Below, piece by piece: positions 1 through 64,000 of a DNA stretch of 64,000 bases. The translations under genes were made by a program, and so were the position numbers. Each line of letters begins with the position of its first letter. The first letter of the stretch is position 1. The stretch is taken from positions 186,001 through 250,000 of the forward strand of contig NZ_FXZK01000001.1 of assembly GCF_900184895.1 (NCBI RefSeq). Reading direction: 5' to 3'. The notes beneath the pieces were generated by a model. The model saw only the letters and a program-made list of their open reading frames with translations, did no database searches and was not told the DNA's origin. Source of the stretch: Flavimaricola marinus (GTDB lineage: Bacteria > Pseudomonadota > Alphaproteobacteria > Rhodobacterales > Rhodobacteraceae).

Positions 1-815
1 TCGGAGTTCGTAAGATATCCACCCTCGCCACGCGCGCCCTCAGTGATGAGGCAGCCGGCACCATAAATGCCGGTGGGATGGAACTGGACGAATTCCATGT
101 CCTGAAGCGGCAAACCCTGACGGGCCACCATACCGCCGCCGTCGCCCGTGCAGGTGTGCGCGGACGTTGCGCTGAAATAGGCGCGGCCATAACCACCAGT
201 GGCGAGCACGACCATTTTGGCGCTGAACAGGTGCATCGTGCCATCGTCGAGCTTCCAGGCCAGAACACCTTGGCAGACGCCGTCGTCGGACATGATCAGA
301 TCAAGCGCGAAATACTCGATGTAGAACTCGGCTTTTTGTTTCAGGCTCTGGCCGTAGAGCGTGTGCAGAATGGCGTGGCCTGTCCGGTCGGCCGCGGCAC
401 AGGTGCGCTGCACGGGAGGGCCTTCGCCGAATTCCGTCGTATGGCCGCCAAAGGGGCGCTGATAGATCTTGCCCTCTTCGGTCCGCGAAAACGGCACGCC
501 ATAGTGCTCGAGCTCATAAACGGCCTTTGGCGCTTCACGGGCGAGATATTCCATCGCATCGGTATCACCGAGCCAGTCAGAGCCCTTGACGGTGTCGTAC
601 ATATGCCACTGCCAATGATCCGGCCCCATGTTGGACAAGGACGCGGCGATGCCCCCTTGGGCCGCAACGGTGTGCGAGCGGGTCGGAAACACCTTGGTGA
701 TACAGGCGGTCTTCAGCCCCTGCTCGGCCATGCCCAAGGTGGCGCGCAATCCAGCGCCGCCGGCGCCGACAACGACCACGTCGAATTCATGGGTCTCGTA
801 TTCATATGCAGCCAT
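1..815 (-). CDS. sdhA: Succinate dehydrogenase flavoprotein subunit (partial)
   Basis: Catalytic flavoprotein of respiratory complex II, oxidising succinate to fumarate at the inner face of the cytoplasmic membrane. The 271 visible codons start with [20 protein letters not shown], giving the FAD dinucleotide-binding GAGGAG near residue 17. The SHTVAAQGG motif follows, with His48 as the expected site of covalent FAD attachment, and the [14 protein letters not shown] substrate-loop region is further on. The C-terminal part and sdhB lie beyond the left edge. It sits 38 bp downstream of sdhD on the same strand, as expected for an sdhCDAB operon. Identification is certain; only the truncation limits the entry. 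Confidence 0.97.
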
Positions 816-853
816 GGATCAGAAGCTCCGAAAAAACGTGTGGTGGGCGGCGC

Positions 854-1225
854 TCAGAGCGCCAGCCGGACAATCGCGAAAAGAACCACGGCAGCGGCGC
901 CGTAGCTCAGGCAGATGGCGCCGATGATCAGCACCTTGCGGGCCATGCCGTGCACGTAGTCCTCGATCAGGGTTTGCACACCACCGCGGAAGTGGATCAG
1001 GCCGACGAGCATGGTAAGCGCCGCGACAATCGCCGGATAGGGGCGCGAGTAATAGGCGATGATCTCTTCGTACGTGCCACCCAGCGCAGGGCCAAAAGTA
1101 AACACGAAGAACGGAACGAGGATCGCCAAGGCGCAAGACGTCACGATCATTTGCCAATGATGCTCTGTCCCGGTCTTGGCGGCGCCATTGCCCACGGCGC
1201 GCTTGCGGTCGGTCATATATGCCAT
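854..1225 (-). CDS. sdhD: Succinate dehydrogenase membrane anchor subunit SdhD
   Basis: Small membrane anchor of complex II that, with SdhC, binds haem b and the quinone site. The 123-residue product has a short cytosolic N-terminus and three hydrophobic segments (about residues 27-47, 61-81 and 94-120). The segment with RPYPAIVAALTMLVGLIHFR carries a histidine suited to haem or quinone contact, followed by the EDYVHG motif typical of alphaproteobacterial SdhD. It lies 10 bp after sdhC and 38 bp before sdhA. Length and order match the family. Confidence 0.93.
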   Translation of the reverse strand: MAYMTDRKRAVGNGAAKTGTEHHWQMIVTSCALAILVPFFVFTFGPALGGTYEEIIAYYSRPYPAIVAALTMLVGLIHFRGGVQTLIEDYVHGMARKVLIIGAICLSYGAAAVVLFAIVRLAL

Positions 1226-1235
1226 GTCAGCCTCC

Positions 1236-1619
1236 TTACACCACGATCGCGGTGAAGATCGTCATCAGGACTGCGATGATCACCATCGCCTGCCCCATCA
1301 TCTCCGACTTGTGCACATCCAGCAGATATCCCGCATCCCACACCAGATGACGCAGCCCGCCGAGCATGTGATACCAGAGCGCTCCGACGCTGAGAAACAG
1401 CACCAGATCGCCAAACCAACTTGTGATCACACCGTTGGCCGTTGCGAAGGCTTCGGGCCCAGCGGCGGCAGCGGCAAACCACCATACGATGAGCAGTGTC
1501 GCCACGATCAGCGCGTTTCCGGTAATCCGCACGAAAATGGACGTCATCGACGTCCATTGCGGACGGTAGATCGTCAGATGCGGCGAGAGGGGGCGATTTC
1601 CCCGATTCACATCGGCCAT
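1236..1619 (-). CDS. sdhC: Succinate dehydrogenase cytochrome b556 subunit SdhC
   Basis: Cytochrome b subunit of complex II. The start MADVNRGNRPLSPHLTIYRP was chosen over an upstream in-frame start because AGGAAGGGA precedes it and the conserved 'RPLSPHLxIYR' signature begins ten residues in; this gives 127 residues, the usual length. Three membrane spans are visible. The haem-ligand region is 'WYHMLGGLRHLVWDAGYLLD', with the His of GLRHLVWD as the expected axial ligand. First gene of the sdh operon, with a paired palindromic operator about 145-175 bp upstream of the start. Confidence 0.95.
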   Translation of the reverse strand: MADVNRGNRPLSPHLTIYRPQWTSMTSIFVRITGNALIVATLLIVWWFAAAAAGPEAFATANGVITSWFGDLVLFLSVGALWYHMLGGLRHLVWDAGYLLDVHKSEMMGQAMVIIAVLMTIFTAIVV

Positions 1620-1761
1620 GAGAGTTCCCTTCCTGGCAATCGGCATAGGTCGGCTAACGCGCCAAACTTGGCACCTTGTGACGCATTTTCCGGGGGAAGT
1701 CATCCACCCGCAAGGGTTAAAACCGCGTCATCAAGCCGCGAAATCGCAGAAAGTTTCGCTC

Positions 1762-1792
1762 TGTGATCACGGCAGCCGAGACTGTGATCACA
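1762..1792. promoter_or_regulatory. Paired palindromic operator upstream of sdhC
   Basis: Two copies of the 10-bp palindrome TGTGATCAC(A/G) at 1762-1771 and 1783-1792, exactly 21 bp apart start to start, so on the same DNA face. They lie in the 279-bp gap between sdhC and the preceding co-directional gene. The same pair with the same spacing precedes sucC. Too short to be a CRP or FNR site, since it lacks the internal 4-6 bp spacer. Probably the binding site of a regulator of TCA genes that acts as a dimer of dimers (inference). Confidence 0.7.
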
Positions 1793-1898
1793 AATAGTCC
1801 TCTGGCTCGATGTTCGCAGAACCAACAAGGATCGGCCTGCACAGGGGCATCCGATCACCACCGCGGGCCTACCGTTCACGGCCGGCCCACGATACCGC

Positions 1899-2324
1899 CT
1901 AGCGCAGCTGCTCCAGAGCCTCGCGAACCGACGTCTGAAACGACAAGGACATCACCGCGACCTCACCGTCCATATGGAACCCGGCCAGATAGACGAACAA
2001 GGATCTGGCCTCGTCCTCGGTCCGCAAGGAAAAGATCTCTTGCACCAACCCCGGATCGTCGCGGCGTTGAACCACAGAGGTGCAGTGCGTGAACCCACCG
2101 GGAAAGTAGTTGGCAAGCCCGGTCGTCATGCCGGACCACATCTCGTCGGAAACAGACATCTTCGACAAGAGCGGCCCCAGGGACTCGCGCGTTACGCCAT
2201 CGAGAAAGACCTGCTTGACCGCTTCGAAATTCGGGACCACCTCAGATGGGCTGGGATCACACACCTGAGCGGCGGCGGGAGCCCCGGCCAGAAGGCAGAC
2301 AGCAATCAGGTGCGCGTGTTTCAT
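1899..2324 (-). CDS. Secreted hypothetical protein
   Basis: 141 residues starting with a clear signal peptide (MKHAHLIAVCLLAGAPAAAQ, cleavage likely after AAA-Q), then a mature part of about 120 residues with two cysteines (in QVCDPSP and FTHCTSV) that could form a disulfide. I do not recognise a family. Its ATG overlaps the mch stop by 4 bp (ATGA), so it is the last gene of the mcl2-nnrU-DUF1737-mch unit and presumably translationally coupled. Periplasmic location is likely; function is unknown. Confidence 0.75.
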   Translation of the reverse strand: MKHAHLIAVCLLAGAPAAAQVCDPSPSEVVPNFEAVKQVFLDGVTRESLGPLLSKMSVSDEMWSGMTTGLANYFPGGFTHCTSVVQRRDDPGLVQEIFSLRTEDEARSLFVYLAGFHMDGEVAVMSLSFQTSVREALEQLR

Positions 2325-3346
2325 ACAGGCATCAAGGCCCAGAAATCCAAATCAAGCAAGACGTCGGAGAGATATTTACCGTCAGCCCCTCGCAACGCAC
2401 CGGCTTCGCCCTTGGTCGCTACCAACCGCAGCCGGACGGCTCCGACCCCCGGAGCCTTAGTTTCGGCCGTTGCCAGCACTTCGGACCAAGCCCGGACCGT
2501 GTCGCCAGAGAAGCAGGGGTTTGCGTGCGCACCTGCGTTGAGGGCCACGATCAGCTGCGCATTCGCCAATCCGTTGAACGAAAGCGCACGAGCCAAGGAG
2601 ATCAAATGTCCGCCATAAATCAGACGCTTGCCGTCGTCGCGCTGAGTAGCATCGAAATGCACCTTGGCGGTGTTCTGCCAAAGCCGGGTTGCCAGCATAT
2701 GTTCGGCCTCTTCGACGGTCACGCCGTCTACGTGGTCGATGATCTCGCCGACGGAATAGTCACTCAACCGATGAGGTTCGCCGGCCAGACCGAAATCATA
2801 ACCTGTGAAATCTAGGCCATCCGGCACCACAAGCGTTTCGGGCGGGACAACGGACGCCAAATCGGGAATGACGGCCTGCGGCGCCTCTCCCGGTGCACGC
2901 CGGCGCACCATGACCCAGCGAACGTAGCTCAAAACTTCGGTGCCATGCTGGTTGAGTCCGCGCGTCCTAACCCAGACCACCCCACTCTTTCCGTTGGAGT
3001 TCTGTTTGAGGCCAATGACTTCCGACTGTGCGCGCAGGGTATCGCCCGGCCAGACCGGAGCAAGCCACCGCCCCTCGGCATAGCCGAGGTTGGCAACGGC
3101 ATTCAGCGACACGTCGGGAACGGTTTTGCCAAAAACCGTGTGGAACGCTATCAGATCGTCGAGCGGTGCGGCCGGAAGCCCGCAGTCGGCTGCAAATGCG
3201 TCCGAGGAATAAAGCGCGCCCCGCGCAGGATAGAGCGCGTGATACAGGGCTCGCTCTCCTCCGGACAGCGTCCGCGGCACCGCATGGTCTATCACCTCGC
3301 CGAGCCGGTAGTCCTCGAAAAAGCGGCCAGCGTTGGTTTTCGTCAT
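2321..3346 (-). CDS. mch: Mesaconyl-CoA hydratase (beta-methylmalyl-CoA dehydratase), MaoC superfamily
   Basis: Interconverts mesaconyl-C1-CoA and beta-methylmalyl-CoA in the ethylmalonyl-CoA pathway of acetyl-CoA assimilation. The 341-residue product carries two hot-dog halves. The N-terminal half includes 'GRFFEDYRLGEVIDHAVPRTL' and 'LDDLIAFHTVFGKTVPD'; the C-terminal half contains 'YGGHLISLARALSFNGL', matching known alphaproteobacterial Mch. It is followed with 4-bp overlap by a secreted protein and preceded with 4-bp overlap by a DUF1737 gene. The nearby malyl-CoA thioesterase/lyase supports the pathway call; in Rhodobacter sphaeroides mch and mcl2 are also close neighbours (from memory). 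Confidence 0.9.
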   Translation of the reverse strand: MTKTNAGRFFEDYRLGEVIDHAVPRTLSGGERALYHALYPARGALYSSDAFAADCGLPAAPLDDLIAFHTVFGKTVPDVSLNAVANLGYAEGRWLAPVWPGDTLRAQSEVIGLKQNSNGKSGVVWVRTRGLNQHGTEVLSYVRWVMVRRRAPGEAPQAVIPDLASVVPPETLVVPDGLDFTGYDFGLAGEPHRLSDYSVGEIIDHVDGVTVEEAEHMLATRLWQNTAKVHFDATQRDDGKRLIYGGHLISLARALSFNGLANAQLIVALNAGAHANPCFSGDTVRAWSEVLATAETKAPGVGAVRLRLVATKGEAGALRGADGKYLSDVLLDLDFWALMPV

Positions 3347-3552
3347 TGCTGGCCCAGCTTCATATCCGGGGAATAGTCCTGCGGCACGTCCTTAGTCACC
3401 GCTTGTGCACAGCGCATCACACCGTTGGCAGCGTCAAAGCCGTAGGCTGGATCGCCGTAGAGTTCCCAACCCTTTGACAATGCCTCGGACACTTTGTGGC
3501 AGAATTCCGACGTGTCATCCGCGGTCAGCAATCGATACAGTTTTGCCATCAT
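3343..3552 (-). CDS. DUF1737 family small protein
   Basis: 69 residues beginning MMAKLYRLLTADDTSEFCHKV, with the W-E-L-Y-G-x-P segment (residues 29-35) characteristic of DUF1737 proteins, which are small and functionally uncharacterised. Start and stop are fixed by neighbours: the end overlaps the mch start by 4 bp and the start lies one base from the stop of the NnrU-family gene. Probably cytosolic. Its job in the ethylmalonyl-CoA unit is unknown. Confidence 0.8.
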   Translation of the reverse strand: MMAKLYRLLTADDTSEFCHKVSEALSKGWELYGDPAYGFDAANGVMRCAQAVTKDVPQDYSPDMKLGQQ

Positions 3553-3553
3553 T

Positions 3554-4114
3554 TCACCCCCAAGGTTGTACGCCGAGCCAATTGTGGATCAGCATCACGA
3601 CAGTCACGATGACCAGCGTCAACACGACATAGATGGCTTCCTTGCGGGCGCCTCCATGAGCTGGCGGAGTCCAGGCCGGTTCTTGCGAATTGATCAGTGC
3701 GATTTCGACCAACGCCCAGATCAGCAGCCCTCCAAAGAGTACGAACGATGCAACATCGCCGTTCACCAAAAGGTGCGCCACGGCCCAGAGCGAAAAACCG
3801 GTTAGTTGCGGATGGCGCATCTTGGTGCCCAGCCAGACACGAGGCTTCCCTGCTGCTGGCCCCCCTACGGCATAGACATAGAATGCCACGACCATCAGCA
3901 GATTGTTGATCCCCACCAAAGGCGCAGACCGCCCCCAGAAGACCGCACCTTCGGCACCACGATATCCGATCACCATAAGAACCACGCTCAGCACGATGGC
4001 GACCGCAACAAGTCCTTTGCCCGGATCACCCAACTTGCCCCGTGGCCCCGGCGCCAAACGCTTGAACAGATGCGCGGCCCACCAAAGAGCGACGCCCAAA
4101 ATCAATAGTGTCAT
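3554..4114 (-). CDS. NnrU-family integral membrane protein
   Basis: 186 residues with five or so hydrophobic segments spaced over the whole length. 'GTKMRHPQLTGFSLWAVAHLLVNGD' (about residues 96-120) is the hallmark of the NnrU/isoprenylcysteine-methyltransferase-like family; the His residues of RHPQ and AHLLVNGD are the conserved ones. NnrU was named in denitrifiers, but the family is widespread in Rhodobacterales without denitrification, and nothing here points to nitrogen oxides. The start overlaps the stop of the malyl-CoA thioesterase/lyase gene by 4 bp. Confidence 0.85.
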   Translation of the reverse strand: MTLLILGVALWWAAHLFKRLAPGPRGKLGDPGKGLVAVAIVLSVVLMVIGYRGAEGAVFWGRSAPLVGINNLLMVVAFYVYAVGGPAAGKPRVWLGTKMRHPQLTGFSLWAVAHLLVNGDVASFVLFGGLLIWALVEIALINSQEPAWTPPAHGGARKEAIYVVLTLVIVTVVMLIHNWLGVQPWG

Positions 4115-4959
4115 GCGCCCTCAAGCTCCTCGATGGCATCCCTTTTCGCCAAGGTCGCCTTTGCCGTGACGATATGCAAGTTCTCCACGATCTTGCCATC
4201 AACGACAGCGACGCCCTCGCCCTTGGCCTCTGCCTCCGCAAAGGCTGCAATCTGTCGTTCGGCCAGGTCGATTTCGTCAGCAGAAGGCGCGAATGCTGCG
4301 TTCGCCAGTTCCAACTGGTCGGGATGAATCAGAGATTTGCCGTCGAACCCCATGTCGCGGCCCTGCGCGCATTCGTGAGCCAGACCCTCCATATCGCGGA
4401 ACGCGTTGTAGACTCCGTCCAGCGCCACGCGGCCGTAGGCCCGAGCCGCCACGAGGCATGTCTGAAGCGCGAACAGCAACGGTTCGCGGAATTGGCTCGA
4501 CCGCGTTCCGAGATCCTTCGCGAGATCGTTGGTGCCCAAGACAATTCCGGCCAGTCTGGGATGCGCACAGATACTGGCCGCATTCAGCACCCCCAAAGGT
4601 GTCTCCATCATCGCCCAGATCGGCAGATCTCCGACCAGTTCCGCCAATGCATCCAGATCCGCGGGCCCGTTCACTTTGGGTAAGAGAACACCGTCGCAAT
4701 CCATATCCGCCACGGCCAATGCGTCGTCGCGGCCCCATTCTGTTTCGAGCGCATTGATCCTGACGATCCGGGCGCGTGGCCCATAGCCCCCTTCTGCCAA
4801 CGCTTCAGCCAGCGCCGCGCGAGCGGCAACCTTTTCGGACGGCACAACGGCGTCTTCCAGATCAAAAAGGATGGCATCGGTCTGCAACGTGCGCGCCTTG
4901 GCCAGCGCACGGGACCGCGAGGCTGGAATATACAAGGCGGAACGATAGGGGCGGGTCAT
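4111..4959 (-). CDS. mcl2: CitE/HpcH-family (3S)-malyl-CoA thioesterase or malyl-CoA lyase
   Basis: Member of the CitE-like TIM-barrel family acting on malyl-CoA, 282 residues. Visible motifs are 'RSALYIPASRSRALAKA' near the N-terminus, 'DAILFDLEDAVVPSEK' (metal and CoA region), the ARIVRIN strand, 'PIWAMMETPLGVLNA' with the metal-binding Glu, and 'LGTNDLAKDL'. Linkage to mch and the length favour the stand-alone (3S)-malyl-CoA thioesterase Mcl2 of the ethylmalonyl-CoA pathway over the longer Mcl1 lyase; this choice is inference. Start at MTRPYRS because AGGAAGGA lies just upstream. First gene of a five-gene co-directional overlapping unit. Confidence 0.82.
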   Translation of the reverse strand: MTRPYRSALYIPASRSRALAKARTLQTDAILFDLEDAVVPSEKVAARAALAEALAEGGYGPRARIVRINALETEWGRDDALAVADMDCDGVLLPKVNGPADLDALAELVGDLPIWAMMETPLGVLNAASICAHPRLAGIVLGTNDLAKDLGTRSSQFREPLLFALQTCLVAARAYGRVALDGVYNAFRDMEGLAHECAQGRDMGFDGKSLIHPDQLELANAAFAPSADEIDLAERQIAAFAEAEAKGEGVAVVDGKIVENLHIVTAKATLAKRDAIEELEGA

Positions 4960-5264
4960 CTCAAGGTCCTTCCTGACATGCATTCACTGAATGCTGGTCG
5001 CAATAAAGTTGCGCGCAGAAAGCCCAAAATTTGGGGATATTTCAACCCCAAATGCGCCGCAGCGCAGCATTCCGCAGATGTTGCGCGGTATGACTGCAAC
5101 CGGGCACGGTCCGTTAACCATTATTTGTCAGGCTATCTTCAGACTTCCTCGACAGAAGGGCCGCAGAAGGATGGGGCGCTCAACCAAACGGGCGATGGAC
5201 AAGGCGGTTTCAAGATCATGACACGCAACGCGTCGGGCCGGGCATACCGGAGCCGCGCCAACCA
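4960..5264. other. Divergent intergenic region, no gene seen
   Basis: About 305 bases between the divergently read mcl2-type gene and the small secreted-protein gene. It should hold both promoters. It includes an AT-richer stretch around 5100-5140 (GTTAACCATTATTTGTCAGG) on the side of the rightward gene. Short reading frames crossing it have no ribosome binding site or recognisable product. No tRNA or clear operator was found. Confidence 0.6.
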
Positions 5265-5591
5265 ATGGTGATGACGATGAATAGAAAGCTTCTTTGCCTG
5301 ACCGCCGCTCTCTTTGTCGGCGCTGCACTGGCCAGCCCCTCAATAGCCCAATCCCGAAACTGCGCGGCGCATGACGACGTGGTCCAAAGACTGGCGGCCG
5401 GATATGGCGAATCCCGGCAATCAATCGCACTTGGCGCCAATAATACCGTGGTCGAAGTCTTTGCCTCGGAAGAATCCGGGACGTGGACCATCACCGTGAC
5501 CACGCCGGGCGGCCCGACCTGCCTCGTCGCCGCTGGGCAAGCCTATCAATCGGTCAACGAACCGCTTCCAAGCTCGGATTCCGGTGCATAG
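5265..5591 (+). CDS. Small secreted hypothetical protein
   Basis: 108 residues with a signal peptide (hydrophobic core LLCLTAALFVGAALA, cleavage near SIAQ-SRN). The mature part of about 78 residues has two cysteines (NCAAHDD and TCLVAAG) and a 'VEVFASEESGTWTITVTTPGG' beta-rich stretch, a pattern common among small periplasmic proteins of Rhodobacterales. Three in-frame ATGs lie within 12 bp, so the start could be 5265, 5271 or 5277; GGAG at 5249-5252 serves any of them. Stands alone between two intergenic regions. Function unknown. Confidence 0.72.
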   Translation: MVMTMNRKLLCLTAALFVGAALASPSIAQSRNCAAHDDVVQRLAAGYGESRQSIALGANNTVVEVFASEESGTWTITVTTPGGPTCLVAAGQAYQSVNEPLPSSDSGA

Positions 5592-5602
5592 TCCGTCAGT
5601 TA

Positions 5603-5626
5603 CGGTCATTGCACCATCAATGACCG
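5603..5626. other. Perfect stem-loop between the secreted-protein gene and mdh
   Basis: Nine-base-pair stem CGGTCATTG/CAATGACCG (5603-5611 with 5618-5626) with a six-base loop, followed by a second GC-rich stem of 9 bp with one wobble pair (5631-5639 with 5653-5661). Neither is followed by a T run. They may terminate the upstream gene weakly or protect the mdh leader; the role is not clear. Confidence 0.45.
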
Positions 5627-5731
5627 GCCCGCGGCGGCCCCACGTGAACGGAGGTCGCCGCCATTGATTTGATCCATCTTGGAGGGATGCTGCGTCGCGG
5701 CAGGCTTGCACGACGCGGCAACTGGCGATAG

Positions 5732-6733
<1,002 letters not shown>

Positions 6734-6756
6734 TCGGACCTCGTACAAAGACGGCA

Positions 6757-6788
6757 AAACGGCGGGCAATGGCCCGCCGTTTCGCTTT
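6757..6788 (+). terminator. Rho-independent terminator after mdh
   Basis: Perfect 11-bp stem AAACGGCGGGC/GCCCGCCGTTT (6757-6767 and 6772-6782) with a four-base loop AATG, followed by TTTCGCTTTT. It starts 24 bp after the mdh stop. The symmetric A/T flanks mean it may also serve the convergent VPLPA-CTERM gene. Confidence 0.88.
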
Positions 6789-6806
6789 TCGAGATAGCGT
6801 CGGCTC

Positions 6807-7430
6807 TCAGGCGCTCTTGCGGCGACGACGCAACGTCGCCAGCGCACCGCCCAACAGCAGGATCGACGCCGGGAGTGGCACCGCCGCGACGACCGTCGCG
6901 GCCTGAACGTAGAACTGGTGCGCGTCGGAGCCACCATATGCAAATGTGAACTCGGTCACTCCGGCAAAGCTTTCGGCGGCGAGTTCATCGAAGGTATATT
7001 CCGTCAACGCGGCTCCGTTCACTCCGAACAGCAGTGTGAGGGAATCCGAGGCAAGCGGGACGTGACCATCGTCGCGGAAGACCAGATCCGATAGATCGTA
7101 AGAGCCATCCAGCGTGAGCGTGACGGTTTCGCCTGCGGTGATGTTGTCGTCCGAACTCGGCGCACATTCGTTATCGTTGACGGCGGCTGTCGCGGTCCAG
7201 TTCGAACAGACACCCAAACCGGCATCGCCGCTGTCAAGATAGGCCGCGGCTTCTCCACTTGTGCCAGTTGCCTCGAACGTGACGGTCACGCCGTCCATCA
7301 CCAGTGAATCGCCATTTGCGATTCCGGTTTCTGCACCGTTGGCCGTCGTCATGAAATCCAGCGTTGCCGCTCCCGCCGAAGTGGCGAAGAACATGGCGGC
7401 AATGCCGGCTGCGATCGTAAATGGTTTCAT
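6807..7430 (-). CDS. VPLPA-CTERM sorting-domain surface protein
   Basis: 207-residue exported protein. The start at MKPFTIAAG gives a signal peptide cleaved after SAGAA. The mature part is Asp/Gly/Thr rich with beta-strand character and one Cys pair (GVCSNW and NECAPSS). It ends in the tripartite sorting signal VPLPA-SILLLGGALATL-RRRRKSA: a motif, one membrane segment and a basic tail. VPLPA-CTERM signals are typical of Rhodobacterales and are thought to be processed by a rhombosortase/exosortase-like system; no such enzyme is in the window. Convergent with mdh. Confidence 0.85.
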   Translation of the reverse strand: MKPFTIAAGIAAMFFATSAGAATLDFMTTANGAETGIANGDSLVMDGVTVTFEATGTSGEAAAYLDSGDAGLGVCSNWTATAAVNDNECAPSSDDNITAGETVTLTLDGSYDLSDLVFRDDGHVPLASDSLTLLFGVNGAALTEYTFDELAAESFAGVTEFTFAYGGSDAHQFYVQAATVVAAVPLPASILLLGGALATLRRRRKSA

Positions 7431-7747
7431 AGTACGTACTCCAGCAAACATCGACTATGACCCGGACCGACCCTTCCCCCAGCTATTCTGCGCTCCACTG
7501 CAATATGTGCGTCGCAAGATCTAGGTGACCTTTGTCCGCGGTCGTTTCGTTAACGTTTAATTAATGACACAGTTTTGCCCAAAACTTGGCGCTTTTTTGG
7601 GCGCTCAAAGCTAAGCCACTGGAATCGCTGACATCAACCGTTTCCGATTCGTGACCAATCGCATCTTTTGGTATCGATTGTTTCAATCACCGCATTGCCG
7701 CAACCGAATCGGGACTGGTTTTCTCCGAAGAATGGCCGCTCACGAAG
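7431..7747. other. Intergenic region upstream of the VPLPA-CTERM gene
   Basis: 317 bases without a gene. It should carry the minus-strand promoter of the VPLPA-CTERM gene. It is AT-rich in the middle (7545-7565, GTTTAATTAATGACAC) and holds an 8-bp inverted repeat GCCCAAAA/TTTTGGGC at 7577-7584 and 7595-7602, which could be the end of the glycosyltransferase transcript or an operator. Confidence 0.55.
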
Positions 7748-7936
7748 CTAAACCTTGTACGCCAATTCTGACGTCAGATCTGGAAACCGCTGCTTGAGCC
7801 AGGAGTCGAATGCAGCTTCGCTCCAATCCAAATCCCGGGCGGGATAGGCGGCAGCCGCGGCCCTCCAGGGCTCGATCGGCATCGCAGTCAGCAGACCGAG
7901 GGCGACCATGCGTTCCGCCAGTGCGTCAGGCAACAT
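7748..7936 (-). CDS. Small hypothetical protein
   Basis: 62 residues, acidic and alanine rich: 'MLPDALAERMVALGLL' followed by 'DLDWSEAAFDSWLKQRFPDL'. No signal peptide or membrane segment. Not recognised. It begins 6 bp after the glycosyltransferase stop on the same strand, which supports it as the second gene of a two-gene operon. The W-x(8)-W spacing suggests a small helical protein. Confidence 0.6.
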   Translation of the reverse strand: MLPDALAERMVALGLLTAMPIEPWRAAAAAYPARDLDWSEAAFDSWLKQRFPDLTSELAYKV

Positions 7937-7942
7937 GCGTAA

Positions 7943-8785
7943 TTAACCATGCAAGGTGGTCAGCGTCTCAACGTCGCCCGAACACTGCCGGATCGCTTCG
8001 ATCTGGGCAAACCGTCGCTCGTTAAGGCGGGTCTTCAGAACCGCTTCACTATGGGCATCCCGCACTTTGCGCAGCAGCTTCACCTTCCAGTGCAATGGTG
8101 TCAGACCGTCGAAATAAACCAGACGGGTGCTTGTGCTTTCCCAGCTCTTCACCTTTTGCTCGTGATCGGCCCAGCCATCGCTGCCCCGATGTTTCGTTGC
8201 ATGGATGCCCAGATAGAGATGGTGCCACGTTCGGGCAAAGGGTTTTCCGTTTGGATAGCCCAGGAGGCCTTGGTTCAGATACTTGAACGACGCGCCAAAA
8301 ACGTCAGGCAGCCCGCCCGTCGCCCGCCGCACGGGATGCCGCTCGGCGCCTGCAAAAATCGATGGGCGGTCTTGGCCCGCCAACCAAACCCGCTCTGAAT
8401 TCTGGATCGTCAATGAGACGACACTGTCCGGTAGGGCAGCAAGCTCCGCCTCCAATGCGTCGGAGAGATGCAGAAATTCATCGCCGTCGCAGTGTAGTAG
8501 CCAGTCCACTCGAGCCTGATCATAGGCATCCATCGCATTGAACAACTGACGGCGCACGTGGACCTGCGGGTATTCGCCCTTCGCCGACCAGTAGGCTGCA
8601 TCGGTCCGTGTCAGGATGACCGCGCTGTCTTGCGCAAACAACGCCTCGACGTCCGGTGCATCGCGGTCGAGGTAAAGGTATATCTGCGCGGCTCCCAGAG
8701 CCCTATGATGCGCGACGAATGCCGCCAGCAGAGGCAAAGGCTCATCAACGGTAGCAACGATGCCCCAACTAGATTTCAGCACCAT
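7943..8785 (-). CDS. Glycosyltransferase family 2-like protein
   Basis: About 280 residues. Features are an N-terminal '[26 protein letters not shown]' strand-helix typical of GT-A enzymes, the metal/sugar-nucleotide motif [10 protein letters not shown] (about residues 98-107 from this start), and a late His-rich region around '[16 protein letters not shown]'. This matches the Glyco_tranf_2_4 group common in Rhodobacterales. Acceptor and sugar are unknown; polysaccharide or surface glycan synthesis is a guess. An upstream GTG at 8803 is also open, but GGAG sits nine bases before the ATG at 8785, so that start is preferred. Divergent from sucC. Confidence 0.8.
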
Positions 8786-8862
8786 CGACCCAGTCTCCAC
8801 CACAACAATTGCAGCCTAATCCCCGACCGATTCTGGCACAAGATGGTCGCAGACGTCGCTTT

Positions 8863-8893
8863 TGTGATCACACCCAAAATCGCTGTGATCACA
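8863..8893. promoter_or_regulatory. Paired palindromic operator upstream of sucC
   Basis: Two perfect TGTGATCACA palindromes at 8863-8872 and 8884-8893, start-to-start spacing 21 bp, 97-127 bp before the sucC start and inside the divergent gap with the glycosyltransferase. Identical in unit and spacing to the pair in front of sdhC. Both pairs share the flank CTGTGATCACAAAT on one member. Strong candidate operator for coordinated TCA control; activator or repressor cannot be decided from sequence. Confidence 0.75.
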
Positions 8894-8989
8894 AATGTCG
8901 CTTTTTTCGGGTTTGGGTATTTTATTCCTAAAAAGGTAAGACATAAGCCCGTAAGGTACAGAAAATTCCAAGCCGAACGGGACCGATCC

Positions 8990-10183
8990 ATGAATATCCA
9001 CGAATATCAGGCCAAAGCACTCTTGCGGTCCTACGGGGCTCCGGTCAGCGACGGCCGCGCTGTTCTCAAGGCCGAAGACGCGAAAACCGCCGCCGGCCAG
9101 ATGGACGGGCCACTCTGGGTGGTCAAGGCACAAATCCACGCCGGCGGCCGCGGCAAGGGCCACTTCAAAGAGGCCGATGCGGGCGACAAAGGCGGCGTGC
9201 GCCTGACCAAATCGGTCGAAGAGGCCGCTCAGGAAGCCAAGAAAATGCTCGGCCGCACGCTCGTGACCAAGCAGACCGGCCCGGCGGGCAAGCAGGTCAA
9301 TCGCATCTATATCGAAGATGGCTCCGGCATCGAGACGGAAATGTACCTGGCGATCCTTGTGGACCGTCAAACCAGCCGGATCTCGTTCGTCGCCTCGACC
9401 GAAGGCGGCATGGATATCGAAGAAGTCGCCGAAAAGACGCCCGACCTGATCCACACGTTCGATGTCGATCCTGCCACCGGCTACCAGCCCTTCCATGGCC
9501 GCGGTATCGCCTTTGCGCTTGGCCTCAAGGGGCCACAGGTCAAACAATGCGTCGCACTCATGGGAACGCTCTACAAGCTCTTCACCGACAAGGATATGGA
9601 GATGCTGGAGATCAATCCGCTCATCGTGACCGATGCGGGTGATTTGAAATGCCTCGACGCCAAGATGGGTTTTGACGGCAATGCGATCTATCGGCACGCC
9701 GATATCGCCAGCTTGCGCGACGAAACCGAAGAAGATCCGAAAGAACTCGCCGCTTCGAAGTATGACCTGAACTATATCGCCCTCGATGGCGAAATCGGCT
9801 GCATGGTCAACGGCGCGGGCCTTGCAATGGCGACGATGGATATCATCAAGCTCTACGGCGCGGAGCCGGCCAACTTCCTCGATGTTGGTGGCGGCGCGAC
9901 CAAGGAGAAAGTCACCGAAGCATTCAAGATCATCACCTCGGATCCGCAAGTAAAAGGCATCTTGGTTAACATCTTCGGCGGTATCATGCGCTGCGACGTG
10001 ATCGCCGAAGGCGTCATCGCCGCGGTCAAGGAGGTCGGCTTGAAGGTTCCGCTTGTTGTCCGCCTAGAAGGCACCAACGTCGAGAAAGGCAAGGAAATTA
10101 TCCGCAACTCCGGCCTCGACGTGATCGCTGCCGACGACCTTAAGGACGGGGCTGAAAAGATCGTCAAGGCCGTCAAAGGCTGA
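8990..10183 (+). CDS. sucC: Succinyl-CoA synthetase beta subunit
   Basis: ADP/GDP-forming succinate-CoA ligase beta chain; forms the nucleotide site with SucD. 397 residues starting [20 protein letters not shown], the conserved ATP-grasp opening. '[19 protein letters not shown]' binds nucleotide, '[12 protein letters not shown]' carries metal ligands, and '[14 protein letters not shown]' with '[14 protein letters not shown]' are the C-terminal power-helix region. The open frame extends upstream, but the family start and the Shine-Dalgarno-like CGGGA place initiation here. First gene of sucC-lipoproteins-sucD-sucA-sucB-lpd. Confidence 0.97.
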
Positions 10184-10249
10184 TCGGACGACGGGACAAT
10201 CTGGAACATCATGTTTAACCAACTTCGCAATATGACAGCAAATATTCAC

Positions 10250-10299
10250 CCGGCTTTCACGCCGGTCGCTGTTCTGTGTGAGCGGGATTTCGATCCCGC
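10250..10299. other. Two stem-loops between sucC and the first lipoprotein gene
   Basis: CCGGC/GCCGG (10250-10254 and 10261-10265) and a 7-bp stem GCGGGAT/ATCCCGC (10282-10288 and 10293-10299) closed by a TTCG loop. No T run follows. Such hairpins inside an operon often set relative mRNA levels of the flanking genes; this is an inference. Confidence 0.5.
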
Positions 10300-10328
10300 C
10301 CATGCAACGCGGAACAAGGGATATTCGC

Positions 10329-10529
10329 ATGACACTCCGATTGATCAAACCCGTCGCAACTCTGGCTGCCGTCACGCTGATCGCGGCATGCAGTTCCGGC
10401 AGCACCGTCACCTACCAAGCCGCCTCCAACGGCTGTTCGGGCCTTTCGTCGGGCTATGTGAACAGCGTGGAAGGGCTGCCTATGCGCTGCGGCCCACAGG
10501 AACAAAGCCCGTGGGAGCGCCCGCTCTAG
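10329..10529 (+). CDS. Small lipoprotein, first of a pair
   Basis: 66 residues: a lipoprotein signal peptide with lipobox TLIAAC (lipidated Cys at residue 21) and a mature part of about 46 residues containing 'GCSGLS' and ending 'MRCGPQEQSPWERPL'. The two mature cysteines may pair. It shares the order GCSxLS...RCGPQxxSP with the next lipoprotein, so the two look like diverged duplicates. Located between sucC and sucD in the same orientation; a direct metabolic role is unlikely and the function is unknown. Confidence 0.75.
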   Translation: MTLRLIKPVATLAAVTLIAACSSGSTVTYQAASNGCSGLSSGYVNSVEGLPMRCGPQEQSPWERPL

Positions 10530-10594
10530 GCCCTTCCACCAACGCCGCGGGGCTCGAACTCTCGGGCCACGCCCGGCAATCTGAGGAAGTGAAA

Positions 10595-10822
10595 ATGACC
10601 TACCTGAACATTGGTAAGGGCGCGGTTTTGGCCGCGTCCCTTTTTGGTTTGTCCGCATGCGTCAGCTATTCGACCGATACGATGGGCAATGACTCGCTGA
10701 TCGGAGACGACTTTGTCGGCGCGTCCGGCTGCTCCAATCTTTCGGCCGTCGGCAACATCGTAAACCAGACCAACCGCGACGATGTCCGTTGCGGTCCGCA
10801 ATCCGTGTCGCCGATCCTCTGA
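10595..10822 (+). CDS. Small lipoprotein, second of a pair
   Basis: 75 residues with lipobox GLSAC (lipidated Cys at residue 22). The mature region includes 'GCSNLSAVGNIV' and ends 'VRCGPQSVSPIL', mirroring the preceding lipoprotein. The start was placed at MTYLNIGKG because GAGGAAGTG lies just upstream and it gives a proper signal peptide. Periplasm-facing membrane lipoprotein by inference; function unknown. A GC stem (10867-10871 with 10882-10886) lies in the gap before sucD. Confidence 0.75.
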   Translation: MTYLNIGKGAVLAASLFGLSACVSYSTDTMGNDSLIGDDFVGASGCSNLSAVGNIVNQTNRDDVRCGPQSVSPIL

Positions 10823-10938
10823 TCTGGCACCCTCCACCGCCCGCTAGATCGGGCAGAACTCCAAGACCCGCCCCCTTCGGAGCGGGAAAGCAAAGCCACT
10901 CCTCGGGGGTTGGCGTCTCACACTGACAGGAGCCTTCG

Positions 10939-11820
10939 ATGGCCATTCTTATCGACGAAAACACCAAGGTCATCTGCCAGGGTTTCACTGGCAGCCAAGG
11001 GACGTTCCACTCGGAGCAGGCCATCGCCTACGGGACCAAGATGGTCGGCGGTGTCACGCCGGGCAAGGGAGGCTCGGTTCACCTCGATTTGCCGGTGTTC
11101 AACACTGTTGCAGAGGCCGTGCATACGACCGGGGCCAATGCCTCGGTGATCTATGTTCCGCCACCCTTCGCGGCAGATTCGATCCTCGAGGCGATCGATG
11201 CGGAGATCGAGCTTGTCGTCTGCATCACCGAAGGTATCCCCGTGCTCGACATGATGCGCGTCAAACGCGCTCTCGAAGGCACCAAGACCCGCCTTATCGG
11301 TCCCAACTGCCCTGGTGTCATCACCCCGGACGCGTGCAAGATCGGGATCATGCCCGGCCATATTCACAAGCGCGGGAGCGTGGGTGTCGTGTCCCGTTCG
11401 GGCACACTAACCTATGAAGCCGTGAAACAGACCTCTGACAGCGGCCTCGGCCAGTCCACCGCAGTGGGCATCGGCGGTGACCCCATCAAGGGCACCGAGC
11501 ATATCGACGTGCTTGAAATGTTCCTCGCTGACCCGGAAACGCAATCGATCATCATGATCGGCGAAATCGGCGGGCAGGCCGAGGAAGATGCCGCGCAATT
11601 CCTCGCTGATGAAAAGAAAGCCGGTCGGTGGAAGCCGACGGCGGGCTTCATCGCCGGTCGCACGGCTCCTCCCGGCCGCCGCATGGGGCACGCAGGCGCG
11701 ATCGTCGCCGGCGGAAAAGGTGACGCAGAAAGCAAGATCGAAGCGATGAAATCCGCTGGTATCGTCGTGGCCGACAGCCCAGCAACCTTGGGTGAAGCCG
11801 TGCTCAAGGCAATCGGATAA
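10939..11820 (+). CDS. sucD: Succinyl-CoA synthetase alpha subunit
   Basis: Alpha chain of succinate-CoA ligase, which carries the CoA site and the phosphohistidine. 293 residues beginning [24 protein letters not shown], with the CoA-binding 'GGVTPGKGG', the '[12 protein letters not shown]' loop, and His251 in '[13 protein letters not shown]' as the phosphorylated residue. AGGAG precedes the start. Family length and motifs are complete. Confidence 0.97.
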
Positions 11821-12139
11821 TTGGATGGGCGGGTATGCCCGCCCATCTGCTCGGACATTCGGGAAAGAAGACAGGACAGATCATCATGAGAAGGCTCCCC
11901 ATGTCAGGGCAGAGGCCAGATCGCGCGGTGCACTCCGAACATCGCTCGCTCATGGAGCATCGCGTCTTCGTCGGGTGCAAAGCCGGCCCCAAGGCCGGCC
12001 AGATGTCTCAAATCGCTCGGTCCGACCCGGATGCTCCTCGCTTCTCCCTCACCTCGAATTGGCGTGATGCCGTCCCGCTAGTTCGCTCTTTCGATCCCTG
12101 CGCCCACCGTCTCGACCCCACCCCAAACGAGGTCCCCAC
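11821..12139. other. sucD-sucA gap with two hairpins
   Basis: 319 bases inside the operon. A 10-bp stem GATGGGCGGG/CCCGCCCATC (11824-11833 and 11838-11847) follows sucD, and a 7-bp stem GCCGGCC/GGCCGGC (11982-11988 and 11993-11999) lies mid-gap; neither has a T run. An open frame (ATG at 11886, or from 11835) ends with a 4-bp ATGA overlap with sucA, but its Arg/Pro/Ser-rich composition is typical of chance frames in this base composition, so it is not called. Confidence 0.55.
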
Positions 12140-15097
12140 ATGACCGAACAGTCATCCAACGACGTCTTCCACGCCTCCTCTTTCCTGCAGGGGCACAACG
12201 CCGATTACATTGAACAACTCTATGCGCGGTACGAGAACAACCCCGGCGCCGTGGACGAAAGCTGGCGCACCTTCTTTGCTTCGCTGGGTGATGCGAATGG
12301 CGATGCCGGCGCCGAAGCCGCCGGCCCGTCTTGGGGGCGCGCGGACTGGCCGCCGATGCCATCGGATGAGCTGACGGCAGCCCTCGACGGGCAATGGCCG
12401 GTCGAAGCGAAAGCCGCCGGGGACAAAATCGCGGCGAAGGCGGCCGAGAAGGGTGTCAGCCTCAATGAGGCGCAGGTCCGTGCCGCGGTGCTGGACAGTC
12501 TTCGTGCATTGATGATCATTCGGGCCTACCGGATCCGGGGCCATCTCGTCGCCGATCTCGATCCCCTCGGGATGCGCGACAACGAGCTTCATCCTGAGCT
12601 CGACCCTGAGTCTTACGGGTTCTCCAAATCCGACATGGATCGTCCGATCTTCATCGACAACGTGCTCGGCCTCGAAGTCGCGACGATGAATGAGATCATC
12701 GCGCTGGTCAAACGCACTTATTGCGGCACGTTCGCGCTGCAATACATGCACATCTCCAACCCTGAGGAAGCCGGCTGGCTCAAAGAGCGGATCGAAGGCT
12801 TCGGCAAGGAAATCAGCTTTACCCAAAACGGCCGCAAGGCGATCCTGAACAAGCTCGTCGAGGCAGAGGGCTTCGAGAAATTCCTGCATGTCAAATACAT
12901 GGGCACGAAGCGGTTCGGCCTCGACGGCGGCGAAAGCCTGATCCCTGCGATGGAGCAGATCATCAAGCGGGGCGGTGCGCTCGGTGTCGAGGATATCGTC
13001 ATCGGGATGCCGCACCGTGGGCGCCTGTCGGTTTTGGCCAACGTCATGGCCAAGCCATACCGGGCGATTTTCAATGAGTTTCAGGGCGGCAGCTTCAAGC
13101 CGGAGGACGTCGACGGCTCCGGCGATGTGAAATACCATCTCGGCGCGTCTTCCGACCGGACATTCGACGACAACACCGTGCATTTGTCCCTGACCGCAAA
13201 CCCGAGCCACTTGGAAGCGGTCAATCCGGTCGTACTGGGCAAGGTGCGTGCAAAGCAATTCCAGAAGGGCGACAAGGACCGCACGAAAGTCATGGCGATC
13301 CTGCTCCACGGCGACGCGGCCTTTGCGGGACAGGGCGTTGTGGCGGAATGCTTCGGACTGTCCGGGCTGACCGGGCACAAGACCGGCGGCACGATCCACA
13401 TCGTCGTGAACAACCAGATCGGCTTCACGACGGCGCCGAGCTTTTCGCGCAGCAGCCCTTATCCGACCGACATTGCTTTGATGGTCGAAGCACCGATCTT
13501 CCACGTCAACGGCGACGACCCCGAAGCGGTCGTGCACGCCGCCAAAGTGGCGACGGAGTTCCGTCAGAAGTTCCACAAGGACGTCGTTATCGACATCTTC
13601 TGCTACCGCCGCTTCGGTCACAACGAGGGGGATGAACCGATGTTCACGAACCCCGCGATGTACAAGAAGATCAAGAAGCAGAAGACAACGCTGACCCTCT
13701 ACACGGACCGCCTGGTTCGCGATGGTCTCATCCCCGAGGGTGAGATCGAAGACATGAAGGCCAGCTTCCAGTCGCACCTCAACGAAGAGTTCGAGGCAGG
13801 CAAGAATTACAAACCGAACAAGGCCGACTGGCTTGATGGCCGGTGGAGCCATCTCGACCGTCTCGAACGCGGCAAATATCAGCGCGGCAAGACCGCGATC
13901 AAACCCGAAACACTCAAGGAAGTCGGCGCTGCGCTGACCAAAGTGCCGGATGGGTTTGCAGTTCACAAGACCGTGGGCCGGCTCCTCGAAGCAAAGGGCC
14001 AGATGTTCGAGACCGGCATCGGTTTTGATTGGGCGACAGCAGAAGCACTGGCCTTTGGCTCACTGACGACCGAGGGTTATCCGGTTCGGCTTTCCGGGCA
14101 GGACAGCACGCGGGGCACATTCAGCCAACGGCACTCCGCATTCATCAACCAAGACACCGAAGAGCGCTACTACCCGCTCAACAACATCCGTGAGGGTCAA
14201 GCGCATTACGAGGTCATCGACTCGATGCTCTCGGAATATGCGGTGCTTGGCTTCGAATACGGCTATTCGTTGGCCGAACCGAATGCGCTCGTGCTTTGGG
14301 AGGCGCAGTTTGGCGATTTCGCCAACGGTGCGCAGATCATGTTCGACCAATTCATCTCCTCGGGTGAAAGCAAGTGGCTGCGGATGTCCGGCCTCGTTTG
14401 CCTCCTGCCACATGGCTATGAAGGCCAGGGTCCGGAACACTCCTCGGCTCGTCTGGAACGTTTCCTGACCATGTGCGGTGGGGACAACTGGATCGTTGCC
14501 AATTGTTCGACCCCGGCAAACTATTTCCACATCCTGCGCCGGCAGGTTCATCGGACATTCCGCAAGCCTTTGATCCTGATGACACCGAAATCGCTCTTGC
14601 GGCACAAGATGGCCGTCTCGGATGTCGCGGATTTCACGACCGGATCCAGTTTCCATCGCGTCCTGTGGGACGACGCACAGAAGGGCCACTCCGATCTGAC
14701 CCTGCAAGCCGACGACAAGATCCGCCGGGTCGTCATGTGTTCCGGCAAGGTCTACTACGACTTGCTCGAAGCGCGCGATGAGGCCGGACTGGACGACGTC
14801 TACCTGATGCGGATCGAGCAATTCTATCCGTTCCCCGCCCTGAGCCTCGTCAAGGAACTGGAGCGCTTCAAGGGAGCCGAAATGGTCTGGTGTCAGGAAG
14901 AACCCAAGAACCAAGGCGCTTGGTCCTTCATTGAACCCAATATCGAGTGGGTCTTGTCTCGCATCAAAGCCAAACATCAGCGGCCCGTCTATGTTGGCCG
15001 CGCCGCCGCCGCCTCGCCTGCCACGGGTCTTGCCTCGCAGCACAAGGCTCAACAAACAGCGCTGATCAACGACGCGCTCGCCCTCGAAGGAAACTAA
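12140..15097 (+). CDS. sucA: 2-oxoglutarate dehydrogenase E1 component
   Basis: Thiamine-diphosphate decarboxylase of the 2-oxoglutarate dehydrogenase complex. 985 residues. The N-terminal '[22 protein letters not shown]' is the E2-binding helix; 'IGMPHRGRL' near residue 288 and '[15 protein letters not shown]' near 389 shape the cofactor pocket, and '[11 protein letters not shown]' is also present. The C-terminal half has '[15 protein letters not shown]' and '[17 protein letters not shown]'. GAGG eight bases upstream supports the ATG. Followed after one base by sucB. Confidence 0.97.
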
Positions 15098-15098
15098 G

Positions 15099-16316
15099 AT
15101 GACAACCGAAGTCCGCGTGCCCACCCTGGGCGAAAGCGTCACCGAAGCCACTGTTGCCACATGGTTCAAGAAACCGGGCGAAGCGGTCGCGATGGACGAG
15201 ATGCTGTGTGAATTGGAAACCGACAAGGTCACGGTCGAAGTCCCCTCTCCGGTGGCCGGTACTCTCTCCGAGATCGTAGCCGCCGAAGGCGACACCGTCG
15301 GCGTCAACGCACTACTGGCCCAGATCGCCGAGGGCGACAGCGCCGCTGCGGCCCCCGCCAAGTCCGAAGCGCCGGCCAAAGCCGAAACCAAGGAAGACGC
15401 CGCGCCCGCCCCTGCTGCCAAGGGCGACAAGGACGTCGAAGATGCTCCTTCGGCGAAAAAGCTGATGGCCGAAAAGGGACTGTCGTCCGATGATGTCTCC
15501 GGCACCGGTAAAGACGGTCGGGTAATGAAAGAGGACGTGCTGAACGCCCTCTCCGCGCCCAAAGCCGCCGCCGCCCCGGCCGCCGCGCCGCGGGCTCCGG
15601 TCACGGCAGACGATGCCGACCGCGAAGAGCGGGTCAAGATGACCCGCCTGCGCCAGACCATCGCCCGCCGCTTGAAGGAAGCTCAGAACACCGCCGCGAT
15701 GCTGACCACCTACAACGAGGTGGACATGACGGCGGTCATGGACCTGCGGAACGAATACAAGACCCTGTTCGAGAAGAAGCACGGCGTGAAACTGGGTTTC
15801 ATGTCGTTCTTCACCAAGGCCTGCGTCCACGCTCTCAAGGAAGTCCCGGACGTGAATGCCGAGATCGATGGGGATCACGTGGTCTACAAGAACTACGTTC
15901 ATATGGGCGTCGCTGTCGGCACTCCGACCGGCCTCGTTGTGCCGGTGCTGCGCAACGCCGATCAGATGAGCTTTGCCGATATCGAGAAAGGCATCAGCGA
16001 ACTCGGTCTCAAGGCGCGGGATGGCAAGCTGTCGATGGCAGACATGCAGGGCGGCAGCTTCACGATCTCCAATGGCGGCGTCTACGGCTCGCTGATGTCC
16101 TCGCCGATCCTCAACCCGCCACAGTCCGGCATCCTAGGCATGCACAAGATCCAAGAGCGCCCCATGGCGATCAACGGGCAGGTTGTGATCCGGCCGATGA
16201 TGTATCTGGCGCTCAGCTACGACCACAGGATCGTCGACGGCAAAGGCGCCGTCACCTTCCTCGTCCGGGTCAAGGAAGCACTCGAAGACCCGCGTCGGTT
16301 GTTGATGGATTTGTGA
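15099..16316 (+). CDS. sucB: Dihydrolipoamide succinyltransferase (E2 of 2-oxoglutarate dehydrogenase)
   Basis: Core acyltransferase of the complex. 405 residues in the classical order: lipoyl domain (residues 2-77, lipoylated Lys43 in [11 protein letters not shown]), an Ala/Pro/Lys-rich linker, the peripheral subunit-binding domain (about 112-148, '[20 protein letters not shown]'), a second Ala/Pro linker, and the catalytic domain ending in '[12 protein letters not shown]' with His376 and Asp380. Starts one base after the sucA stop. Confidence 0.97.
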
Positions 16317-16367
16317 AGCTGACGGTCAACCCCGAAATATGCCGCCCAGAAGTCGAACGGACTGACA

Positions 16368-16598
16368 ATGGCCTATCTTGACCCCACGACGCTCACGTGT
16401 CCCTCCTGCGGATTGTCCGGTGAGGTCGTGATCGTTGTGGGCGTCGGTCCGGGAAGCCGAAAGGGTGACATACCCTACAAAAAGGCCCAGAAAGCCGGCC
16501 CTTTCGATAAATCCGCGGACGGAACACTGGGGTGCCCTACCGATGGGACAGAGGTTTGGCGAAACAGGCCTGCGCAGAAAGCGGAGCAGACTACGTGA
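16368..16598 (+). CDS. Small Cys-containing hypothetical protein
   Basis: 76 residues with a CPSC motif (residues 11-14) and a single later Cys in 'LGCPTDGTEVW', reminiscent of a half zinc ribbon, plus a Lys-rich middle. Not recognised. It lies 51 bp after sucB on the same strand, and its TGA overlaps the GTG start of the MAPEG gene by 4 bp, which supports both being translated. Cytosolic by appearance. Confidence 0.65.
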   Translation: MAYLDPTTLTCPSCGLSGEVVIVVGVGPGSRKGDIPYKKAQKAGPFDKSADGTLGCPTDGTEVWRNRPAQKAEQTT

Positions 16599-16984
16599 GT
16601 CCAGAACTTACCATATTGGGCTACGCCGCATTGCTGCAGTGCCTGCAATTCATCCTCTACTCAGTCGCGGCTAATCTTCAGGTCGGTACTCGGACAGCGC
16701 TTGGGCCGAGAGATCAGCCCGTCCAGTTGACCGGCAAAGCCGGACGCCTGCAAAGGGCCCTCAACAACCACTTCGAAGGGTTGATCCTGTTCAGCATCGC
16801 TGTTTTGCTCGTCTACCTCGGCGACAAGGGGTCAGGACTGACAACCAACCTGTGCTGGATCTATCTAGGGTCGCGACTGCTCTATGTCCCGGCATACTAC
16901 TTTGGGCTGTCTCCATGGCGAACAATCATCTGGGCAGCAGGTTGGCTGGCGACCGTCGCGCTCTTGCTTTTAACCCTGCTCTGA
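16595..16984 (+). CDS. MAPEG family membrane protein
   Basis: 129 residues with four hydrophobic helices and the family signature '[24 protein letters not shown]' (N-x-x-E-x-x-x pattern), then '[21 protein letters not shown]'. MAPEG proteins are glutathione- or eicosanoid-related membrane enzymes in eukaryotes; the bacterial ones are mostly uncharacterised. The GTG start was chosen because it overlaps the preceding stop (GTGA) and GGAG lies upstream. Between sucB and lpd in the TCA operon. Confidence 0.82.
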
Positions 16985-17075
16985 GACTTCACTGGGTCAG
17001 AAATATCCTCGGGGGAAGCGCCGCAGGCGCTGGCGGCAGACAGCCCCCGCCCCCGCAACCACAAGGAACGAACCT

Positions 17076-18464
17076 ATGGCAAGCTACGACCTCATTGTTA
17101 TCGGCGCCGGTCCCGGCGGCTATGTCTGCGCAATCCGGGCCGCTCAACTCGGGCTCAAGGTTGCCTGTGTCGAGGGGCGCGATACCTTGGGCGGCACCTG
17201 CCTGAACGTCGGCTGCATCCCGTCCAAGGCTCTTCTGCACGCCAGCCACCAGCTTCACGAGGCAGAACACAACTTCGCCAAGATGGGCCTCAAAGGCAAA
17301 TCGCCCAGCGTCGACTGGACACAGATGCTCGCCTACAAGGACGAGACAATCGAAGCCAACACCAAAGGCATCGAGTTCCTGTTCAAGAAAAACAAGGTCG
17401 ATTGGATCAAGGGCTGGGCATCGATCCCCGCCGCCGGTCAGGTCAAGGTGGGAGACGAGGTGCACGAGGCCAAGAATATCGTTGTTGCCAGCGGATCAGA
17501 GCCCTCCAGCCTTCCCGGTGTCGAAGTCGACGAAAAGACGATCGTCAGTTCCACCGGCGCTCTTACCTTGGGCAAGATCCCCAAGAAATTGGTTGTGATC
17601 GGGGCCGGTGTCATCGGGCTCGAGCTCGGCTCGGTCTATAAACGGCTCGGGGCCGACGTCACGGTCGTTGAATTCCTCGACGTGATCACACCGGGCATGG
17701 ACGGTGAGATTCAGAAATCGTTCAAGCGACTGCTCGAAAAACAGGGCCTGAAATTCATTATGGGGGCCGCCGTTCAGGGGGCCACGACCAAAGGCGGCAA
17801 GGCCACCGTTACATACAAGCTTCGCAAGGATGACAGCGAAGCCACGCTCGAGGCCGACACCGTATTGCTCGCCACCGGTCGCCGTCCCTTCACCGAGGGC
17901 CTAGGATTGGCCGATGTCGGGGTCGAGATGACCGAACGCGGGCAGATCAAGACCGATGGGCATTATGCGACGTCGACCAAGGGTATCTATGCCATTGGCG
18001 ATGCGATCACAGGTCCAATGCTTGCGCACAAGGCCGAAGACGAGGGCATGGCTGTGGCTGAGATCATTGCCGGACAGGCGGGCCACGTGAACTACGGCGT
18101 CATTCCCGGCGTGATCTATACGCACCCGGAGGTCGCCAATGTCGGTCAGACCGAAGAGGAGCTGAAAGAAGAAGGTCGTGCCTACAAGGTTGGCAAGTTC
18201 AGCTTCATGGGCAACGGTCGGGCAAAGGCGAATTTTGCCGCCGACGGGTTCGTCAAGATCCTCGCCGACAAGACGACGGACCGGATTCTCGGAGCGCATA
18301 TCATCGGTCCTATGGCTGGTGATCTGATCCATGAGATCTGCGTCGCTATGGAATTCGGCGCCGCCGCCGAGGATCTTGCACGGACCTGCCACGCGCACCC
18401 GACCTATTCGGAAGCCGTAAGAGAAGCCGCACTGGCATGCGGCGATGGCGCCATTCACGCCTGA
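17076..18464 (+). CDS. lpd: Dihydrolipoyl dehydrogenase (E3)
   Basis: FAD-dependent E3 that reoxidises dihydrolipoamide for the 2-oxoglutarate dehydrogenase complex. 462 residues. FAD motif GAGPGG (10-15), redox-active disulfide Cys42/Cys47 in [18 protein letters not shown] motif '[20 protein letters not shown]', the second FAD motif '[22 protein letters not shown]', and the interface base His441 with Glu446 in '[13 protein letters not shown]'. Last gene of the suc operon. Confidence 0.97.
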
Positions 18465-18478
18465 GGTATCGAATTGAC

Positions 18479-18500
18479 AGGGCGGATCACGATCCGCCCT
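18479..18500. terminator. Hairpin between convergent lpd and DUF2461 genes
   Basis: Nine-bp stem AGGGCGGAT/ATCCGCCCT (18479-18487 and 18492-18500) with a four-base loop, 15 bp after the lpd stop and 15 bp from the end of the convergent gene. No T run, but the position between two gene ends suggests a bidirectional terminator. Confidence 0.6.
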
Positions 18501-18514
18501 ATCCTCCGCCCGGA

Positions 18515-19180
18515 CTAGCCCAATCGCTTGGTCAACAGCCGGACGAATGGCAGCGTCTGCTCAAAGGATTGGCGAACCGCATTGATCAGCCCGCCCTCCT
18601 GTCCGTGCCAGTCCTGCCCCAAGGGACGCGTCAAGACCAATGTTTTGCGCTTGAGCAACTTGGCGTGTGGATGCTCTGGTTCATACGGCTTGGGAACCCG
18701 TTTCAAGACCGGCGGCCCCCAGTCGCTCAGCGTCATGCCGGTTTCGCCAATCGCATCGGTCAACGCGTCACCCCAGCGATCCACAAAGGCGCGATAGCGG
18801 TCCATCTCATCGCCCTGAAAGCCCATGATGCCCGTCCCAACATCCAGTCGTCCGGGCTCCGAACCGAAAAAGAATGCCGGTCGGAATGCACCCGCTCCTT
18901 GCGGCGTCCACAGAAGATGAAGATGGGCGTTCAGAGGTGTCTTATCCTTGGAAAATCGAACATCCCGGTAAATGCGGAACTGCTTTGGCAAATAGCTATG
19001 CCCTGCAATTCGGCCAAAGTCCTCGGCCAGGAACTGCGCGAACAGATCGGCTGGCTTCTTTATCTTGGTAGCATAGTGTTCCTTGCGCGGCGCGAACCAT
19101 TCCTTGCTGTTGTTGTCGGCCAACTCGGCAAAGAACTCATCCGCCGCGTCAATCATCTGCTCGAAACCATCGGTGCTCAT
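18515..19180 (-). CDS. DUF2461 family protein
   Basis: 221 residues matching the DUF2461/TIGR02453 pattern: 'FFAELADNNSKEWFAPRKEHY' near the N-terminus, 'RIYRDVRFSKDKTPLNAHL' in the middle and 'FFFGSEPGRLDVGTGIMGF' after it. These proteins are cytosolic with no assigned activity. Stands alone, convergent with lpd, ahead of the end of the RidA-M14 operon. Nothing links it to either neighbour. Confidence 0.85.
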   Translation of the reverse strand: MSTDGFEQMIDAADEFFAELADNNSKEWFAPRKEHYATKIKKPADLFAQFLAEDFGRIAGHSYLPKQFRIYRDVRFSKDKTPLNAHLHLLWTPQGAGAFRPAFFFGSEPGRLDVGTGIMGFQGDEMDRYRAFVDRWGDALTDAIGETGMTLSDWGPPVLKRVPKPYEPEHPHAKLLKRKTLVLTRPLGQDWHGQEGGLINAVRQSFEQTLPFVRLLTKRLG

Positions 19181-19264
19181 GCTAGGCTCCTTACCAAAGC
19201 AAGAAGCCTAGCTTCGCCGCCGTCGCTTGCCAACCGTCCGAGCTGTCCGTTGGGGCCGTGATTG

Positions 19265-19663
19265 TCAGGCAGGCGGTAGGAAAGCCGTAACCTCCACTTC
19301 GATCTTCACTTGGGGCCCGCCCAGCGCCGCAACAATCAGGCCGGTATGCGGCGGACGATGATCGCCAAAGAAAGCCTTGCGCGCGCTGGTGACACCTTCC
19401 CAGTTTTCACGATCGGTCATGTAGACCGTAATCTTGATCACATTTTCCGGCCCCGCCCCGGCATGGGCGAGGATCCGGCCGATGTTGCGATAGATCTGAA
19501 CCGCCTGCGCACCAGCGTCGTCTCCCCCGACCCAATTGCCGTTCTCGTCGCGGGCGACCTGGCCCGCGATATGAATCATGCCGCCGGCGACCGAGGCATG
19601 GTGATACCCATCGACAGCAAAGACGCCCGGCGGAGAATAGAGTGTGATCCCATCGACGCTCAT
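19265..19663 (-). CDS. RidA/YjgF family protein
   Basis: 132 residues of the RidA fold: 'MIHIAGQVARDENGNWVGGDDAGAQAVQIYRNIGRIL', 'VIKITVYMTDRENWEGV', 'PPHTGLIVAALGGPQVKIEVEVTAFLP'. Canonical RidA deaminates reactive enamine/imine intermediates using an Arg in the motif R-x-x-x-x-V; here that position reads T-G-L-I-V, so a strict RidA activity is doubtful and a Rid-related subfamily is more likely. The start overlaps the stop of the M14 gene by 4 bp. Last gene of the long leftward operon. Confidence 0.82.
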   Translation of the reverse strand: MSVDGITLYSPPGVFAVDGYHHASVAGGMIHIAGQVARDENGNWVGGDDAGAQAVQIYRNIGRILAHAGAGPENVIKITVYMTDRENWEGVTSARKAFFGDHRPPHTGLIVAALGGPQVKIEVEVTAFLPPA

Positions 19664-21345
19664 GCCACGGCTCCCAGCGATGTCGTCTTGCGATCCGTGC
19701 CACCTTTTTCCGATTTGGCGACAACGGTCACCGATGCGTCCGGGGATGTTGCCCTGACAAGCCACTCCGACTTCTTGGTGACGGGCGACCACTGTTGCCC
19801 CCAATTGGAATAGGCATATCGCCGCTCGTTGCGTCCGGCCAGATTGCCCAGATCGACCTTTCCGGGATTCATCGCGATCTCTGCCCCGTCGCAATCAATC
19901 GTCAGCAGGACAGGTTTCGCCACGCCGTTTTCGACGGCGACATCCGACAGATTGGTCGGCAGATAGCCGTGGTTGGAGACAACAGCCGTAACCTTGAAGA
20001 GATCGGCGCCCATCGGCTCGACAGTGAGTTCATCGACTGCAATCCTTGGAGCCGCAGCGGCATGCCGAAGGTTGAATTTCACGTTGTTGTGGCAGATCTC
20101 TTCGAGGAGAGCGCCAGGCGGGTTTCGATAGCTCCAGATATAGACCATCCCGCCGACTTCGACCGGGCCGAGCTGTGGGTGGTCGAACGTGGTCCAAGGT
20201 CGGAACCCATGGTCACCGACGTTTTCGACTACCCAATTGTGCACGAGTCGTTGCGTGTCCGCGTCACGTGGCCCGAGGTTGTAATAGCCCTCTTTCGGCA
20301 CACCGGCGGTGCGCTCGAGGTCCCACAATTCGGTGGCGAACGAGATGATGCCCATCTCTTCATAGGTCCAGTCGGTCAGGCTGCCATGCCGGGCCTTGGA
20401 TTTGTCGGGCGTGAAATCCTCATAGACCGAAATCGTTGGATATCCGGTGATCTTTTCTCCCACTTCGCCCAGCGCCTTGTAAAGCGACAGGTCGGGTGCA
20501 CTCATTTCACTGTCCATTCGGAGCATCGACGGGCGCAGGATGATCCCTCCGTGGGTGTGATAGGCGCACATGCCGGTGATGTTGGGATGATCGAGGATCA
20601 CGCGGGCCATCCCGGCGGCCTCCGGTTCCGACAATGGATACTCGCCCGCGCCGTATTCCTGCGGCGTCCAATTGGTGGGGAAGTTGCGGTTCATGTTGCC
20701 GTCTTGTTGCATTTCAATCGGCACGTCGACGCCGTTGTAATTCCGGATCATACCTTCGGGATACAGCCGGTAATACTCACCGCCCTCCTCGCCCGGTTCC
20801 CGCTGGACCATGATATCGGGGTTTTCGCTGTCCTTCTTCCACTCGCCTTTGCTATCGGGCACGCGCATCTGCACGATGTAGCCGTCGCCGGTGATATCTT
20901 GGGGTATCAGACCTTCGATGCGGTCCTCGCCGGGCAGGAATCGGCCGTTGCCGCACCATGGATGATAAGGCGCCGTCATTGCATATTCGGCGCCGTCCGG
21001 GTTGATACGGGGAATGATATAAAACACCTGGCCGTCGACGAGGCGCGTCACCTCTTCGTCAGAGCCGTAGTTGGTCAGCAGATACCAACAGGCGTAAAGG
21101 GCCGTCGCCGAAGTAGCATGCTCCTCTGCATGGATCTGGGCGTCGATGTAGAACCCCGGCTTTTCCAGCGCGGGGCCGGTGTCGGGGTTCGTGATCGTCA
21201 TGAACCAGACATCGCGCCCACGAAACGTCTTGGCGATCGAGGTCAGGGTGCAAAGATTTGGATACGCCGCGGCAAGCGCTTGCAGATGCGCTGTCATGGC
21301 ATCGTAGGTGTGGTAGGTATCGAAGGCGATATCGACTTTGGTCAT
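19660..21345 (-). CDS. M14 family zinc carboxypeptidase
   Basis: 561 residues, no signal peptide, so probably cytosolic. The zinc motif is HAEE (His72, Glu75 in 'FYIDAQIHAEEHATSATAL'), with a later His in 'MCAYHTHGG' and 'IPRINPDGAEYA' as the substrate-binding N-P-D-G. A C-terminal beta-sandwich-like domain of about 120 residues follows the catalytic domain. Start placed at MTKVDIAF because CAGGAG lies six bases upstream; a GTG at 21369 overlapping the M20 stop is the alternative. Removes C-terminal residues from imported peptides (inference). Confidence 0.85.
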   Translation of the reverse strand: MTKVDIAFDTYHTYDAMTAHLQALAAAYPNLCTLTSIAKTFRGRDVWFMTITNPDTGPALEKPGFYIDAQIHAEEHATSATALYACWYLLTNYGSDEEVTRLVDGQVFYIIPRINPDGAEYAMTAPYHPWCGNGRFLPGEDRIEGLIPQDITGDGYIVQMRVPDSKGEWKKDSENPDIMVQREPGEEGGEYYRLYPEGMIRNYNGVDVPIEMQQDGNMNRNFPTNWTPQEYGAGEYPLSEPEAAGMARVILDHPNITGMCAYHTHGGIILRPSMLRMDSEMSAPDLSLYKALGEVGEKITGYPTISVYEDFTPDKSKARHGSLTDWTYEEMGIISFATELWDLERTAGVPKEGYYNLGPRDADTQRLVHNWVVENVGDHGFRPWTTFDHPQLGPVEVGGMVYIWSYRNPPGALLEEICHNNVKFNLRHAAAAPRIAVDELTVEPMGADLFKVTAVVSNHGYLPTNLSDVAVENGVAKPVLLTIDCDGAEIAMNPGKVDLGNLAGRNERRYAYSNWGQQWSPVTKKSEWLVRATSPDASVTVVAKSEKGGTDRKTTSLGAVA

Positions 21346-21365
21346 GTCAGTCTCCTGTTCGGGCG

Positions 21366-22742
21366 TCACGAGCGGCCAAAATGTTCCATGATGGCGGCGG
21401 CGTATTTGATGCCCTTAATGTACTTATCAATGTGAATGTTCTCGTCCGGCGCGTGCAGGTTGCAGCCGGGATTGGCAAAGCCGGTGAGCACGCAGGGGAT
21501 CCAAACGTGTTTCAGGATCGCCCCCTCGGCCGAGACCCCGTTGACGATCGGTGGCTCGCCATAGACCTCATGCGCGGCGGCGATGATCGACACGCTGATG
21601 TCTTCGCGGGCGCTGATCTTGTAGGGGTCTTCGGTCCGCGCCTCACCCTTCACTTCGATGTTGTCGAAGCCTTGGGCTTTCAGGTGTTCACGCAGCTTCA
21701 CGATGGCCTTGGCGGGCGAAATGTTTGGGATGAGGCGGAAATCCATGCGGACTCGGGCCTCTGACGGAACGATCGTCTTGGTGCCTTTGCCGGTATAGCC
21801 ACCGGTGATGCCCTGAATGTTCGCCGTCGGCTCATAGGTCCGGGCCTTCAGCGCATCGACACCGTCGCGACCGAGAGCAAACTGGTCGACACCCATCTCT
21901 TCCTTGAGCATGCCGAAATCAATGCGAGCGGCCTTGTCTGCCAGATACCCCATATCTTCGTCGTTGGGCACATAGATGCCCTCGGCCCAGTCGGGGATGA
22001 GAATGTTCTTGTTGCGATCCATGATCGTGGCAAGCGCATGCACCAGATCCCAGACCGGGTTCGGCACCAAAGGTGCGTTCAGTGAATGCACGTCAGTGCG
22101 CGGCCCGCGCGCGATGAGTTCGACAAACAGCACCGACTTCAGCCCCAGCGACACATCCGGCACCTCGACGCCGATCTCTAGGCTGCCGTCGAGGCAGTGC
22201 ATCCCGTCGGCCTCCAGCATCTCGGCGTTCTTCTTGGCCCAAGGCCCAAGGTTGGGAGAACCAATCTCCTCTTCGCCCTCAATGAGCAGCTTCAGCCCCA
22301 CCGGGACCTCGCCGCGCACCGCCATGAACGCCTTGGCCGCCTTGTTGAAGGCCAGAACGCCGGATTTGTTGTCGGTGGCTCCGCGTCCATACAGGACACC
22401 GTCTACAACGGCACCGGACCAGGGTCCGCCGTGGCTCCACGCTTCGATCGGTTCGGGCGGCTGCACATCGTAATGGGAATAGCACAGCAGCGTCTTGCGG
22501 GATTTCGAAGGCACCTCGCCGTAGACCACCGGTGGTCCCTCCTCCAGCTCGTGGAATTCCGCTGGCAGTCCGTCGCGATGCATCATGTCACGGATCAAGG
22601 CCGCACATTCACGCAACCCGATGTCCTGCGCGGAAACGGAAGGCTGCTGCACAAAGGCTTGCAGATCGGCGATACACTCGTCTGCATGTGCGTCGATCCA
22701 GTCATAGATTTCCTTCATGGCCTCGGATGGCGCGTGTGTCAT
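21366..22742 (-). CDS. M20 family dipeptidase/deacylase
   Basis: 458-residue dinuclear zinc hydrolase. Metal and catalytic motifs are complete: 'CYSHYDVQPPEP' (His90, Asp92), 'GRGATDNKSG' (Asp124), 'IEGEEEIGSPN' (Glu cluster 155-159), and a late 'GVSAEGAILKHVW'. A dimerisation domain lies between about 200 and 320. Closest in layout to CNDP-type dipeptidases (DapE/ArgE clan). Overlaps the SDR gene by 4 bp and the GTG of M14 by 4 bp. Probably cleaves a dipeptide or N-acyl amino acid within the pathway. Confidence 0.9.
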   Translation of the reverse strand: MTHAPSEAMKEIYDWIDAHADECIADLQAFVQQPSVSAQDIGLRECAALIRDMMHRDGLPAEFHELEEGPPVVYGEVPSKSRKTLLCYSHYDVQPPEPIEAWSHGGPWSGAVVDGVLYGRGATDNKSGVLAFNKAAKAFMAVRGEVPVGLKLLIEGEEEIGSPNLGPWAKKNAEMLEADGMHCLDGSLEIGVEVPDVSLGLKSVLFVELIARGPRTDVHSLNAPLVPNPVWDLVHALATIMDRNKNILIPDWAEGIYVPNDEDMGYLADKAARIDFGMLKEEMGVDQFALGRDGVDALKARTYEPTANIQGITGGYTGKGTKTIVPSEARVRMDFRLIPNISPAKAIVKLREHLKAQGFDNIEVKGEARTEDPYKISAREDISVSIIAAAHEVYGEPPIVNGVSAEGAILKHVWIPCVLTGFANPGCNLHAPDENIHIDKYIKGIKYAAAIMEHFGRS

Positions 22743-23461
22743 GTGTCAGTCCCCTGATCTTGCGACAGTTCCCACGCGTTCAGGCGTTGGCCCGAGAAAG
22801 TGGCGTCGCGGGTGGTGGCGATGTGGACAAAGGCGGGCGCCAGGCGCTCGGGCTCGATCCATTCGGCCTTGAGTTCCGGCGGATAATTCCGCTCAGACAT
22901 GGGCGTGTGCATGGCCCGACCCGGCGTGATCGTGCAGGACACGATGCCGTGCGCCTCCCCCTCCATCGCGAGGCACTTCGAAAACCCTTCGAGAGCATGT
23001 TTGGCCGCGCAATAGGCGGTCTCGTCGACAAATCCCTTGATGCCAGATTGCGACGAGACAAAGATCAGCGCCCCGCCACCCTTCGACTTCATCCCCGACC
23101 AGACGGCTTGAGACAGCTGGAACGCCGCCTGGATACCGACGTTCATCGTCGCGGTGAAAGTCTCGAAGCTGACAGCCTCGAGTGGCTCTGGCCGCAGGAT
23201 CGCGGCGTTGTGGATCAGCGTATCGACCGGACCGGGGATGGCCGCGATGGCCGCTTCCGTAGCCTTGGCGTCCGCAAGATCAACGGTCAGGCACAGGGCG
23301 ATGCCGCCGATTGCGTCGTTCACCGCCGCCATCCCTGCCGTATCCACGTCCATCAGCACGAGATCGGCGCCATGCCTCGCAAACACCCGCGCGATAGCGG
23401 CGCCCAGCCCCTGTCCCGCTCCGGTGATGATCACCCGTTGACCTGAAAGCGCCAACGTCAC
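22739..23461 (-). CDS. SDR family oxidoreductase
   Basis: 240-residue classical short-chain dehydrogenase: TGAGQGLG (13-20) for NAD(P), 'DTLIHNAAIL', catalytic Ser136/137 and Tyr150-x-x-x-Lys154 in 'YCAAK'. An aspartate at the end of beta-2 (VLMDVD) favours NAD over NADP. GTG start overlapping the preceding stop (GTGA) is preferred over an in-frame start 30 bp upstream. Substrate unknown; likely an alcohol/ketone step of the cluster's pathway. Confidence 0.88.
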   Translation of the reverse strand: MTLALSGQRVIITGAGQGLGAAIARVFARHGADLVLMDVDTAGMAAVNDAIGGIALCLTVDLADAKATEAAIAAIPGPVDTLIHNAAILRPEPLEAVSFETFTATMNVGIQAAFQLSQAVWSGMKSKGGGALIFVSSQSGIKGFVDETAYCAAKHALEGFSKCLAMEGEAHGIVSCTITPGRAMHTPMSERNYPPELKAEWIEPERLAPAFVHIATTRDATFSGQRLNAWELSQDQGTDT

Positions 23462-24540
23462 GATGCGCTCGCCATATCGAGGTCTTCCCATTTGCGGCTG
23501 GCGGTCGAGGCGACGACTGCGTCGAGCACCATCTGGTTGCGAAGCCCGTCCACGAATGTCGCCCCGTGGGTCAATTCGCGCTTTTCGGCGATCGCCCCCG
23601 TCAGCTCACGCAAAGCTGCAAGGACGGAGACGTTCCATATGCCCTTGTTAAGACCATCAAGCCGCGCATCCGGCACATCGACCGGCACCTCCTCAAAACT
23701 CTGCCCGGCCTTTGCAAAGAACAGTTTCTCGTCCGCATTGTTCAGCGTGATCGTGCCTTTTGATCCAAAGACCTGCGTCATGTTGCCAATATTCGCGGCG
23801 GCCACACCTGACATGAATACCTGCGCCAGCGCGCCCGACTGCATTTCCAACGTGAAGTGAGAAAGATCGTCAGAGGTCGCCGTCCACTTCTCGCCAGTGG
23901 CCTTGTCGATCCGGTCTGGCACCACGGTCAGCGCCTGTCCCACGACCGATGCAGGCTCGCCAAGCCACCAGCGCAGCATGTCCACCTGATGCGAACCGTT
24001 CGCCCCCAGACGACCACCGCCCATAGCGGCATCGGACCACCAGTCCCCTTTCGGGCGGCTCGCGGGGTCGGCCCAAGAGGCGCCGATGTTGGCAATGTTG
24101 ACGTGGCGGATCTCGCCCAGATCACCATTGTGGATCATTTCCGCGATCCGCGCACGGGTCGGATTGAACCGCAACTCGTGATCGATCATGTGCAGCCGCT
24201 TCGCCGCCCGAGCGGCTTCAAGCATATCGCGGGCTTCGCCGGCGTTCATCGCCGTGGGCTTTTCGCACAGAACACTCGCCCCGCGGCCCAAGGCGGCAAG
24301 CGTCATAGGCGCATGCATGACAGTCGGCGTCGCGATACACACCAGATCGAGATCGTGGGCGGCCAGCATCGCTTCCCAGTCGTCATAGACGGCCTCGATG
24401 CCATGCGGATCGGCGGCCTTTTGGGCGCTGCTCATCCGGCCAGAGGCAAGCGCCACGACCTTGGCGCCATCGATATGGGCAAATGCGGGCAAATAGGCGT
24501 CGCGGGCAAAACTGGCCCCGATGATACCAACGTTCAACAT
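23458..24540 (-). CDS. Gfo/Idh/MocA family oxidoreductase
   Basis: 360 residues. N-terminal Rossmann domain with 'VGIIGASFARDAYLPAFAHIDG', then 'VCIATPTVMHAPMTLAAL', the family motif CEKPTAMN and the C-terminal alpha/beta domain with 'GGRLGANGSHQVDMLRWWLG', where the His contacts the sugar or inositol substrate in characterised members. Start set at MLNVGIIG (AAGGGA upstream). It follows the SBP gene after a stem-loop. Members oxidise sugars, inositols or related polyols, a hint that the cluster's substrate has a polyol or hydroxyl part. Confidence 0.88.
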   Translation of the reverse strand: MLNVGIIGASFARDAYLPAFAHIDGAKVVALASGRMSSAQKAADPHGIEAVYDDWEAMLAAHDLDLVCIATPTVMHAPMTLAALGRGASVLCEKPTAMNAGEARDMLEAARAAKRLHMIDHELRFNPTRARIAEMIHNGDLGEIRHVNIANIGASWADPASRPKGDWWSDAAMGGGRLGANGSHQVDMLRWWLGEPASVVGQALTVVPDRIDKATGEKWTATSDDLSHFTLEMQSGALAQVFMSGVAAANIGNMTQVFGSKGTITLNNADEKLFFAKAGQSFEEVPVDVPDARLDGLNKGIWNVSVLAALRELTGAIAEKRELTHGATFVDGLRNQMVLDAVVASTASRKWEDLDMASAS

Positions 24541-24564
24541 TGTCTGATCCCTTTCAGCGGTGAT

Positions 24565-24595
24565 TGGCGGCCCGGCGCTGATCGCGGGGCCGCCA
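24565..24595 (-). other. Stem-loop between SBP and oxidoreductase genes
   Basis: Nine-bp perfect stem TGGCGGCCC/GGGCCGCCA (24565-24573 and 24587-24595) with a 13-base loop, in the 71-bp gap between the substrate-binding-protein gene and the next operon gene. No T run. Position is typical of elements that keep binding-protein mRNA more abundant than that of downstream genes (inference). Confidence 0.5.
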
Positions 24596-24611
24596 GAGTT
24601 TGCAATTTCGC

Positions 24612-26165
24612 TTAGTTTGCGAGCGTCACGTCCCATAGATCGACGTGCTCGTCGCGGCGGGCGGTCCATTCGATGCGTTTGCTCACCCCGTAGAAGTCGG
24701 GCTGGTAGTACATGTGCAACCACGGGCCGTAGTCGTAGAACACCTGCAGCATCTCATCGATTACCGCGCGTTCCTCCTCGGGCGTCTCCGCGGCGGCGAT
24801 ATCCGCCCACCGGTCGAACCAGCGCGGATCTGACCAGTCGGTGTAGTTCGGGCCGCTTTCGACCGTGGCCATGACGGCCATGTCATACAGCACGCTCCAA
24901 AGCGCACCCCCGGAGCCGAGCAGGAACAGCGGTCCCGCGTCGTGCTCGCGAATGAGGGGCACATAGACGGAGGACCACTCGAGCAGTTCGACCTCGGTTT
25001 TCACGCCCACATCGGTCAGGAAAGCGCCCACGGCGAGCGCCACGTTGGCATCGTTCAGATAGCGACCGCGCGGAGATTGTAGCGTGATCTCAAAACGAAC
25101 GCCGTCCTCTCCGCGCGGATACCCCGCCTCGTCCAGCAAGCGTTCAGCTGTTTCGGGATCGTACGGATAGGGTTCGATATTAGGGTTGCCGTTGGGTGGA
25201 TTGACGAGACCCGTGGCTCGTTCGCATTCGAAATTCAGCAACTGGCTGCAAATTGCCGGCACATCGACCGCGTATTGCAGTGCCCGGCGCACATCCTCGT
25301 TGCGGACTGCCTCTCCTGCGACACCGTCGAAGATCTCGGATTGGTTGAAGCCGATATACATCCGGCGCAGGCCCTGCACGACCTGTACTTCGGCGACGCC
25401 GGAGGCATTGATCAGGTCCGACTGATCGGGCAGCACGTTGGTGATGATGTCGACATTGCCCGCCAAAAGTTCGGCGATACGCGTCGAGGCTTCGGGAATG
25501 ACGCGGAACACGATGTTCTCGAAATTTCCCTCGCCCTGCCATTTCTCCAGCGTGAGGCCCGAACCGATGTTCCATTCCACCAATCGGTATTCGCCGGACG
25601 ACACGGGCGCGCGCGCGATCTCGTCTAGGCTCATCGCCTCGAAGCTGTCCTTGCAGTGGATGAACACCTGAGACGAGAACCCCAGCCCCATGCCGGTATC
25701 CCGCTCGCTCAGGATCGCCACGGTCAGGTCATCGACCACTTCGGCGCCCGCAAAGGCCATCGAGGTATAAACAAATCCGGGCGTGTTGCCCGCGAAGGCA
25801 TTTTCGAGATCTGCGGCACGGTTCCACGAATAGGCGACGTCTTCGGCCGTCAAAGGTTCACCGTCCTCGCAGACATATCCTTCGGGAATGGTGAACTCGA
25901 TACGCGTGCCGTCGTCGCTCATCGTCCAGTCGGTGGCGAGGCGCGGCACGATGTTGCCCTCGGCGTCGATCCGCGTGAGTGCGGTATAGATCAGACGGGC
26001 GATATTGGAATTGTCCATGGAACGGATTTCGCCGGGTTCGAACGTGCTGGCATCGGCGCTCAGGCCGACGACCAGTGTATCCGGCCCCGGCTGTGCCTGC
26101 GCTGCCGCGAGTGACGGCAACCCAAAGGCAAGCGTAGTGACAAGAAGCGATGGGAGGATCTTCAT
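24612..26165 (-). CDS. Family 5 substrate-binding protein (dipeptide/oligopeptide type), copy 1
   Basis: Periplasmic binding component for an ABC importer. 517 residues with signal peptide (MKILPSLLVTTLAFGLPSLAAAQ) and the SBP_bac_5 layout: 'DTLVVGLSADASTFEPGEIRSMDN', 'RLATDWTMSDDGTRIEFTIPEG', 'RRALQYAVDVPAICSQLLNF', C-terminal 'YYQPDFYGVSKRIEW'. It is a clear paralogue, of equal length, of the SBP at 54077-55630. No permease genes are adjacent; it probably shares the importer at 48.8-53.0 kb. AAGGA precedes the start. Confidence 0.92.
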   Translation of the reverse strand: MKILPSLLVTTLAFGLPSLAAAQAQPGPDTLVVGLSADASTFEPGEIRSMDNSNIARLIYTALTRIDAEGNIVPRLATDWTMSDDGTRIEFTIPEGYVCEDGEPLTAEDVAYSWNRAADLENAFAGNTPGFVYTSMAFAGAEVVDDLTVAILSERDTGMGLGFSSQVFIHCKDSFEAMSLDEIARAPVSSGEYRLVEWNIGSGLTLEKWQGEGNFENIVFRVIPEASTRIAELLAGNVDIITNVLPDQSDLINASGVAEVQVVQGLRRMYIGFNQSEIFDGVAGEAVRNEDVRRALQYAVDVPAICSQLLNFECERATGLVNPPNGNPNIEPYPYDPETAERLLDEAGYPRGEDGVRFEITLQSPRGRYLNDANVALAVGAFLTDVGVKTEVELLEWSSVYVPLIREHDAGPLFLLGSGGALWSVLYDMAVMATVESGPNYTDWSDPRWFDRWADIAAAETPEEERAVIDEMLQVFYDYGPWLHMYYQPDFYGVSKRIEWTARRDEHVDLWDVTLAN

Positions 26166-26249
26166 GTTTTTTCCTTGCTGTTGGAGAGAGAACGAAGTCT
26201 CGGGTGGGTTCGGCCCATTGGATGGGCTCTTATTTGAATGGCTGTGCCG

Positions 26250-27281
26250 TCAGGCTTTGGGCATGGCGTCGGCGCGGACCTCCTCGATTTCGACGGTGGC
26301 ACGGCGCGCGGAGGCCCGGATGCAGGCTTCGAGCATGTAGAGAGATTGAAGGTGATCGCGACCGGTGCATTCGGGTGCCGCACCGCGAAAAATGGCAACG
26401 AACATCGCCAGAAGATCCGTCGCATCGCTGATCCAGGGCTCATGTTCCGGCAAGGGGATCGGGGTTAATTCGGCGTCGTGACGTCGCCCCGCGGCCAGAT
26501 TGCCGAACATCTCGCGCTGCACGACGATACCGCCCGTGCAATCGGTTCGCCAATCAAAGTCCAACCGGTCGATGCCCGCGGCCCAGGTGCCTTGGTAATT
26601 GACCCGTATGCCGCCGTGAAACCCGAAGAGCGCCGAGACGTTCGCATCACCCTCGTACATCGACCAGGACGGGTTGAAGGTTTGTGCCTGCACATAGGCC
26701 GGCTCGGCCCGGTAGACGTAGCGCATGATATCGAAGTGATGGATCGACTGCTCCCATAGCATCGGATGCGGCATGGTCAGCGGATACTTGTTGAGGCGCG
26801 GCTGGCGGCCGTCGCGCCACCGCTCGTACAGAAACCTGCCAAATTCCGGGCTGCCGTAGTCACCACCGTCGAGCGCTTTGCGCAGTGCCTGCGTCACGCC
26901 GAGATAGCGAAAATTGAGCCCGACGATCAATGGCACGCCGGCACTCTCGGCCATGTCGACAAACTTGCTCGCGCTCGCAACGCTATCTGCCAGAGGCTTC
27001 TCGGCTAGTATCGCGATACCATGAGCGCAACAGGTCTCGATCAGCGCGTCGCGGCCGCCGGGCGGGGTGCACAACAATGCAGCGTCCGCAGCGACGCCGG
27101 TGACCTCGGACAGATCCGCGGCAACTGCCACACCGGGGAAATCGTGCGCTGCACGATCCCTTGCGCGCGCGTCGGGATCGCATAGGGCAACGATCTGCAC
27201 GTCAGGGTTTGCACGCACCACACTCAGCCAGGTACGTGCCCGCGCGCCCAGGCCCACGACGATCAGGCGTAAAGGGGTCAT
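26250..27281 (-). CDS. Gfo/Idh/MocA family oxidoreductase, second copy
   Basis: 343 residues. Rossmann start 'LRLIVVGLGARARTWLSVV', 'DAALLCTPPGGRDALIETC', the signature 'ILAEKPLADS' (E-K-P), and 'LWEQSIHHFDIMRYVYRAEP' in which HH-x-D is the catalytic region of the family. Differs clearly from the copy at 23458-24540, so two different substrates or steps are likely. ATG start overlaps the epimerase stop by 4 bp. The SBP gene follows after 84 bp. Confidence 0.87.
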   Translation of the reverse strand: MTPLRLIVVGLGARARTWLSVVRANPDVQIVALCDPDARARDRAAHDFPGVAVAADLSEVTGVAADAALLCTPPGGRDALIETCCAHGIAILAEKPLADSVASASKFVDMAESAGVPLIVGLNFRYLGVTQALRKALDGGDYGSPEFGRFLYERWRDGRQPRLNKYPLTMPHPMLWEQSIHHFDIMRYVYRAEPAYVQAQTFNPSWSMYEGDANVSALFGFHGGIRVNYQGTWAAGIDRLDFDWRTDCTGGIVVQREMFGNLAAGRRHDAELTPIPLPEHEPWISDATDLLAMFVAIFRGAAPECTGRDHLQSLYMLEACIRASARRATVEIEEVRADAMPKA

Positions 27282-28204
27282 GCTGTCACCGGCTCGGCAA
27301 GGAGTAGATCGAGGAAATCGTCGGGCGAGGTCCAGCAAACGTCTTGCAGCGGCCCGTCGAACTGGCTGCCCATCGGCGGGCGGATCGCTTCGGCTTTGCT
27401 CGTCGAGACCTCGACCTCGACACCCGGCATTCGCGCAACGATTGCCTGAGCAAGCTCGAGATGGCTGACCACAGGCGGCGTGCCCGCATGCAGGACCGAC
27501 GCCCTGCCCCACGGTGCTGTCATCAAGCCCGCTATGCCTCCTGCCAGGTCCGGCAACCACGCCCATTCGCGTCGGCCGTCAGGATCGCTGACCGTGATCC
27601 GGCCGCGCGAGCGTGCCTCGGCAATCATCCGGCCGACCAGACAGAGGTGCTGGCGACTTTCACGGACCGCTTCGAATGGACCTGCGATATTGCCAAGCCG
27701 TACCGAGAGCGTCTCCATCTGCGTGTCGGCCGCGGCGCGCGTGACGATCTCCCCGGCTTGCTTGGCGGCGGCATAGGGGATGCGACCGGTCGGCAGCGTG
27801 GCTTCGGTGAACCGTCCCTCCCGTGCCGGGGCGTCTGTCGCGGAAAAGACCCCCATGGAACTCAGGAACAGGGCCCGCCGGGCACCGGCCCGACGCGCTG
27901 CGGCAAGGCTCGCGGTCAACATTCCGACGTTGCGCGCCAGATGCTCCGCTGCGGTGATGCCAAGGGCCTTCGGGTCGGCAGTCAAGGCCGCGCCGTGAAT
28001 GACGGCGCTGATCTCTCCGATCTGGTCGAGCGCCACTTCGATCGGCGCCTCGATCAATTGCGATCCTGTCAACCGGTCGCGCGTTGCGGCATCGATCACC
28101 CGGTCGGTCGCCACGACGGCTTGACCTGCACTTATTAAAGCGGCCGCAATCTCTGAGCAGACGAAGCCGCCCGCGCCGGTGACAAGGATCGGTGCCTTGG
28201 TCAT
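27278..28204 (-). CDS. NAD-dependent epimerase/dehydratase family protein
   Basis: 308-residue extended SDR. 'ILVTGAGGFVCSEIAAAL' is the NAD-binding opening (TGAGGFV; the usual final G-x-x-G is G-F-V-C-S here), 'FLSSMGVF' holds the Ser, and 'IPYAAAKQAGE' supplies Tyr-x-x-x-Lys. 'SVRLGNIAGP' and a DGRREWAWLPDLA region follow. Likely acts on a sugar, sugar acid or related hydroxy compound. Overlaps both neighbours by 4 bp in a tightly packed operon. Confidence 0.87.
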   Translation of the reverse strand: MTKAPILVTGAGGFVCSEIAAALISAGQAVVATDRVIDAATRDRLTGSQLIEAPIEVALDQIGEISAVIHGAALTADPKALGITAAEHLARNVGMLTASLAAARRAGARRALFLSSMGVFSATDAPAREGRFTEATLPTGRIPYAAAKQAGEIVTRAAADTQMETLSVRLGNIAGPFEAVRESRQHLCLVGRMIAEARSRGRITVSDPDGRREWAWLPDLAGGIAGLMTAPWGRASVLHAGTPPVVSHLELAQAIVARMPGVEVEVSTSKAEAIRPPMGSQFDGPLQDVCWTSPDDFLDLLLAEPVTA

Positions 28205-29103
28205 TCCCGGTCTTGCGCTCCGGCAATGCGCACCGCGTCCGCGATATCGGCAGCATGTTCCGAACCGGTTGCCACAAAGGGCGGTCGGACGCGGGCGAAT
28301 TCAGGGTCGTTCTTCTGCGCCGCCACCGCGGCCTTGATCCCCGGGATCAGCGGCACACCCTCGAAAAGGCGACGCACCGCGCTGACCTGCTCGTGCAGTG
28401 CGCCGTGATCGGGACCATTCAGCCCGTCGATCAGCGCACGGATACCAGCCGGATTGACGTTGGAACTAGCACTGATGCAACCTGCCCCACCCGCGGCAAC
28501 GTTTTCCGGGATCATCGTTTCAGAGGCGGAATAGGTGTCGATCTGTGGAAAGGCCGCGATCACAGACGCGGTGTTTTCCCACGATCCGCTGCTATCCTTG
28601 AGACCGGCAATCACGCCAGGATAAGCAGCGATCAACCGCTCGATCAGCGGCAGAGTGATCGGCACACCCGACATCTGCGGGATATGGTAGAGGTAGACCC
28701 TGAGACCCGGACCCACCGCTTCAATCACCTGTGCGTAGGCGTCAAAGACACCTGTGTCGCTGACGCCCTTGTAGAAGAACGGGGGCAGCATAAGCACCCC
28801 CCGACAGCCGAGTTTTGTCGCATGGGCCGACAAGGCGATGCTGTCCGCCGCCGCGCAGCACCCTGTGCCGGGAATCAATTGCTCTGCGGGAATTCCTGCC
28901 TCGACAAGAGCTTCAAGCGCCGACATCCGTTCGGCGACTGTCAGGGAATTGGCTTCACTGGTTGTCCCGAAAGGCGCGAGGCCGTGGGCGCCAGATGCCA
29001 GCAATCCCTTGGAATGGGCTACAAAGCGACCGGTGTCGACTGAGAGGTCTGCTGCGAATGGGGTGATCGCCGGGACGAACAATTCGATCTTGCGCGGGGT
29101 CAT
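28201..29103 (-). CDS. DapA/NanA-family aldolase (dihydrodipicolinate synthase-like)
   Basis: 300-residue class I aldolase barrel. Schiff-base Lys169 in 'VIAGLKDSSG', Tyr139 in 'YLYHIPQ', and the pyruvate-binding 'APFGTTSEANSL' (residues 43-54; the family has G-T-T-G-E, here G-T-T-S-E). The substitution of Ser for Gly in that loop and the catabolic setting argue against a lysine-biosynthesis enzyme. More likely a lyase/hydratase that cleaves or forms a 2-oxo-acid intermediate. Start at MTPRKIELF fits the family. Confidence 0.87.
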   Translation of the reverse strand: MTPRKIELFVPAITPFAADLSVDTGRFVAHSKGLLASGAHGLAPFGTTSEANSLTVAERMSALEALVEAGIPAEQLIPGTGCCAAADSIALSAHATKLGCRGVLMLPPFFYKGVSDTGVFDAYAQVIEAVGPGLRVYLYHIPQMSGVPITLPLIERLIAAYPGVIAGLKDSSGSWENTASVIAAFPQIDTYSASETMIPENVAAGGAGCISASSNVNPAGIRALIDGLNGPDHGALHEQVSAVRRLFEGVPLIPGIKAAVAAQKNDPEFARVRPPFVATGSEHAADIADAVRIAGAQDRE

Positions 29104-29134
29104 GTCGGACCTTTCGGGTTTGTTGGGTCTTGAA

Positions 29135-29674
29135 CTAGGGGGCGTCGATAAGTGTGATCGGCGGGATATGGCGAAACTCGTCATCCGCCTGCGCACCGCC
29201 GCGCCACATCATCACGGCGAAATGGCCATCGCGCTCCATGACGGACGCGCCGAGGTGCCAGACGTTGGGCGCATAGATCACGCCGATGGAACCGGGCATG
29301 TCGAAGGCACAAGCCCTGCTTGGATCGGGATCGCCGTTGTCGTTTGACGGCATGACGACGACGACATATCGCTCCACGTCGAGCGGCAGAAAACACTGTG
29401 CCGCGTATGGATGCCGCTCGACTTGCGACGCGGTGATCGGCAACGGCGTTTGCCTGACGAAGTTCACATGGACGACGGCCGAGGTGTCGTCCGGGTGCTC
29501 GGCAAAGGCATCGCTGTAGAAGGCGCGCTCACCCGGGCGGTCGGGCGGCGTCACAAAGCGGCCATAGGGGGCGAAGGCTTCCGGGTCCGGCGGCATCAGT
29601 CGAAGTTGAATTCCAACCAGGCTCGGGTCTTGGTGAGACGCCGTCAGATGATGTCTGGGATCGCTGTCAGGCAT
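29135..29674 (-). CDS. Ureidoglycolate lyase (AllA)-like protein
   Basis: 179 residues of the AllA cupin-like fold: 'DPEAFAPYGRFVTPPD', 'VERHPYAAQCFLPLDVERYVVVV' (H-x-x-S/A-x-Q-x-F-x-P signature) and 'GVIYAPNVWHLGASVMER' with the conserved W-H. AllA releases urea and glyoxylate from ureidoglycolate. Its start is coupled to the preceding PuuE-like gene through TGATG. No other purine-degradation genes are present, so it may act on a related ureido acid. Confidence 0.83.
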   Translation of the reverse strand: MPDSDPRHHLTASHQDPSLVGIQLRLMPPDPEAFAPYGRFVTPPDRPGERAFYSDAFAEHPDDTSAVVHVNFVRQTPLPITASQVERHPYAAQCFLPLDVERYVVVVMPSNDNGDPDPSRACAFDMPGSIGVIYAPNVWHLGASVMERDGHFAVMMWRGGAQADDEFRHIPPITLIDAP

Positions 29675-30588
29675 CACGCGTTCGCCTCCGGGGGTGGCAC
29701 ATGGGCACGCCAGTGGTCCGCGATTTCATCACGTCGGCAGAGCCAAACATCAGGAGCGTCCTTGATGTGGTCCATGAACCGGATCAGTCCGGCTATCCGC
29801 CCCGGATGACCGATCACCCGAGCATGCAGACCAATGGACATCATCCGCGGCATGTCGCGCGATTCCGCCTGCAGGACATCAAAGGTGTCGATCAGGTAGT
29901 TGGCATAATCGCGGCCAGAATAGACGTCTCCCGACAGCAGTTTCGCGTCGTTCGTGACCATGGAGTAGGGGATGACCAGATGGGGTCCCTTCGGCCCCGA
30001 AGTCCAGTATGGCAGATCGTCGTTGTAGGCATCGCTGTCATAGTCGAAACCGCCATGGGCCTGCACGAGCTCGCGGGTCGATGCCGAGGCCGAATATCGG
30101 CAATACCAGCCACGAGGCGCGCGCCCTACGCTGCGGGTCAGGCTTTCGTGGGCCTGCGCGATGTGCCGTTCTTCGGTCTCGCGGTCGATCAGGTAGTGCT
30201 CGATCCATCGCATGCCGTGTGCGCAGATATCCCAATCCGTCGCGGCGATGGCCGCCGCGATGTCAGGACTGCGTTCCAACGCCTGAGCACTGGCAAAGAC
30301 CGTCAGCGGAACGCCGCGTTCGGTAAAGAGGCGGTGCAGTCTCCAGAAGCCGACTCGGGAGCCGTATTCATACATACTCTCTGCGGCAAGGTCGCGGCTC
30401 CCGAGCGGCACCCGGCTTGCCCGCACCTCGGTCAAAGCGGCCTCGGAACGGCCATCGCCGTCCTCGATCGAGTATTCCGAGCCTTCCTCGACGTTGAGAA
30501 CGAAATTCACCGCCAGCCCTGCCCCGCCCGGCCAGCGAATGCTGGGCGGGTTCGGGCCGTAGCCAGCCAGATCGCGCGGGCGGCTCAC
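29674..30588 (-). CDS. PuuE-like allantoinase / polysaccharide deacetylase family protein
   Basis: 304 residues with the NodB-like barrel as adapted in PuuE: 'RWPGGAGLAVNFVLNVEEGSEYSIEDGDGRSE', 'EYGSRVGFWRLHRLF', 'TDWDICAHGMRWIEHY', 'GWYCRYSASASTRELVQAHGGFDYDSDAYNDDLPYW'. PuuE hydrolyses the hydantoin ring of allantoin without the metal chemistry of AllB. Usual PuuE is about 300 residues. GTG start. Directly followed by the AllA-like gene, so together they could open and split a ureide. Confidence 0.85.
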   Translation of the reverse strand: MSRPRDLAGYGPNPPSIRWPGGAGLAVNFVLNVEEGSEYSIEDGDGRSEAALTEVRASRVPLGSRDLAAESMYEYGSRVGFWRLHRLFTERGVPLTVFASAQALERSPDIAAAIAATDWDICAHGMRWIEHYLIDRETEERHIAQAHESLTRSVGRAPRGWYCRYSASASTRELVQAHGGFDYDSDAYNDDLPYWTSGPKGPHLVIPYSMVTNDAKLLSGDVYSGRDYANYLIDTFDVLQAESRDMPRMMSIGLHARVIGHPGRIAGLIRFMDHIKDAPDVWLCRRDEIADHWRAHVPPPEANA

Positions 30589-30645
30589 TTGGTCACCGCC
30601 CGTCCTGATCGACCGTAAAACATCGAAACCATATCACTCGCGCTC

Positions 30646-31644
30646 TTAGTCACGTGGCCCCTCCACCTTGTTGAAGAAGCAGCACCAGTCGCCGGCGTTG
30701 ACGTTTGGCAGGGCGCGCAATCCAAAAAACATTCCGTCGGCGGGTGCATGCAAAGCGCCGACCTCGTCGCCAAAGATGTTGACGATCCGGGCGATGCGGT
30801 CGCCCTTCTTCATCATCGTCAGGAAATCGACGCCCTCTTCGGGCAGGAATATGCCTGACGCCGGCGCGAGAAGTGCCTCTTGTTGACCTATGGTCGCATC
30901 GTCCGGATAGGTCGCCTCGCCGTCCAGCATGTCGTAGTGATAGCAGATGTTGATGATCGACTTTGCCAACTCGGCGCCCACATAGCGGAACCGCTCGGGC
31001 GAGGTGTAGGACCGGCCGCCCAGTTCCACCGTGATGCCGACCTTGCCAGCGCCGTTCAACGCCGCCATCGGACTGCCCGACTTGGTGAAGTTGGACATGA
31101 TGCATCCCCAGCCTGCGCCCATGGCCTTGGCCAGTTCAACGCTCTCCGGTCGCTCATCGACAAAGATCGCCTTGTCGAGGAAGGAATGAGCGCCGCCCGA
31201 ATGGATCGAAATCTCCATATCGGCCACGTCTTTCATCGCTTCCCAATGTGCGTGGGCCAGACGGTCGGTGAAATAGCCCTCGGGTTTGCCGGGGTAAATC
31301 CGGTTCATGTCATAGGCAAACGTGTCGAGCGGGTTGCCGCGCTCTGCCGCAGAGAAGGCAATCGGGTTCACGCAGGGCACCAGAACGACGGCGCCGCGCA
31401 GCTTGGAGGCATCGATCTGCTCTCGGGCAAGCATGCACGCCAACGGCCCTTCGGGTTCATCGCCATGAATGGCCGCGTTGACCCAGAACGTCGGACCGGC
31501 GCTCGCACCGTTGATGACGACGACAGGGATATCGACCTTGACGCCGCCCGCGATATCCGGGCCGGGAATAGCGCCACGCACAACTTCGCCGGGTTTCGCG
31601 GTCGCGGTGCCGACCGTCAGGCTCTCGTTCTCTTGCGTGGCCAT
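30646..31644 (-). CDS. Succinylglutamate desuccinylase/aspartoacylase (AstE/DoeB)-like deacylase
   Basis: 332-residue M14-clan zinc deacylase. Ligands: His and Glu in 'AAIHGDEPEGPLA', the later His in 'DMEISIHSGGAHSF'; the catalytic Glu is in 'VGITVELGGRS'. Also 'YDMNRIYPGKPEGY' as substrate motif and a C-terminal beta domain. Same family and length as DoeB, which deacetylates N-acetyl-diaminobutyrate in ectoine breakdown. TGATG coupling with the VOC gene. Likely removes an N-acyl group from a pathway intermediate; the acyl group is unknown. Confidence 0.87.
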   Translation of the reverse strand: MATQENESLTVGTATAKPGEVVRGAIPGPDIAGGVKVDIPVVVINGASAGPTFWVNAAIHGDEPEGPLACMLAREQIDASKLRGAVVLVPCVNPIAFSAAERGNPLDTFAYDMNRIYPGKPEGYFTDRLAHAHWEAMKDVADMEISIHSGGAHSFLDKAIFVDERPESVELAKAMGAGWGCIMSNFTKSGSPMAALNGAGKVGITVELGGRSYTSPERFRYVGAELAKSIINICYHYDMLDGEATYPDDATIGQQEALLAPASGIFLPEEGVDFLTMMKKGDRIARIVNIFGDEVGALHAPADGMFFGLRALPNVNAGDWCCFFNKVEGPRD

Positions 31645-32132
31645 CAGACTGCCTCCGCTCCGCCCTCTTCCCAGGCTTTCAGCTGGGCGGGCGTGTAGAC
31701 CTGCATGAATTCGATCTCGATGCCGCCGGCATCGTTGTCCAAAAAGGCGACCCAACCTTCGGGGTGGGCATGGCTGCCGAACTTCTTGCAGGCCTTGCAT
31801 TCGCGCAGGGAAGCACCCTGCTTCTGGGCATGGGCCAATGCGGCGTCGATGTCGTCCACCTCATAGCAGATGTGGTGCAATCCCTCGGCGCCTCGCTCTT
31901 CGATCCACGCATCGAAGCGGCCACCCTTCTCGGTCGACTGGCAGAGCTGATATTCAATGCCGCCCAGATCGAACAAGGCAACCTTGTTGCCGGATTTCGG
32001 GAAATGGGTGATCTCGGTATCGGCTGGCACATCGAGAAAGCGCGCGTAGGTTGCCAAAGCGGCTTCGGCGTCGCGCACGGCGAAGGCCATGTGCTTGATG
32101 CTCTTGACGTTCGGATTGTCGGATTTGGTCAT
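31644..32132 (-). CDS. VOC (glyoxalase/dioxygenase) superfamily protein
   Basis: 162 residues with two beta-alpha-beta-beta-beta units. Candidate metal ligands are His14 in 'SIKHMAFAV', His in 'GLHHICYEVDDIDAAL' and Glu in 'GGIEIEFMQVY', the arrangement of glyoxalase I and methylmalonyl-CoA epimerase. Could be an epimerase, lyase or isomerase of a pathway intermediate; sequence alone does not say which. Stop overlaps the following AstE-like gene (TGATG). Confidence 0.85.
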   Translation of the reverse strand: MTKSDNPNVKSIKHMAFAVRDAEAALATYARFLDVPADTEITHFPKSGNKVALFDLGGIEYQLCQSTEKGGRFDAWIEERGAEGLHHICYEVDDIDAALAHAQKQGASLRECKACKKFGSHAHPEGWVAFLDNDAGGIEIEFMQVYTPAQLKAWEEGGAEAV

Positions 32133-32168
32133 GATGCTGTCCTGTTGTGAATTTGCGGATCGCCGGGT

Positions 32169-33365
32169 CTATTCGGCAGGTGTGCGCGCATCTGCGCGAA
32201 AGCTTTCGACGACCGCGGCCATGCGCGACATCGCCGTTCGAATGCGGTCGACCGGCTGCGTCATCGACATGCGAATGAAATCATCGGTGTGATCGCCATA
32301 GATCGTGCCGGGATACATCATCACCCGACCCTCCGCCAAAAGGCGCTCACAGAATTCGCCGGCCGTGATACCGAGGTTCAGGCTCGCCACATTGGCATAG
32401 ACATAAAACGCACCCTGCGGTTCGGCGTAGCCCATGCCCATATTGTCGAGCCCTTCGAGGATCGCCGCGCGGCGCTCATCGTAGGTCTGACGCATCTCTT
32501 CGACGCAATCCTGAGAGCCTGTCATCGCTGCAAGCGCGGCGTGCTGGCTCACCGCGGCCGTCGAAATGGCAAAGGCATGGTTCACCTCCGACATAGGCTC
32601 GATCAGCGCGCGCGGTCCCGCGAGGTAGCCGATCCGCCAACCCGTCATCGCATAAGCCTTGGAAAAGCCCGAAAGGGTGATGGTGCGCTCTTTCATGTCC
32701 GGCAGCGAGGCCACCGGCACCACGGTGTTGTTGCCAAAGGTGAGGCGGGCATAAATCTCGTCCGATATCACGATGAGGTCATGCTTCTTTGCCAGTTCGG
32801 CGATCTTGCGCACCTCGTCGGGCGGGGTGACGGTGCCTGTCGGATTGTTGGGGTTGATCAGCACGAGGATCTTGGATTTCGGGGTGATCCGGGCCTCGAC
32901 CATCTCTGCTGTGAGAGTGAAGTTGGTCTCGAGCGTCATCGGAACCTTGACCACCACAGCGTCCGACATTTCTGCCGCCTGCTGATATGGATTGTAGCCG
33001 GGGCACGGCACGATGATTTCGTCGCCGGGGTCGAGCAACGACAGCGCGATGATGAACATACCCTGCTGACCACCGGGGGTGATCATGATCTCGTCGGCGG
33101 CATAGTCGGCACCGCCGTAGGTCCGGATATTGTCGGCGATGGCCTCGCGCAGCGGCAGAATGCCCAGTGGATGGGTATAGTGGGTCGCCCCGTTGGCCAG
33201 GGCCTCCTGGCCGGCCTTGATGATATGGGCCGGGGTATCGAGATCCGGGTCGCCACGGCCCAGCTTGATCACATCATCCAGCCCCTCCGCGATGTCGAGC
33301 ATCTTGGTGATGAGCGCGCCGTCAGAGAGTTTGACCCGTTTGGCCAGTCGTTTGTCGATCGTCAT
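32169..33365 (-). CDS. Class I/II aminotransferase, copy 1
   Basis: 398-residue fold-type I PLP enzyme. PLP Lys236 in 'LSGFSKAYAMTGWRIGYL', 'INPNNPTGTVTPPDEV' (substrate-side Asn) and 'VISDEIYARLTF' (Asp/Tyr holding PLP); C-terminal 'DDFIRMSM' supplies the carboxylate-binding Arg. Start at MTIDKRLAK because GGAGGA precedes it. A relative with similar layout lies in the rightward operon (40384-41571), so the pathway probably uses two different transaminations. Confidence 0.9.
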   Translation of the reverse strand: MTIDKRLAKRVKLSDGALITKMLDIAEGLDDVIKLGRGDPDLDTPAHIIKAGQEALANGATHYTHPLGILPLREAIADNIRTYGGADYAADEIMITPGGQQGMFIIALSLLDPGDEIIVPCPGYNPYQQAAEMSDAVVVKVPMTLETNFTLTAEMVEARITPKSKILVLINPNNPTGTVTPPDEVRKIAELAKKHDLIVISDEIYARLTFGNNTVVPVASLPDMKERTITLSGFSKAYAMTGWRIGYLAGPRALIEPMSEVNHAFAISTAAVSQHAALAAMTGSQDCVEEMRQTYDERRAAILEGLDNMGMGYAEPQGAFYVYANVASLNLGITAGEFCERLLAEGRVMMYPGTIYGDHTDDFIRMSMTQPVDRIRTAMSRMAAVVESFRADARTPAE

Positions 33366-33388
33366 GTCTTGGTCCTCCTCGCCCTGCA

Positions 33389-34915
33389 TCAGGCCAGCGA
33401 ATAGATTTCGGAATATTTCTGCGTCAGGTAGGCAAGGTACGGCTTGGGATCGAGCGGACGACCCGTTGCCTTCTCCAGCAATTCGTCGCGGGTAAACCGG
33501 CGACCATGCTGGGCCACGTTGCTGTTCAGCCACTCGCGCAGCGGGGTGTAGTCGGCGGCATCCAGACCTGCCTGAATCGCGGAATCCTCTGTCGTCGCGG
33601 TCTCGAACAACTGCGCCGCCATGATATTGCCGACCGTGTAGTTGCAGAACGTCCCGATCTGACCAGAAGACCAGTGCACGTCCTGCAGGACTCCCTTGGC
33701 GTCGTCGGGAACATCGACACCGAGGTATTCCTTCATGCCGGCGTTCCACGCTTCGGGCAGGTCCTTGACCTCCAGCGAACCGTCCACCAGCTTGGCCTCC
33801 AGCTCGCACCGCAACATGACGTGGAAATCGTAGGTCAACTCGTCGGCCTCAACCCGAATAAAGCTCGGCTCGGACTTGTTGATCGCGCGGTAGAACTCCT
33901 CCGTGGTGACGTCGTCGAGGAGGCCGGGATGCGCTGCCCTGATGTCGTCCATATGGTTTTCCCAGAAGGCGCGACTGCGGCCGACGTGGTTCTCCCACAG
34001 GCGCGACTGGCTCTCATGGGCACCAAAGCTGACGCCACCGACGGCGTAGAGGCTGATCAGGTCTGTCGCGAGCGGTGTGCGGGTATAGGCCGGATCGACG
34101 CTTTGCTCATACATGGCGTGTCCCGCTTCGTGCAGCGCACCAAACAAAGACATCTGCATGAAATCGCGAGCCACTCGCGTGGTGATACGAACATCGTTCC
34201 GGGTGAAGGACACTTCGAAGGGATGCACCGTCAGATCGAGGCGACCACGATCGAGATCATAGCCGATCTTCTCCGCCATCTTGAGGGCAAAGGCCATCTG
34301 CTGATCTTCGGGATAATCCCGATACAGAAAGTCCGATCTCGGCGCGTCCGCCTCGGCAATCGCCCGGACCAGCGGCAGCATTCCCTCACGGAGCTGCGCA
34401 AAAAGGGTATCGAGGCCCTTTTTTGTCGTGCCCGGCTCGAACCGATACATAAGGGCATCATAGGGATGGTCTTCGTATCCAATCGCCTGAGCCATTTCCC
34501 GATTGATCTCGACCATCTGCGTCAGCGCATCGGCAAAAATCGGGAATTCCGCCTTCCGGCGGGCCTCGGCCCAGACGTCGTGGGCCTCAGAGCCCAATTC
34601 GGTCTTGCGCCGCAAAAGCTCTGCAGGGATTCGCTCGTGGTAGTCGATGGCCTCGCGGACCTGCGCCACCATCCGGGCTTCGGCGCTGTCTTCGGGCTTG
34701 CCAGCCACATCCTTCTCAGCCCCTCCAAGAGCACGCTTTGCCTCATCCGAGCACAACAGGTTGCGGGCAGCCACGGCCAAGGTCGACAATTGCTTGGAAC
34801 GGGTGGCGCTGCCTCCCTTGGGCATCATGACGCGGGCATCCCACGACAGGACCGAACCCGCGTTCAAAAAGTCGTTCACGCGGCCCATGACCTCGATCAA
34901 CCCAGTGTAGCTCAT
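33389..34915 (-). CDS. M32 family metallocarboxypeptidase (Taq carboxypeptidase type)
   Basis: 508 residues, usual M32 length. All-helical protein with the HExxH zinc motif His262-Glu263-x-x-His266 in 'ALHEAGHAMYEQ', then 'SFGAHESQSRLWENHVGRS' containing the third ligand Glu, and the C-terminal 'YTVGNIMAAQLF' region. Cytosolic. First gene of the 15-gene leftward operon, with AAGGAG upstream and the divergent operator region behind it. Trims peptides from the C-terminus. Confidence 0.92.
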   Translation of the reverse strand: MSYTGLIEVMGRVNDFLNAGSVLSWDARVMMPKGGSATRSKQLSTLAVAARNLLCSDEAKRALGGAEKDVAGKPEDSAEARMVAQVREAIDYHERIPAELLRRKTELGSEAHDVWAEARRKAEFPIFADALTQMVEINREMAQAIGYEDHPYDALMYRFEPGTTKKGLDTLFAQLREGMLPLVRAIAEADAPRSDFLYRDYPEDQQMAFALKMAEKIGYDLDRGRLDLTVHPFEVSFTRNDVRITTRVARDFMQMSLFGALHEAGHAMYEQSVDPAYTRTPLATDLISLYAVGGVSFGAHESQSRLWENHVGRSRAFWENHMDDIRAAHPGLLDDVTTEEFYRAINKSEPSFIRVEADELTYDFHVMLRCELEAKLVDGSLEVKDLPEAWNAGMKEYLGVDVPDDAKGVLQDVHWSSGQIGTFCNYTVGNIMAAQLFETATTEDSAIQAGLDAADYTPLREWLNSNVAQHGRRFTRDELLEKATGRPLDPKPYLAYLTQKYSEIYSLA

Positions 34916-34992
34916 ATTGGCATCTCTCCTTTTGCAAGGCGCTGCGGGGCTGTGGTGCGGTCCTTCGCACGATGCCCTACGCTGCCTGCTTG

Positions 34993-35023
34993 ACTATACA
35001 TTCTGCTCGTGTATCCCATTCAA
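34993..35023 (-). promoter_or_regulatory. Possible promoter of the leftward operon
   Basis: Read leftwards, TTGAAT (35018-35023) and TATAGT (34993-34998) resemble -35 and -10 boxes with a 19-bp spacer, about 80 bp before the M32 start. The spacing is longer than ideal. The TTGTCGACA operator lies just upstream. Confidence 0.35.
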
Positions 35024-35031
35024 CAAGAACA

Positions 35032-35041
35032 ATGTCGACAA
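35032..35041. promoter_or_regulatory. TTGTCGACA operator in the central divergent promoter
   Basis: On the minus strand this reads TTGTCGACAT around the palindrome TGTCGACA (35033-35040). It sits in the 231-bp gap between the leftward M32 operon and the rightward DUF4438 operon. The same 9-mer occurs at 50884-50892 and 53106-53114 in front of the importer and regulator genes. TTGT-n-ACA sites are typical of FCD-type GntR regulators, so the GntR encoded at 53264 is the likely binder (inference). Confidence 0.68.
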
Positions 35042-35146
35042 TATACTGATGGCAAGGAAGCCAGCGGGTGTCAAACCAAAACAACGACCATCCGACGCTA
35101 CTTTCGCCCCAACGCCCGCGTAAGACCAACAAAGGAGCCGCCCTCG

Positions 35147-36013
35147 ATGCCAAGCCCAACCACCAATGAAACCTCACTGGTCGAGATGGCCGTCTCCGGC
35201 GTGATCACGACGCCGGCAGTGCGTCCCGGTCAGTATATTCCGCATCCCGACGGCACTTCGACGGTGCTGCCGGGCATGTATGGAATCACCTACAACGTCC
35301 GGTGTGGCGATCGGGCCTTTGGGTGGGCAGGCGATCACGTCGAACCCGGCGTCTCCATTGATGACGAGGGTGATTCGGGGCGGCACCATGCGCTGCACTA
35401 CCTCAATTGCATCGGCAACGAAGCCGTCGTTACAAGCGGCATGGCGACCGGCGCGAAGGGTATCGTGATTGGCGAACATGCCCGCATTCTCGTCCAGTTC
35501 GACGAGGACGCACAGGAGCTGATGGCCCCGGGCGACAAGATCCAAGTGATGACAAAGGGTCAGGGGCTCGCACTTGCCGACTATCCAGGCGTCGCGCTCA
35601 AGAAGATGAGCCCGCGCCTTTTTCACGCAATGGGAATCACCGAAGAGGCAGGGCGGCTGCACGTAAAGGTGGCGATGGAGCTGCCAGTGCGGATCATGGG
35701 GTCGGGCGCCGAGCTCAACTCTGAATATGTCGATCAGGATCTGATGTCGGGCGATCGCGCATTGATGGCCGATCTCGGGATCGACCAGATGCGGCTTGGA
35801 GATCTCATTGCCATCCGGCACGCCGATCACCATTGGGGCCGATCCTACCGAAAGGACGCGGTCTCCATCTGCCTGTGCATTCACGGCGACAGCATCATGA
35901 CCGGGCACGGCCCCGGCATTCTCACCCTGATGACCGCGCGCAACGGCGAGATCGACTTCACGGTCGACGCCTCCGCCAATCTTGCCACCCTTCTCGACCT
36001 CGGAGCACAATAA
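35147..36013 (+). CDS. DUF4438 family protein, copy A
   Basis: 288 residues. The family core is visible: 'YNVRCGDRAFGWAGDHVEPG' (residues 49-68), 'NCIGNEAVVTSGMATGAKGIVIGEH', and near the C-terminus 'IRHADHHWGRSYRKDAVSI' and 'HGPGILTLMTA'. DUF4438 is conserved in bacteria with a solved but functionally unassigned structure (from memory, a Thermotoga protein). No signal peptide. ATG chosen with AAAGGAG upstream although the frame is open further left. Stop overlaps the next start (TAATG). First gene of the rightward operon. Confidence 0.85.
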   Translation: MPSPTTNETSLVEMAVSGVITTPAVRPGQYIPHPDGTSTVLPGMYGITYNVRCGDRAFGWAGDHVEPGVSIDDEGDSGRHHALHYLNCIGNEAVVTSGMATGAKGIVIGEHARILVQFDEDAQELMAPGDKIQVMTKGQGLALADYPGVALKKMSPRLFHAMGITEEAGRLHVKVAMELPVRIMGSGAELNSEYVDQDLMSGDRALMADLGIDQMRLGDLIAIRHADHHWGRSYRKDAVSICLCIHGDSIMTGHGPGILTLMTARNGEIDFTVDASANLATLLDLGAQ

Positions 36014-36891
36014 TGACCGTCAAAACCAATGCCGCCGACATCGTGGCCGTCTCCATCATGGGCCAGGTCGCAAATCCATCCCTCTCCGGCCTTCCGGCCG
36101 AACCCTACCGGCTCGACGCCGACGGCCGGGCCTTTCTCTGGCCGACTTTCGGGGGCATCGTCTACAATGTCAGCGTCGGCGACAGCGCATTTGGCTGGTC
36201 TGGCGATTGCATCCATCCCGGTGTGAGCATCTCGCACCCCGATGCGAACAAGAACCGGGGCCTCAACGTCTTTGCCTGCGTCGGCAACGAAGCGATGGTC
36301 GTCACCGGTGCCGCCAAGGGCGCAAAAGGTGTCGTCACCGGTAAATCCGGCCGCTTCTCGGATCAGGTGATCGTGCATTTCGACGAAGCGACACGACGCA
36401 AGCTCGCCGTGGATGACCGGATCACGGTGCGCAGCGAAGGCGTTGGGATGGTGGCGACAGACAGCCCCGAGGTGGCGTTCAAATCCCTCTCCCCTGCCCT
36501 GTTCGACAAGCTGCCTAAGAAAATGGAAGACGGCGTGCTCAAAATCGGCGTTGTCGCCACCGTGCCTCCGCACATGGTTGGCGCTGGCGCGGGCCTGACC
36601 TCCGAGGGCGGCTCGCTGCACATGCAGTCGACCGACCGAGAGGAACTGGCCAAACACCGGCTCGACTCCCTTCGCTTAGGCGACGTTGTGGCAATCGCCG
36701 ACACCGACAGCCGGTACAATCACGGCTACCTGCGCGGTGCGATGTCGATCGGCATCGTCGGACAGACGGACGGCCCACGCGCTGGCTACGGTCCCGGCAT
36801 GACCATCGTCATGACTGCCCCCGCCGGACAGCTCGGTGCCTACGACGCGCCCGGCACCAATATTGCCGACATTCTGGAGTTGCGGGCATGA
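36013..36891 (+). CDS. DUF4438 family protein, copy B
   Basis: 292 residues, paralogue of the preceding gene: 'YNVSVGDSAFGWSGDCIHPG' (51-70), 'FACVGNEAMVVTGAAKGAKGVVTGKSG', 'IADTDSRYNHGYLRGAMSIG', 'YGPGMTIVMTAPAG'. Aligned over the whole length with copy A, but a His-rich 'HADHHWGRS' patch in A is 'DTDSRYNHGY' in B, which suggests different roles in a heteromer or one active and one supporting subunit. Coupled to copy A (TAATG) and to the Ldh gene (ATGA). Confidence 0.85.
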   Translation: MTVKTNAADIVAVSIMGQVANPSLSGLPAEPYRLDADGRAFLWPTFGGIVYNVSVGDSAFGWSGDCIHPGVSISHPDANKNRGLNVFACVGNEAMVVTGAAKGAKGVVTGKSGRFSDQVIVHFDEATRRKLAVDDRITVRSEGVGMVATDSPEVAFKSLSPALFDKLPKKMEDGVLKIGVVATVPPHMVGAGAGLTSEGGSLHMQSTDREELAKHRLDSLRLGDVVAIADTDSRYNHGYLRGAMSIGIVGQTDGPRAGYGPGMTIVMTAPAGQLGAYDAPGTNIADILELRA

Positions 36892-37976
36892 GCACTCCGA
36901 TCAAAATGACCAACGTTGACCGCGAACAGCTGCGCGGCTTCGTCACCGAGGGCTTCGCCGCCCTCGGGTTGACCGACGAAGACGCAGGTATCTTCGCCAA
37001 TGCGCTGATCTTCTCTGAGCTGCGCTTCCATCCTGGTCAGGGACAAGGCGTCGCGCGCCTGCGCCGCTATCACGAGCGGATCGGTAATGGCGAGGTCAAC
37101 CCGCGTGCTGGCTGGTCGATCCTCAAGGAAGGCCCCGCCCTTGCCCTCGTCGATGCGCACAACGGCATCGGTACCGTCGCCGCGGCCAAGGCGATGAGTC
37201 TGGCGATCAAGAAAGCCAAGGAAGGCGGCATCGGCACCGTCATCGTGCGCAACTCCACGCATTACGGATCAAGTGCCGTTCACGCCTGTCAGGCCCTCGA
37301 CCACGGTTGTGTCGGCATCGCCTACACCAACGCCGGCCCCGAAATGGCCCCTTGGGGCGGGCGGGAAGGTGCAACGGGCACGAACCCATGGTCCATCGCT
37401 GCACCCTCCGACAAAGGTTTTCCCGTGGTACTCGACATCGCGCTGACGACAGCGGGCAAAGGCATGATGAAGTGGCACGAGCGGGAAGGCCGCAAGATGC
37501 CGCTCGACTGGGCGCTGACCCCTGACGGCGAGGAAACCGATGATCCGTCGGCCGCGATGGCAGGCGCACTTCTCGGGATCGGCGGGCACAAGGGCTACGG
37601 GCTGGCGTTCATGACCGAAGCGACGACCGGCGTCCTGTCGGGCGGTGGCTTTGGGCTGACGCCCTATTCCAATCCCGACAAACTCGACGTCTCGCACTAC
37701 TTCCAAGCCATCGACATCTCGTGGTTCATGGACCCCGACGACTATGCCAAGCGCATGGGCGAATTCGTCGACATGTGCAAATCCCGCGCCCTGCGGCCGG
37801 GATTCGACGAAATCCTCGTCCCGGGCGAACAAGAGGCCCGACGCACTGCCGCGAAATCGGCGGGGGGCGTGCCGATCGACGACGTCGTATTGGCCGATAT
37901 GATCGAGCTGGGCCGTGAGTTGGGCCTGAAAACCCAGCTCGACGCGCTCCGCCCCTACACCGGAACAACGCTGTGA
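36888..37976 (+). CDS. Ldh family (malate/L-lactate/ureidoglycolate-type) NAD(P)-dependent oxidoreductase
   Basis: 362 residues of the LDH2/MDG2 family: 'LTDEDAGIFANALIFSELRFHPGQG' with the substrate-binding region, 'LALVDAHNGIGTVAAAKAM', 'VRNSTHYGSSAVHACQAL' (catalytic His in THYG), 'APWGGREGATGTNPWSIAAP' and 'LGIGGHKGYGLAFMTE'. Members reduce 2-oxo acids or oxidise 2-hydroxy acids, including ureidoglycolate, which would fit the ureide enzymes in the cluster. Overlaps both neighbours by 4 bp. Confidence 0.9.
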   Translation: MSTPIKMTNVDREQLRGFVTEGFAALGLTDEDAGIFANALIFSELRFHPGQGQGVARLRRYHERIGNGEVNPRAGWSILKEGPALALVDAHNGIGTVAAAKAMSLAIKKAKEGGIGTVIVRNSTHYGSSAVHACQALDHGCVGIAYTNAGPEMAPWGGREGATGTNPWSIAAPSDKGFPVVLDIALTTAGKGMMKWHEREGRKMPLDWALTPDGEETDDPSAAMAGALLGIGGHKGYGLAFMTEATTGVLSGGGFGLTPYSNPDKLDVSHYFQAIDISWFMDPDDYAKRMGEFVDMCKSRALRPGFDEILVPGEQEARRTAAKSAGGVPIDDVVLADMIELGRELGLKTQLDALRPYTGTTL

Positions 37977-39145
37977 GCGATCTCGCTCCCCTCCCCACGG
38001 CGTTCCACGCCCGCGCGCGCGACCGACTGCGCGCGCGGGCGGAGGCTGCAGGTCTCGACGGGTTGTTGCTCTTGCGCGCATCCAACCTCGCCTATGCCAC
38101 AGGTCTTTTCCTTTCGGCCAACGAACGCCCCATGGGCGTCTGGTTGCCTGTAGACGGCGACCCGATCCTGCTCCTGCCGGGGCTGGAACGGGAAAACGCC
38201 GAAGGGACCACCATCATCGATGCCCGGTTCTATGACGAGTTCCCCGGCGAAGTGCCGCCGGTCCTCTGGATGCTCGATCAGATCGGACCATGCGCCATGG
38301 CCATCGACGCTCTCGACGCGGCGCTTCTCGACGCCGCGAGGGATCGGCTGACGCGGCTCGATCTCGTCGACCATGCAATGCTGGCCCGCGCGATCAAAGA
38401 GCCGGAAGAGATCGCACTGACCGTCGAGGCCGCGCACTTTGCGGACCTGTTCCTATACAGGTTGCACGCGGCAGCAGGCGATATCATCGCTCAAGGCGGC
38501 ACCGAGGCGGACTTGATGGCCGACGCGATGGCTCACGCCCGTGGCGCCCTCTTTGCCAAGCACAAGACGGTCTTCGCAGGCACGCCGATGGGCATCACCG
38601 CCAGCGTCCATTCCGGCCCCCGCGCCGCCCTGCCCCACGGCGCAGTCCTCGAAAGAACACCGCAGGCCGGGGAAACGCTGATCGCTGGAATTGGGGCGAG
38701 CCTTGGCGGCTATCACGCCGAAAGCGGCGTCACCCTGATCGTGGGCGAGATATCGGGCGAGCAACGCCGCATCATGCGCGCCATGCAGGATTGCAACAAC
38801 GCCGCCATTGCGGCCTGCGCCGCCGGGGTGAGCTGCCGCGAGGCGAACGAGGCGGCGATGGACGCCCTTCGCAACGCCGGGCTTGGTGATACCATCCGGC
38901 ACCGGATCGGCCACGGCATGGGGCTCGAAGGACACGAAGCTCCGTGGCTGGCACCCGGCGACACGACACCGATCGTGCCGGGCATGATCTATTCCAGCGA
39001 ACCGGGCGTCTACCGGCCCGGTATCGACGGCTACCGCACCATCGACACGATGATCGTCACAGAAACACCTACCGGCAACGGCGTCACCGTGCCGTCCCGG
39101 TTCCAGTCCGAAACTCCGATCGACGCCCGCGTCATCGCCAACTGA
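37973..39145 (+). CDS. M24-fold (pita-bread) hydrolase with incomplete metal site
   Basis: 390 residues: creatinase-like N-terminal domain (1-150) and M24 domain. 'HSGPRAALPHG' (His222) and 'RIGHGMGLEGHE' (His314) are kept, and Glu343 is kept in 'SSEPGVYRPG'. Of the other metal ligands of M24 aminopeptidases, the first Asp is Gly239 ('IAGIGA'), the second is Glu250, and the last Glu is Ile357. Such loss is known in metal-free relatives such as creatinase and in ectoine hydrolase-type enzymes. So this is more likely a C-N hydrolase of a small ureido or cyclic compound than a proline peptidase. Coupled to Ldh by a 4-bp overlap. Confidence 0.85.
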   Translation: MSDLAPLPTAFHARARDRLRARAEAAGLDGLLLLRASNLAYATGLFLSANERPMGVWLPVDGDPILLLPGLERENAEGTTIIDARFYDEFPGEVPPVLWMLDQIGPCAMAIDALDAALLDAARDRLTRLDLVDHAMLARAIKEPEEIALTVEAAHFADLFLYRLHAAAGDIIAQGGTEADLMADAMAHARGALFAKHKTVFAGTPMGITASVHSGPRAALPHGAVLERTPQAGETLIAGIGASLGGYHAESGVTLIVGEISGEQRRIMRAMQDCNNAAIAACAAGVSCREANEAAMDALRNAGLGDTIRHRIGHGMGLEGHEAPWLAPGDTTPIVPGMIYSSEPGVYRPGIDGYRTIDTMIVTETPTGNGVTVPSRFQSETPIDARVIAN

Positions 39146-39157
39146 AGAGGCCCCGAA

Positions 39158-40387
39158 ATGCCAGAACCAGCAGCCTGGAAGTACCAGAAGATCACCAAAC
39201 CGATGTTCGAGGGCAATTCCGTCGACACCGTATTCTTCGGCCGGGTCATCACCTGCGTCGGTGACGAAGTGATCGAGGACGGTTTCGTCCACATCAAGGA
39301 CGGCAAGTTCGCCGCCGTCGGTGCGCGCGGCGATGCACCTGCCGGAGCCGACACGCTCGACACCAACGGCAAAACCCTGATGCCCGGCATGATGAACAGC
39401 CACGCCCACCTCAGTTGGGACGGCATCCACGAACTCAGCCAGCAGTCGATGTTCGACGCCCCGGAAATCCGCGCTTACAAAGCCGCCGGGAACATGATCA
39501 AATCCCTGCGGGCCGGGATCACACTGGTGCGTGACCTTGGCGTTCACAATGCCAACCTGTTCACCAAACAAGCCGTCGCTCAGGGCATCTTTCCGGGTCC
39601 GCGCCTGCTGGTGTCGGGCGAGTCGATCATCCAGACCGGGGGGCACACATACTGGGTCTGCCGCGAGGCCTCCGGTGCGGATGAAATGCGCCGGGCCGTG
39701 CGGGATCAGGTCAAGGGCGGCGCTGATCTGATCAAGATCATGGCCTGCCACGATACGCTCGAGTTTACCGACGAAGAGTTGCACGCCGTCATAGACGAGG
39801 CACACCGCAACCGCCTCCCGATCACGGCACACGCAACCTATGACGCCTGCATCGCCCGCGTCGCAGAGGCGGGGATCGACTGCATCGAACATGGCGGGTC
39901 CATGTCCGACGCCACGATCCAACTGCTGCTAGACAAGAAGCTACCCATCGTCACGACCTTCTCCGCGCTGGTCATTCAGGCCAACGAAGAGATCGCCCGC
40001 GCCTTCGGCATTCCAGAGTGGAAGATCGAAGAGCGCAAAAAGGCAGTTGCCGACAAGAGCCGGTTCGATGGCCTGGTCCGTGCGGCCAAGGCCGGCGTGC
40101 CCATCGTGTTCGGCACCGACGCAGGTTCGCCCGCGGTGGAACATGACCGGATCGTGCCGGAACTCGGGTTTATGGTCGAGGTCGGGGTCTGCCCTGACAA
40201 CCTCGACGCCCTGCGCGCCATCACCGCTCGTGCGGCGGTGCTTAACGGGGTCGGCGACACGCTCGGCACGCTGGAGGCCGGAAAACTGGCCGACATGATC
40301 GTCGTGGACGGAAAGCCCGACCAAGACCTGACCGCACTCGAAAACGTCACCATGACCTTTATCGACGGAAAGAGGATGCACGGATGA
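39158..40387 (+). CDS. Amidohydrolase family protein (imidazolonepropionase/prolidase-like)
   Basis: 409-residue dinuclear-type amidohydrolase with a full ligand set: His82/His84 in 'NSHAHLSW', the Lys of 'ADLIKIMA', His in 'ITAHATYD', His in 'CIEHGGS' and Asp in 'FGTDAGSP'. The small beta domain brackets the barrel. It resembles the group that includes Xaa-Arg/Lys dipeptidases and imidazolonepropionase-like proteins; the substrate is not predictable. A second ATG at 39203 is possible. 4-bp overlap with the aminotransferase gene. Confidence 0.9.
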   Translation: MPEPAAWKYQKITKPMFEGNSVDTVFFGRVITCVGDEVIEDGFVHIKDGKFAAVGARGDAPAGADTLDTNGKTLMPGMMNSHAHLSWDGIHELSQQSMFDAPEIRAYKAAGNMIKSLRAGITLVRDLGVHNANLFTKQAVAQGIFPGPRLLVSGESIIQTGGHTYWVCREASGADEMRRAVRDQVKGGADLIKIMACHDTLEFTDEELHAVIDEAHRNRLPITAHATYDACIARVAEAGIDCIEHGGSMSDATIQLLLDKKLPIVTTFSALVIQANEEIARAFGIPEWKIEERKKAVADKSRFDGLVRAAKAGVPIVFGTDAGSPAVEHDRIVPELGFMVEVGVCPDNLDALRAITARAAVLNGVGDTLGTLEAGKLADMIVVDGKPDQDLTALENVTMTFIDGKRMHG

Positions 40388-41571
40388 GCCCTTCCCTTCT
40401 GCTGCAACGCACAGCCCCCCGTATCGTCGAAGAAGACGGTGCTTTCCGCACAAAAATGCTGGGCATCGCCGCCGGCCTCGATAACGTGATCGCCCTCGGT
40501 CGGGGCGACCCGGATTTCCACACGCCGGGCCATATCGTCGAGGCCGCCAAGAGGGCGCTCGATGACAATCAGCACCACTACACCGGCCCAACCGGCCTGC
40601 CCGCTCTGCGCGAGGCCATCGCCGAAAACCTGCGCAGCGAATATTCGCTCGACTATACTGCCGATGAAATCGTGGTGACGGCAGGCGTGCAGGAAAGCAT
40701 CATGCTGTGCATGCTCGGGCTGGTGCAGGAAGGCGACGAGGTTCTGATTACCTCGCCCCGGTTCACCACCTACGACACCGCAGTGCATCTCTGCGGCGGC
40801 GTGCCGGTTCCGGTGCCGACCTATGCCAAGGACGACTTCGCGCTGGATCCTGCCGAGATCGAGGCGCGGATCACGCCCAAGACCCGGATGTTCGTGCTGG
40901 TCTCTCCCAACAATCCGACCGGTGCCGTGACACCGCCGGACGCGATCCGCAAGATCGCCGAGCTTGCGGTGAAGCACGACATCCTGATCATCGCCGACGA
41001 GATCTACGCAAAGCTGATCTATCCGCCGCACGAGCACCTCTCGCTCGCCTCCCTGCCGGGGATGAAGGACCGGACGATCACGCTCAACGGGTTCTCCAAG
41101 ACTTACGCCATGACAGGCTGGCGCGTCGGCTATATGGCCGCCCCCGCCGATTTCGTGGAAAAGCTGACAGAGCCACGGCACACCTTGTCGATCAACACCT
41201 GCACTGTCTCGCAGCACGCTGCTCTGGCAGCACTGACCGGGCCGCAGGACGACATGGAAAAGATGTATGCCGAATACGCCGAGCGGCGGGATTACCTGAT
41301 GGCGGCCCTCGGAGATGCCGGGCTCAGCTTTGGCGCACCCGGCGGGGCGTTCTACATCTACACCGATATTTCCAGCACCGGGATGAAGGCCAAGCCCTTC
41401 TGCGAGGGGCTGTTGCGCGAAACCGGCGTCATGGTGTTCCCCGGCGATATGTTCGGTGAGGCCGAAAGTGATTTCATCCGCATCTCCTACCTGCAACCGC
41501 TGCCCCTGATCCAAGAAGCGATGGGGCGGATCAAAGGATTTATCGACGCCCAGAAAGGCAAAGTGGCATGA
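40384..41571 (+). CDS. Class I/II aminotransferase, copy 2
   Basis: 395 residues; PLP Lys239 in 'LNGFSKTYAMTGWRVGYM', 'VSPNNPTGAVTPPDAI', 'IIADEIYAKLIYP', and C-terminal 'SDFIRISYLQP' with the carboxylate Arg. It resembles the aminotransferase at 32169-33365 through most of its length but has a different active-site loop (SPRFTTYDTAVHL versus CPGYNPYQQAAEM), so specificity should differ. Overlaps the upstream and downstream genes by 4 bp. Confidence 0.9.
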   Translation: MSPSLLLQRTAPRIVEEDGAFRTKMLGIAAGLDNVIALGRGDPDFHTPGHIVEAAKRALDDNQHHYTGPTGLPALREAIAENLRSEYSLDYTADEIVVTAGVQESIMLCMLGLVQEGDEVLITSPRFTTYDTAVHLCGGVPVPVPTYAKDDFALDPAEIEARITPKTRMFVLVSPNNPTGAVTPPDAIRKIAELAVKHDILIIADEIYAKLIYPPHEHLSLASLPGMKDRTITLNGFSKTYAMTGWRVGYMAAPADFVEKLTEPRHTLSINTCTVSQHAALAALTGPQDDMEKMYAEYAERRDYLMAALGDAGLSFGAPGGAFYIYTDISSTGMKAKPFCEGLLRETGVMVFPGDMFGEAESDFIRISYLQPLPLIQEAMGRIKGFIDAQKGKVA

Positions 41572-43013
41572 GTGACGTTAAACCGAACATGAGCCCCGAC
41601 ATGGCCGACAAATTCGTCGGCATTCAGGTCAGCCCGATCAGCTTTATCGACGAAGGCGTCGATACCGTACTCGACACGCTGAAAGACCGGGTGGGCGTCA
41701 ACGTCCTGATGCTCGGCACCGTGTCGTGGCTGGGGCTCAAGACCGGGCGGAGCATTTCGCACAAGCTCGACGGTTGGCCCGACCACGGTGTGCCAGAGCC
41801 CTTCACGATGAAGGGCGGCGCCTATTTCGACCCCGATCCGCGGTATTACACCAAGACGCTGATCAAGGATTTCCGCGCCACCGACGAGGAAATGAAAGGG
41901 ATCGACATTCTCGACCTCGTCGTGCCCGCCGCTCACGAACGTGGCATGAAGGTCTACGTCGAACTGATGGAGCCGTTCTTCAAATACGCAGGCCACGGCT
42001 CGGTCAACAATATCGAGATTCCGAACCTCGCCACATGCATGGAAGTGGACGTCTTCGGCCGCCGCAAGGACGAACCGTCGACCTCAAACCCGGATTATCG
42101 CAACTGGATGCACGCGATCATCGAGGATCAGGTGCGCAACTACGACATCGACGGGATCATGTGGTGCAACGAGCGAAACTCCCCGCTCGACCAGATGATG
42201 CAGGGCGAAGCGCCGGGCGATTTCTCCGAACCCAGCCGTCAGGAAGCCATCGCCCGCGGCATCGACGTCGAAGCCTGCCGCCGCGCCTGCATTGCGATGC
42301 ATGAATACATGCAAGCCGCCCGTGCCGGTGAAGAATTCGACGACGGCGCATTCGTCACCTTCCTGCGGGTGCTGATGCAGAACCCCGAAGTGCTGATCTG
42401 GGAGAAGTTCTGGCTTGAGCGCAACAAGGATCTCGACCGCGAACTCTACGGTCTGGTGAAATGGTGCAAACCCAACCTGCCATTCGGGCTCAACGTCTGG
42501 AACCGCAACCATTTCAACATCTTCCGCCGCGCACAGTGGCCCTGGTACGAACAGACGATGTATGCGGATTGGGTCAAACCGATCACCTACCAGCACCAGT
42601 CGGGCGAGATTTGGAACAAGGAATTCGGCTTTTTCCAGAAGACGATCCTGCGCGACTTCGATCCGGAAACCGCGATGCGGGTGCTCGACGGCATCCTGAA
42701 TATCGAGGGCTCTCCCCTGAACTCGGTCGTGCAGGACGGGCTTGATCCAGACACCTACGTCTTCAACCAATGTGCAGACGCGGTGCGCGGCGTGCATGGC
42801 GACGCCAAGGTCTTCATGGGCCTCGGCATCGACGCGCCGCGGGTTCGCGAGGATCAGGCGAAATGCACGCCCGACATCGCGTATCGGTCCGTCATGGCGA
42901 CCTACCGTGCGGGGGGCGACGGCGTCGTTCTGTCGCCCAACTACGCCTCGATGAAGCTCACAAACCTCGACGGCGTGGCAAAGGCGCTGACTGAGCTGGG
43001 GCTGAAAGCGTGA
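41568..43013 (+). CDS. Unassigned TIM-barrel-like protein (glycoside-hydrolase-like)
   Basis: 481 residues, no signal peptide. Not recognised as a named family. The pattern is of a beta/alpha barrel: 'VNVLMLGTVSW', 'ERGMKVYVELMEPFFKYAG', 'DYRNWMHAIIEDQVRNYDIDGIMWCNERNSPLDQM', 'FGLNVWNRNHFNIF', 'WVKPITYQHQSGE', 'KVFMGLGIDAP' and 'GDGVVLSPNYASM'. Strand ends carry acidic residues (Glu in VYVELMEP, Asp and Glu in DGIMWCNERN), as in hydrolase-like barrels. Locked into the operon by overlaps of 4 bp on both sides, so it is part of the same pathway. Many Trp/Asn/His residues suggest a carbohydrate-like ligand (inference). Confidence 0.75.
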   Translation: MSDVKPNMSPDMADKFVGIQVSPISFIDEGVDTVLDTLKDRVGVNVLMLGTVSWLGLKTGRSISHKLDGWPDHGVPEPFTMKGGAYFDPDPRYYTKTLIKDFRATDEEMKGIDILDLVVPAAHERGMKVYVELMEPFFKYAGHGSVNNIEIPNLATCMEVDVFGRRKDEPSTSNPDYRNWMHAIIEDQVRNYDIDGIMWCNERNSPLDQMMQGEAPGDFSEPSRQEAIARGIDVEACRRACIAMHEYMQAARAGEEFDDGAFVTFLRVLMQNPEVLIWEKFWLERNKDLDRELYGLVKWCKPNLPFGLNVWNRNHFNIFRRAQWPWYEQTMYADWVKPITYQHQSGEIWNKEFGFFQKTILRDFDPETAMRVLDGILNIEGSPLNSVVQDGLDPDTYVFNQCADAVRGVHGDAKVFMGLGIDAPRVREDQAKCTPDIAYRSVMATYRAGGDGVVLSPNYASMKLTNLDGVAKALTELGLKA

Positions 43014-44398
43014 GCGTCCTCGACATCGTGATCTCGGGCGGCGACGTGCTGCTGCCCGATGGTCTGCACCGGGTGGACATTGGCCTGTCCGAAGGCACGA
43101 TCGCGGGCGTTTACGCCCCCGGCCTTGCGCCCACATCAACCGAGACAATCGACGCCACAGGAAAGACGGTGCTCCCCGGCATCGTCGACATCCACTTCCA
43201 CGTCCGCGCTCCCGCCTACCCCGAACGCGGCACAGTTGCCTCCGAAACACGGGCAGCGGCGGCGGGCGGCGTGACGACCCTGTTCGAAATGCCGATCTCC
43301 AAGCCCTGTTGCTCGACGCCTGCGGAATTCGCACGGCGCCGGGACCATTTCGCCGAAAACGCTGTGATCGATTTCGCGCTCTATGCCGCCCCCGGCGATC
43401 TGACCGAGGGCACGCGGGACGAAATGTTGCGGCTTGGGGCCATCGCCTTCAAGATCTTCACGACCCCTGCCCCGGCAGGCCGCGGTGACGAATTTGACGG
43501 CCTCGCGTTTCCGGACGAGGCGGACCAGCTCCGGGCCTTGCAACTGCTTGCCACGACCGGGCGTCCGGTCGTCGTCCACGCAGAAAGCGCATCGCTCCTC
43601 GCTCATTTCGAGACAGCAGCAGCGGCCTTGGATCCTGCCGATGCGGCCACGCACAACGCCTCGCGCCCAGCGGTTTGCGAATCCGTGGCAGTGGCCAAGC
43701 TGCTGGCCATGAACATGACCGCACAGGCCAAATTGCACATCGCCCATGTCACCAGCGCCGAGACCGTGGCGGTGCTTCGGGCCTTCGCGGGAACGTCGGA
43801 TTTCACCGCGGAAACCTGCCCGCAATACCTCTTTGCCACGCAAGACGATGTTGCGCGGGCCGGCATTTACGGCAAGGTCAACCCGCCGATCCGCCTCCAA
43901 TCGGATCAGGACGCACTTTGGCAGGCCATTGAGGACGGCGTGATCGACTATGTCACTACCGACCACGCGCCCTTTTCTCTGGCAGAGAAAAAGGCGTCAG
44001 AAGGCAACTTTCCCAAGGCGCCGCCGGGTGTGCCCGGCATCGAATTCATGCTGCCGGCCATGCTCGACGCGGTCGCGCAGGGGCAGCTGACGCTCAAGCG
44101 GGCACACGATCTGATCTGCGCAAATGGAACGAGACGCTATGGGCTCTACCCGCACAAGGGAGCAATCACACCTGGAAGCGCAGGCGATCTTGTCATTGTC
44201 GACTTGGCAGGCGAAACTGAAATATCAGCAGCAACACTGAAAACCCACGCCCGAGAAGTCGCACATCTGTTCGAAGGCCGGCGCCTGCGCGGACGGATCG
44301 TCAGAACGTTGCTGAAGGGTGCGACCGTCTATCTCGAAGGCGAGGTAACCGGACAGGGCGGACAAGGGGCCTTTGTGACCCCGGCTGCAAAAAAGTGA
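43010..44398 (+). CDS. Cyclic amidohydrolase (allantoinase/dihydroorotase/hydantoinase-like)
   Basis: 462 residues with complete metal motifs: His62/His64 in 'VDIHFHVRAP', Lys148 in 'IAFKIFTT' (carbamylated in the family), His190 in 'PVVVHAES', His246 in 'LHIAHVTS', Asp318 in 'VTTDHAP'. 'AETCPQYLF' and 'GKVNPPIR' match allantoinase and dihydroorotase. Opens a cyclic amide such as a hydantoin, allantoin or dihydropyrimidine ring. No other pyrimidine genes are near, so a catabolic ring opening in this cluster's pathway is favoured. Follows the barrel gene with a 4-bp overlap. Confidence 0.9.
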   Translation: MSVLDIVISGGDVLLPDGLHRVDIGLSEGTIAGVYAPGLAPTSTETIDATGKTVLPGIVDIHFHVRAPAYPERGTVASETRAAAAGGVTTLFEMPISKPCCSTPAEFARRRDHFAENAVIDFALYAAPGDLTEGTRDEMLRLGAIAFKIFTTPAPAGRGDEFDGLAFPDEADQLRALQLLATTGRPVVVHAESASLLAHFETAAAALDPADAATHNASRPAVCESVAVAKLLAMNMTAQAKLHIAHVTSAETVAVLRAFAGTSDFTAETCPQYLFATQDDVARAGIYGKVNPPIRLQSDQDALWQAIEDGVIDYVTTDHAPFSLAEKKASEGNFPKAPPGVPGIEFMLPAMLDAVAQGQLTLKRAHDLICANGTRRYGLYPHKGAITPGSAGDLVIVDLAGETEISAATLKTHAREVAHLFEGRRLRGRIVRTLLKGATVYLEGEVTGQGGQGAFVTPAAKK

Positions 44399-44475
44399 TG
44401 CGACAGAAACGGTAGCCTTCGACACATCAGGTCGGGCGCGTTTCCGTCGTGAGTATGTGAGAGGAGGAGCCGCCC

Positions 44476-46344
44476 ATGGCCATGGTCGATACAACACCAC
44501 CGGACGAGATCATGCGAGAGGCGGACACCGTCGGCTGGAAGGCGGGACTGCAAACGATCCGGCGGGTCACCGCTCTTTCCTTCCGCTCGCCCTGGATGGT
44601 GACGATCGCACTGGTGTCGACGCTGATCGCCGCTGTCCTGCAACTTCTGATCCCCGTCCTGCTCGGTCGCGCCGTTGATCAGACCCAAATGCTCATCGCC
44701 GATCCGGCAGGGGCGGAGGCGGCCACGTCCGCATTATGGACCACTGCCCTGCTGGTGCTGGCGGCATCGGTTGGTCGCGGGGTCTTCACGACGTTTCAGA
44801 ACTATTTCTCCGAAAGCGTCGGCCACCGGGTCGGCTACGCCCTACGGCTGGCCTACTACGAGAAAATTCAGCGGCTCAGCTTCGGGTTTCACGACCGGGT
44901 CCACTCCGGAGATCTGATCACATTAGGGATGCTCGATCTCGAAGGGGTGAGAATGTTCTTCTCCACCGGCCTCGTGCGGATCCTGCTCCTTGGTATCCTG
45001 ATCGGCATCGGCGGCTACATGCTCTTGTCGACGGACTTCGTTCTTGGACTGCTCGCGCTCAGCTTCGTGCCCTTCGTCGCATGGCGCAGTTCGGTCTCGC
45101 AGTTGAAACTGCGGGGAACATGGCTCGAATTGCAGAACAGGCTCTCGGTGCTCAGCCGCGTGATGGAGGAAAACCTCGCAGGGATCCGAGTCGTCCGTGC
45201 CTTTGGCGCTCAGCCGTTCGAAATGCAGAAATTTGCCACCGCATCGACCAGCGCGCTCGAACTGGCGCACGAACGGGTCGACATCCGGGTGCGTAACACC
45301 AGCGCGATGACGCTGTCGTTCTTTCTCGCGATGGGCCTCGTTCTGTGGGTGGGCAGCGGCAAGGTGACAAACGGCGAAATCAGCGTCGGCACGCTCACTG
45401 CGTTCCTGACCTTCATGACGATCCTGCAGATGCCGGTGCGCCAGCTTGGGATGTTGGTGAACTCCTTCGCGCGGACGGCCACCTGCGGCGAACGGATTTT
45501 TTCCTTGCTCGACCTCGACCTCGCCATCACCGACAAGCCCGACGCAAAACCGCTCGAAATCACCGAAGGCGTCGTGCAATTCGTCTCGGTTGGCTTCACC
45601 TATCCAACGGCCAAGACACCGACGCTGAGCAACCTGAGCTTCAGCGCAAGGAAAGGCGAAACGATCGGCCTTATCGGTCCACCCGGCAGCGGCAAATCGA
45701 CGATCGCGCATCTCGTTCCGCGGTTCTACGATGTCACCTCTGGGCGTATCACCATCGACGGGCAGGACATCCGCGACGTGACCCTCGCATCGCTGCGACA
45801 TGCGGTCGTCGTGGTGCAGCAGGATGCGTTCCTGTTCACCACGAGCCTTGAGAACAACATCGCCTACGGCGATCCTTGGGCGCCTCCGCAGCAGATCGCC
45901 GACGCCAGCGCCTCCGCGCAACTGGCGCAGTTCATCGCGACGCTGCCCGCCGGATATGAGACCGTCGTGGGCGAACGGGGGGCTTCGCTGTCAGGCGGGC
46001 AACGCCAGCGCATGACCATTGCGCGAACCCTGATGTTGCGCCCGACCGTGTTAATCTTCGATGACAGCACGGCCGCGGTCGACGCAGGCACCGAACAACG
46101 CATCCGCGCCACCATTCAGGCACAGGCCGCCGAACGGGTGACGATCATCGTGGCGCACCGGTTGAATTCGCTGATGCACGCCGACCGGATCCTGTTCATC
46201 GAAGAGGGACAGATCGTCGAGCAAGGCACACACCGCGAATTGCTCGCCTTGAACGGGCGCTATGCCGCGCTTCACCGGCTACAGGTTCGCCCGGATGACG
46301 CCGCCGGCGATGCGGACACCACTTCCGAAAAGGCCCAGTCATGA
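44476..46344 (+). CDS. ABC exporter half-transporter, degenerate-Walker-B subunit
   Basis: 622 residues: a six-helix type IV exporter membrane domain (about 30-330) and an ATPase domain. Walker A GPPGSGKST starts at residue 401, the signature LSGGQ (505-509) is canonical, but Walker B reads LIFDDS, with Asp530 where the catalytic Glu is expected. This is the pattern of the non-hydrolysing site in heterodimeric exporters such as TM287/288. A strong GAGGAGG site precedes the start; 77 bp separates it from the amidohydrolase gene, and the next ABC gene overlaps it by 4 bp. Confidence 0.92.
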   Translation: MAMVDTTPPDEIMREADTVGWKAGLQTIRRVTALSFRSPWMVTIALVSTLIAAVLQLLIPVLLGRAVDQTQMLIADPAGAEAATSALWTTALLVLAASVGRGVFTTFQNYFSESVGHRVGYALRLAYYEKIQRLSFGFHDRVHSGDLITLGMLDLEGVRMFFSTGLVRILLLGILIGIGGYMLLSTDFVLGLLALSFVPFVAWRSSVSQLKLRGTWLELQNRLSVLSRVMEENLAGIRVVRAFGAQPFEMQKFATASTSALELAHERVDIRVRNTSAMTLSFFLAMGLVLWVGSGKVTNGEISVGTLTAFLTFMTILQMPVRQLGMLVNSFARTATCGERIFSLLDLDLAITDKPDAKPLEITEGVVQFVSVGFTYPTAKTPTLSNLSFSARKGETIGLIGPPGSGKSTIAHLVPRFYDVTSGRITIDGQDIRDVTLASLRHAVVVVQQDAFLFTTSLENNIAYGDPWAPPQQIADASASAQLAQFIATLPAGYETVVGERGASLSGGQRQRMTIARTLMLRPTVLIFDDSTAAVDAGTEQRIRATIQAQAAERVTIIVAHRLNSLMHADRILFIEEGQIVEQGTHRELLALNGRYAALHRLQVRPDDAAGDADTTSEKAQS

Positions 46345-48236
46345 GCGAAGAACTCGAAGTCGAACGCGGCGATATCCGCGACAACGGGCGTCGCCCGCCG
46401 AGGGCCGTGGTCGGATCACATCGAATCGAAGAGGAGATGTTCGGGCGGGTTTTCGACGGTCGGATCGTCCGGAGGATCTGGGAATTCGTCCGGCCCTACA
46501 AACGGCAACTGGCAATCTCCATTGCCGCCGTGCTTGTGTTTACCGGCACCCAACTCGCCATCCCCCTAATCATCCGACACGCCATTGACGAAGGGCTCGC
46601 AGCCGATGCCGCCGGACTGACAGCCCTGCGCTGGTCGATGGCCCTGTTCGCCCTGACCATTCTTTTGAACTTTGGCGCCTCATGGGTGCAGGAAAGCGTC
46701 GTCGGGAAAAGCGCCGAAAACGTGCTCTTCGACATCCGGACAGCGATGTTCGGGCACCTGCAAGACGTTTCCCTTGGCTTCATGGACAAGACCGAGGTCG
46801 GACGGCTGATGTCGCGGCTGCAGGGCGACGTGAACTCGATGCAGGAATTTCTCGAGACCTCCGTTCTGTCGGTCGGTGATCTGGTGCTGCTGTTCGGGAT
46901 CATCGCCTCGATGCTCTGGCTCGACTGGCAATTGGGGCTCCTGACGCTCAGCGTCCTGCCCGTTCTGTTCCTCGTGCGGGTCATCTGGCTCCCTCGGGCG
47001 CGGGTCGCCTTCATGTCGGCACATGTCGCCAACTCGGTCGCGAATGGCGCACTGGCCGAGGCGATCCATGGCGTGCGCACCGTGCAGGGCATGGACCGTC
47101 AGCCCGTCAACTTCGAACTCTACGACGACAAGGCGATGTCCACCCTGCTGGCCCATCGGACCGCGTCGAAGTACGCGCAGGTCATGGTGCCGATCGTCGA
47201 CAGCCTCACGGGGGTCGCGATGGCCGTAGTCGTCGTCGTCGGTGGCTCAATGGTCGTCGGCGCGCAGATCGACGTCGGCGTGATGGTGGCATTCCTTTTC
47301 TACATCCAGCGGTTCTTTGATCCGATCCGATCTCTGACGATGCAGTATTCGGTGATGCAAAGGGCCATGGCGTCCGGGCAGCGGCTTATCGACGTGCTCG
47401 ACGTGCCTGTCGAAATCAGCGACTCGCGCACCGCGGTCGATTTGCCGTCCGACACCGATGGTGCCGTCGAGTTCCGGGACGTCACGTTTGGGTACAACCC
47501 GGAAAGGCCGGTGCTCCATAATGTGAGCTTCAAGGTCAATCCGGGCGAAACAGTCGCACTGGTCGGCCCCACAGGTTCCGGCAAATCCAGTGCGATGTCA
47601 TTGCTCAAGCGGTTCTACGACGTGCAGGGCGGCCAGGTGATCGTCGGCGGTCACAACGTGCGCGACCTGACACGGGCCTCGCTCGGGCGCGAAATCGCCA
47701 TGGTCCTGCAAGAGCCGTTTTTGTTCAGCGGCACGCTGATGGAGAACATCCGCTACAACAAGACCGATGCCACCGAAGAGGACGTCATCGACGCCGCCCG
47801 CGCCGTTGGGGCGCATGAGTTCATCATGGACCTGCCCGGCGGCTACGACACCATGATGGGGGAACGCGGCGGCACCCTGTCGCTTGGGCAGCGGCAACTG
47901 ATCAGCTTTGCCCGGGCGCTGGTGGCAGATGCGCGCATCCTCGTGCTGGATGAGGCGACGGCCAGCATCGACAGCTATACCGAGATGCAGATCCAGAAAG
48001 CGTTGAAGATCCTGCTGCAAGGCCGGACGGGGCTCGTCATCGCACACCGGCTGGCGACCATTCGCGACGCAGACCGGATCATCGTGCTGCGCGAAGGCGA
48101 AGTGCTGGAGCAAGGGAACCACGACGAACTGATGGCGCTCGGCGGTCTCTATGCCCAGCTCTACAGCGTCAACTACGCCTCCTTCGATGACCTGCCCGCT
48201 GGAACGACCCGGATGTCAGATGCCCAAAGCTCCTGA
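46341..48236 (+). CDS. ABC exporter half-transporter, consensus-Walker-B subunit
   Basis: 631 residues: membrane domain with six helices and an ATPase domain. Walker A GPTGSGKSS from residue 409, Walker B 'ILVLDEATASID' with canonical Glu538, switch His in 'VIAHRLATI', but the signature is LSLGQ (513-517) instead of LSGGQ. Together with the partner's altered Walker B this puts both deviations in the same composite site, leaving the other site intact. Exports a product or drug-like compound; the cargo is unknown. Confidence 0.92.
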   Translation: MSEELEVERGDIRDNGRRPPRAVVGSHRIEEEMFGRVFDGRIVRRIWEFVRPYKRQLAISIAAVLVFTGTQLAIPLIIRHAIDEGLAADAAGLTALRWSMALFALTILLNFGASWVQESVVGKSAENVLFDIRTAMFGHLQDVSLGFMDKTEVGRLMSRLQGDVNSMQEFLETSVLSVGDLVLLFGIIASMLWLDWQLGLLTLSVLPVLFLVRVIWLPRARVAFMSAHVANSVANGALAEAIHGVRTVQGMDRQPVNFELYDDKAMSTLLAHRTASKYAQVMVPIVDSLTGVAMAVVVVVGGSMVVGAQIDVGVMVAFLFYIQRFFDPIRSLTMQYSVMQRAMASGQRLIDVLDVPVEISDSRTAVDLPSDTDGAVEFRDVTFGYNPERPVLHNVSFKVNPGETVALVGPTGSGKSSAMSLLKRFYDVQGGQVIVGGHNVRDLTRASLGREIAMVLQEPFLFSGTLMENIRYNKTDATEEDVIDAARAVGAHEFIMDLPGGYDTMMGERGGTLSLGQRQLISFARALVADARILVLDEATASIDSYTEMQIQKALKILLQGRTGLVIAHRLATIRDADRIIVLREGEVLEQGNHDELMALGGLYAQLYSVNYASFDDLPAGTTRMSDAQSS

Positions 48237-48364
48237 TCCTGACGTGTCCGAAACGGCTCAGGCGGCCTCCTGTAAGGGGATCAGAAGCGTTGCATGACAT
48301 TTGCCGTGTTGGATAATAGTAAACGCCTCTCACCAAAGCGATTGGCCAGCGCCAGAGGCACACA

Positions 48365-48721
48365 ATGACGGAAATCAAAGGGAGCTCCGATTGCGGGAAT
48401 TCACCCAAGAACTCCTTCGTCCAGCACATCGCAATCTCGCTGGAAACGAATGCGATCACCCCATCTGACGTCAGCGATGAAGTGGTCTGGCACGGAATGA
48501 CCACCGAACCTCTGCGCGGAAGAAGCGCCATTGACCGGGAACTGGAGGGCCGACCACAACCAACATTGATTGTGGTCGAACATGCCATTTCTCACGGAAA
48601 GGTCGGCGCGGCCAGCGGTATGGCAACCTATGAGAACGGTCGCGATCGGCGCTTCAGTCACTTCTTTGAGTTCACGAACGCTAAGGCTAACTGCGTCGCT
48701 TCGATCAAAAGCTACGGATGA
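48365..48721 (+). CDS. SnoaL/NTF2-like small protein
   Basis: 118 residues resembling the NTF2-like cone fold: an N-terminal helix region, 'DEVVWHGMTTEPLRGRSAIDREL', 'VEHAISHGKVGAASGMATYENG', 'RFSHFFEFTNA'. The W-H and the strand order match stress-linked SnoaL-like proteins; no catalytic role can be given. 128 bp after the exporter genes, with AGAGG before the ATG. It ends at a hairpin shared with the convergent permease gene. Membership in the regulon is uncertain. Confidence 0.7.
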   Translation: MTEIKGSSDCGNSPKNSFVQHIAISLETNAITPSDVSDEVVWHGMTTEPLRGRSAIDRELEGRPQPTLIVVEHAISHGKVGAASGMATYENGRDRRFSHFFEFTNAKANCVASIKSYG

Positions 48722-48762
48722 TCGTGACGGCAGCGGCACCCGCAGGGCCGCTGCCAGCGATC
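48720..48762. terminator. Bidirectional terminator hairpin
   Basis: Composite stem: GATCG/CGATC (48720-48724 and 48758-48762) outside GGCAGCGGC/GCCGCTGCC (48729-48737 and 48747-48755), filling the 42-bp gap between two convergent gene ends. No strong T run on either side, but position and stability fit a shared terminator. Confidence 0.65.
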
Positions 48763-48763
48763 A

Positions 48764-49696
48764 TTATCCGTTCTCCTTCAACCGCGGATCAAGGAAATCA
48801 CGCAGCCAGTCACCAATGATGTTGAAGGCCAGCACAGTGAACACAATCGCGAGGCCGGGGAACACCGCCATCCACCACTTGTTCGACAACAGATGGTCGC
48901 GGCTTTCGGACAACATGGACCCCCAAGTCGGTACGGAGGGCGGCACGCCAAGGCCCAAGAACGACAGCGCCGCCTCGGAGAGGATCACACCCGCCACGTT
49001 GAACGATGCAATGACGGTCAGCGGCGCCACAATATTGGGCAGGATTGTGCGGAACAGGATCGAGAAGGTGCTGTCACCCATCGCACGGGCCGCTTCGACG
49101 TATTCCTTTTCGCGCAAACTCAGGGTCTGGGCACGAACGATTCGGGCATAGGTGATCCATTGGCCGATGCCGAGAACGAGGATGATGTTCACAAGCCCCG
49201 GTCCCAGCACCACCAGAAACATGATCGCCAGCAGGATGAACGGGAACGCGAGCTGGATGTCGCCCAGGCGCATGATCACATCGTCGATCCAGCCACCAAA
49301 GTAGCCAGACACCAGCCCCGCGACCGTGCCCAAGGTGCCGCCCACGGCGATGGCCGCCACGCCCACAAGCAAGGAAACGCGAGCGCCATAAAGCAGGCGG
49401 GACAAGACATCGCGTCCCAATTGATCAGAGCCCAGCCAATACGTCAGATCGCCCACACCGGGCGATCCCGGCTCCAGCAGTCGCATCATGATATTCTGAC
49501 GGTTCGGGTCGAACGGCGCCACGGCCGGTCCAAAGATCGCCACGAAGGTGACGACCAGCAGGATCAGCATACCCAACAGCGCCCAACGGCTTGTGACGAG
49601 GCTTTGGAAAGCGCGGCGCATTTCGCGGCGGCGGTAAGATACCGGCGGAACCGGCACCGCTTCGGTCTCGACGACGTTTGTATGTAGGTCGGTCAT
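48764..49696 (-). CDS. Dipeptide/oligopeptide ABC importer permease (DppC/OppC type)
   Basis: 310-residue inner-membrane permease. N-terminal cytosolic part of about 35 residues, the OppC_N helix 'WALLGMLILLVVTFVAIFGPAVAPFDPNRQ', the 'GSDQLGRDVLSRLLYGARVSL' segment, and the ATPase-contact EAA loop 'EYVEAARAMGDSTFSILFRTILPN'. Ends 'DWLRDFLDPRLK'. GAGGG upstream of the start. Follows the DppB-type gene by 13 bp. Confidence 0.95.
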   Translation of the reverse strand: MTDLHTNVVETEAVPVPPVSYRRREMRRAFQSLVTSRWALLGMLILLVVTFVAIFGPAVAPFDPNRQNIMMRLLEPGSPGVGDLTYWLGSDQLGRDVLSRLLYGARVSLLVGVAAIAVGGTLGTVAGLVSGYFGGWIDDVIMRLGDIQLAFPFILLAIMFLVVLGPGLVNIILVLGIGQWITYARIVRAQTLSLREKEYVEAARAMGDSTFSILFRTILPNIVAPLTVIASFNVAGVILSEAALSFLGLGVPPSVPTWGSMLSESRDHLLSNKWWMAVFPGLAIVFTVLAFNIIGDWLRDFLDPRLKENG

Positions 49697-49709
49697 AGGA
49701 ACGCCCTCG

Positions 49710-50684
49710 TTAGAGTTTCACGCGCGGATCAAGGCGCGCATAGATCAGATCGACGATCAGGTTGAGCAGGATGAATATGCCGGCAAGCAGAATGACGGAG
49801 GCCTGCACCACCGGAATGTCACGTTGGTTGATGGCATTGAACACGAGGCGTCCGATACCCGGATACGAGAATACCGTCTCTACCACGACGACGCCGCCGA
49901 GCAGGAAGCCGAACTCGAGACCGATCATCGTGACAACCGGCAGCCATGCATTGCGCATCGCATGGTGCATAACGACACGGGTCTCGGAAATGCCCTTGGA
50001 GCGCGCCGTGCGGACGTAATCCTGCCCGAGAACTTCCAGCATCGACGACCGGATCAGCCGGGCATTGCGGGCCAGCGTATAGGTGCCGACCGCCAGCGCG
50101 GGCAGCACCATGTAATACATCGACTGCGGCAAGTTGCGGAATGCGGTGGAGAATTCACCGGCAAAAAGAGGTTCCAGGAACGGCACATGGCCCGAAATCG
50201 GAAACCATCCCAGATAGAGGCCGAAGTAGAGAATCATCATGATTCCCATCCAGAAATTCGGGATCGACTGGCCGAGCATCGCCAATGTCATGATACCGCC
50301 GTCGACCGGGCGACCACGGTTGAGTGCCGCAAAGATGCCCAACGGAATTGATAGACCGATCGCAAGCACCAGCGAAAAGAACGTCAGTTCGATAGTCGCG
50401 GGCATGGCTTCGAGAACCACGCCCATCGCCGGTTGCCGATAGCTCAACGAATTGCCGAAATCACCATGCAGCGCGTTCCAGACGTAGCTGAGATATTGCA
50501 CAGGCAGCGGGCGATCAAAGCCAAGTGCTTCTCTGGCACGCTGGATTTCCTCCACGCTGGCGTTCTCGGAGACGAACAGATAGGTCGGGTCCCCGCCCAT
50601 CTGCAATGAAATGAAACTGATCAGCGTCACGCCAATCAGCACGATGATGCTTTGCAGCAAGCGCCTTATCAAAAATGTCCACAT
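49710..50684 (-). CDS. Dipeptide/oligopeptide ABC importer permease (DppB/OppB type)
   Basis: 324 residues with six membrane helices. Typical opening 'FLIRRLLQSIIVLIGVTLISF' and 'LGFDRPLPVQYLSYVWNALHGDFGNSL', and the EAA loop 'DYVRTARSKGISETRVVMHHAMRNAWLP'. Pairs with the DppC-type gene just downstream. GAGG lies before the ATG. Its 5' end faces the divergent ATPase genes across a 318-bp promoter region. Confidence 0.95.
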   Translation of the reverse strand: MWTFLIRRLLQSIIVLIGVTLISFISLQMGGDPTYLFVSENASVEEIQRAREALGFDRPLPVQYLSYVWNALHGDFGNSLSYRQPAMGVVLEAMPATIELTFFSLVLAIGLSIPLGIFAALNRGRPVDGGIMTLAMLGQSIPNFWMGIMMILYFGLYLGWFPISGHVPFLEPLFAGEFSTAFRNLPQSMYYMVLPALAVGTYTLARNARLIRSSMLEVLGQDYVRTARSKGISETRVVMHHAMRNAWLPVVTMIGLEFGFLLGGVVVVETVFSYPGIGRLVFNAINQRDIPVVQASVILLAGIFILLNLIVDLIYARLDPRVKL

Positions 50685-51002
50685 TGGCTCGACCTCTACC
50701 AGAGCATCCGTTGGGCCGCGTTATCTGCGGATCGCAAGCACAGCGGTGCAGTCATGCTGCACAATGCTGCATCATCATTCATTTGCCCTATGGCGGGTTT
50801 CATCCGTATCCCCTCATTTCGCATTGTTCCTGCCTCGCTAAGCTTGACAATCGGTTCGTTCATCAAACAGGGTATATTTTAGATTGTCGACAGTTGAACA
50901 ACAGAAACATGCACCACCTGCCCCCGTCAAGCGCCCAAATCGCGAACTTTGCGAAGGGCGAGGCCCGATGAGGACAGTTCCCGCTCAAAAGAAAGGCACT
51001 TC
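50685..51002. promoter_or_regulatory. Divergent promoter region of the importer genes
   Basis: 318 bases without a gene between the permease and ATPase units. It contains TATATTTTAG (50873-50882) immediately followed by the TTGTCGACA operator, so a repressor bound there would cover the start of a rightward transcript. A short direct repeat TGCTGCA occurs at 50755 and 50766. Promoter boxes cannot be fixed with certainty. Confidence 0.5.
50883..50892. promoter_or_regulatory. TTGTCGACA operator before the importer ATPase genes
   Basis: ATTGTCGACA at 50883-50892, directly after an A/T-rich box, about 110 bp before the ATPase gene. Shares nine or ten identical bases with the operators at 35032-35041 and 53105-53114. 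Likely binding site of the cluster's GntR protein. Confidence 0.68.
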
Positions 51003-52028
51003 ATGCCCCGCGATTTCACGAATACCAAGCCGATCCTCGAAGTGCGGGATCTGCAAACCACCTTCGATCTGTCCCGGACGCAGTCGATCAAGGCCGTAGA
51101 CGGTGTCAGTTTTGACGTCCACCCCGGCGAGACCCTGGCCATCGTCGGAGAGAGCGGATCGGGTAAATCCGTCACCAGCCTGTCGATCATGGGGCTCCTG
51201 CCCAAGGATGTCGGGCGGATTTCCGGCGGCAGCATCAAGCTCGGCGGCAACGAAATCTCGAAATACTCCGATGTCGAGATGCGCGACATCCGCGGCAAAG
51301 AGATCGGCATGATCTTTCAAGAGCCGATGACCAGCCTCAATCCGGTCCATACGATCGGACAGCAGATCGCGGAAATGGTGATCCGACACGAAGGTCTCAG
51401 CAAGGCGCGCGCGCGGGACCGGGCCATTGAGATGCTGAACCTCGTCGGCATCCCCGAACCGAAGAGACGGGTCGACAACTATCCTCACGAGATGTCGGGC
51501 GGCATGCGGCAACGCGCGATGATTGCGATGGCGCTATCTTGTGAGCCTCGCATCCTGATCGCGGACGAACCGACGACCGCGCTCGACGTCACGATTCAGG
51601 CGCAGATGCTCGAACTGATGCAGGATCTGCAGGAAAAGATTGGCATGGCCATCATCTTCATTACCCACGATCTGGGTGTGGTGGCAGAGATCGCAGACAG
51701 GGTGGTGGTCATGTATGCCGCCCAAGTCGTCGAAACCGGCCCGGTCGAAGATATTTTCCGGACGCCGCGGATGCCCTACACCGTCGGTCTGATGAATTCG
51801 ATCCCGCGGCTTGGTTCGTCGATCAACAAGGTGCGACTGCAGGCGATCCCCGGCTCTGTCCCGGCGCTCAGTGATCTTCCGCAGGGCTGCCGTTTTCATC
51901 CACGCTGTGGCTATGCCGCCGATATCTGCCGCGCCGCCCTACCGCCACTCGAACAGGCCGGCGACGGCCACATGATTCGCTGCGCCCGCTGGCGCGAGCT
52001 GAACCTGTCCCAAAAGGAAGCGTCATGA
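51003..52028 (+). CDS. Dipeptide/oligopeptide ABC importer ATPase (DppD/OppD type)
   Basis: 341 residues. Walker A GESGSGKS in '[20 protein letters not shown]', Q-loop '[16 protein letters not shown]', signature MSGGMRQR, Walker B '[12 protein letters not shown]', switch His in 'ITHDLGVV'. The C-terminal oligo_HPY region has '[15 protein letters not shown]' with the cysteines typical of a possible iron-sulfur site. Start at MPRDFTNT with AAAGG upstream. Overlaps the next ATPase gene by 4 bp. Confidence 0.95.
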
Positions 52029-53011
52029 CTGCCCCATTGACCAAGACCGAGCCGTTGTTGCAGGTCGAAAATCTGCAAAAGCACTTTCCAATTCACGGTG
52101 GAGTGCTGCAGCGCCAGATCAATTCGGTGAAGGCCGTCGATGACGTCTCTTTCGTGATTCATCCCGGCGAGGTCGTCGGTCTCGTGGGCGAAAGCGGCTC
52201 CGGCAAGACGACTGTCGGGCGCACGATACTGCGCCTCGAAGAGGCGACCGGCGGTGCCGTTCGGTTTGGCGGCACCGACGTGATGGGTCTGAGCAAGTCC
52301 GAAATGCGGAGCTATCGCAAGCGGATGCAGATCATCTTTCAGGATCCCTACGCCAGCCTGAACCCGCGCGAAAAGGTGCGCGACGTCCTGACCCATCCGC
52401 TCAAGCTGCACGGTATCGGCAAGCCATCGGAATACGATGATCGGGCAGCCGCGTTGCTGCAAAAGGTCGGGCTCTCTCCCGATCATCTGAACCGCTATCC
52501 GCACGAATTCTCGGGCGGACAGCGGCAACGTATCGGAATTGCCCGGGCGCTCGCGGTCGAGCCCGAATTCATTGTGGCGGACGAGCCGGTTTCCGCGCTC
52601 GACGTCTCGATTCAGGCCCAGGTGATCAATCTGCTCGAAGATCTGAAGAACGATCTCGATCTGACGATGTTGTTCATCGCGCACGATCTCGGCGTGGTCG
52701 AGCATATCTGCGACCGGGTCATCGTGATGTATCTGGGCAAGGTGATGGAGATCGCCTCGGCGGCCGACCTCTATGCTCGCCCGAATCACCCTTACACCAA
52801 GGCGCTGCTATCCGCAGTTCCGGTCCCCGAACCCGGTCAACGCCGATCGCGCACGATCCTGCGTGGCGACATCCCCAGCCCGATCGACCCGCCCTCGGGC
52901 TGCGTCTTCCGGACCCGCTGCCCCATGGCGACAGAGGAATGCGCGCGCGTTGTTCCCAAGCTTCGGGAGATCGGCCCGGGACACGGGAGCGCCTGTATTC
53001 ACAGCACTTGA
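52025..53011 (+). CDS. Dipeptide/oligopeptide ABC importer ATPase (DppF/OppF type)
   Basis: 328 residues. Walker A in '[19 protein letters not shown]', Q-loop '[16 protein letters not shown]', signature FSGGQRQR, Walker B '[12 protein letters not shown]', His in '[11 protein letters not shown]', and the oligo_HPY tail '[15 protein letters not shown]'. Completes a five-part importer with the divergent permeases and the two binding proteins. Followed by a terminator hairpin. Confidence 0.95.
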
Positions 53012-53017
53012 CCAATG

Positions 53018-53041
53018 GCGCCGGTCCCGGCCGGCGCTTTT
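53018..53041 (+). terminator. Terminator after the importer ATPase genes
   Basis: Seven-bp GC stem GCGCCGG/CCGGCGC (53018-53024 and 53031-53037) with a six-base loop and a TTTT tail (53038-53041), only 7 bp after the stop codon. Confidence 0.75.
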
Positions 53042-53104
53042 GCCCACCCCGGTGTCAGAGCCGCTTGACAAGTAGAAAACCTACGGTGCATTGTCCACTT
53101 ATGG

Positions 53105-53114
53105 ATTGTCGACA
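53105..53114. promoter_or_regulatory. TTGTCGACA operator before gntR
   Basis: ATTGTCGACA at 53105-53114, about 150 bp before the regulator's GTG start. A degenerate second copy, TTGTCCACT, lies at 53091-53099, and TTGACA (53065-53070) upstream could be a -35 box. Position fits autoregulation by the GntR protein. Confidence 0.65.
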
Positions 53115-53263
53115 TTCCACAGAACAAAACATACAGATCTCCGTCGGATGTATTGTGTCTGCTGCTTATGTTGATTTCGTTTCGGTTAACCCTCCGAAAT
53201 CGCTTAGATGGGGAAGCCGTCCGACGGGACGGGCGCCTGCAACAGCCTTGAGGACCTGACGCC

Positions 53264-53959
53264 GTGAATAATGTGAATTCTGTCGCCCCCGATGACATGC
53301 CGCATGACATTGCCCCGATCGAGAACGTTCCCCTGCGGGTTCAAGTGGCGGATCGCTTGCGAACGGCGATCCTCAGCGGTCGGCTGAAGCCGGGGACGAG
53401 CCTTGTCGAGACGGCCTTGGCGGATCAAATGAATGTCAGCCGGGCGCCAATACGCGAAGCGATCCAGATTCTCGAAAACGACGGGCTTGTCGAGACCATC
53501 GCCTACAAGGGAAAGCGGGTGAAGCCGCTGACCGCCCGCGAAGTCGGTGAAACCTACTCGCTGCGCGAGGTCTTCGAGGTGATGGCCGTGCGCCGCATTC
53601 TCGACAACGGGGCGCCCCTCGATCAGCTCCGCAAGCATTGCGACACGATGACCGCAGCCGCCCGCGCCGATGATTTCGAGGCGCTGATTGCGGCGGACGA
53701 AGCCTTCCACCACACGCTCATCACGCTGGCAGATCACGATCTGCTGCGGGCGTCCTGGAAAAACCTTTACCTGCGCATTCACCAGATCATGGCTCTGCGC
53801 AACCGCGACGAAAGCAACCTCACCGAGATCGCCAGCAACCACCCCCCCATCGTCGACGCCCTCGAAGCCGGCGACACGGAGCGGGCGATTGCGCTGATCT
53901 CAGAACACACACGCACGCTCGCCACCTTCGATCCGGTGACGATCGCGCAATCCCTGTGA
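53264..53959 (+). CDS. GntR family regulator, FCD (FadR) subfamily
   Basis: 231 residues. N-terminal winged helix (about 24-90): 'LRVQVADRLRTAILSGRLKPGTSLVETALADQMNVSRAPIREAIQIL', then wing 'KGKRVKPLT'. The C-terminal FCD effector domain (97-225) includes 'LREVFEVMAVRRI' and 'DEAFHHTLITLADHDLL' with the His/Asp metal-site pattern, and a later 'EHTRTLATF'. GTG start with GAGG nine bases upstream. Flanked by the importer and its second binding protein, so a substrate-sensing controller of the supercluster is likely. Confidence 0.92.
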   Translation: MNNVNSVAPDDMPHDIAPIENVPLRVQVADRLRTAILSGRLKPGTSLVETALADQMNVSRAPIREAIQILENDGLVETIAYKGKRVKPLTAREVGETYSLREVFEVMAVRRILDNGAPLDQLRKHCDTMTAAARADDFEALIAADEAFHHTLITLADHDLLRASWKNLYLRIHQIMALRNRDESNLTEIASNHPPIVDALEAGDTERAIALISEHTRTLATFDPVTIAQSL

Positions 53960-54076
53960 CCGTCTGCGTCTAATTCCAAAAGGGGAACCGGCGTCGACTT
54001 CACCAAACGCGGCCTTGGGCTGCACCAAGATTGCCAACGGCCAATTCGATCCATCCAACAGGTGAAAGGAAGTTCA

Positions 54077-55630
54077 ATGCCACGACTAAGAAATCTTCTA
54101 ACGGCAAGCGCTGCTAGTCTTGCCCTCGCGACGGGAGCGTTGGCGCAAGTCGCAGACGACACCATCGTCGTCGGGATCAGTGCCGATATCAATACGCTCG
54201 ATCCTTCGGCGATTGCATCACGTGACAACTCCAACATCGCGCGCCATATCTTTGCGACGTTGTTCTCGATGGGCGGCGACGGTGTGGCCCGGCCCGAACT
54301 GGCCGAAACGCTGGAAATCTCCGATGACGGGCTGGCCTATGTCTATACCCTCAAGGAAGGGCTCACCTGCCACGACGGAGAGGCGCTGACCGCAGAGGAC
54401 GCGGCCTATTCGTTCAACCGGGCCGCCGATCCGGCAAATGCCTTCACAGGCAACACGCCCGGCTTCGTCTTCAGCTCGATTGATTTCCAAAGCGCAGAGG
54501 CCCTCGACGACCGGCGCGTGCAAATCAACATCGGTGCGAAGAACCCGATTGCCTTCGGTCTGATCGCCGAGGTCTTCATTCACTGCAAGGACAGCTATGA
54601 AGCAATGTCGCTCGACGAAGCGACAGGCAACCCGGTCGGCTCCGGTCCCTACAAGCTGGCTGAATGGCGGCGCGGCTCCGAGGTGGTCCTCGAGGCCGTC
54701 GAAGGCGCGGATGTGGGCTTCCAGAACATCGTCTGGCGGATCATCCCCGAAGCCTCCACCCGCTCTGCTGAACTGATGGCCGGCAATGTCGACATCATCA
54801 CCAACGTCGCCCCCGATCAGATGGACGTGATCAACAACAGCGGCGTGGCCGAGGTCAACCCGATTCAGGGCACACGGCGGATGTATGTCGGTTTCAACCT
54901 CAGCGACAGCATGGCGATGGAGCCGGGCGGAGACGCGATCCAGGACCCGGCCGTGCGGCGTGCGCTGCAGTATGCGGTCGACGTGCCGACGATCTGCAAG
55001 CAGCTGCTCAACTTTGAATGCGAGCGGATGACCGGGATCGTGAACCCGCCGAACGCAAATCCAAACATCGAGCCCTACCCCTACGATCCGGCCAAGGCCG
55101 AAGAACTGCTTGATGCGGCCGGTTTGCCACGCGGCGAAGACGGCACACGCTTCTCCATCGCCTTTCAGGCCGGCCAAGGCCGCTACCTGAACGACGCCAA
55201 CGTTGTGCAGGCGATCGCGCAGTATCTATCCGATGTCGGTCTCGACGTCGATCTGCAGATCATGGAATGGTCCAGCGTCTACATTCCGATCATCCGTGAA
55301 CGGAACGCCGGCCCGCTCTACTTCATCGGCTCCGGCGGCGCCTTGTGGAGCCCGCTCTACGACATGACCGATCTGGCCGCTGTCGATGCTGGCACCAACT
55401 ACACCCATTGGGATGACCCACGTTGGTTCGACCGCTGGGCTGACATCGCCGCCGCGACCAGCGAAGAGGAAGTGCGCACAATCGTCGATGAGATGCTCCA
55501 GGTCTTCTACGACGATGGCCCTTGGCTGCACCTCTACTTCCAGCCCGACTTCTACGGCGTCAGCAAGCGGGTCGACTGGCAGCCACGTCCCGACGAGAAG
55601 GTCTACCTTTTCTCCGCTGACCTGAACTGA
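54077..55630 (+). CDS. Family 5 substrate-binding protein (dipeptide/oligopeptide type), copy 2
   Basis: 517 residues with a signal peptide (MPRLRNLLTASAASLALATGALAQ). Same layout as the copy at 24612-26165: 'DDTIVVGISADINTLDPSAIASRDN', 'GNTPGFVFSSIDFQ', 'RRALQYAVDVPTICKQLLNF', 'YFQPDFYGVSKRVDW'. Start by AAAGGA six bases upstream. The two proteins are equal in length and very similar along the whole chain. A rho-independent terminator follows. Confidence 0.93.
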   Translation: MPRLRNLLTASAASLALATGALAQVADDTIVVGISADINTLDPSAIASRDNSNIARHIFATLFSMGGDGVARPELAETLEISDDGLAYVYTLKEGLTCHDGEALTAEDAAYSFNRAADPANAFTGNTPGFVFSSIDFQSAEALDDRRVQINIGAKNPIAFGLIAEVFIHCKDSYEAMSLDEATGNPVGSGPYKLAEWRRGSEVVLEAVEGADVGFQNIVWRIIPEASTRSAELMAGNVDIITNVAPDQMDVINNSGVAEVNPIQGTRRMYVGFNLSDSMAMEPGGDAIQDPAVRRALQYAVDVPTICKQLLNFECERMTGIVNPPNANPNIEPYPYDPAKAEELLDAAGLPRGEDGTRFSIAFQAGQGRYLNDANVVQAIAQYLSDVGLDVDLQIMEWSSVYIPIIRERNAGPLYFIGSGGALWSPLYDMTDLAAVDAGTNYTHWDDPRWFDRWADIAAATSEEEVRTIVDEMLQVFYDDGPWLHLYFQPDFYGVSKRVDWQPRPDEKVYLFSADLN

Positions 55631-55654
55631 GCGCCAACGAACGCAATCATCACA

Positions 55655-55686
55655 GGGGTCGGGCCGAAAGGTCCGGCCCCTTTTCC
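55655..55686 (+). terminator. Rho-independent terminator after the second SBP gene
   Basis: Eleven-pair stem with two G-T wobbles, GGGGTCGGGCC (55655-55665) against GGTCCGGCCCC (55670-55680), GAAA loop, then TTTTCC. Located 24 bp past the stop codon. Confidence 0.9.
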
Positions 55687-55737
55687 ATTTCAGAGGGGCG
55701 CATCCGCGCACGGGTGCCTGAAATGAGGCGCCCCTCT
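55687..55737. repeat. Overlapping inverted repeats in the SBP-cpaA gap
   Basis: A 10-bp pair AGAGGGGCGC/GCGCCCCTCT (55692-55701 and 55728-55737) interleaved with a 7-bp pair ATTTCAG/CTGAAAT (55687-55693 and 55718-55724). The two stems share bases and cannot form together. Lies between convergent transcripts, 72 bp from the end of the prepilin peptidase gene; may end the leftward Tad transcript. Confidence 0.5.
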
Positions 55738-55809
55738 TGAACTGACCTTATGCCAACAGGCCCCGAGCCCGGTGGCAGGGTCAGAGACCTTTGGTAGCGA
55801 AAGTGTGGA

Positions 55810-56292
55810 TCAGAGCGCGGCGGCCATCAGGATTGCGAATTGGGCGAAGCCGGCCATAGCGATGGATATGCCCATAGCGAATTTTCCAACCTCGCGGGAT
55901 GCCGCCCAATTTTGCCGTCGCAGCGCCGGACTCGCCTGCCAGACGCTTATCGCCACAAGCCCCAAGAGCATGGAGCCGGAGAAGACATAGGCAAAGAGGT
56001 TGAGAGATTGCGCCGGTATGAACAGCATCAGACATGACAGCAATTTCACGTCGCCACCGCCAAAAAGCCCGAATGCGAACAGCCCGAATCCAAGGACGAA
56101 AACCACCGAAGCGGCAAGTATACGCAAACCGGCCTCTTGAAGTGGGAGAAAAGGGAGCGAAGCTGCGAAAAGTGCAAGTGCCAATAGGCTGAGCGAATTC
56201 GGAATTCGCAGGTTGCGCAAATCGCTGTAGGCCGCACAGAACAGGATCGGCAGCATTAGGCCCAGAGGCAATAATGTCGACGGGAGTGTCAT
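55810..56292 (-). CDS. cpaA: Prepilin peptidase CpaA/TadV (A24 family)
   Basis: Membrane aspartic peptidase that processes Flp prepilin and TadE/F pseudopilins. 160 residues with four to six hydrophobic helices. Catalytic Asp24 in 'AAYSDLRNLRIPN' and Asp81 in the GxGD-type motif 'GLFGGGDVKLLS'. Lacks the N-terminal Cys methylase domain, as usual for the Tad type. Start overlaps the LuxR-type gene stop by 4 bp. Confidence 0.92.
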   Translation of the reverse strand: MTLPSTLLPLGLMLPILFCAAYSDLRNLRIPNSLSLLALALFAASLPFLPLQEAGLRILAASVVFVLGFGLFAFGLFGGGDVKLLSCLMLFIPAQSLNLFAYVFSGSMLLGLVAISVWQASPALRRQNWAASREVGKFAMGISIAMAGFAQFAILMAAAL

Positions 56293-57146
56293 ACGACGCG
56301 CGCTTCTGCGTCGAACCCGGAAATACCAGGCTTGGTCTTGTCCATTAACCTGAACGTCAATTCAGCCAGAGAACTGCACCCCGTCTTCGCATAGATATTG
56401 CGCAGATGCGTGCGGCTCGTGGTGCGGGAAATGCCGAACTCCTCCTCGATCGCCTGAACAGAGTACCCCCTGCTAAGCATCAGGCACACACGATACTCGC
56501 AGCGGCTGAGCCGTGCCGGGTTCTCCACGCTCAGCAAAGGAAGCTCGGAGAGCTTGTCTCGCTTGGTCTTGAGCGGCGACAGGATGTATTCCGAGAACAG
56601 ACCGGTCGCGCGTCGACCCCACGTGCGGACAAAAGTTGCCGCCGCGAGATTGAGCAAGGCAAACTGGTTGCCGTCGAGTCTCTGTTCAAAGTGGATCTCC
56701 AGGAAGTCCACGGTCTTGCCTTTGATTTCCAACGGGATGACGACCAGTTCCTGCAGGCCGCGGCGTCGCTGGAAATCCCGCAGTGCAGGATCGACCTCGC
56801 CGTCCAGCATCGAAGAGAACCACGGTGTTCCCGGCTTGGGCTTCAGGCAATATGGCCCCAGAACAATCGACGCAAAAGAGCGCTCAAGACGATGGCCACG
56901 CTTCTGCGAGGTTTCGGTATCCACGATCATGGAGGTGCCGATCCTGCTCGAATTCTCCTGCACACGCGTCAGGCATATGGCGGCACCATCGAGCGCCCCC
57001 AGAACTTGGCGAAGGCCCTCGATGAGCGGTATTTGGCCAGACAGACTTTCACACCAACTGGCGATTCCGTCGATAATACTTAGCTCCTGATCTTGCTGCC
57101 GGCCATTGGAGTCGGCATCAATTGATCTACTCGGCAATACACTCAC
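56289..57146 (-). CDS. LuxR-type transcriptional regulator
   Basis: 285 residues from the chosen GTG. A long N-terminal part without a recognised sensor motif (autoinducer-binding or GAF-like cannot be confirmed) and a C-terminal LuxR helix-turn-helix: 'LSRCEYRVCLMLSRGYSVQAIEEEFGISRTTSRTHLRNIYAKTGCSSLAEL'. The expected first residue of that domain (usually Leu-Thr-x-Arg-E) is L-S-R-C-E. GGGAG nine bases before the GTG at 57146; TTG/GTG codons up to 57167 are alternatives. Coupled to cpaA, so it may control pilus genes. Confidence 0.82.
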   Translation of the reverse strand: MSVLPSRSIDADSNGRQQDQELSIIDGIASWCESLSGQIPLIEGLRQVLGALDGAAICLTRVQENSSRIGTSMIVDTETSQKRGHRLERSFASIVLGPYCLKPKPGTPWFSSMLDGEVDPALRDFQRRRGLQELVVIPLEIKGKTVDFLEIHFEQRLDGNQFALLNLAAATFVRTWGRRATGLFSEYILSPLKTKRDKLSELPLLSVENPARLSRCEYRVCLMLSRGYSVQAIEEEFGISRTTSRTHLRNIYAKTGCSSLAELTFRLMDKTKPGISGFDAEARVV

Positions 57147-57350
57147 GAAATTCACTCCCAACACCAATTGTGCCCGACCTGCAATGGATCAGCGATGTTA
57201 TTAGTTTCTTAAGCAATTCGTGAATGTGTCAAATCTTTGTCGGAAGTTTGGTTGATTTGACCAGTTTTGCAACTTGAGGGTGTTATCGCATTTGTGCAAG
57301 GCCGGCGCGCCACACAACATGTAGTTTCGGCCACTAAACAATACTTCTCG

Positions 57351-58343
57351 TCACATATTACTGTAGCGAATCACAACAGGGCCAACGGTGATGATTATCA
57401 GGGCAGGCAGCATCAACGCCGCCATGACGCCAGACAGTTTCACCGGCAATTTGTTCGCCATCTCCTGCGCCTTCAATTCGCGGTATAGCCGCATTTCCGC
57501 GGCATAGGTCGTGAGGGCTTCGGACATGCTGGTGCCGAAGTGAATGGATTGATGCACGACATTGGCAAATGAATTGACGACGTCGACCCCGGTTTTTTCC
57601 GCCATGTCGCGCATGGCGTTCTGACGTGGCCGGCCCGCTTGCACTTGCTGCTGCACGGTCAGGAACTCGAACGCGATATCCGGTGCGATCTCGGCCAGCT
57701 CATTGCCCACTCGGGTCATCGCGATATCGAATCCCAGGCCGGCCTCGACGGAAATCTGCATTAGGTCCAACGCATTGGGAAAGCTCTCGGTGATCCTCTG
57801 CTTGCGTTCGCTGACGCGGCTCCGCAACCAGATCAGTGGCAACCAGTAGCCGATGGCGACAAGAATGCTGAGACTCTGAAAAATGGACATCGACGAATAT
57901 CCGGCGACCCACGTGACGAAACGCTCTGGAAACAGAAAGCCGAAATTCTGGCTGGCGAACACGATCAACAGCAGCCAAAGGGGCAACACCAGACCGAGCA
58001 CGATCCGGACAAGCGTGAAATTGCGAAGCGCGTGCGGCCCCGTCCGCCCGGCCTGCGCCAACTCTCGATGGAGCTTTGTGCGTTGGGCCAGATCCTTGGG
58101 CAGAAAGGACTTCATGATGCCCTTGGCCTCTTCGGCCGGGGTCTTGAGGATACCGCGATCCTTTCGGGACCGTTTGCGCGCCTCATGGGTCGCGGCCAAC
58201 CTGACGGAGGCGGGGTCTCTGTGCGTCAGCATGGAGGCAACGCCAACGAACAAGAGCAGGCTGCCGCCCGCTATTCCCGCCAGCAACAGGACCTGAGTCG
58301 AGAGCCCGTAGGATTGTGCAAGTGTCTCGATCGAGTTCAACAT
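57351..58343 (-). CDS. tadC: Tad pilus inner-membrane platform protein TadC
   Basis: 330 residues with the type II secretion F (GspF) domain: 'FPNALDLMQISVEAGLGFDIAMTRVGNEL', 'EFLTVQQQVQAGRPRQNAMRDMAEKTGVDVVNSFANVVHQSIHFGTSMSEALTTYAAEMRLYRELKAQEMANKLPVKLS', and four membrane segments. Forms the platform with TadB on which the CpaF ATPase works. 12 bp after tadB. Confidence 0.93.
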   Translation of the reverse strand: MLNSIETLAQSYGLSTQVLLLAGIAGGSLLLFVGVASMLTHRDPASVRLAATHEARKRSRKDRGILKTPAEEAKGIMKSFLPKDLAQRTKLHRELAQAGRTGPHALRNFTLVRIVLGLVLPLWLLLIVFASQNFGFLFPERFVTWVAGYSSMSIFQSLSILVAIGYWLPLIWLRSRVSERKQRITESFPNALDLMQISVEAGLGFDIAMTRVGNELAEIAPDIAFEFLTVQQQVQAGRPRQNAMRDMAEKTGVDVVNSFANVVHQSIHFGTSMSEALTTYAAEMRLYRELKAQEMANKLPVKLSGVMAALMLPALIIITVGPVVIRYSNM

Positions 58344-58355
58344 GTCAGCGCTCCA

Positions 58356-59330
58356 TCAGACTTTGAAATTGACGAGTTTCTGAATTGCCAGAAAGTTGCC
58401 GACGGTCAGAAGCACGACGGTAATTGCCAGTGGCCGGAACATTCCGCTCTCCATGACGCCCAGATAGTAGTCGGGGTTGGAGGTCATGACCGAGGCCAGA
58501 ATGAAGATCGGCAGCAGCGACAAAAAGATGCCGGTCAATCGACCTTCCGCCGAAATCGCCATGATGCGGCGGCGCATCGTGATCCGGCCCCGAACCACGT
58601 TCGACAGAACCTGAATGATCCGCGCCAGATCGCCGCCGGTGCCATGCTGGATGCCGACGCTCGCAGACAGATACTGGATATCTTCCAGATTAGTGCGCTT
58701 GGCGAAATCGTCGAACGCATCGACGAGATCGTCGCCAAAGCTGATCTGATCGAACATGATCCCGAACTCGGTGCCGATCGGATCGGGCATATCGTGAGCC
58801 ACCTCCTGGATCGACGTGTTGAGCGGATGCCCGACACGCAGTCCCCGCGCCATGAGGTCGAGCGCGTCAGGAAGCTGCGAGATGAGCAATGTTTCGTGTT
58901 TTCTGGCCCGAACGTCCAAGGCGACAATCGGTGCGACGAACCCGATCAACACGGCGGCGACGAGGCCCGCGTAAGGGCCCAAGACGAAACCGGCAAAGAT
59001 CAGCACAAGGAAACCAAGCGCCGCACAGATGCCGAGAAACATGGCCGGCGACGCGGAGATACCGGCCCGACGCAGGAGTGTCGGCAAACCTCCCAGCAAG
59101 GGCATCCGGCTCATCCACCCCCGGCTGTTGTCGGGCTTCAGAATTGCCAGGATCTCTTCGGTCGACGCCCCCGCCGCTATCATCTTCATCCGTCGGCTCT
59201 TGGCCTCGTTGAGGTTTTCGCCACGGCTGGCCAATTGCGCAATGCCTGTGAAAATCAGCATGATACCCAGAGCGATCCCGATATAGATCACATAGACGAT
59301 CTCGGGAGAGGTGCGGAGCTGGTCAAGCAT
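58356..59330 (-). CDS. tadB: Tad pilus inner-membrane platform protein TadB
   Basis: 324 residues, T2SF domain with 'LPDALDLMARGLRVGHPLNTSIQEVAHDMPDPIGTEFGIMFDQISFGDDLVDAFDDFAKRT' and 'QHGTGGDLARIIQVLSNVVRGRITMRRRIMAISAEGRLTG'. Start MLDQLRTS preceded by GAGGAG. It overlaps the end of the CpaF gene by 8 bp. Partner of TadC. Confidence 0.93.
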   Translation of the reverse strand: MLDQLRTSPEIVYVIYIGIALGIMLIFTGIAQLASRGENLNEAKSRRMKMIAAGASTEEILAILKPDNSRGWMSRMPLLGGLPTLLRRAGISASPAMFLGICAALGFLVLIFAGFVLGPYAGLVAAVLIGFVAPIVALDVRARKHETLLISQLPDALDLMARGLRVGHPLNTSIQEVAHDMPDPIGTEFGIMFDQISFGDDLVDAFDDFAKRTNLEDIQYLSASVGIQHGTGGDLARIIQVLSNVVRGRITMRRRIMAISAEGRLTGIFLSLLPIFILASVMTSNPDYYLGVMESGMFRPLAITVVLLTVGNFLAIQKLVNFKV

Positions 59331-60720
59331 CTCTGTTTCTCCTCGAAATGAAGGCCGACGGGTCGAGATCGACCCCGGCGGCCATGAGTTCGTCGGAACA
59401 TCTGGGCCGCATGCCCGTCGAAATGAACTCACCAAGGACGGTGCCGTCCTCGGCCTTGCCGGTTTTGCGATACACAAAGATGTCTTGCATGGTGATCACA
59501 TCGCCTTCCATGCCGGTGATCTCGGAAATGCTCATCACGCGGCGCTTGCCATCCGAAAGCCGCGACAGCTGCACGACGAAATGCAGGCCGGACGCGATCT
59601 GCGCACGAACGGCGGATGTCGGAAAATCGACCCCCATCATCGTGACCATCTGCTCGAGGCGACCCAGGGCATCGCGGGCGGTGTTTGCATGGACAGTCGT
59701 CATGGAGCCGTCATGGCCCGTGTTCATCGCCTGAAGCATGTCAAACGTCTCGGCGCCCCGAACCTCGCCGACGATGATCCTGTCCGGTCGCATACGCAGG
59801 GCATTGCGCACCAGATCTCGCTGGAGCACGGCGCCTGTCCCGCTGGGATTGGGTGGCCGGGTTTCGAGGCGCACGACGTGAGCCTGCTGAAGCTGAAGTT
59901 CGGCCGCATCTTCGATCGTTACGATCCGCTCTCGGTCACCGATGTACGAAGACATCGCGTTCAGCATCGTCGTTTTGCCTGACCCCGTACCTCCCGAGAT
60001 CAGAACATTCATGCGCGCCTCGACCAAGGCAGAGAGGAGCTTCGCGGCCGACTCCGACAAGGCTTCCGACGCCACCAGTTTTTCCATGGTCAGCGGAGAT
60101 CTCGAGAATTTCCGAATGGACATGGACGGGCCATCGATCGAGCAAGGGCGGATGATGGCGTTGACGCGGCTTCCGTCTTCAAGTCGGGCGTCGACCCATG
60201 GCGTGCTCTCGTCGATGCGTCGACCAATGCGGGAAACGATCTTGTCGATAATCCTCAAGAGGTGCTTCTCGTCGCGAAACCGAGTCTTTGAGCGCTCCAG
60301 CACACCGTAACGTTCCACGAATACGTTCTTGTGCCCGTTGATCAGAATGTCGTTGATCGTGGGATCGGCCAACAACGGCTCCAACGGCCCCAGCCCCAGA
60401 ACCTCATCCATCAATTCGCTGACGATCTGCTTGAAATCGTCGGCACGCAGCGGGGTGTTCTCGTCGGTCAGGATCTGGCCGACGAGACCCGAGACCTCGC
60501 GCCGCAGCTCTTCGGTTTCGACCTTGTCGATCACCGCCAGGTTGAGGCGATCCAGCAAGGCCTCGTGCAGGCGGCTCTTCAGTTCCAGCCGCTTGGCGAG
60601 TTCCTCGTCTTCGTGGGTGTCGATCACCGGCGCGTCGACGCCCAGAGGTGCCGCATCGCTGTTGATCGGGATCACCTTTGGTGATCGTGACGGCTTTTGT
60701 TTGTTGAAGCTGGAGAACAT
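59323..60720 (-). CDS. cpaF: Tad pilus secretion ATPase CpaF/TadA
   Basis: 465-residue hexameric type II/IV secretion ATPase that powers Flp pilus extension and retraction. Walker [10 protein letters not shown] (243-251), Asp box '[13 protein letters not shown]', Walker B '[15 protein letters not shown]', His box '[18 protein letters not shown]'. The N-terminal '[40 protein letters not shown]' is the CpaF signature. Start at MFSSFNK with AAGGA upstream. Confidence 0.96.
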
Positions 60721-60734
60721 TGCAGCATCCTTCT

Positions 60735-61982
60735 CTAATTGGCAGCGACAGTGGCAGATGCGGCATTCGCCAAATCCAGGGTGAGTGTTTGAGCCAAGGC
60801 GGCCACGGCCTTGGTAAAGTGCGAACGTCTGGCGACCTCGGACAGCGGCGCCCCTTGATCGATCGACGCACGGGCGGCCTTTGGATCCGGCGGAAGCCAA
60901 TGTTTCAACGGACGTTCGAGAACCTTGGCCGCTTCCTTGTGTGCACTCTTGGCAACGAGCGGCTTTCTTTCGCGGTTGATGACCATGTCGATCTGAAGGT
61001 TGATCGCGTCTTCGGTGAAGAAATCGATCAGGCGGCGCGATTGCCGGATGCCGGGCACGGAACTGTCCGTGACAAGCAGCAGTCGGTCGGTTTCTTCGAG
61101 AACCGGAGCGAGCCATTCCACCAGCGCGCGCGGCAGGTCGATGACGACATAGTCATATTCGGCGCGGAGCAGCTTGACGATCGCGCGGACCTGCTCCGAG
61201 GTCAGTCCGTCCAACGGGGCGAAACGCGCCGGAGCGGTCAGAACATCGATGCCGCTCGGGCTCTTCACGATGGATTGGCGCAGAAACGTGATGTCCGGCT
61301 TGGTTCCCTCGATGGCGAGGTTGTAGAGCGCATCGCGCGGCTCGACGTCGAGAAAGCTGGCAATCGCGCCAAACTGGAAGTCCATGTCGACGACGACGAC
61401 ACGGTTCTTGGTTTTCTTCTTGAGGACGCCGCTCCGGCCAAGGAACTGGTCGGCGAGGTTGACGGCGATGGTCGTCGCCCCGATGCCGCCGCTGGATTTG
61501 GCGATGGTGATCACGCGACCCGCATTGCCGGTATCGCGTTCTTCGGGCACCACGACGAGCTGGTTGGGCTGGGTGATCCGCTTGACCTGATCACGGAACT
61601 CCGCATCGTCGAAGGGGAAAATCAACACGTCGTCGACACCCGCATTGGTGAGACGCCGGGCATCGGCCAGCGAAATGGTCTCGGGCGTCATCGCAAGCAG
61701 CTTGGTGCTGCGGTCAAGCTCGCGCCGGATCGCCCGCACCGCCCCGATGTCTTCGCTTTCAGAGCCGCTGGTCTGGAAAATGATCAAATCGTTCTCGGCG
61801 GCCAATCCGATGGCGGAGCCGTTGATGCCAGCCAGGGTTCCCGGCTGGTTCTTGACAGAGAAATTGCTCAGCCCACCCAGCACACCGTTGATCCGCGACG
61901 TGATTTTCTCATCGTCGGAAACGATGGCAACGGATTTGAGCGCGCGTTCGCTCTTGAAGCTTAGAGTCTCGTCCGTGGTCAT
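60735..61982 (-). CDS. cpaE: Pilus assembly protein CpaE/TadZ
   Basis: 415 residues: an N-terminal response-receiver-like domain (about 15-135) without a clear phosphoacceptor and a C-terminal ParA/MinD-type ATPase with deviant Walker A KSSGGIGATT (162-171), then 'VVVDMDFQFGAIASFLDVEP' and 'YDYVVIDLPRALVEW'. TadZ localises the pilus machinery, often to a pole. 14 bp before cpaF. Overlaps the preceding TadE-like gene by 4 bp. Confidence 0.94.
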   Translation of the reverse strand: MTTDETLSFKSERALKSVAIVSDDEKITSRINGVLGGLSNFSVKNQPGTLAGINGSAIGLAAENDLIIFQTSGSESEDIGAVRAIRRELDRSTKLLAMTPETISLADARRLTNAGVDDVLIFPFDDAEFRDQVKRITQPNQLVVVPEERDTGNAGRVITIAKSSGGIGATTIAVNLADQFLGRSGVLKKKTKNRVVVVDMDFQFGAIASFLDVEPRDALYNLAIEGTKPDITFLRQSIVKSPSGIDVLTAPARFAPLDGLTSEQVRAIVKLLRAEYDYVVIDLPRALVEWLAPVLEETDRLLLVTDSSVPGIRQSRRLIDFFTEDAINLQIDMVINRERKPLVAKSAHKEAAKVLERPLKHWLPPDPKAARASIDQGAPLSEVARRSHFTKAVAALAQTLTLDLANAASATVAAN

Positions 61983-62632
61983 CCCGCGTCTCCCAATGCT
62001 AGGTCTTCAGCCGGCAGCGACATGCTCATCGATGGAAATGGGATTGCTGCGTTGTTGAAGCCGTTTTCGTTTGTGCTGCCGGCCAGTGTGGCAAGTGCGC
62101 CAAGCGGCGACGCATATTCGAACTGCAGCCCCGTCACTTCGACGGTGACTACAGGAACGTAGGGGCCGCCAAGAAAGCCGAGCCGGTTGTCGAAAGAGTA
62201 GCTGAAGCGAAGATTGTCGATCTCCGCCGTATTCGGCAGCACGTTTCCAATCAGCGCCCATATCTCGCTGGCCGTCGCGTTCTCTGCGCTCCCAACACAG
62301 GAGATCGCGCCGACGTCGAGGCAAACATCCGGGCCGGAACTGCACGACAGGCCAAATCGCGGCACGGCAGTGCCCGGATCGGTAGGGCCTCGTACATGGG
62401 TCAATGGAACGCCCGCACATGCCGGCGGACGCGTCACTGCAATTCGGGTCGCAAGCTGCATGGCCTTTTCGGCGGCAACATAGCGATATGCCATGCGACC
62501 AAAGTCGAGCAGCGCAAAGAAAATTAACAAGAACAACGGCAACGCAATTGCCAGCTCGACAATGGTCGTGCCGCGGTCATCCGCACCAAACCGGCCGACC
62601 CGGCGCTTGAGCATGTGCAGCACGGCCCTCAT
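61979..62632 (-). CDS. TadE-like pseudopilin
   Basis: 217 residues. TadE signature near the N-terminus: 'DRGTTIVELAIALPLFLLIFFALLDFGRMAYRY' (residues 19-51), a G-T-T-I-V-E processing-type motif followed by one membrane helix. The periplasmic part has four Cys, in CAG, SCSSG, VCLDV and SCVGS. Substrate of CpaA by inference. Coupled to cpaE (4-bp overlap) and to the next TadE-like gene (4-bp overlap). Confidence 0.86.
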   Translation of the reverse strand: MRAVLHMLKRRVGRFGADDRGTTIVELAIALPLFLLIFFALLDFGRMAYRYVAAEKAMQLATRIAVTRPPACAGVPLTHVRGPTDPGTAVPRFGLSCSSGPDVCLDVGAISCVGSAENATASEIWALIGNVLPNTAEIDNLRFSYSFDNRLGFLGGPYVPVVTVEVTGLQFEYASPLGALATLAGSTNENGFNNAAIPFPSMSMSLPAEDLALGDAG

Positions 62633-63162
62633 GTCCCAAACACCTTGTTCTGGTCCCGGACCGTGGTCTGGAAAGTGGAATGCGCACCGCCGACGAGCGT
62701 ATACAGGCTGGCGAACGGAAAACTGATGGACAGATCCGCCGTGACGGCCACGACAGGCGACGGCGAAATCCTGAAGGATCCGGGGGCACAGGTCAGGACA
62801 GTCGAGACAGAGACCAGCGCGACGCCGGAGACAAACCGCCCCTGCCCGTCGATGCTTTCACTGATGATATCGGCGAGGTCGTCTTCGAACTGGGTGAGAT
62901 CGCCGCCGTTGGTGCAAATGTCCAAAGGGGCAATTCTGGCCAGATAGCGCGAAGCATCCCGCACGCCGGACACGGTCGTATGATACGACATCATGATGCG
63001 CGCGCTGTCGATGGTGACGGCGAACAGCAAGATCAACAGCGGCAGTATCAATGCGAATTCGACCAGAGCCACGCCCTGTTCGTCTGCGGCGAAGTCCTTG
63101 GCCTTTGCCTGCTTCCAGGCGGTCCGCCGCGATCTTGAATGCAGAGGTGCCATCGCGATCAC
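62629..63162 (-). CDS. TadE-family pseudopilin (second)
   Basis: 177 residues: 'DEQGVALVEFALILPLLILLFAVTIDSARIM' (residues 28-58) is the TadE/TadF motif with the E-F-A-L-x-L-P-x-L core, followed by a periplasmic domain with two Cys (DICTNGG and LTCAPGS). Overlaps the TadG-like gene by 4 bp. An alternative ATG three codons in is possible. Confidence 0.86.
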   Translation of the reverse strand: MIAMAPLHSRSRRTAWKQAKAKDFAADEQGVALVEFALILPLLILLFAVTIDSARIMMSYHTTVSGVRDASRYLARIAPLDICTNGGDLTQFEDDLADIISESIDGQGRFVSGVALVSVSTVLTCAPGSFRISPSPVVAVTADLSISFPFASLYTLVGGAHSTFQTTVRDQNKVFGT

Positions 63163-64000
63163 CGGTACAACTGGACGACATCACGAAAGATGCCGTCTTG
63201 GTTGCCCACGCCCGCCCCGTCACCGCCCGCGGGCCCGACGACTTCGACGTGGATTTCGAGAGAGGCAGGAGAGGCACCGTCATTGCTGACCGGTTCGGTC
63301 AGAAACAGGCGAAAGAATTCCTCGACCGGCACGCCGACTTCGGCCCCGTTGATCGGGTTGGCGGCGCAGTCGATCGCGGCCGCGATCACCAACCGGCGCT
63401 CGGGATCATTGCTTTGGTGGCTGGAACACTGGGGGCGTCCGGTTTCGGACAGTCCGCTCAGGATCGGCGCGGAGGAGCCGCCACCGCCCGCGGCCTGAAT
63501 TTCGGCCAGATAATACTCGTAGCGAGTAAGAGCCAGCGGATGGGGGTCGGTCCCGCCGTAGTTGACGTCGACATAGTTCGCGCGTCCATCGGTCCAGACG
63601 CCGTCGCCAAAACGCCCGGTGCAGGTGCCAAGGGCAAAACAATCGTCGCGCGGGATGCCCACGGTGTCAGGTGACACGCTCGGGTTCTGACCGACACAAG
63701 CGTTGCCGCCTCCGCCGCCGCCGTTGCCGTTTCCGCCGCCACCGGGGCTGTTGCGGACAAGTCCCTTGATGACGTTCGGCGCGGGAGCATAGAGCGGATT
63801 GTTGCGCTCTCCGTTCATGATCGAGCCATACATATCGAAGCGGACGTTGAAGATGGCGTCTTCAATACCAGCCCGCTGGCCCGGCAAGGTATCCACCCCG
63901 TTGACGCGAAAACATTGGGTGACGCTCCCGATGGCGCCAATCAGGCAGGCATCCAGCCTGACGCCGCTCAGCCCGGCGCACGGGCCGCCGTTGTCTACGG
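63159..64000 (-). CDS. TadG-like pilus assembly protein (partial, 5' end beyond the window)
   Basis: The frame is open from the right edge to 63159, giving 280 codons of a larger protein whose N-terminus is outside. The visible part has a 'GGGGNGNGGGGGG' flexible stretch, cysteines at 'PCAG', 'DACLIG', 'ACVGQ', 'DCFALGTCTGRF', 'PQCSS' and 'DCAAN', and 'YEYYLAEIQAAGGGGSS'. This Cys-rich, Gly-rich periplasmic region in this position fits TadG, the large pseudopilin-associated Tad protein; without the N-terminal von Willebrand or TadE-like motif the call stays tentative. Confidence 0.7.
   Translation of the reverse strand, partial: VDNGGPCAGLSGVRLDACLIGAIGSVTQCFRVNGVDTLPGQRAGIEDAIFNVRFDMYGSIMNGERNNPLYAPAPNVIKGLVRNSPGGGGNGNGGGGGGNACVGQNPSVSPDTVGIPRDDCFALGTCTGRFGDGVWTDGRANYVDVNYGGTDPHPLALTRYEYYLAEIQAAGGGGSSAPILSGLSETGRPQCSSHQSNDPERRLVIAAAIDCAANPINGAEVGVPVEEFFRLFLTEPVSNDGASPASLEIHVEVVGPAGGDGAGVGNQDGIFRDVVQLYR

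Follow-up and report, generated by a model that had tools for sequence, protein, structure and literature searches.

Palindrome pairs two helical turns apart before sdhC and sucC: predicted AkgR double operators in Flavimaricola marinus and related genomes

Two operons of the citric acid cycle in Flavimaricola marinus, those that start with sdhC and with sucC, are each preceded by a pair of TGTGATCAC-type palindromes, at 1762-1792 (sdhC) and at 8863-8893 (sucC) of the window, i.e. the whole stretch of 64,000 nucleotides that was analysed (C16:186001-250000). Comparison of sequences across the family makes it very probable that each pair is a double operator for the GntR-type regulator AkgR, which would act jointly on sdh and suc. 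AkgR is well supported as a candidate and the system is largely a known one.

All four palindromes were re-found where the initial annotation had placed them (Table 1), and the start-to-start spacing, given there as 21 bp for both pairs, was measured as 21 bp in each. An extended flank had been described for one member per pair; indeed, CTGTGATCACAAAT is present at 1782-1795 and at 8883-8896. In the sdh pair this flank is on the distal site and is directed away from the gene, sdhC being encoded on the minus strand. The outer flanks in relatives are roughly symmetric, T-rich before the first core and A-rich after the second, and the CTGTGATCACAAAT-type flank is one half of this arrangement. mdh (5771) was said to lack the pair: no core is found upstream of it in the window, and in relatives a core within 200 bp is present in 2 of 66 non-redundant mdh upstream regions. 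The stretch between sdh and mdh (2321-4983) holds genes for a mesaconyl-CoA hydratase-like (2321-3346), an NnrU-like (3554-4114) and an HpcH/HpaI-type lyase-like protein (4111-4983), and these are perhaps genes of the ethylmalonyl-CoA pathway.

Table 1 Predicted AkgR-type sites, promoter stretches and target genes in the window.
Feature	Position	Strand	Remarks
Palindrome distal to sdhC, AkgR-type (predicted)	1783..1792	.	exact TGTGATCACA; centre about -168 from sdhC start
Palindrome proximal to sdhC, AkgR-type (predicted)	1762..1771	.	TGTGATCACG; centre about -147
Palindrome distal to sucC, AkgR-type (predicted)	8863..8872	.	exact TGTGATCACA; centre about -122
Palindrome proximal to sucC, AkgR-type (predicted)	8884..8893	.	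exact TGTGATCACA; centre about -101
sdhC promoter stretch	1680..1759	-	in relatives, A/T runs with a period of ~10.5 bp, phased with the sites (set-level result)
sucC promoter stretch	8896..8975	+	in relatives, A/T runs with a period of ~10.25-10.5 bp, phased with the sites (set-level result)
sdhC (target; heads the succinate dehydrogenase operon)	1236..1619	-	Pfam Sdh_cyt
sucC (target; heads the succinyl-CoA synthetase / 2-oxoglutarate dehydrogenase operon)	8990..10183	+	Pfam ATP-grasp_2 and Ligase_CoA (Pfam basis for sucC only)

With up to one mismatch, TGTGATCACA occurs 11 times in the window, where 1.64 are expected, and none of 100 shuffles reached 11. The whole 4.79-Mb genome has four exact copies, all of them inside the window; three are paired sites and the fourth (1422-1431) is within the sdhC coding sequence, where it reads as Val-Ile-Thr codons. 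Such an internal core is not generally conserved, because it is present in 10 of 61 sdhC genes and at a position similar to 1422 in six of the 61, and the palindrome at 1422 was therefore rejected as a third operator. Single cores with up to one mismatch are not rare, with 91 places genome-wide as compared to 14 for the reversed pattern. From base composition about 0.0008 exact core pairs per genome are expected at one given spacing. The genome-wide search for the 31-bp double motif (up to three mismatches) returned, in 4.79 Mb, only the places before sdhC and sucC, and unrelated genes of this genome do not carry it.

The pair was then aligned in relatives at 80 mdh-region loci, which are the best 80 of 565 confirmed relatives, i.e. 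the nearest ones, and which by their record titles nearly all belong to the Rhodobacteraceae/Rhodobacterales. Of these loci, 60 yielded sdhC and 65 sucC, giving 61 and 66 upstream regions with the window included. Among these best 80 of 565 relatives and the window, a pair at 20-21 bp is present before sucC in 66/66 regions and before sdhC in 57/61. The sucC regions of this set comprise 60 with one pair at 21 bp, three with three cores 21 bp apart and three at 20 bp; the sdhC regions of the same set comprise 54 at 21 bp, three at 20 bp, two with a single core and two with none, and one of the sdhC regions with a 20-bp pair has an additional core at a distance of 32 bp. Between pair and start codon the distance takes 24 distinct values among 45 non-redundant sdhC regions and 16 among 47 sucC regions. 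The two-turn spacing is thus strongly conserved, in contrast to the variable position relative to the start codon, and the conservation of pair and spacing on which the initial annotation had made its proposal depend is borne out. Ladders of three palindromes (21+21 bp) stand before sucC in three of the loci (L044, L055, L058) and were also seen in genomes G135 and G191.

Presence of the pair goes along with presence of the regulator gene. The pattern GTGATCAC N11-15 GTGATCAC was scanned in 248 genomes of the family and is found in 221 of them, one to three times per genome (three times in 7), and its reversed form in 0/248. A close AkgR, a GntR/FCD protein, is encoded in 222 of the 248, close meaning an E value below 1e-70, a cut-off chosen after a gap between about 1e-78 and 2e-55 had been seen. 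Both pair and close AkgR are present in 217 genomes, neither in 22, only the pair in 4 (G019, G033, G096, G114) and only AkgR in 5 (G040, G147, G155, G166, G201); Fisher's test gives p about 7e-23 with genomes treated as independent, a value that is too small because the genomes share ancestry. Of the nine genomes that disagree, four (G033, G096, G147, G166) are 71-77% complete and may reflect assembly gaps, but completeness is given as 100% for G040 and G114. Partial AkgR genes may be present in G033 and G122, which lie at the lower edge of the AkgR threshold. Of the 22 genomes without pair and AkgR, 20 yielded sucC-like genes and 18 an sdhC gene, and an exact core within 200 bp is present at 0/30 of their sucC-like loci (19 of them orthologs, at least 71% identity) and at 0/18 of their sdhC loci. 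Near-matches with up to two mismatches occur in five of these AkgR-less promoters, namely at sucC in L178, L186, L188 and the more distant L200, and at sdhC in L210.

Among 337 genomes of Alphaproteobacteria the pair is present in nine, which are all five of the own family and 4 of 332 others; the reversed pattern as control gave five matches in one genome (G320). Proteins at least 75% identical to AkgR are, among the matches listed for the 337 genomes, encoded only in the five genomes of the own family, and the next have 41% identity or less. Two of the pairs outside the family (L242, L248) are within coding sequences. A third, in G261, has a spacing of 22 bp; it is flanked by a TonB-receptor gene on one side and an alpha/beta-hydrolase gene on the other, and a GntR of 33% identity is encoded some 2.5 kb off.

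We take AkgR to be RSP_0981 of Rhodobacter sphaeroides. In this genome akgR is at C16:258969-259619, 9 kb past the end of the window and 64 kb from sucC. Its product has a GntR domain (PF00392, the N-terminal winged helix) and an FCD domain (PF07729, C-terminal), both above cut-off, and is 76% identical to a GntR protein encoded near sdhB in Cereibacter johrii. There, the gene (L102:760-1401) is close to the sdhB match at 2134-2910, and from this gene order we infer that it is the ortholog of RSP_0981. The place of akgR differs, being some 8 kb beyond sucC in L037 and L040, near sdhB in C. johrii and 64 kb from sucC here. The nearest solved protein by sequence profile is McbR of E. coli (PDB 4p9f, E 2e-23). 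In an alignment of 12 AkgR-type proteins (A1), N137, H141 and H184 are invariant and no invariant histidine follows H184. The usual FCD metal-binding set seems incomplete in AkgR, and therefore the effector may bind without metal.

What is described of AkgR in R. sphaeroides agrees with this assignment. In the passages of PMC6365646 that were covered, GTGATCAC is among the AkgR sites of R. sphaeroides and AkgR is an activator; according to the covered part of PMC4344238, the GntR-family regulator RSP_0981 is predicted to control sucCD (RSP_0967-6), sdh (RSP_0974-6) and 2-oxoglutarate dehydrogenase (RSP_0965-62). AkgR, named as a candidate by the initial annotation, thus fits by its site (PMC6365646), by its predicted sdh and suc targets (PMC4344238) and by its co-occurrence with the pair, and the proposal that one regulator coordinates the two operons gains support from the conserved pair and spacing, from the uniqueness of the double motif in the genome and from the same co-occurrence.

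Could another GntR/FCD regulator with equal half-site specificity bind the pairs? The genome has 17 matches to the FCD domain, one of them inside the window, and GTGATCAC is also the proposed site of PS417_07240 of Pseudomonas simiae, a protein with 32% identity to AkgR (PMC6365646, in the passages covered). In addition, the fourth pair found outside the family (G393, L241; 21 bp) is just before a GntR/FCD gene whose product is 31% identical to AkgR, with a divergent TonB-receptor gene adjoining, which suggests a wider GntR subfamily with the GTGATCAC motif. Against this stands that AkgR tracks the pair across the 248 genomes, in a comparison that covered two of the 17 FCD proteins, AkgR and the GntR of the window. 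The window-encoded GntR (53264-53956) was rejected as the binder, since close orthologs are present in only 6/248 family genomes as compared to the pair in 221. Altogether, we regard binding by another member of this family as very unlikely.

An equally small chance is left for the view that the pair is the operator of a repressor, or that the palindromes are RNA hairpins or methylation (GATC) sites and not activator sites. GATC is indeed inside the core and the palindrome can fold, but presence and absence of the pair follow the akgR gene, upstream activator sites would be expected to show just such a fixed mutual spacing at a variable distance from the start codon, and an activator role of AkgR is reported in the covered passages of PMC6365646. 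Binding of the pairs by CceR, a LacI-family protein, is even less probable. In the parts of the two papers considered, sdh and mdh of R. sphaeroides are predicted targets of CceR (RSP_1663; PMC4344238), and the CceR regulon includes succinate and 2-oxoglutarate dehydrogenase in R. sphaeroides, not in Paracoccus denitrificans (PMC11323563). Its motif, [A/G/T]GTT N6-8 AAC[A/C/T] (PMC4344238), however, differs from the TGTGATCACA core and had no match in the stretches scanned upstream of sdhC, sucC and mdh in the window, and CceR was therefore rejected as the binder at the pairs. The same operons may be regulated by CceR through other sites.

The upstream region of akgR itself was inspected at 30 loci, the 30 best matches among the 248 genomes, i.e. 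those of the nearest relatives. Within about 60 bp of the akgR start an exact core is present in 21/30 of these loci, a one-mismatch site in L166 and none in 8; in these best 30 matches the core is mostly about 8-10 bp before the start, and the sites are single, with no pairs. After redundancy among the 30 had been removed, a core within 200 bp upstream remains in 19/26. In this genome the site is CGTGATCACA at C16:258951-258960, 8 bp before the start. No site was found in the 260 bp inspected before akgR of C. johrii. Judged by its position, the single palindrome probably lets AkgR repress its own gene.

Genomes with a third pair were inspected for further targets. In G042, a third pair at 21 bp (L135:1501-1530) is about 120 bp before the gene for fumarase C (Pfam Lyase_1, FumaraseC_C), another enzyme of the TCA cycle. 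As a general third target fumC was rejected, with an exact core at only 2/30 fumC loci, the G042 pair and one single site; these loci are the 30 best-scoring of 149 genomes, and the start was assumed, not found, in L286, L297 and L304. Other third pairs are within a Mur-ligase-like coding sequence (L226), before a Mem_trans transporter gene (L225, 23 bp), before a Vut_1 transporter gene (L229, 20 bp) and, with a spacing of 19 bp, in G189. We read these four as chance.

A second regular feature of these promoters is downstream of the pair. When relatives are aligned on the pair, A/T content oscillates over the stretch that begins 4 bp and ends 83 bp past the second core, and the period that fits best is 10.5 bp for sdhC (45 non-redundant promoters of 54) and 10.25 bp for sucC (47 non-redundant of 63). 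The power is 0.117 and 0.103, respectively, as compared to a rotation-null maximum averaging 0.020, and 0/2000 rotations reached it. Upstream of the pair the signal is weak (0.033 vs 0.016, 0/2000; 0.023 vs 0.015, p 0.01). A replicate set consisted of 22 sdhC and 23 sucC promoters, each less than 65% identical over 60 bp to any member of the first set; pair loci of the own genome and pairs known not to be at sdh or suc were excluded from it. At 10.5 bp this set gave 0.122 for sdhC and 0.085 for sucC, as compared to null means of 0.019 and 0.016 (0/5000). The phase is locked to the sites (0.117, 0.095) and not to the start codon (0.024, 0.041), and an effect of the start codon was rejected as the origin of the A/T runs since that lock is much weaker; for sucC the start-codon lock (0.041) is still near the top of its rotation null (0.042). 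Tracts of at least four A/T without a TpA step number 2.5 and 2.7 per 80 bp, as compared to 1.0 and 1.2 in shuffles. For single sequences, mean z peaks, across all offsets tried, at 2.2 for sucC and 2.6 for sdhC, as compared to 0.9 for mdh, 1.0 for the gene at 4983, 0.3 for AkgR-less sucC and 0.7 for AkgR-less sdhC. Phasing is weak or absent at mdh and in AkgR-less genomes, and therefore the runs go with AkgR-type promoters. Upstream of akgR z rises to 1.7 in the stretch 100-180 bp ahead of the start; in F. marinus this stretch falls within the preceding reading frame. A conserved -10 element was sought downstream of the pair in the promoters of relatives; none could be fixed, and -35/-10 were not located.

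From these data a model can be drawn that rests on geometry and comparison of sequences. Two AkgR dimers would sit on the two palindromes, on the same face of the helix and two turns apart. Most likely, they would contact each other as well as RNA polymerase and so switch on sdh and suc together. Cooperative binding of AkgR is suggested by the 21-bp same-face geometry, and the triple 21+21-bp ladders would fit contacts from dimer to dimer; as these three-site ladders suggest, the AkgR assembly perhaps extends along the DNA. The phased A/T runs may curve the promoter DNA; recurring every ~10.5 bp between pair and gene, they would probably curve it such that bound AkgR meets the polymerase. At akgR, the single palindrome before the start codon would probably serve autorepression.

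It is tempting to go one step further and to regard the AkgR promoters as architectural. The pair would then seed a curved arc, the phased A/T runs over some 80 bp would wrap the promoter round the AkgR assembly and the helical phasing of the whole promoter, beyond that of the sites, would carry the activation signal. At akgR, one site with no array of this kind would instead repress the gene. We consider this extended model an appreciable possibility, with somewhat better odds against it than for it.

The double operator of 31 bp is tied here to a named regulator across a bacterial family. It gives an exact prediction that can be addressed by mutation: activation of the TCA operons should depend on helical phase, so that spacings of 21 or 20 bp work and a shift by half a turn should not. 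Because of the phase-locked A/T runs downstream, these promoters are also a small natural system in which the joint action of promoter curvature and activator spacing can be tested.

Among known systems, the E. coli protein McbR (PDB 4p9f) is a relative of AkgR in sequence only; its operator and its function are different. The CceR/GapR (RSP_1663) regulon of these bacteria covers central carbon metabolism and, in R. sphaeroides, includes sdh (PMC4344238, PMC4052901, PMC11323563, in the parts considered), but the regulator is of the LacI family and its motif is another one, with no match in the upstream regions of the window. Closer is the GntR regulator of the deoxyribonate cluster in P. simiae (PS417_07240), which shares the core GTGATCAC and 32% identity with AkgR; as described in the covered passages of PMC6365646, it has a single site, spanning -47 to -40 relative to the start codon of the regulator gene that heads the cluster, and serves another pathway. 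In the passages on AkgR and CceR that were covered, from which the primary AkgR paper stands apart, the fixed 21-bp pair, the three-site ladders, the single akgR site and the phased A/T runs are unmentioned, no search having been aimed at the A/T runs. Closest of all is the AkgR (RSP_0981) regulon of R. sphaeroides (Imam et al. 2015). As far as the covered parts of PMC6365646 and PMC4344238 go, the core GTGATCAC is common to both, likewise the sdh and suc/2-oxoglutarate dehydrogenase targets; in difference to that regulon, akgR is here 64 kb from sucC. Regulator, motif and target operons are thus already known from R. sphaeroides, and what is new is the member of this system in a related genome.
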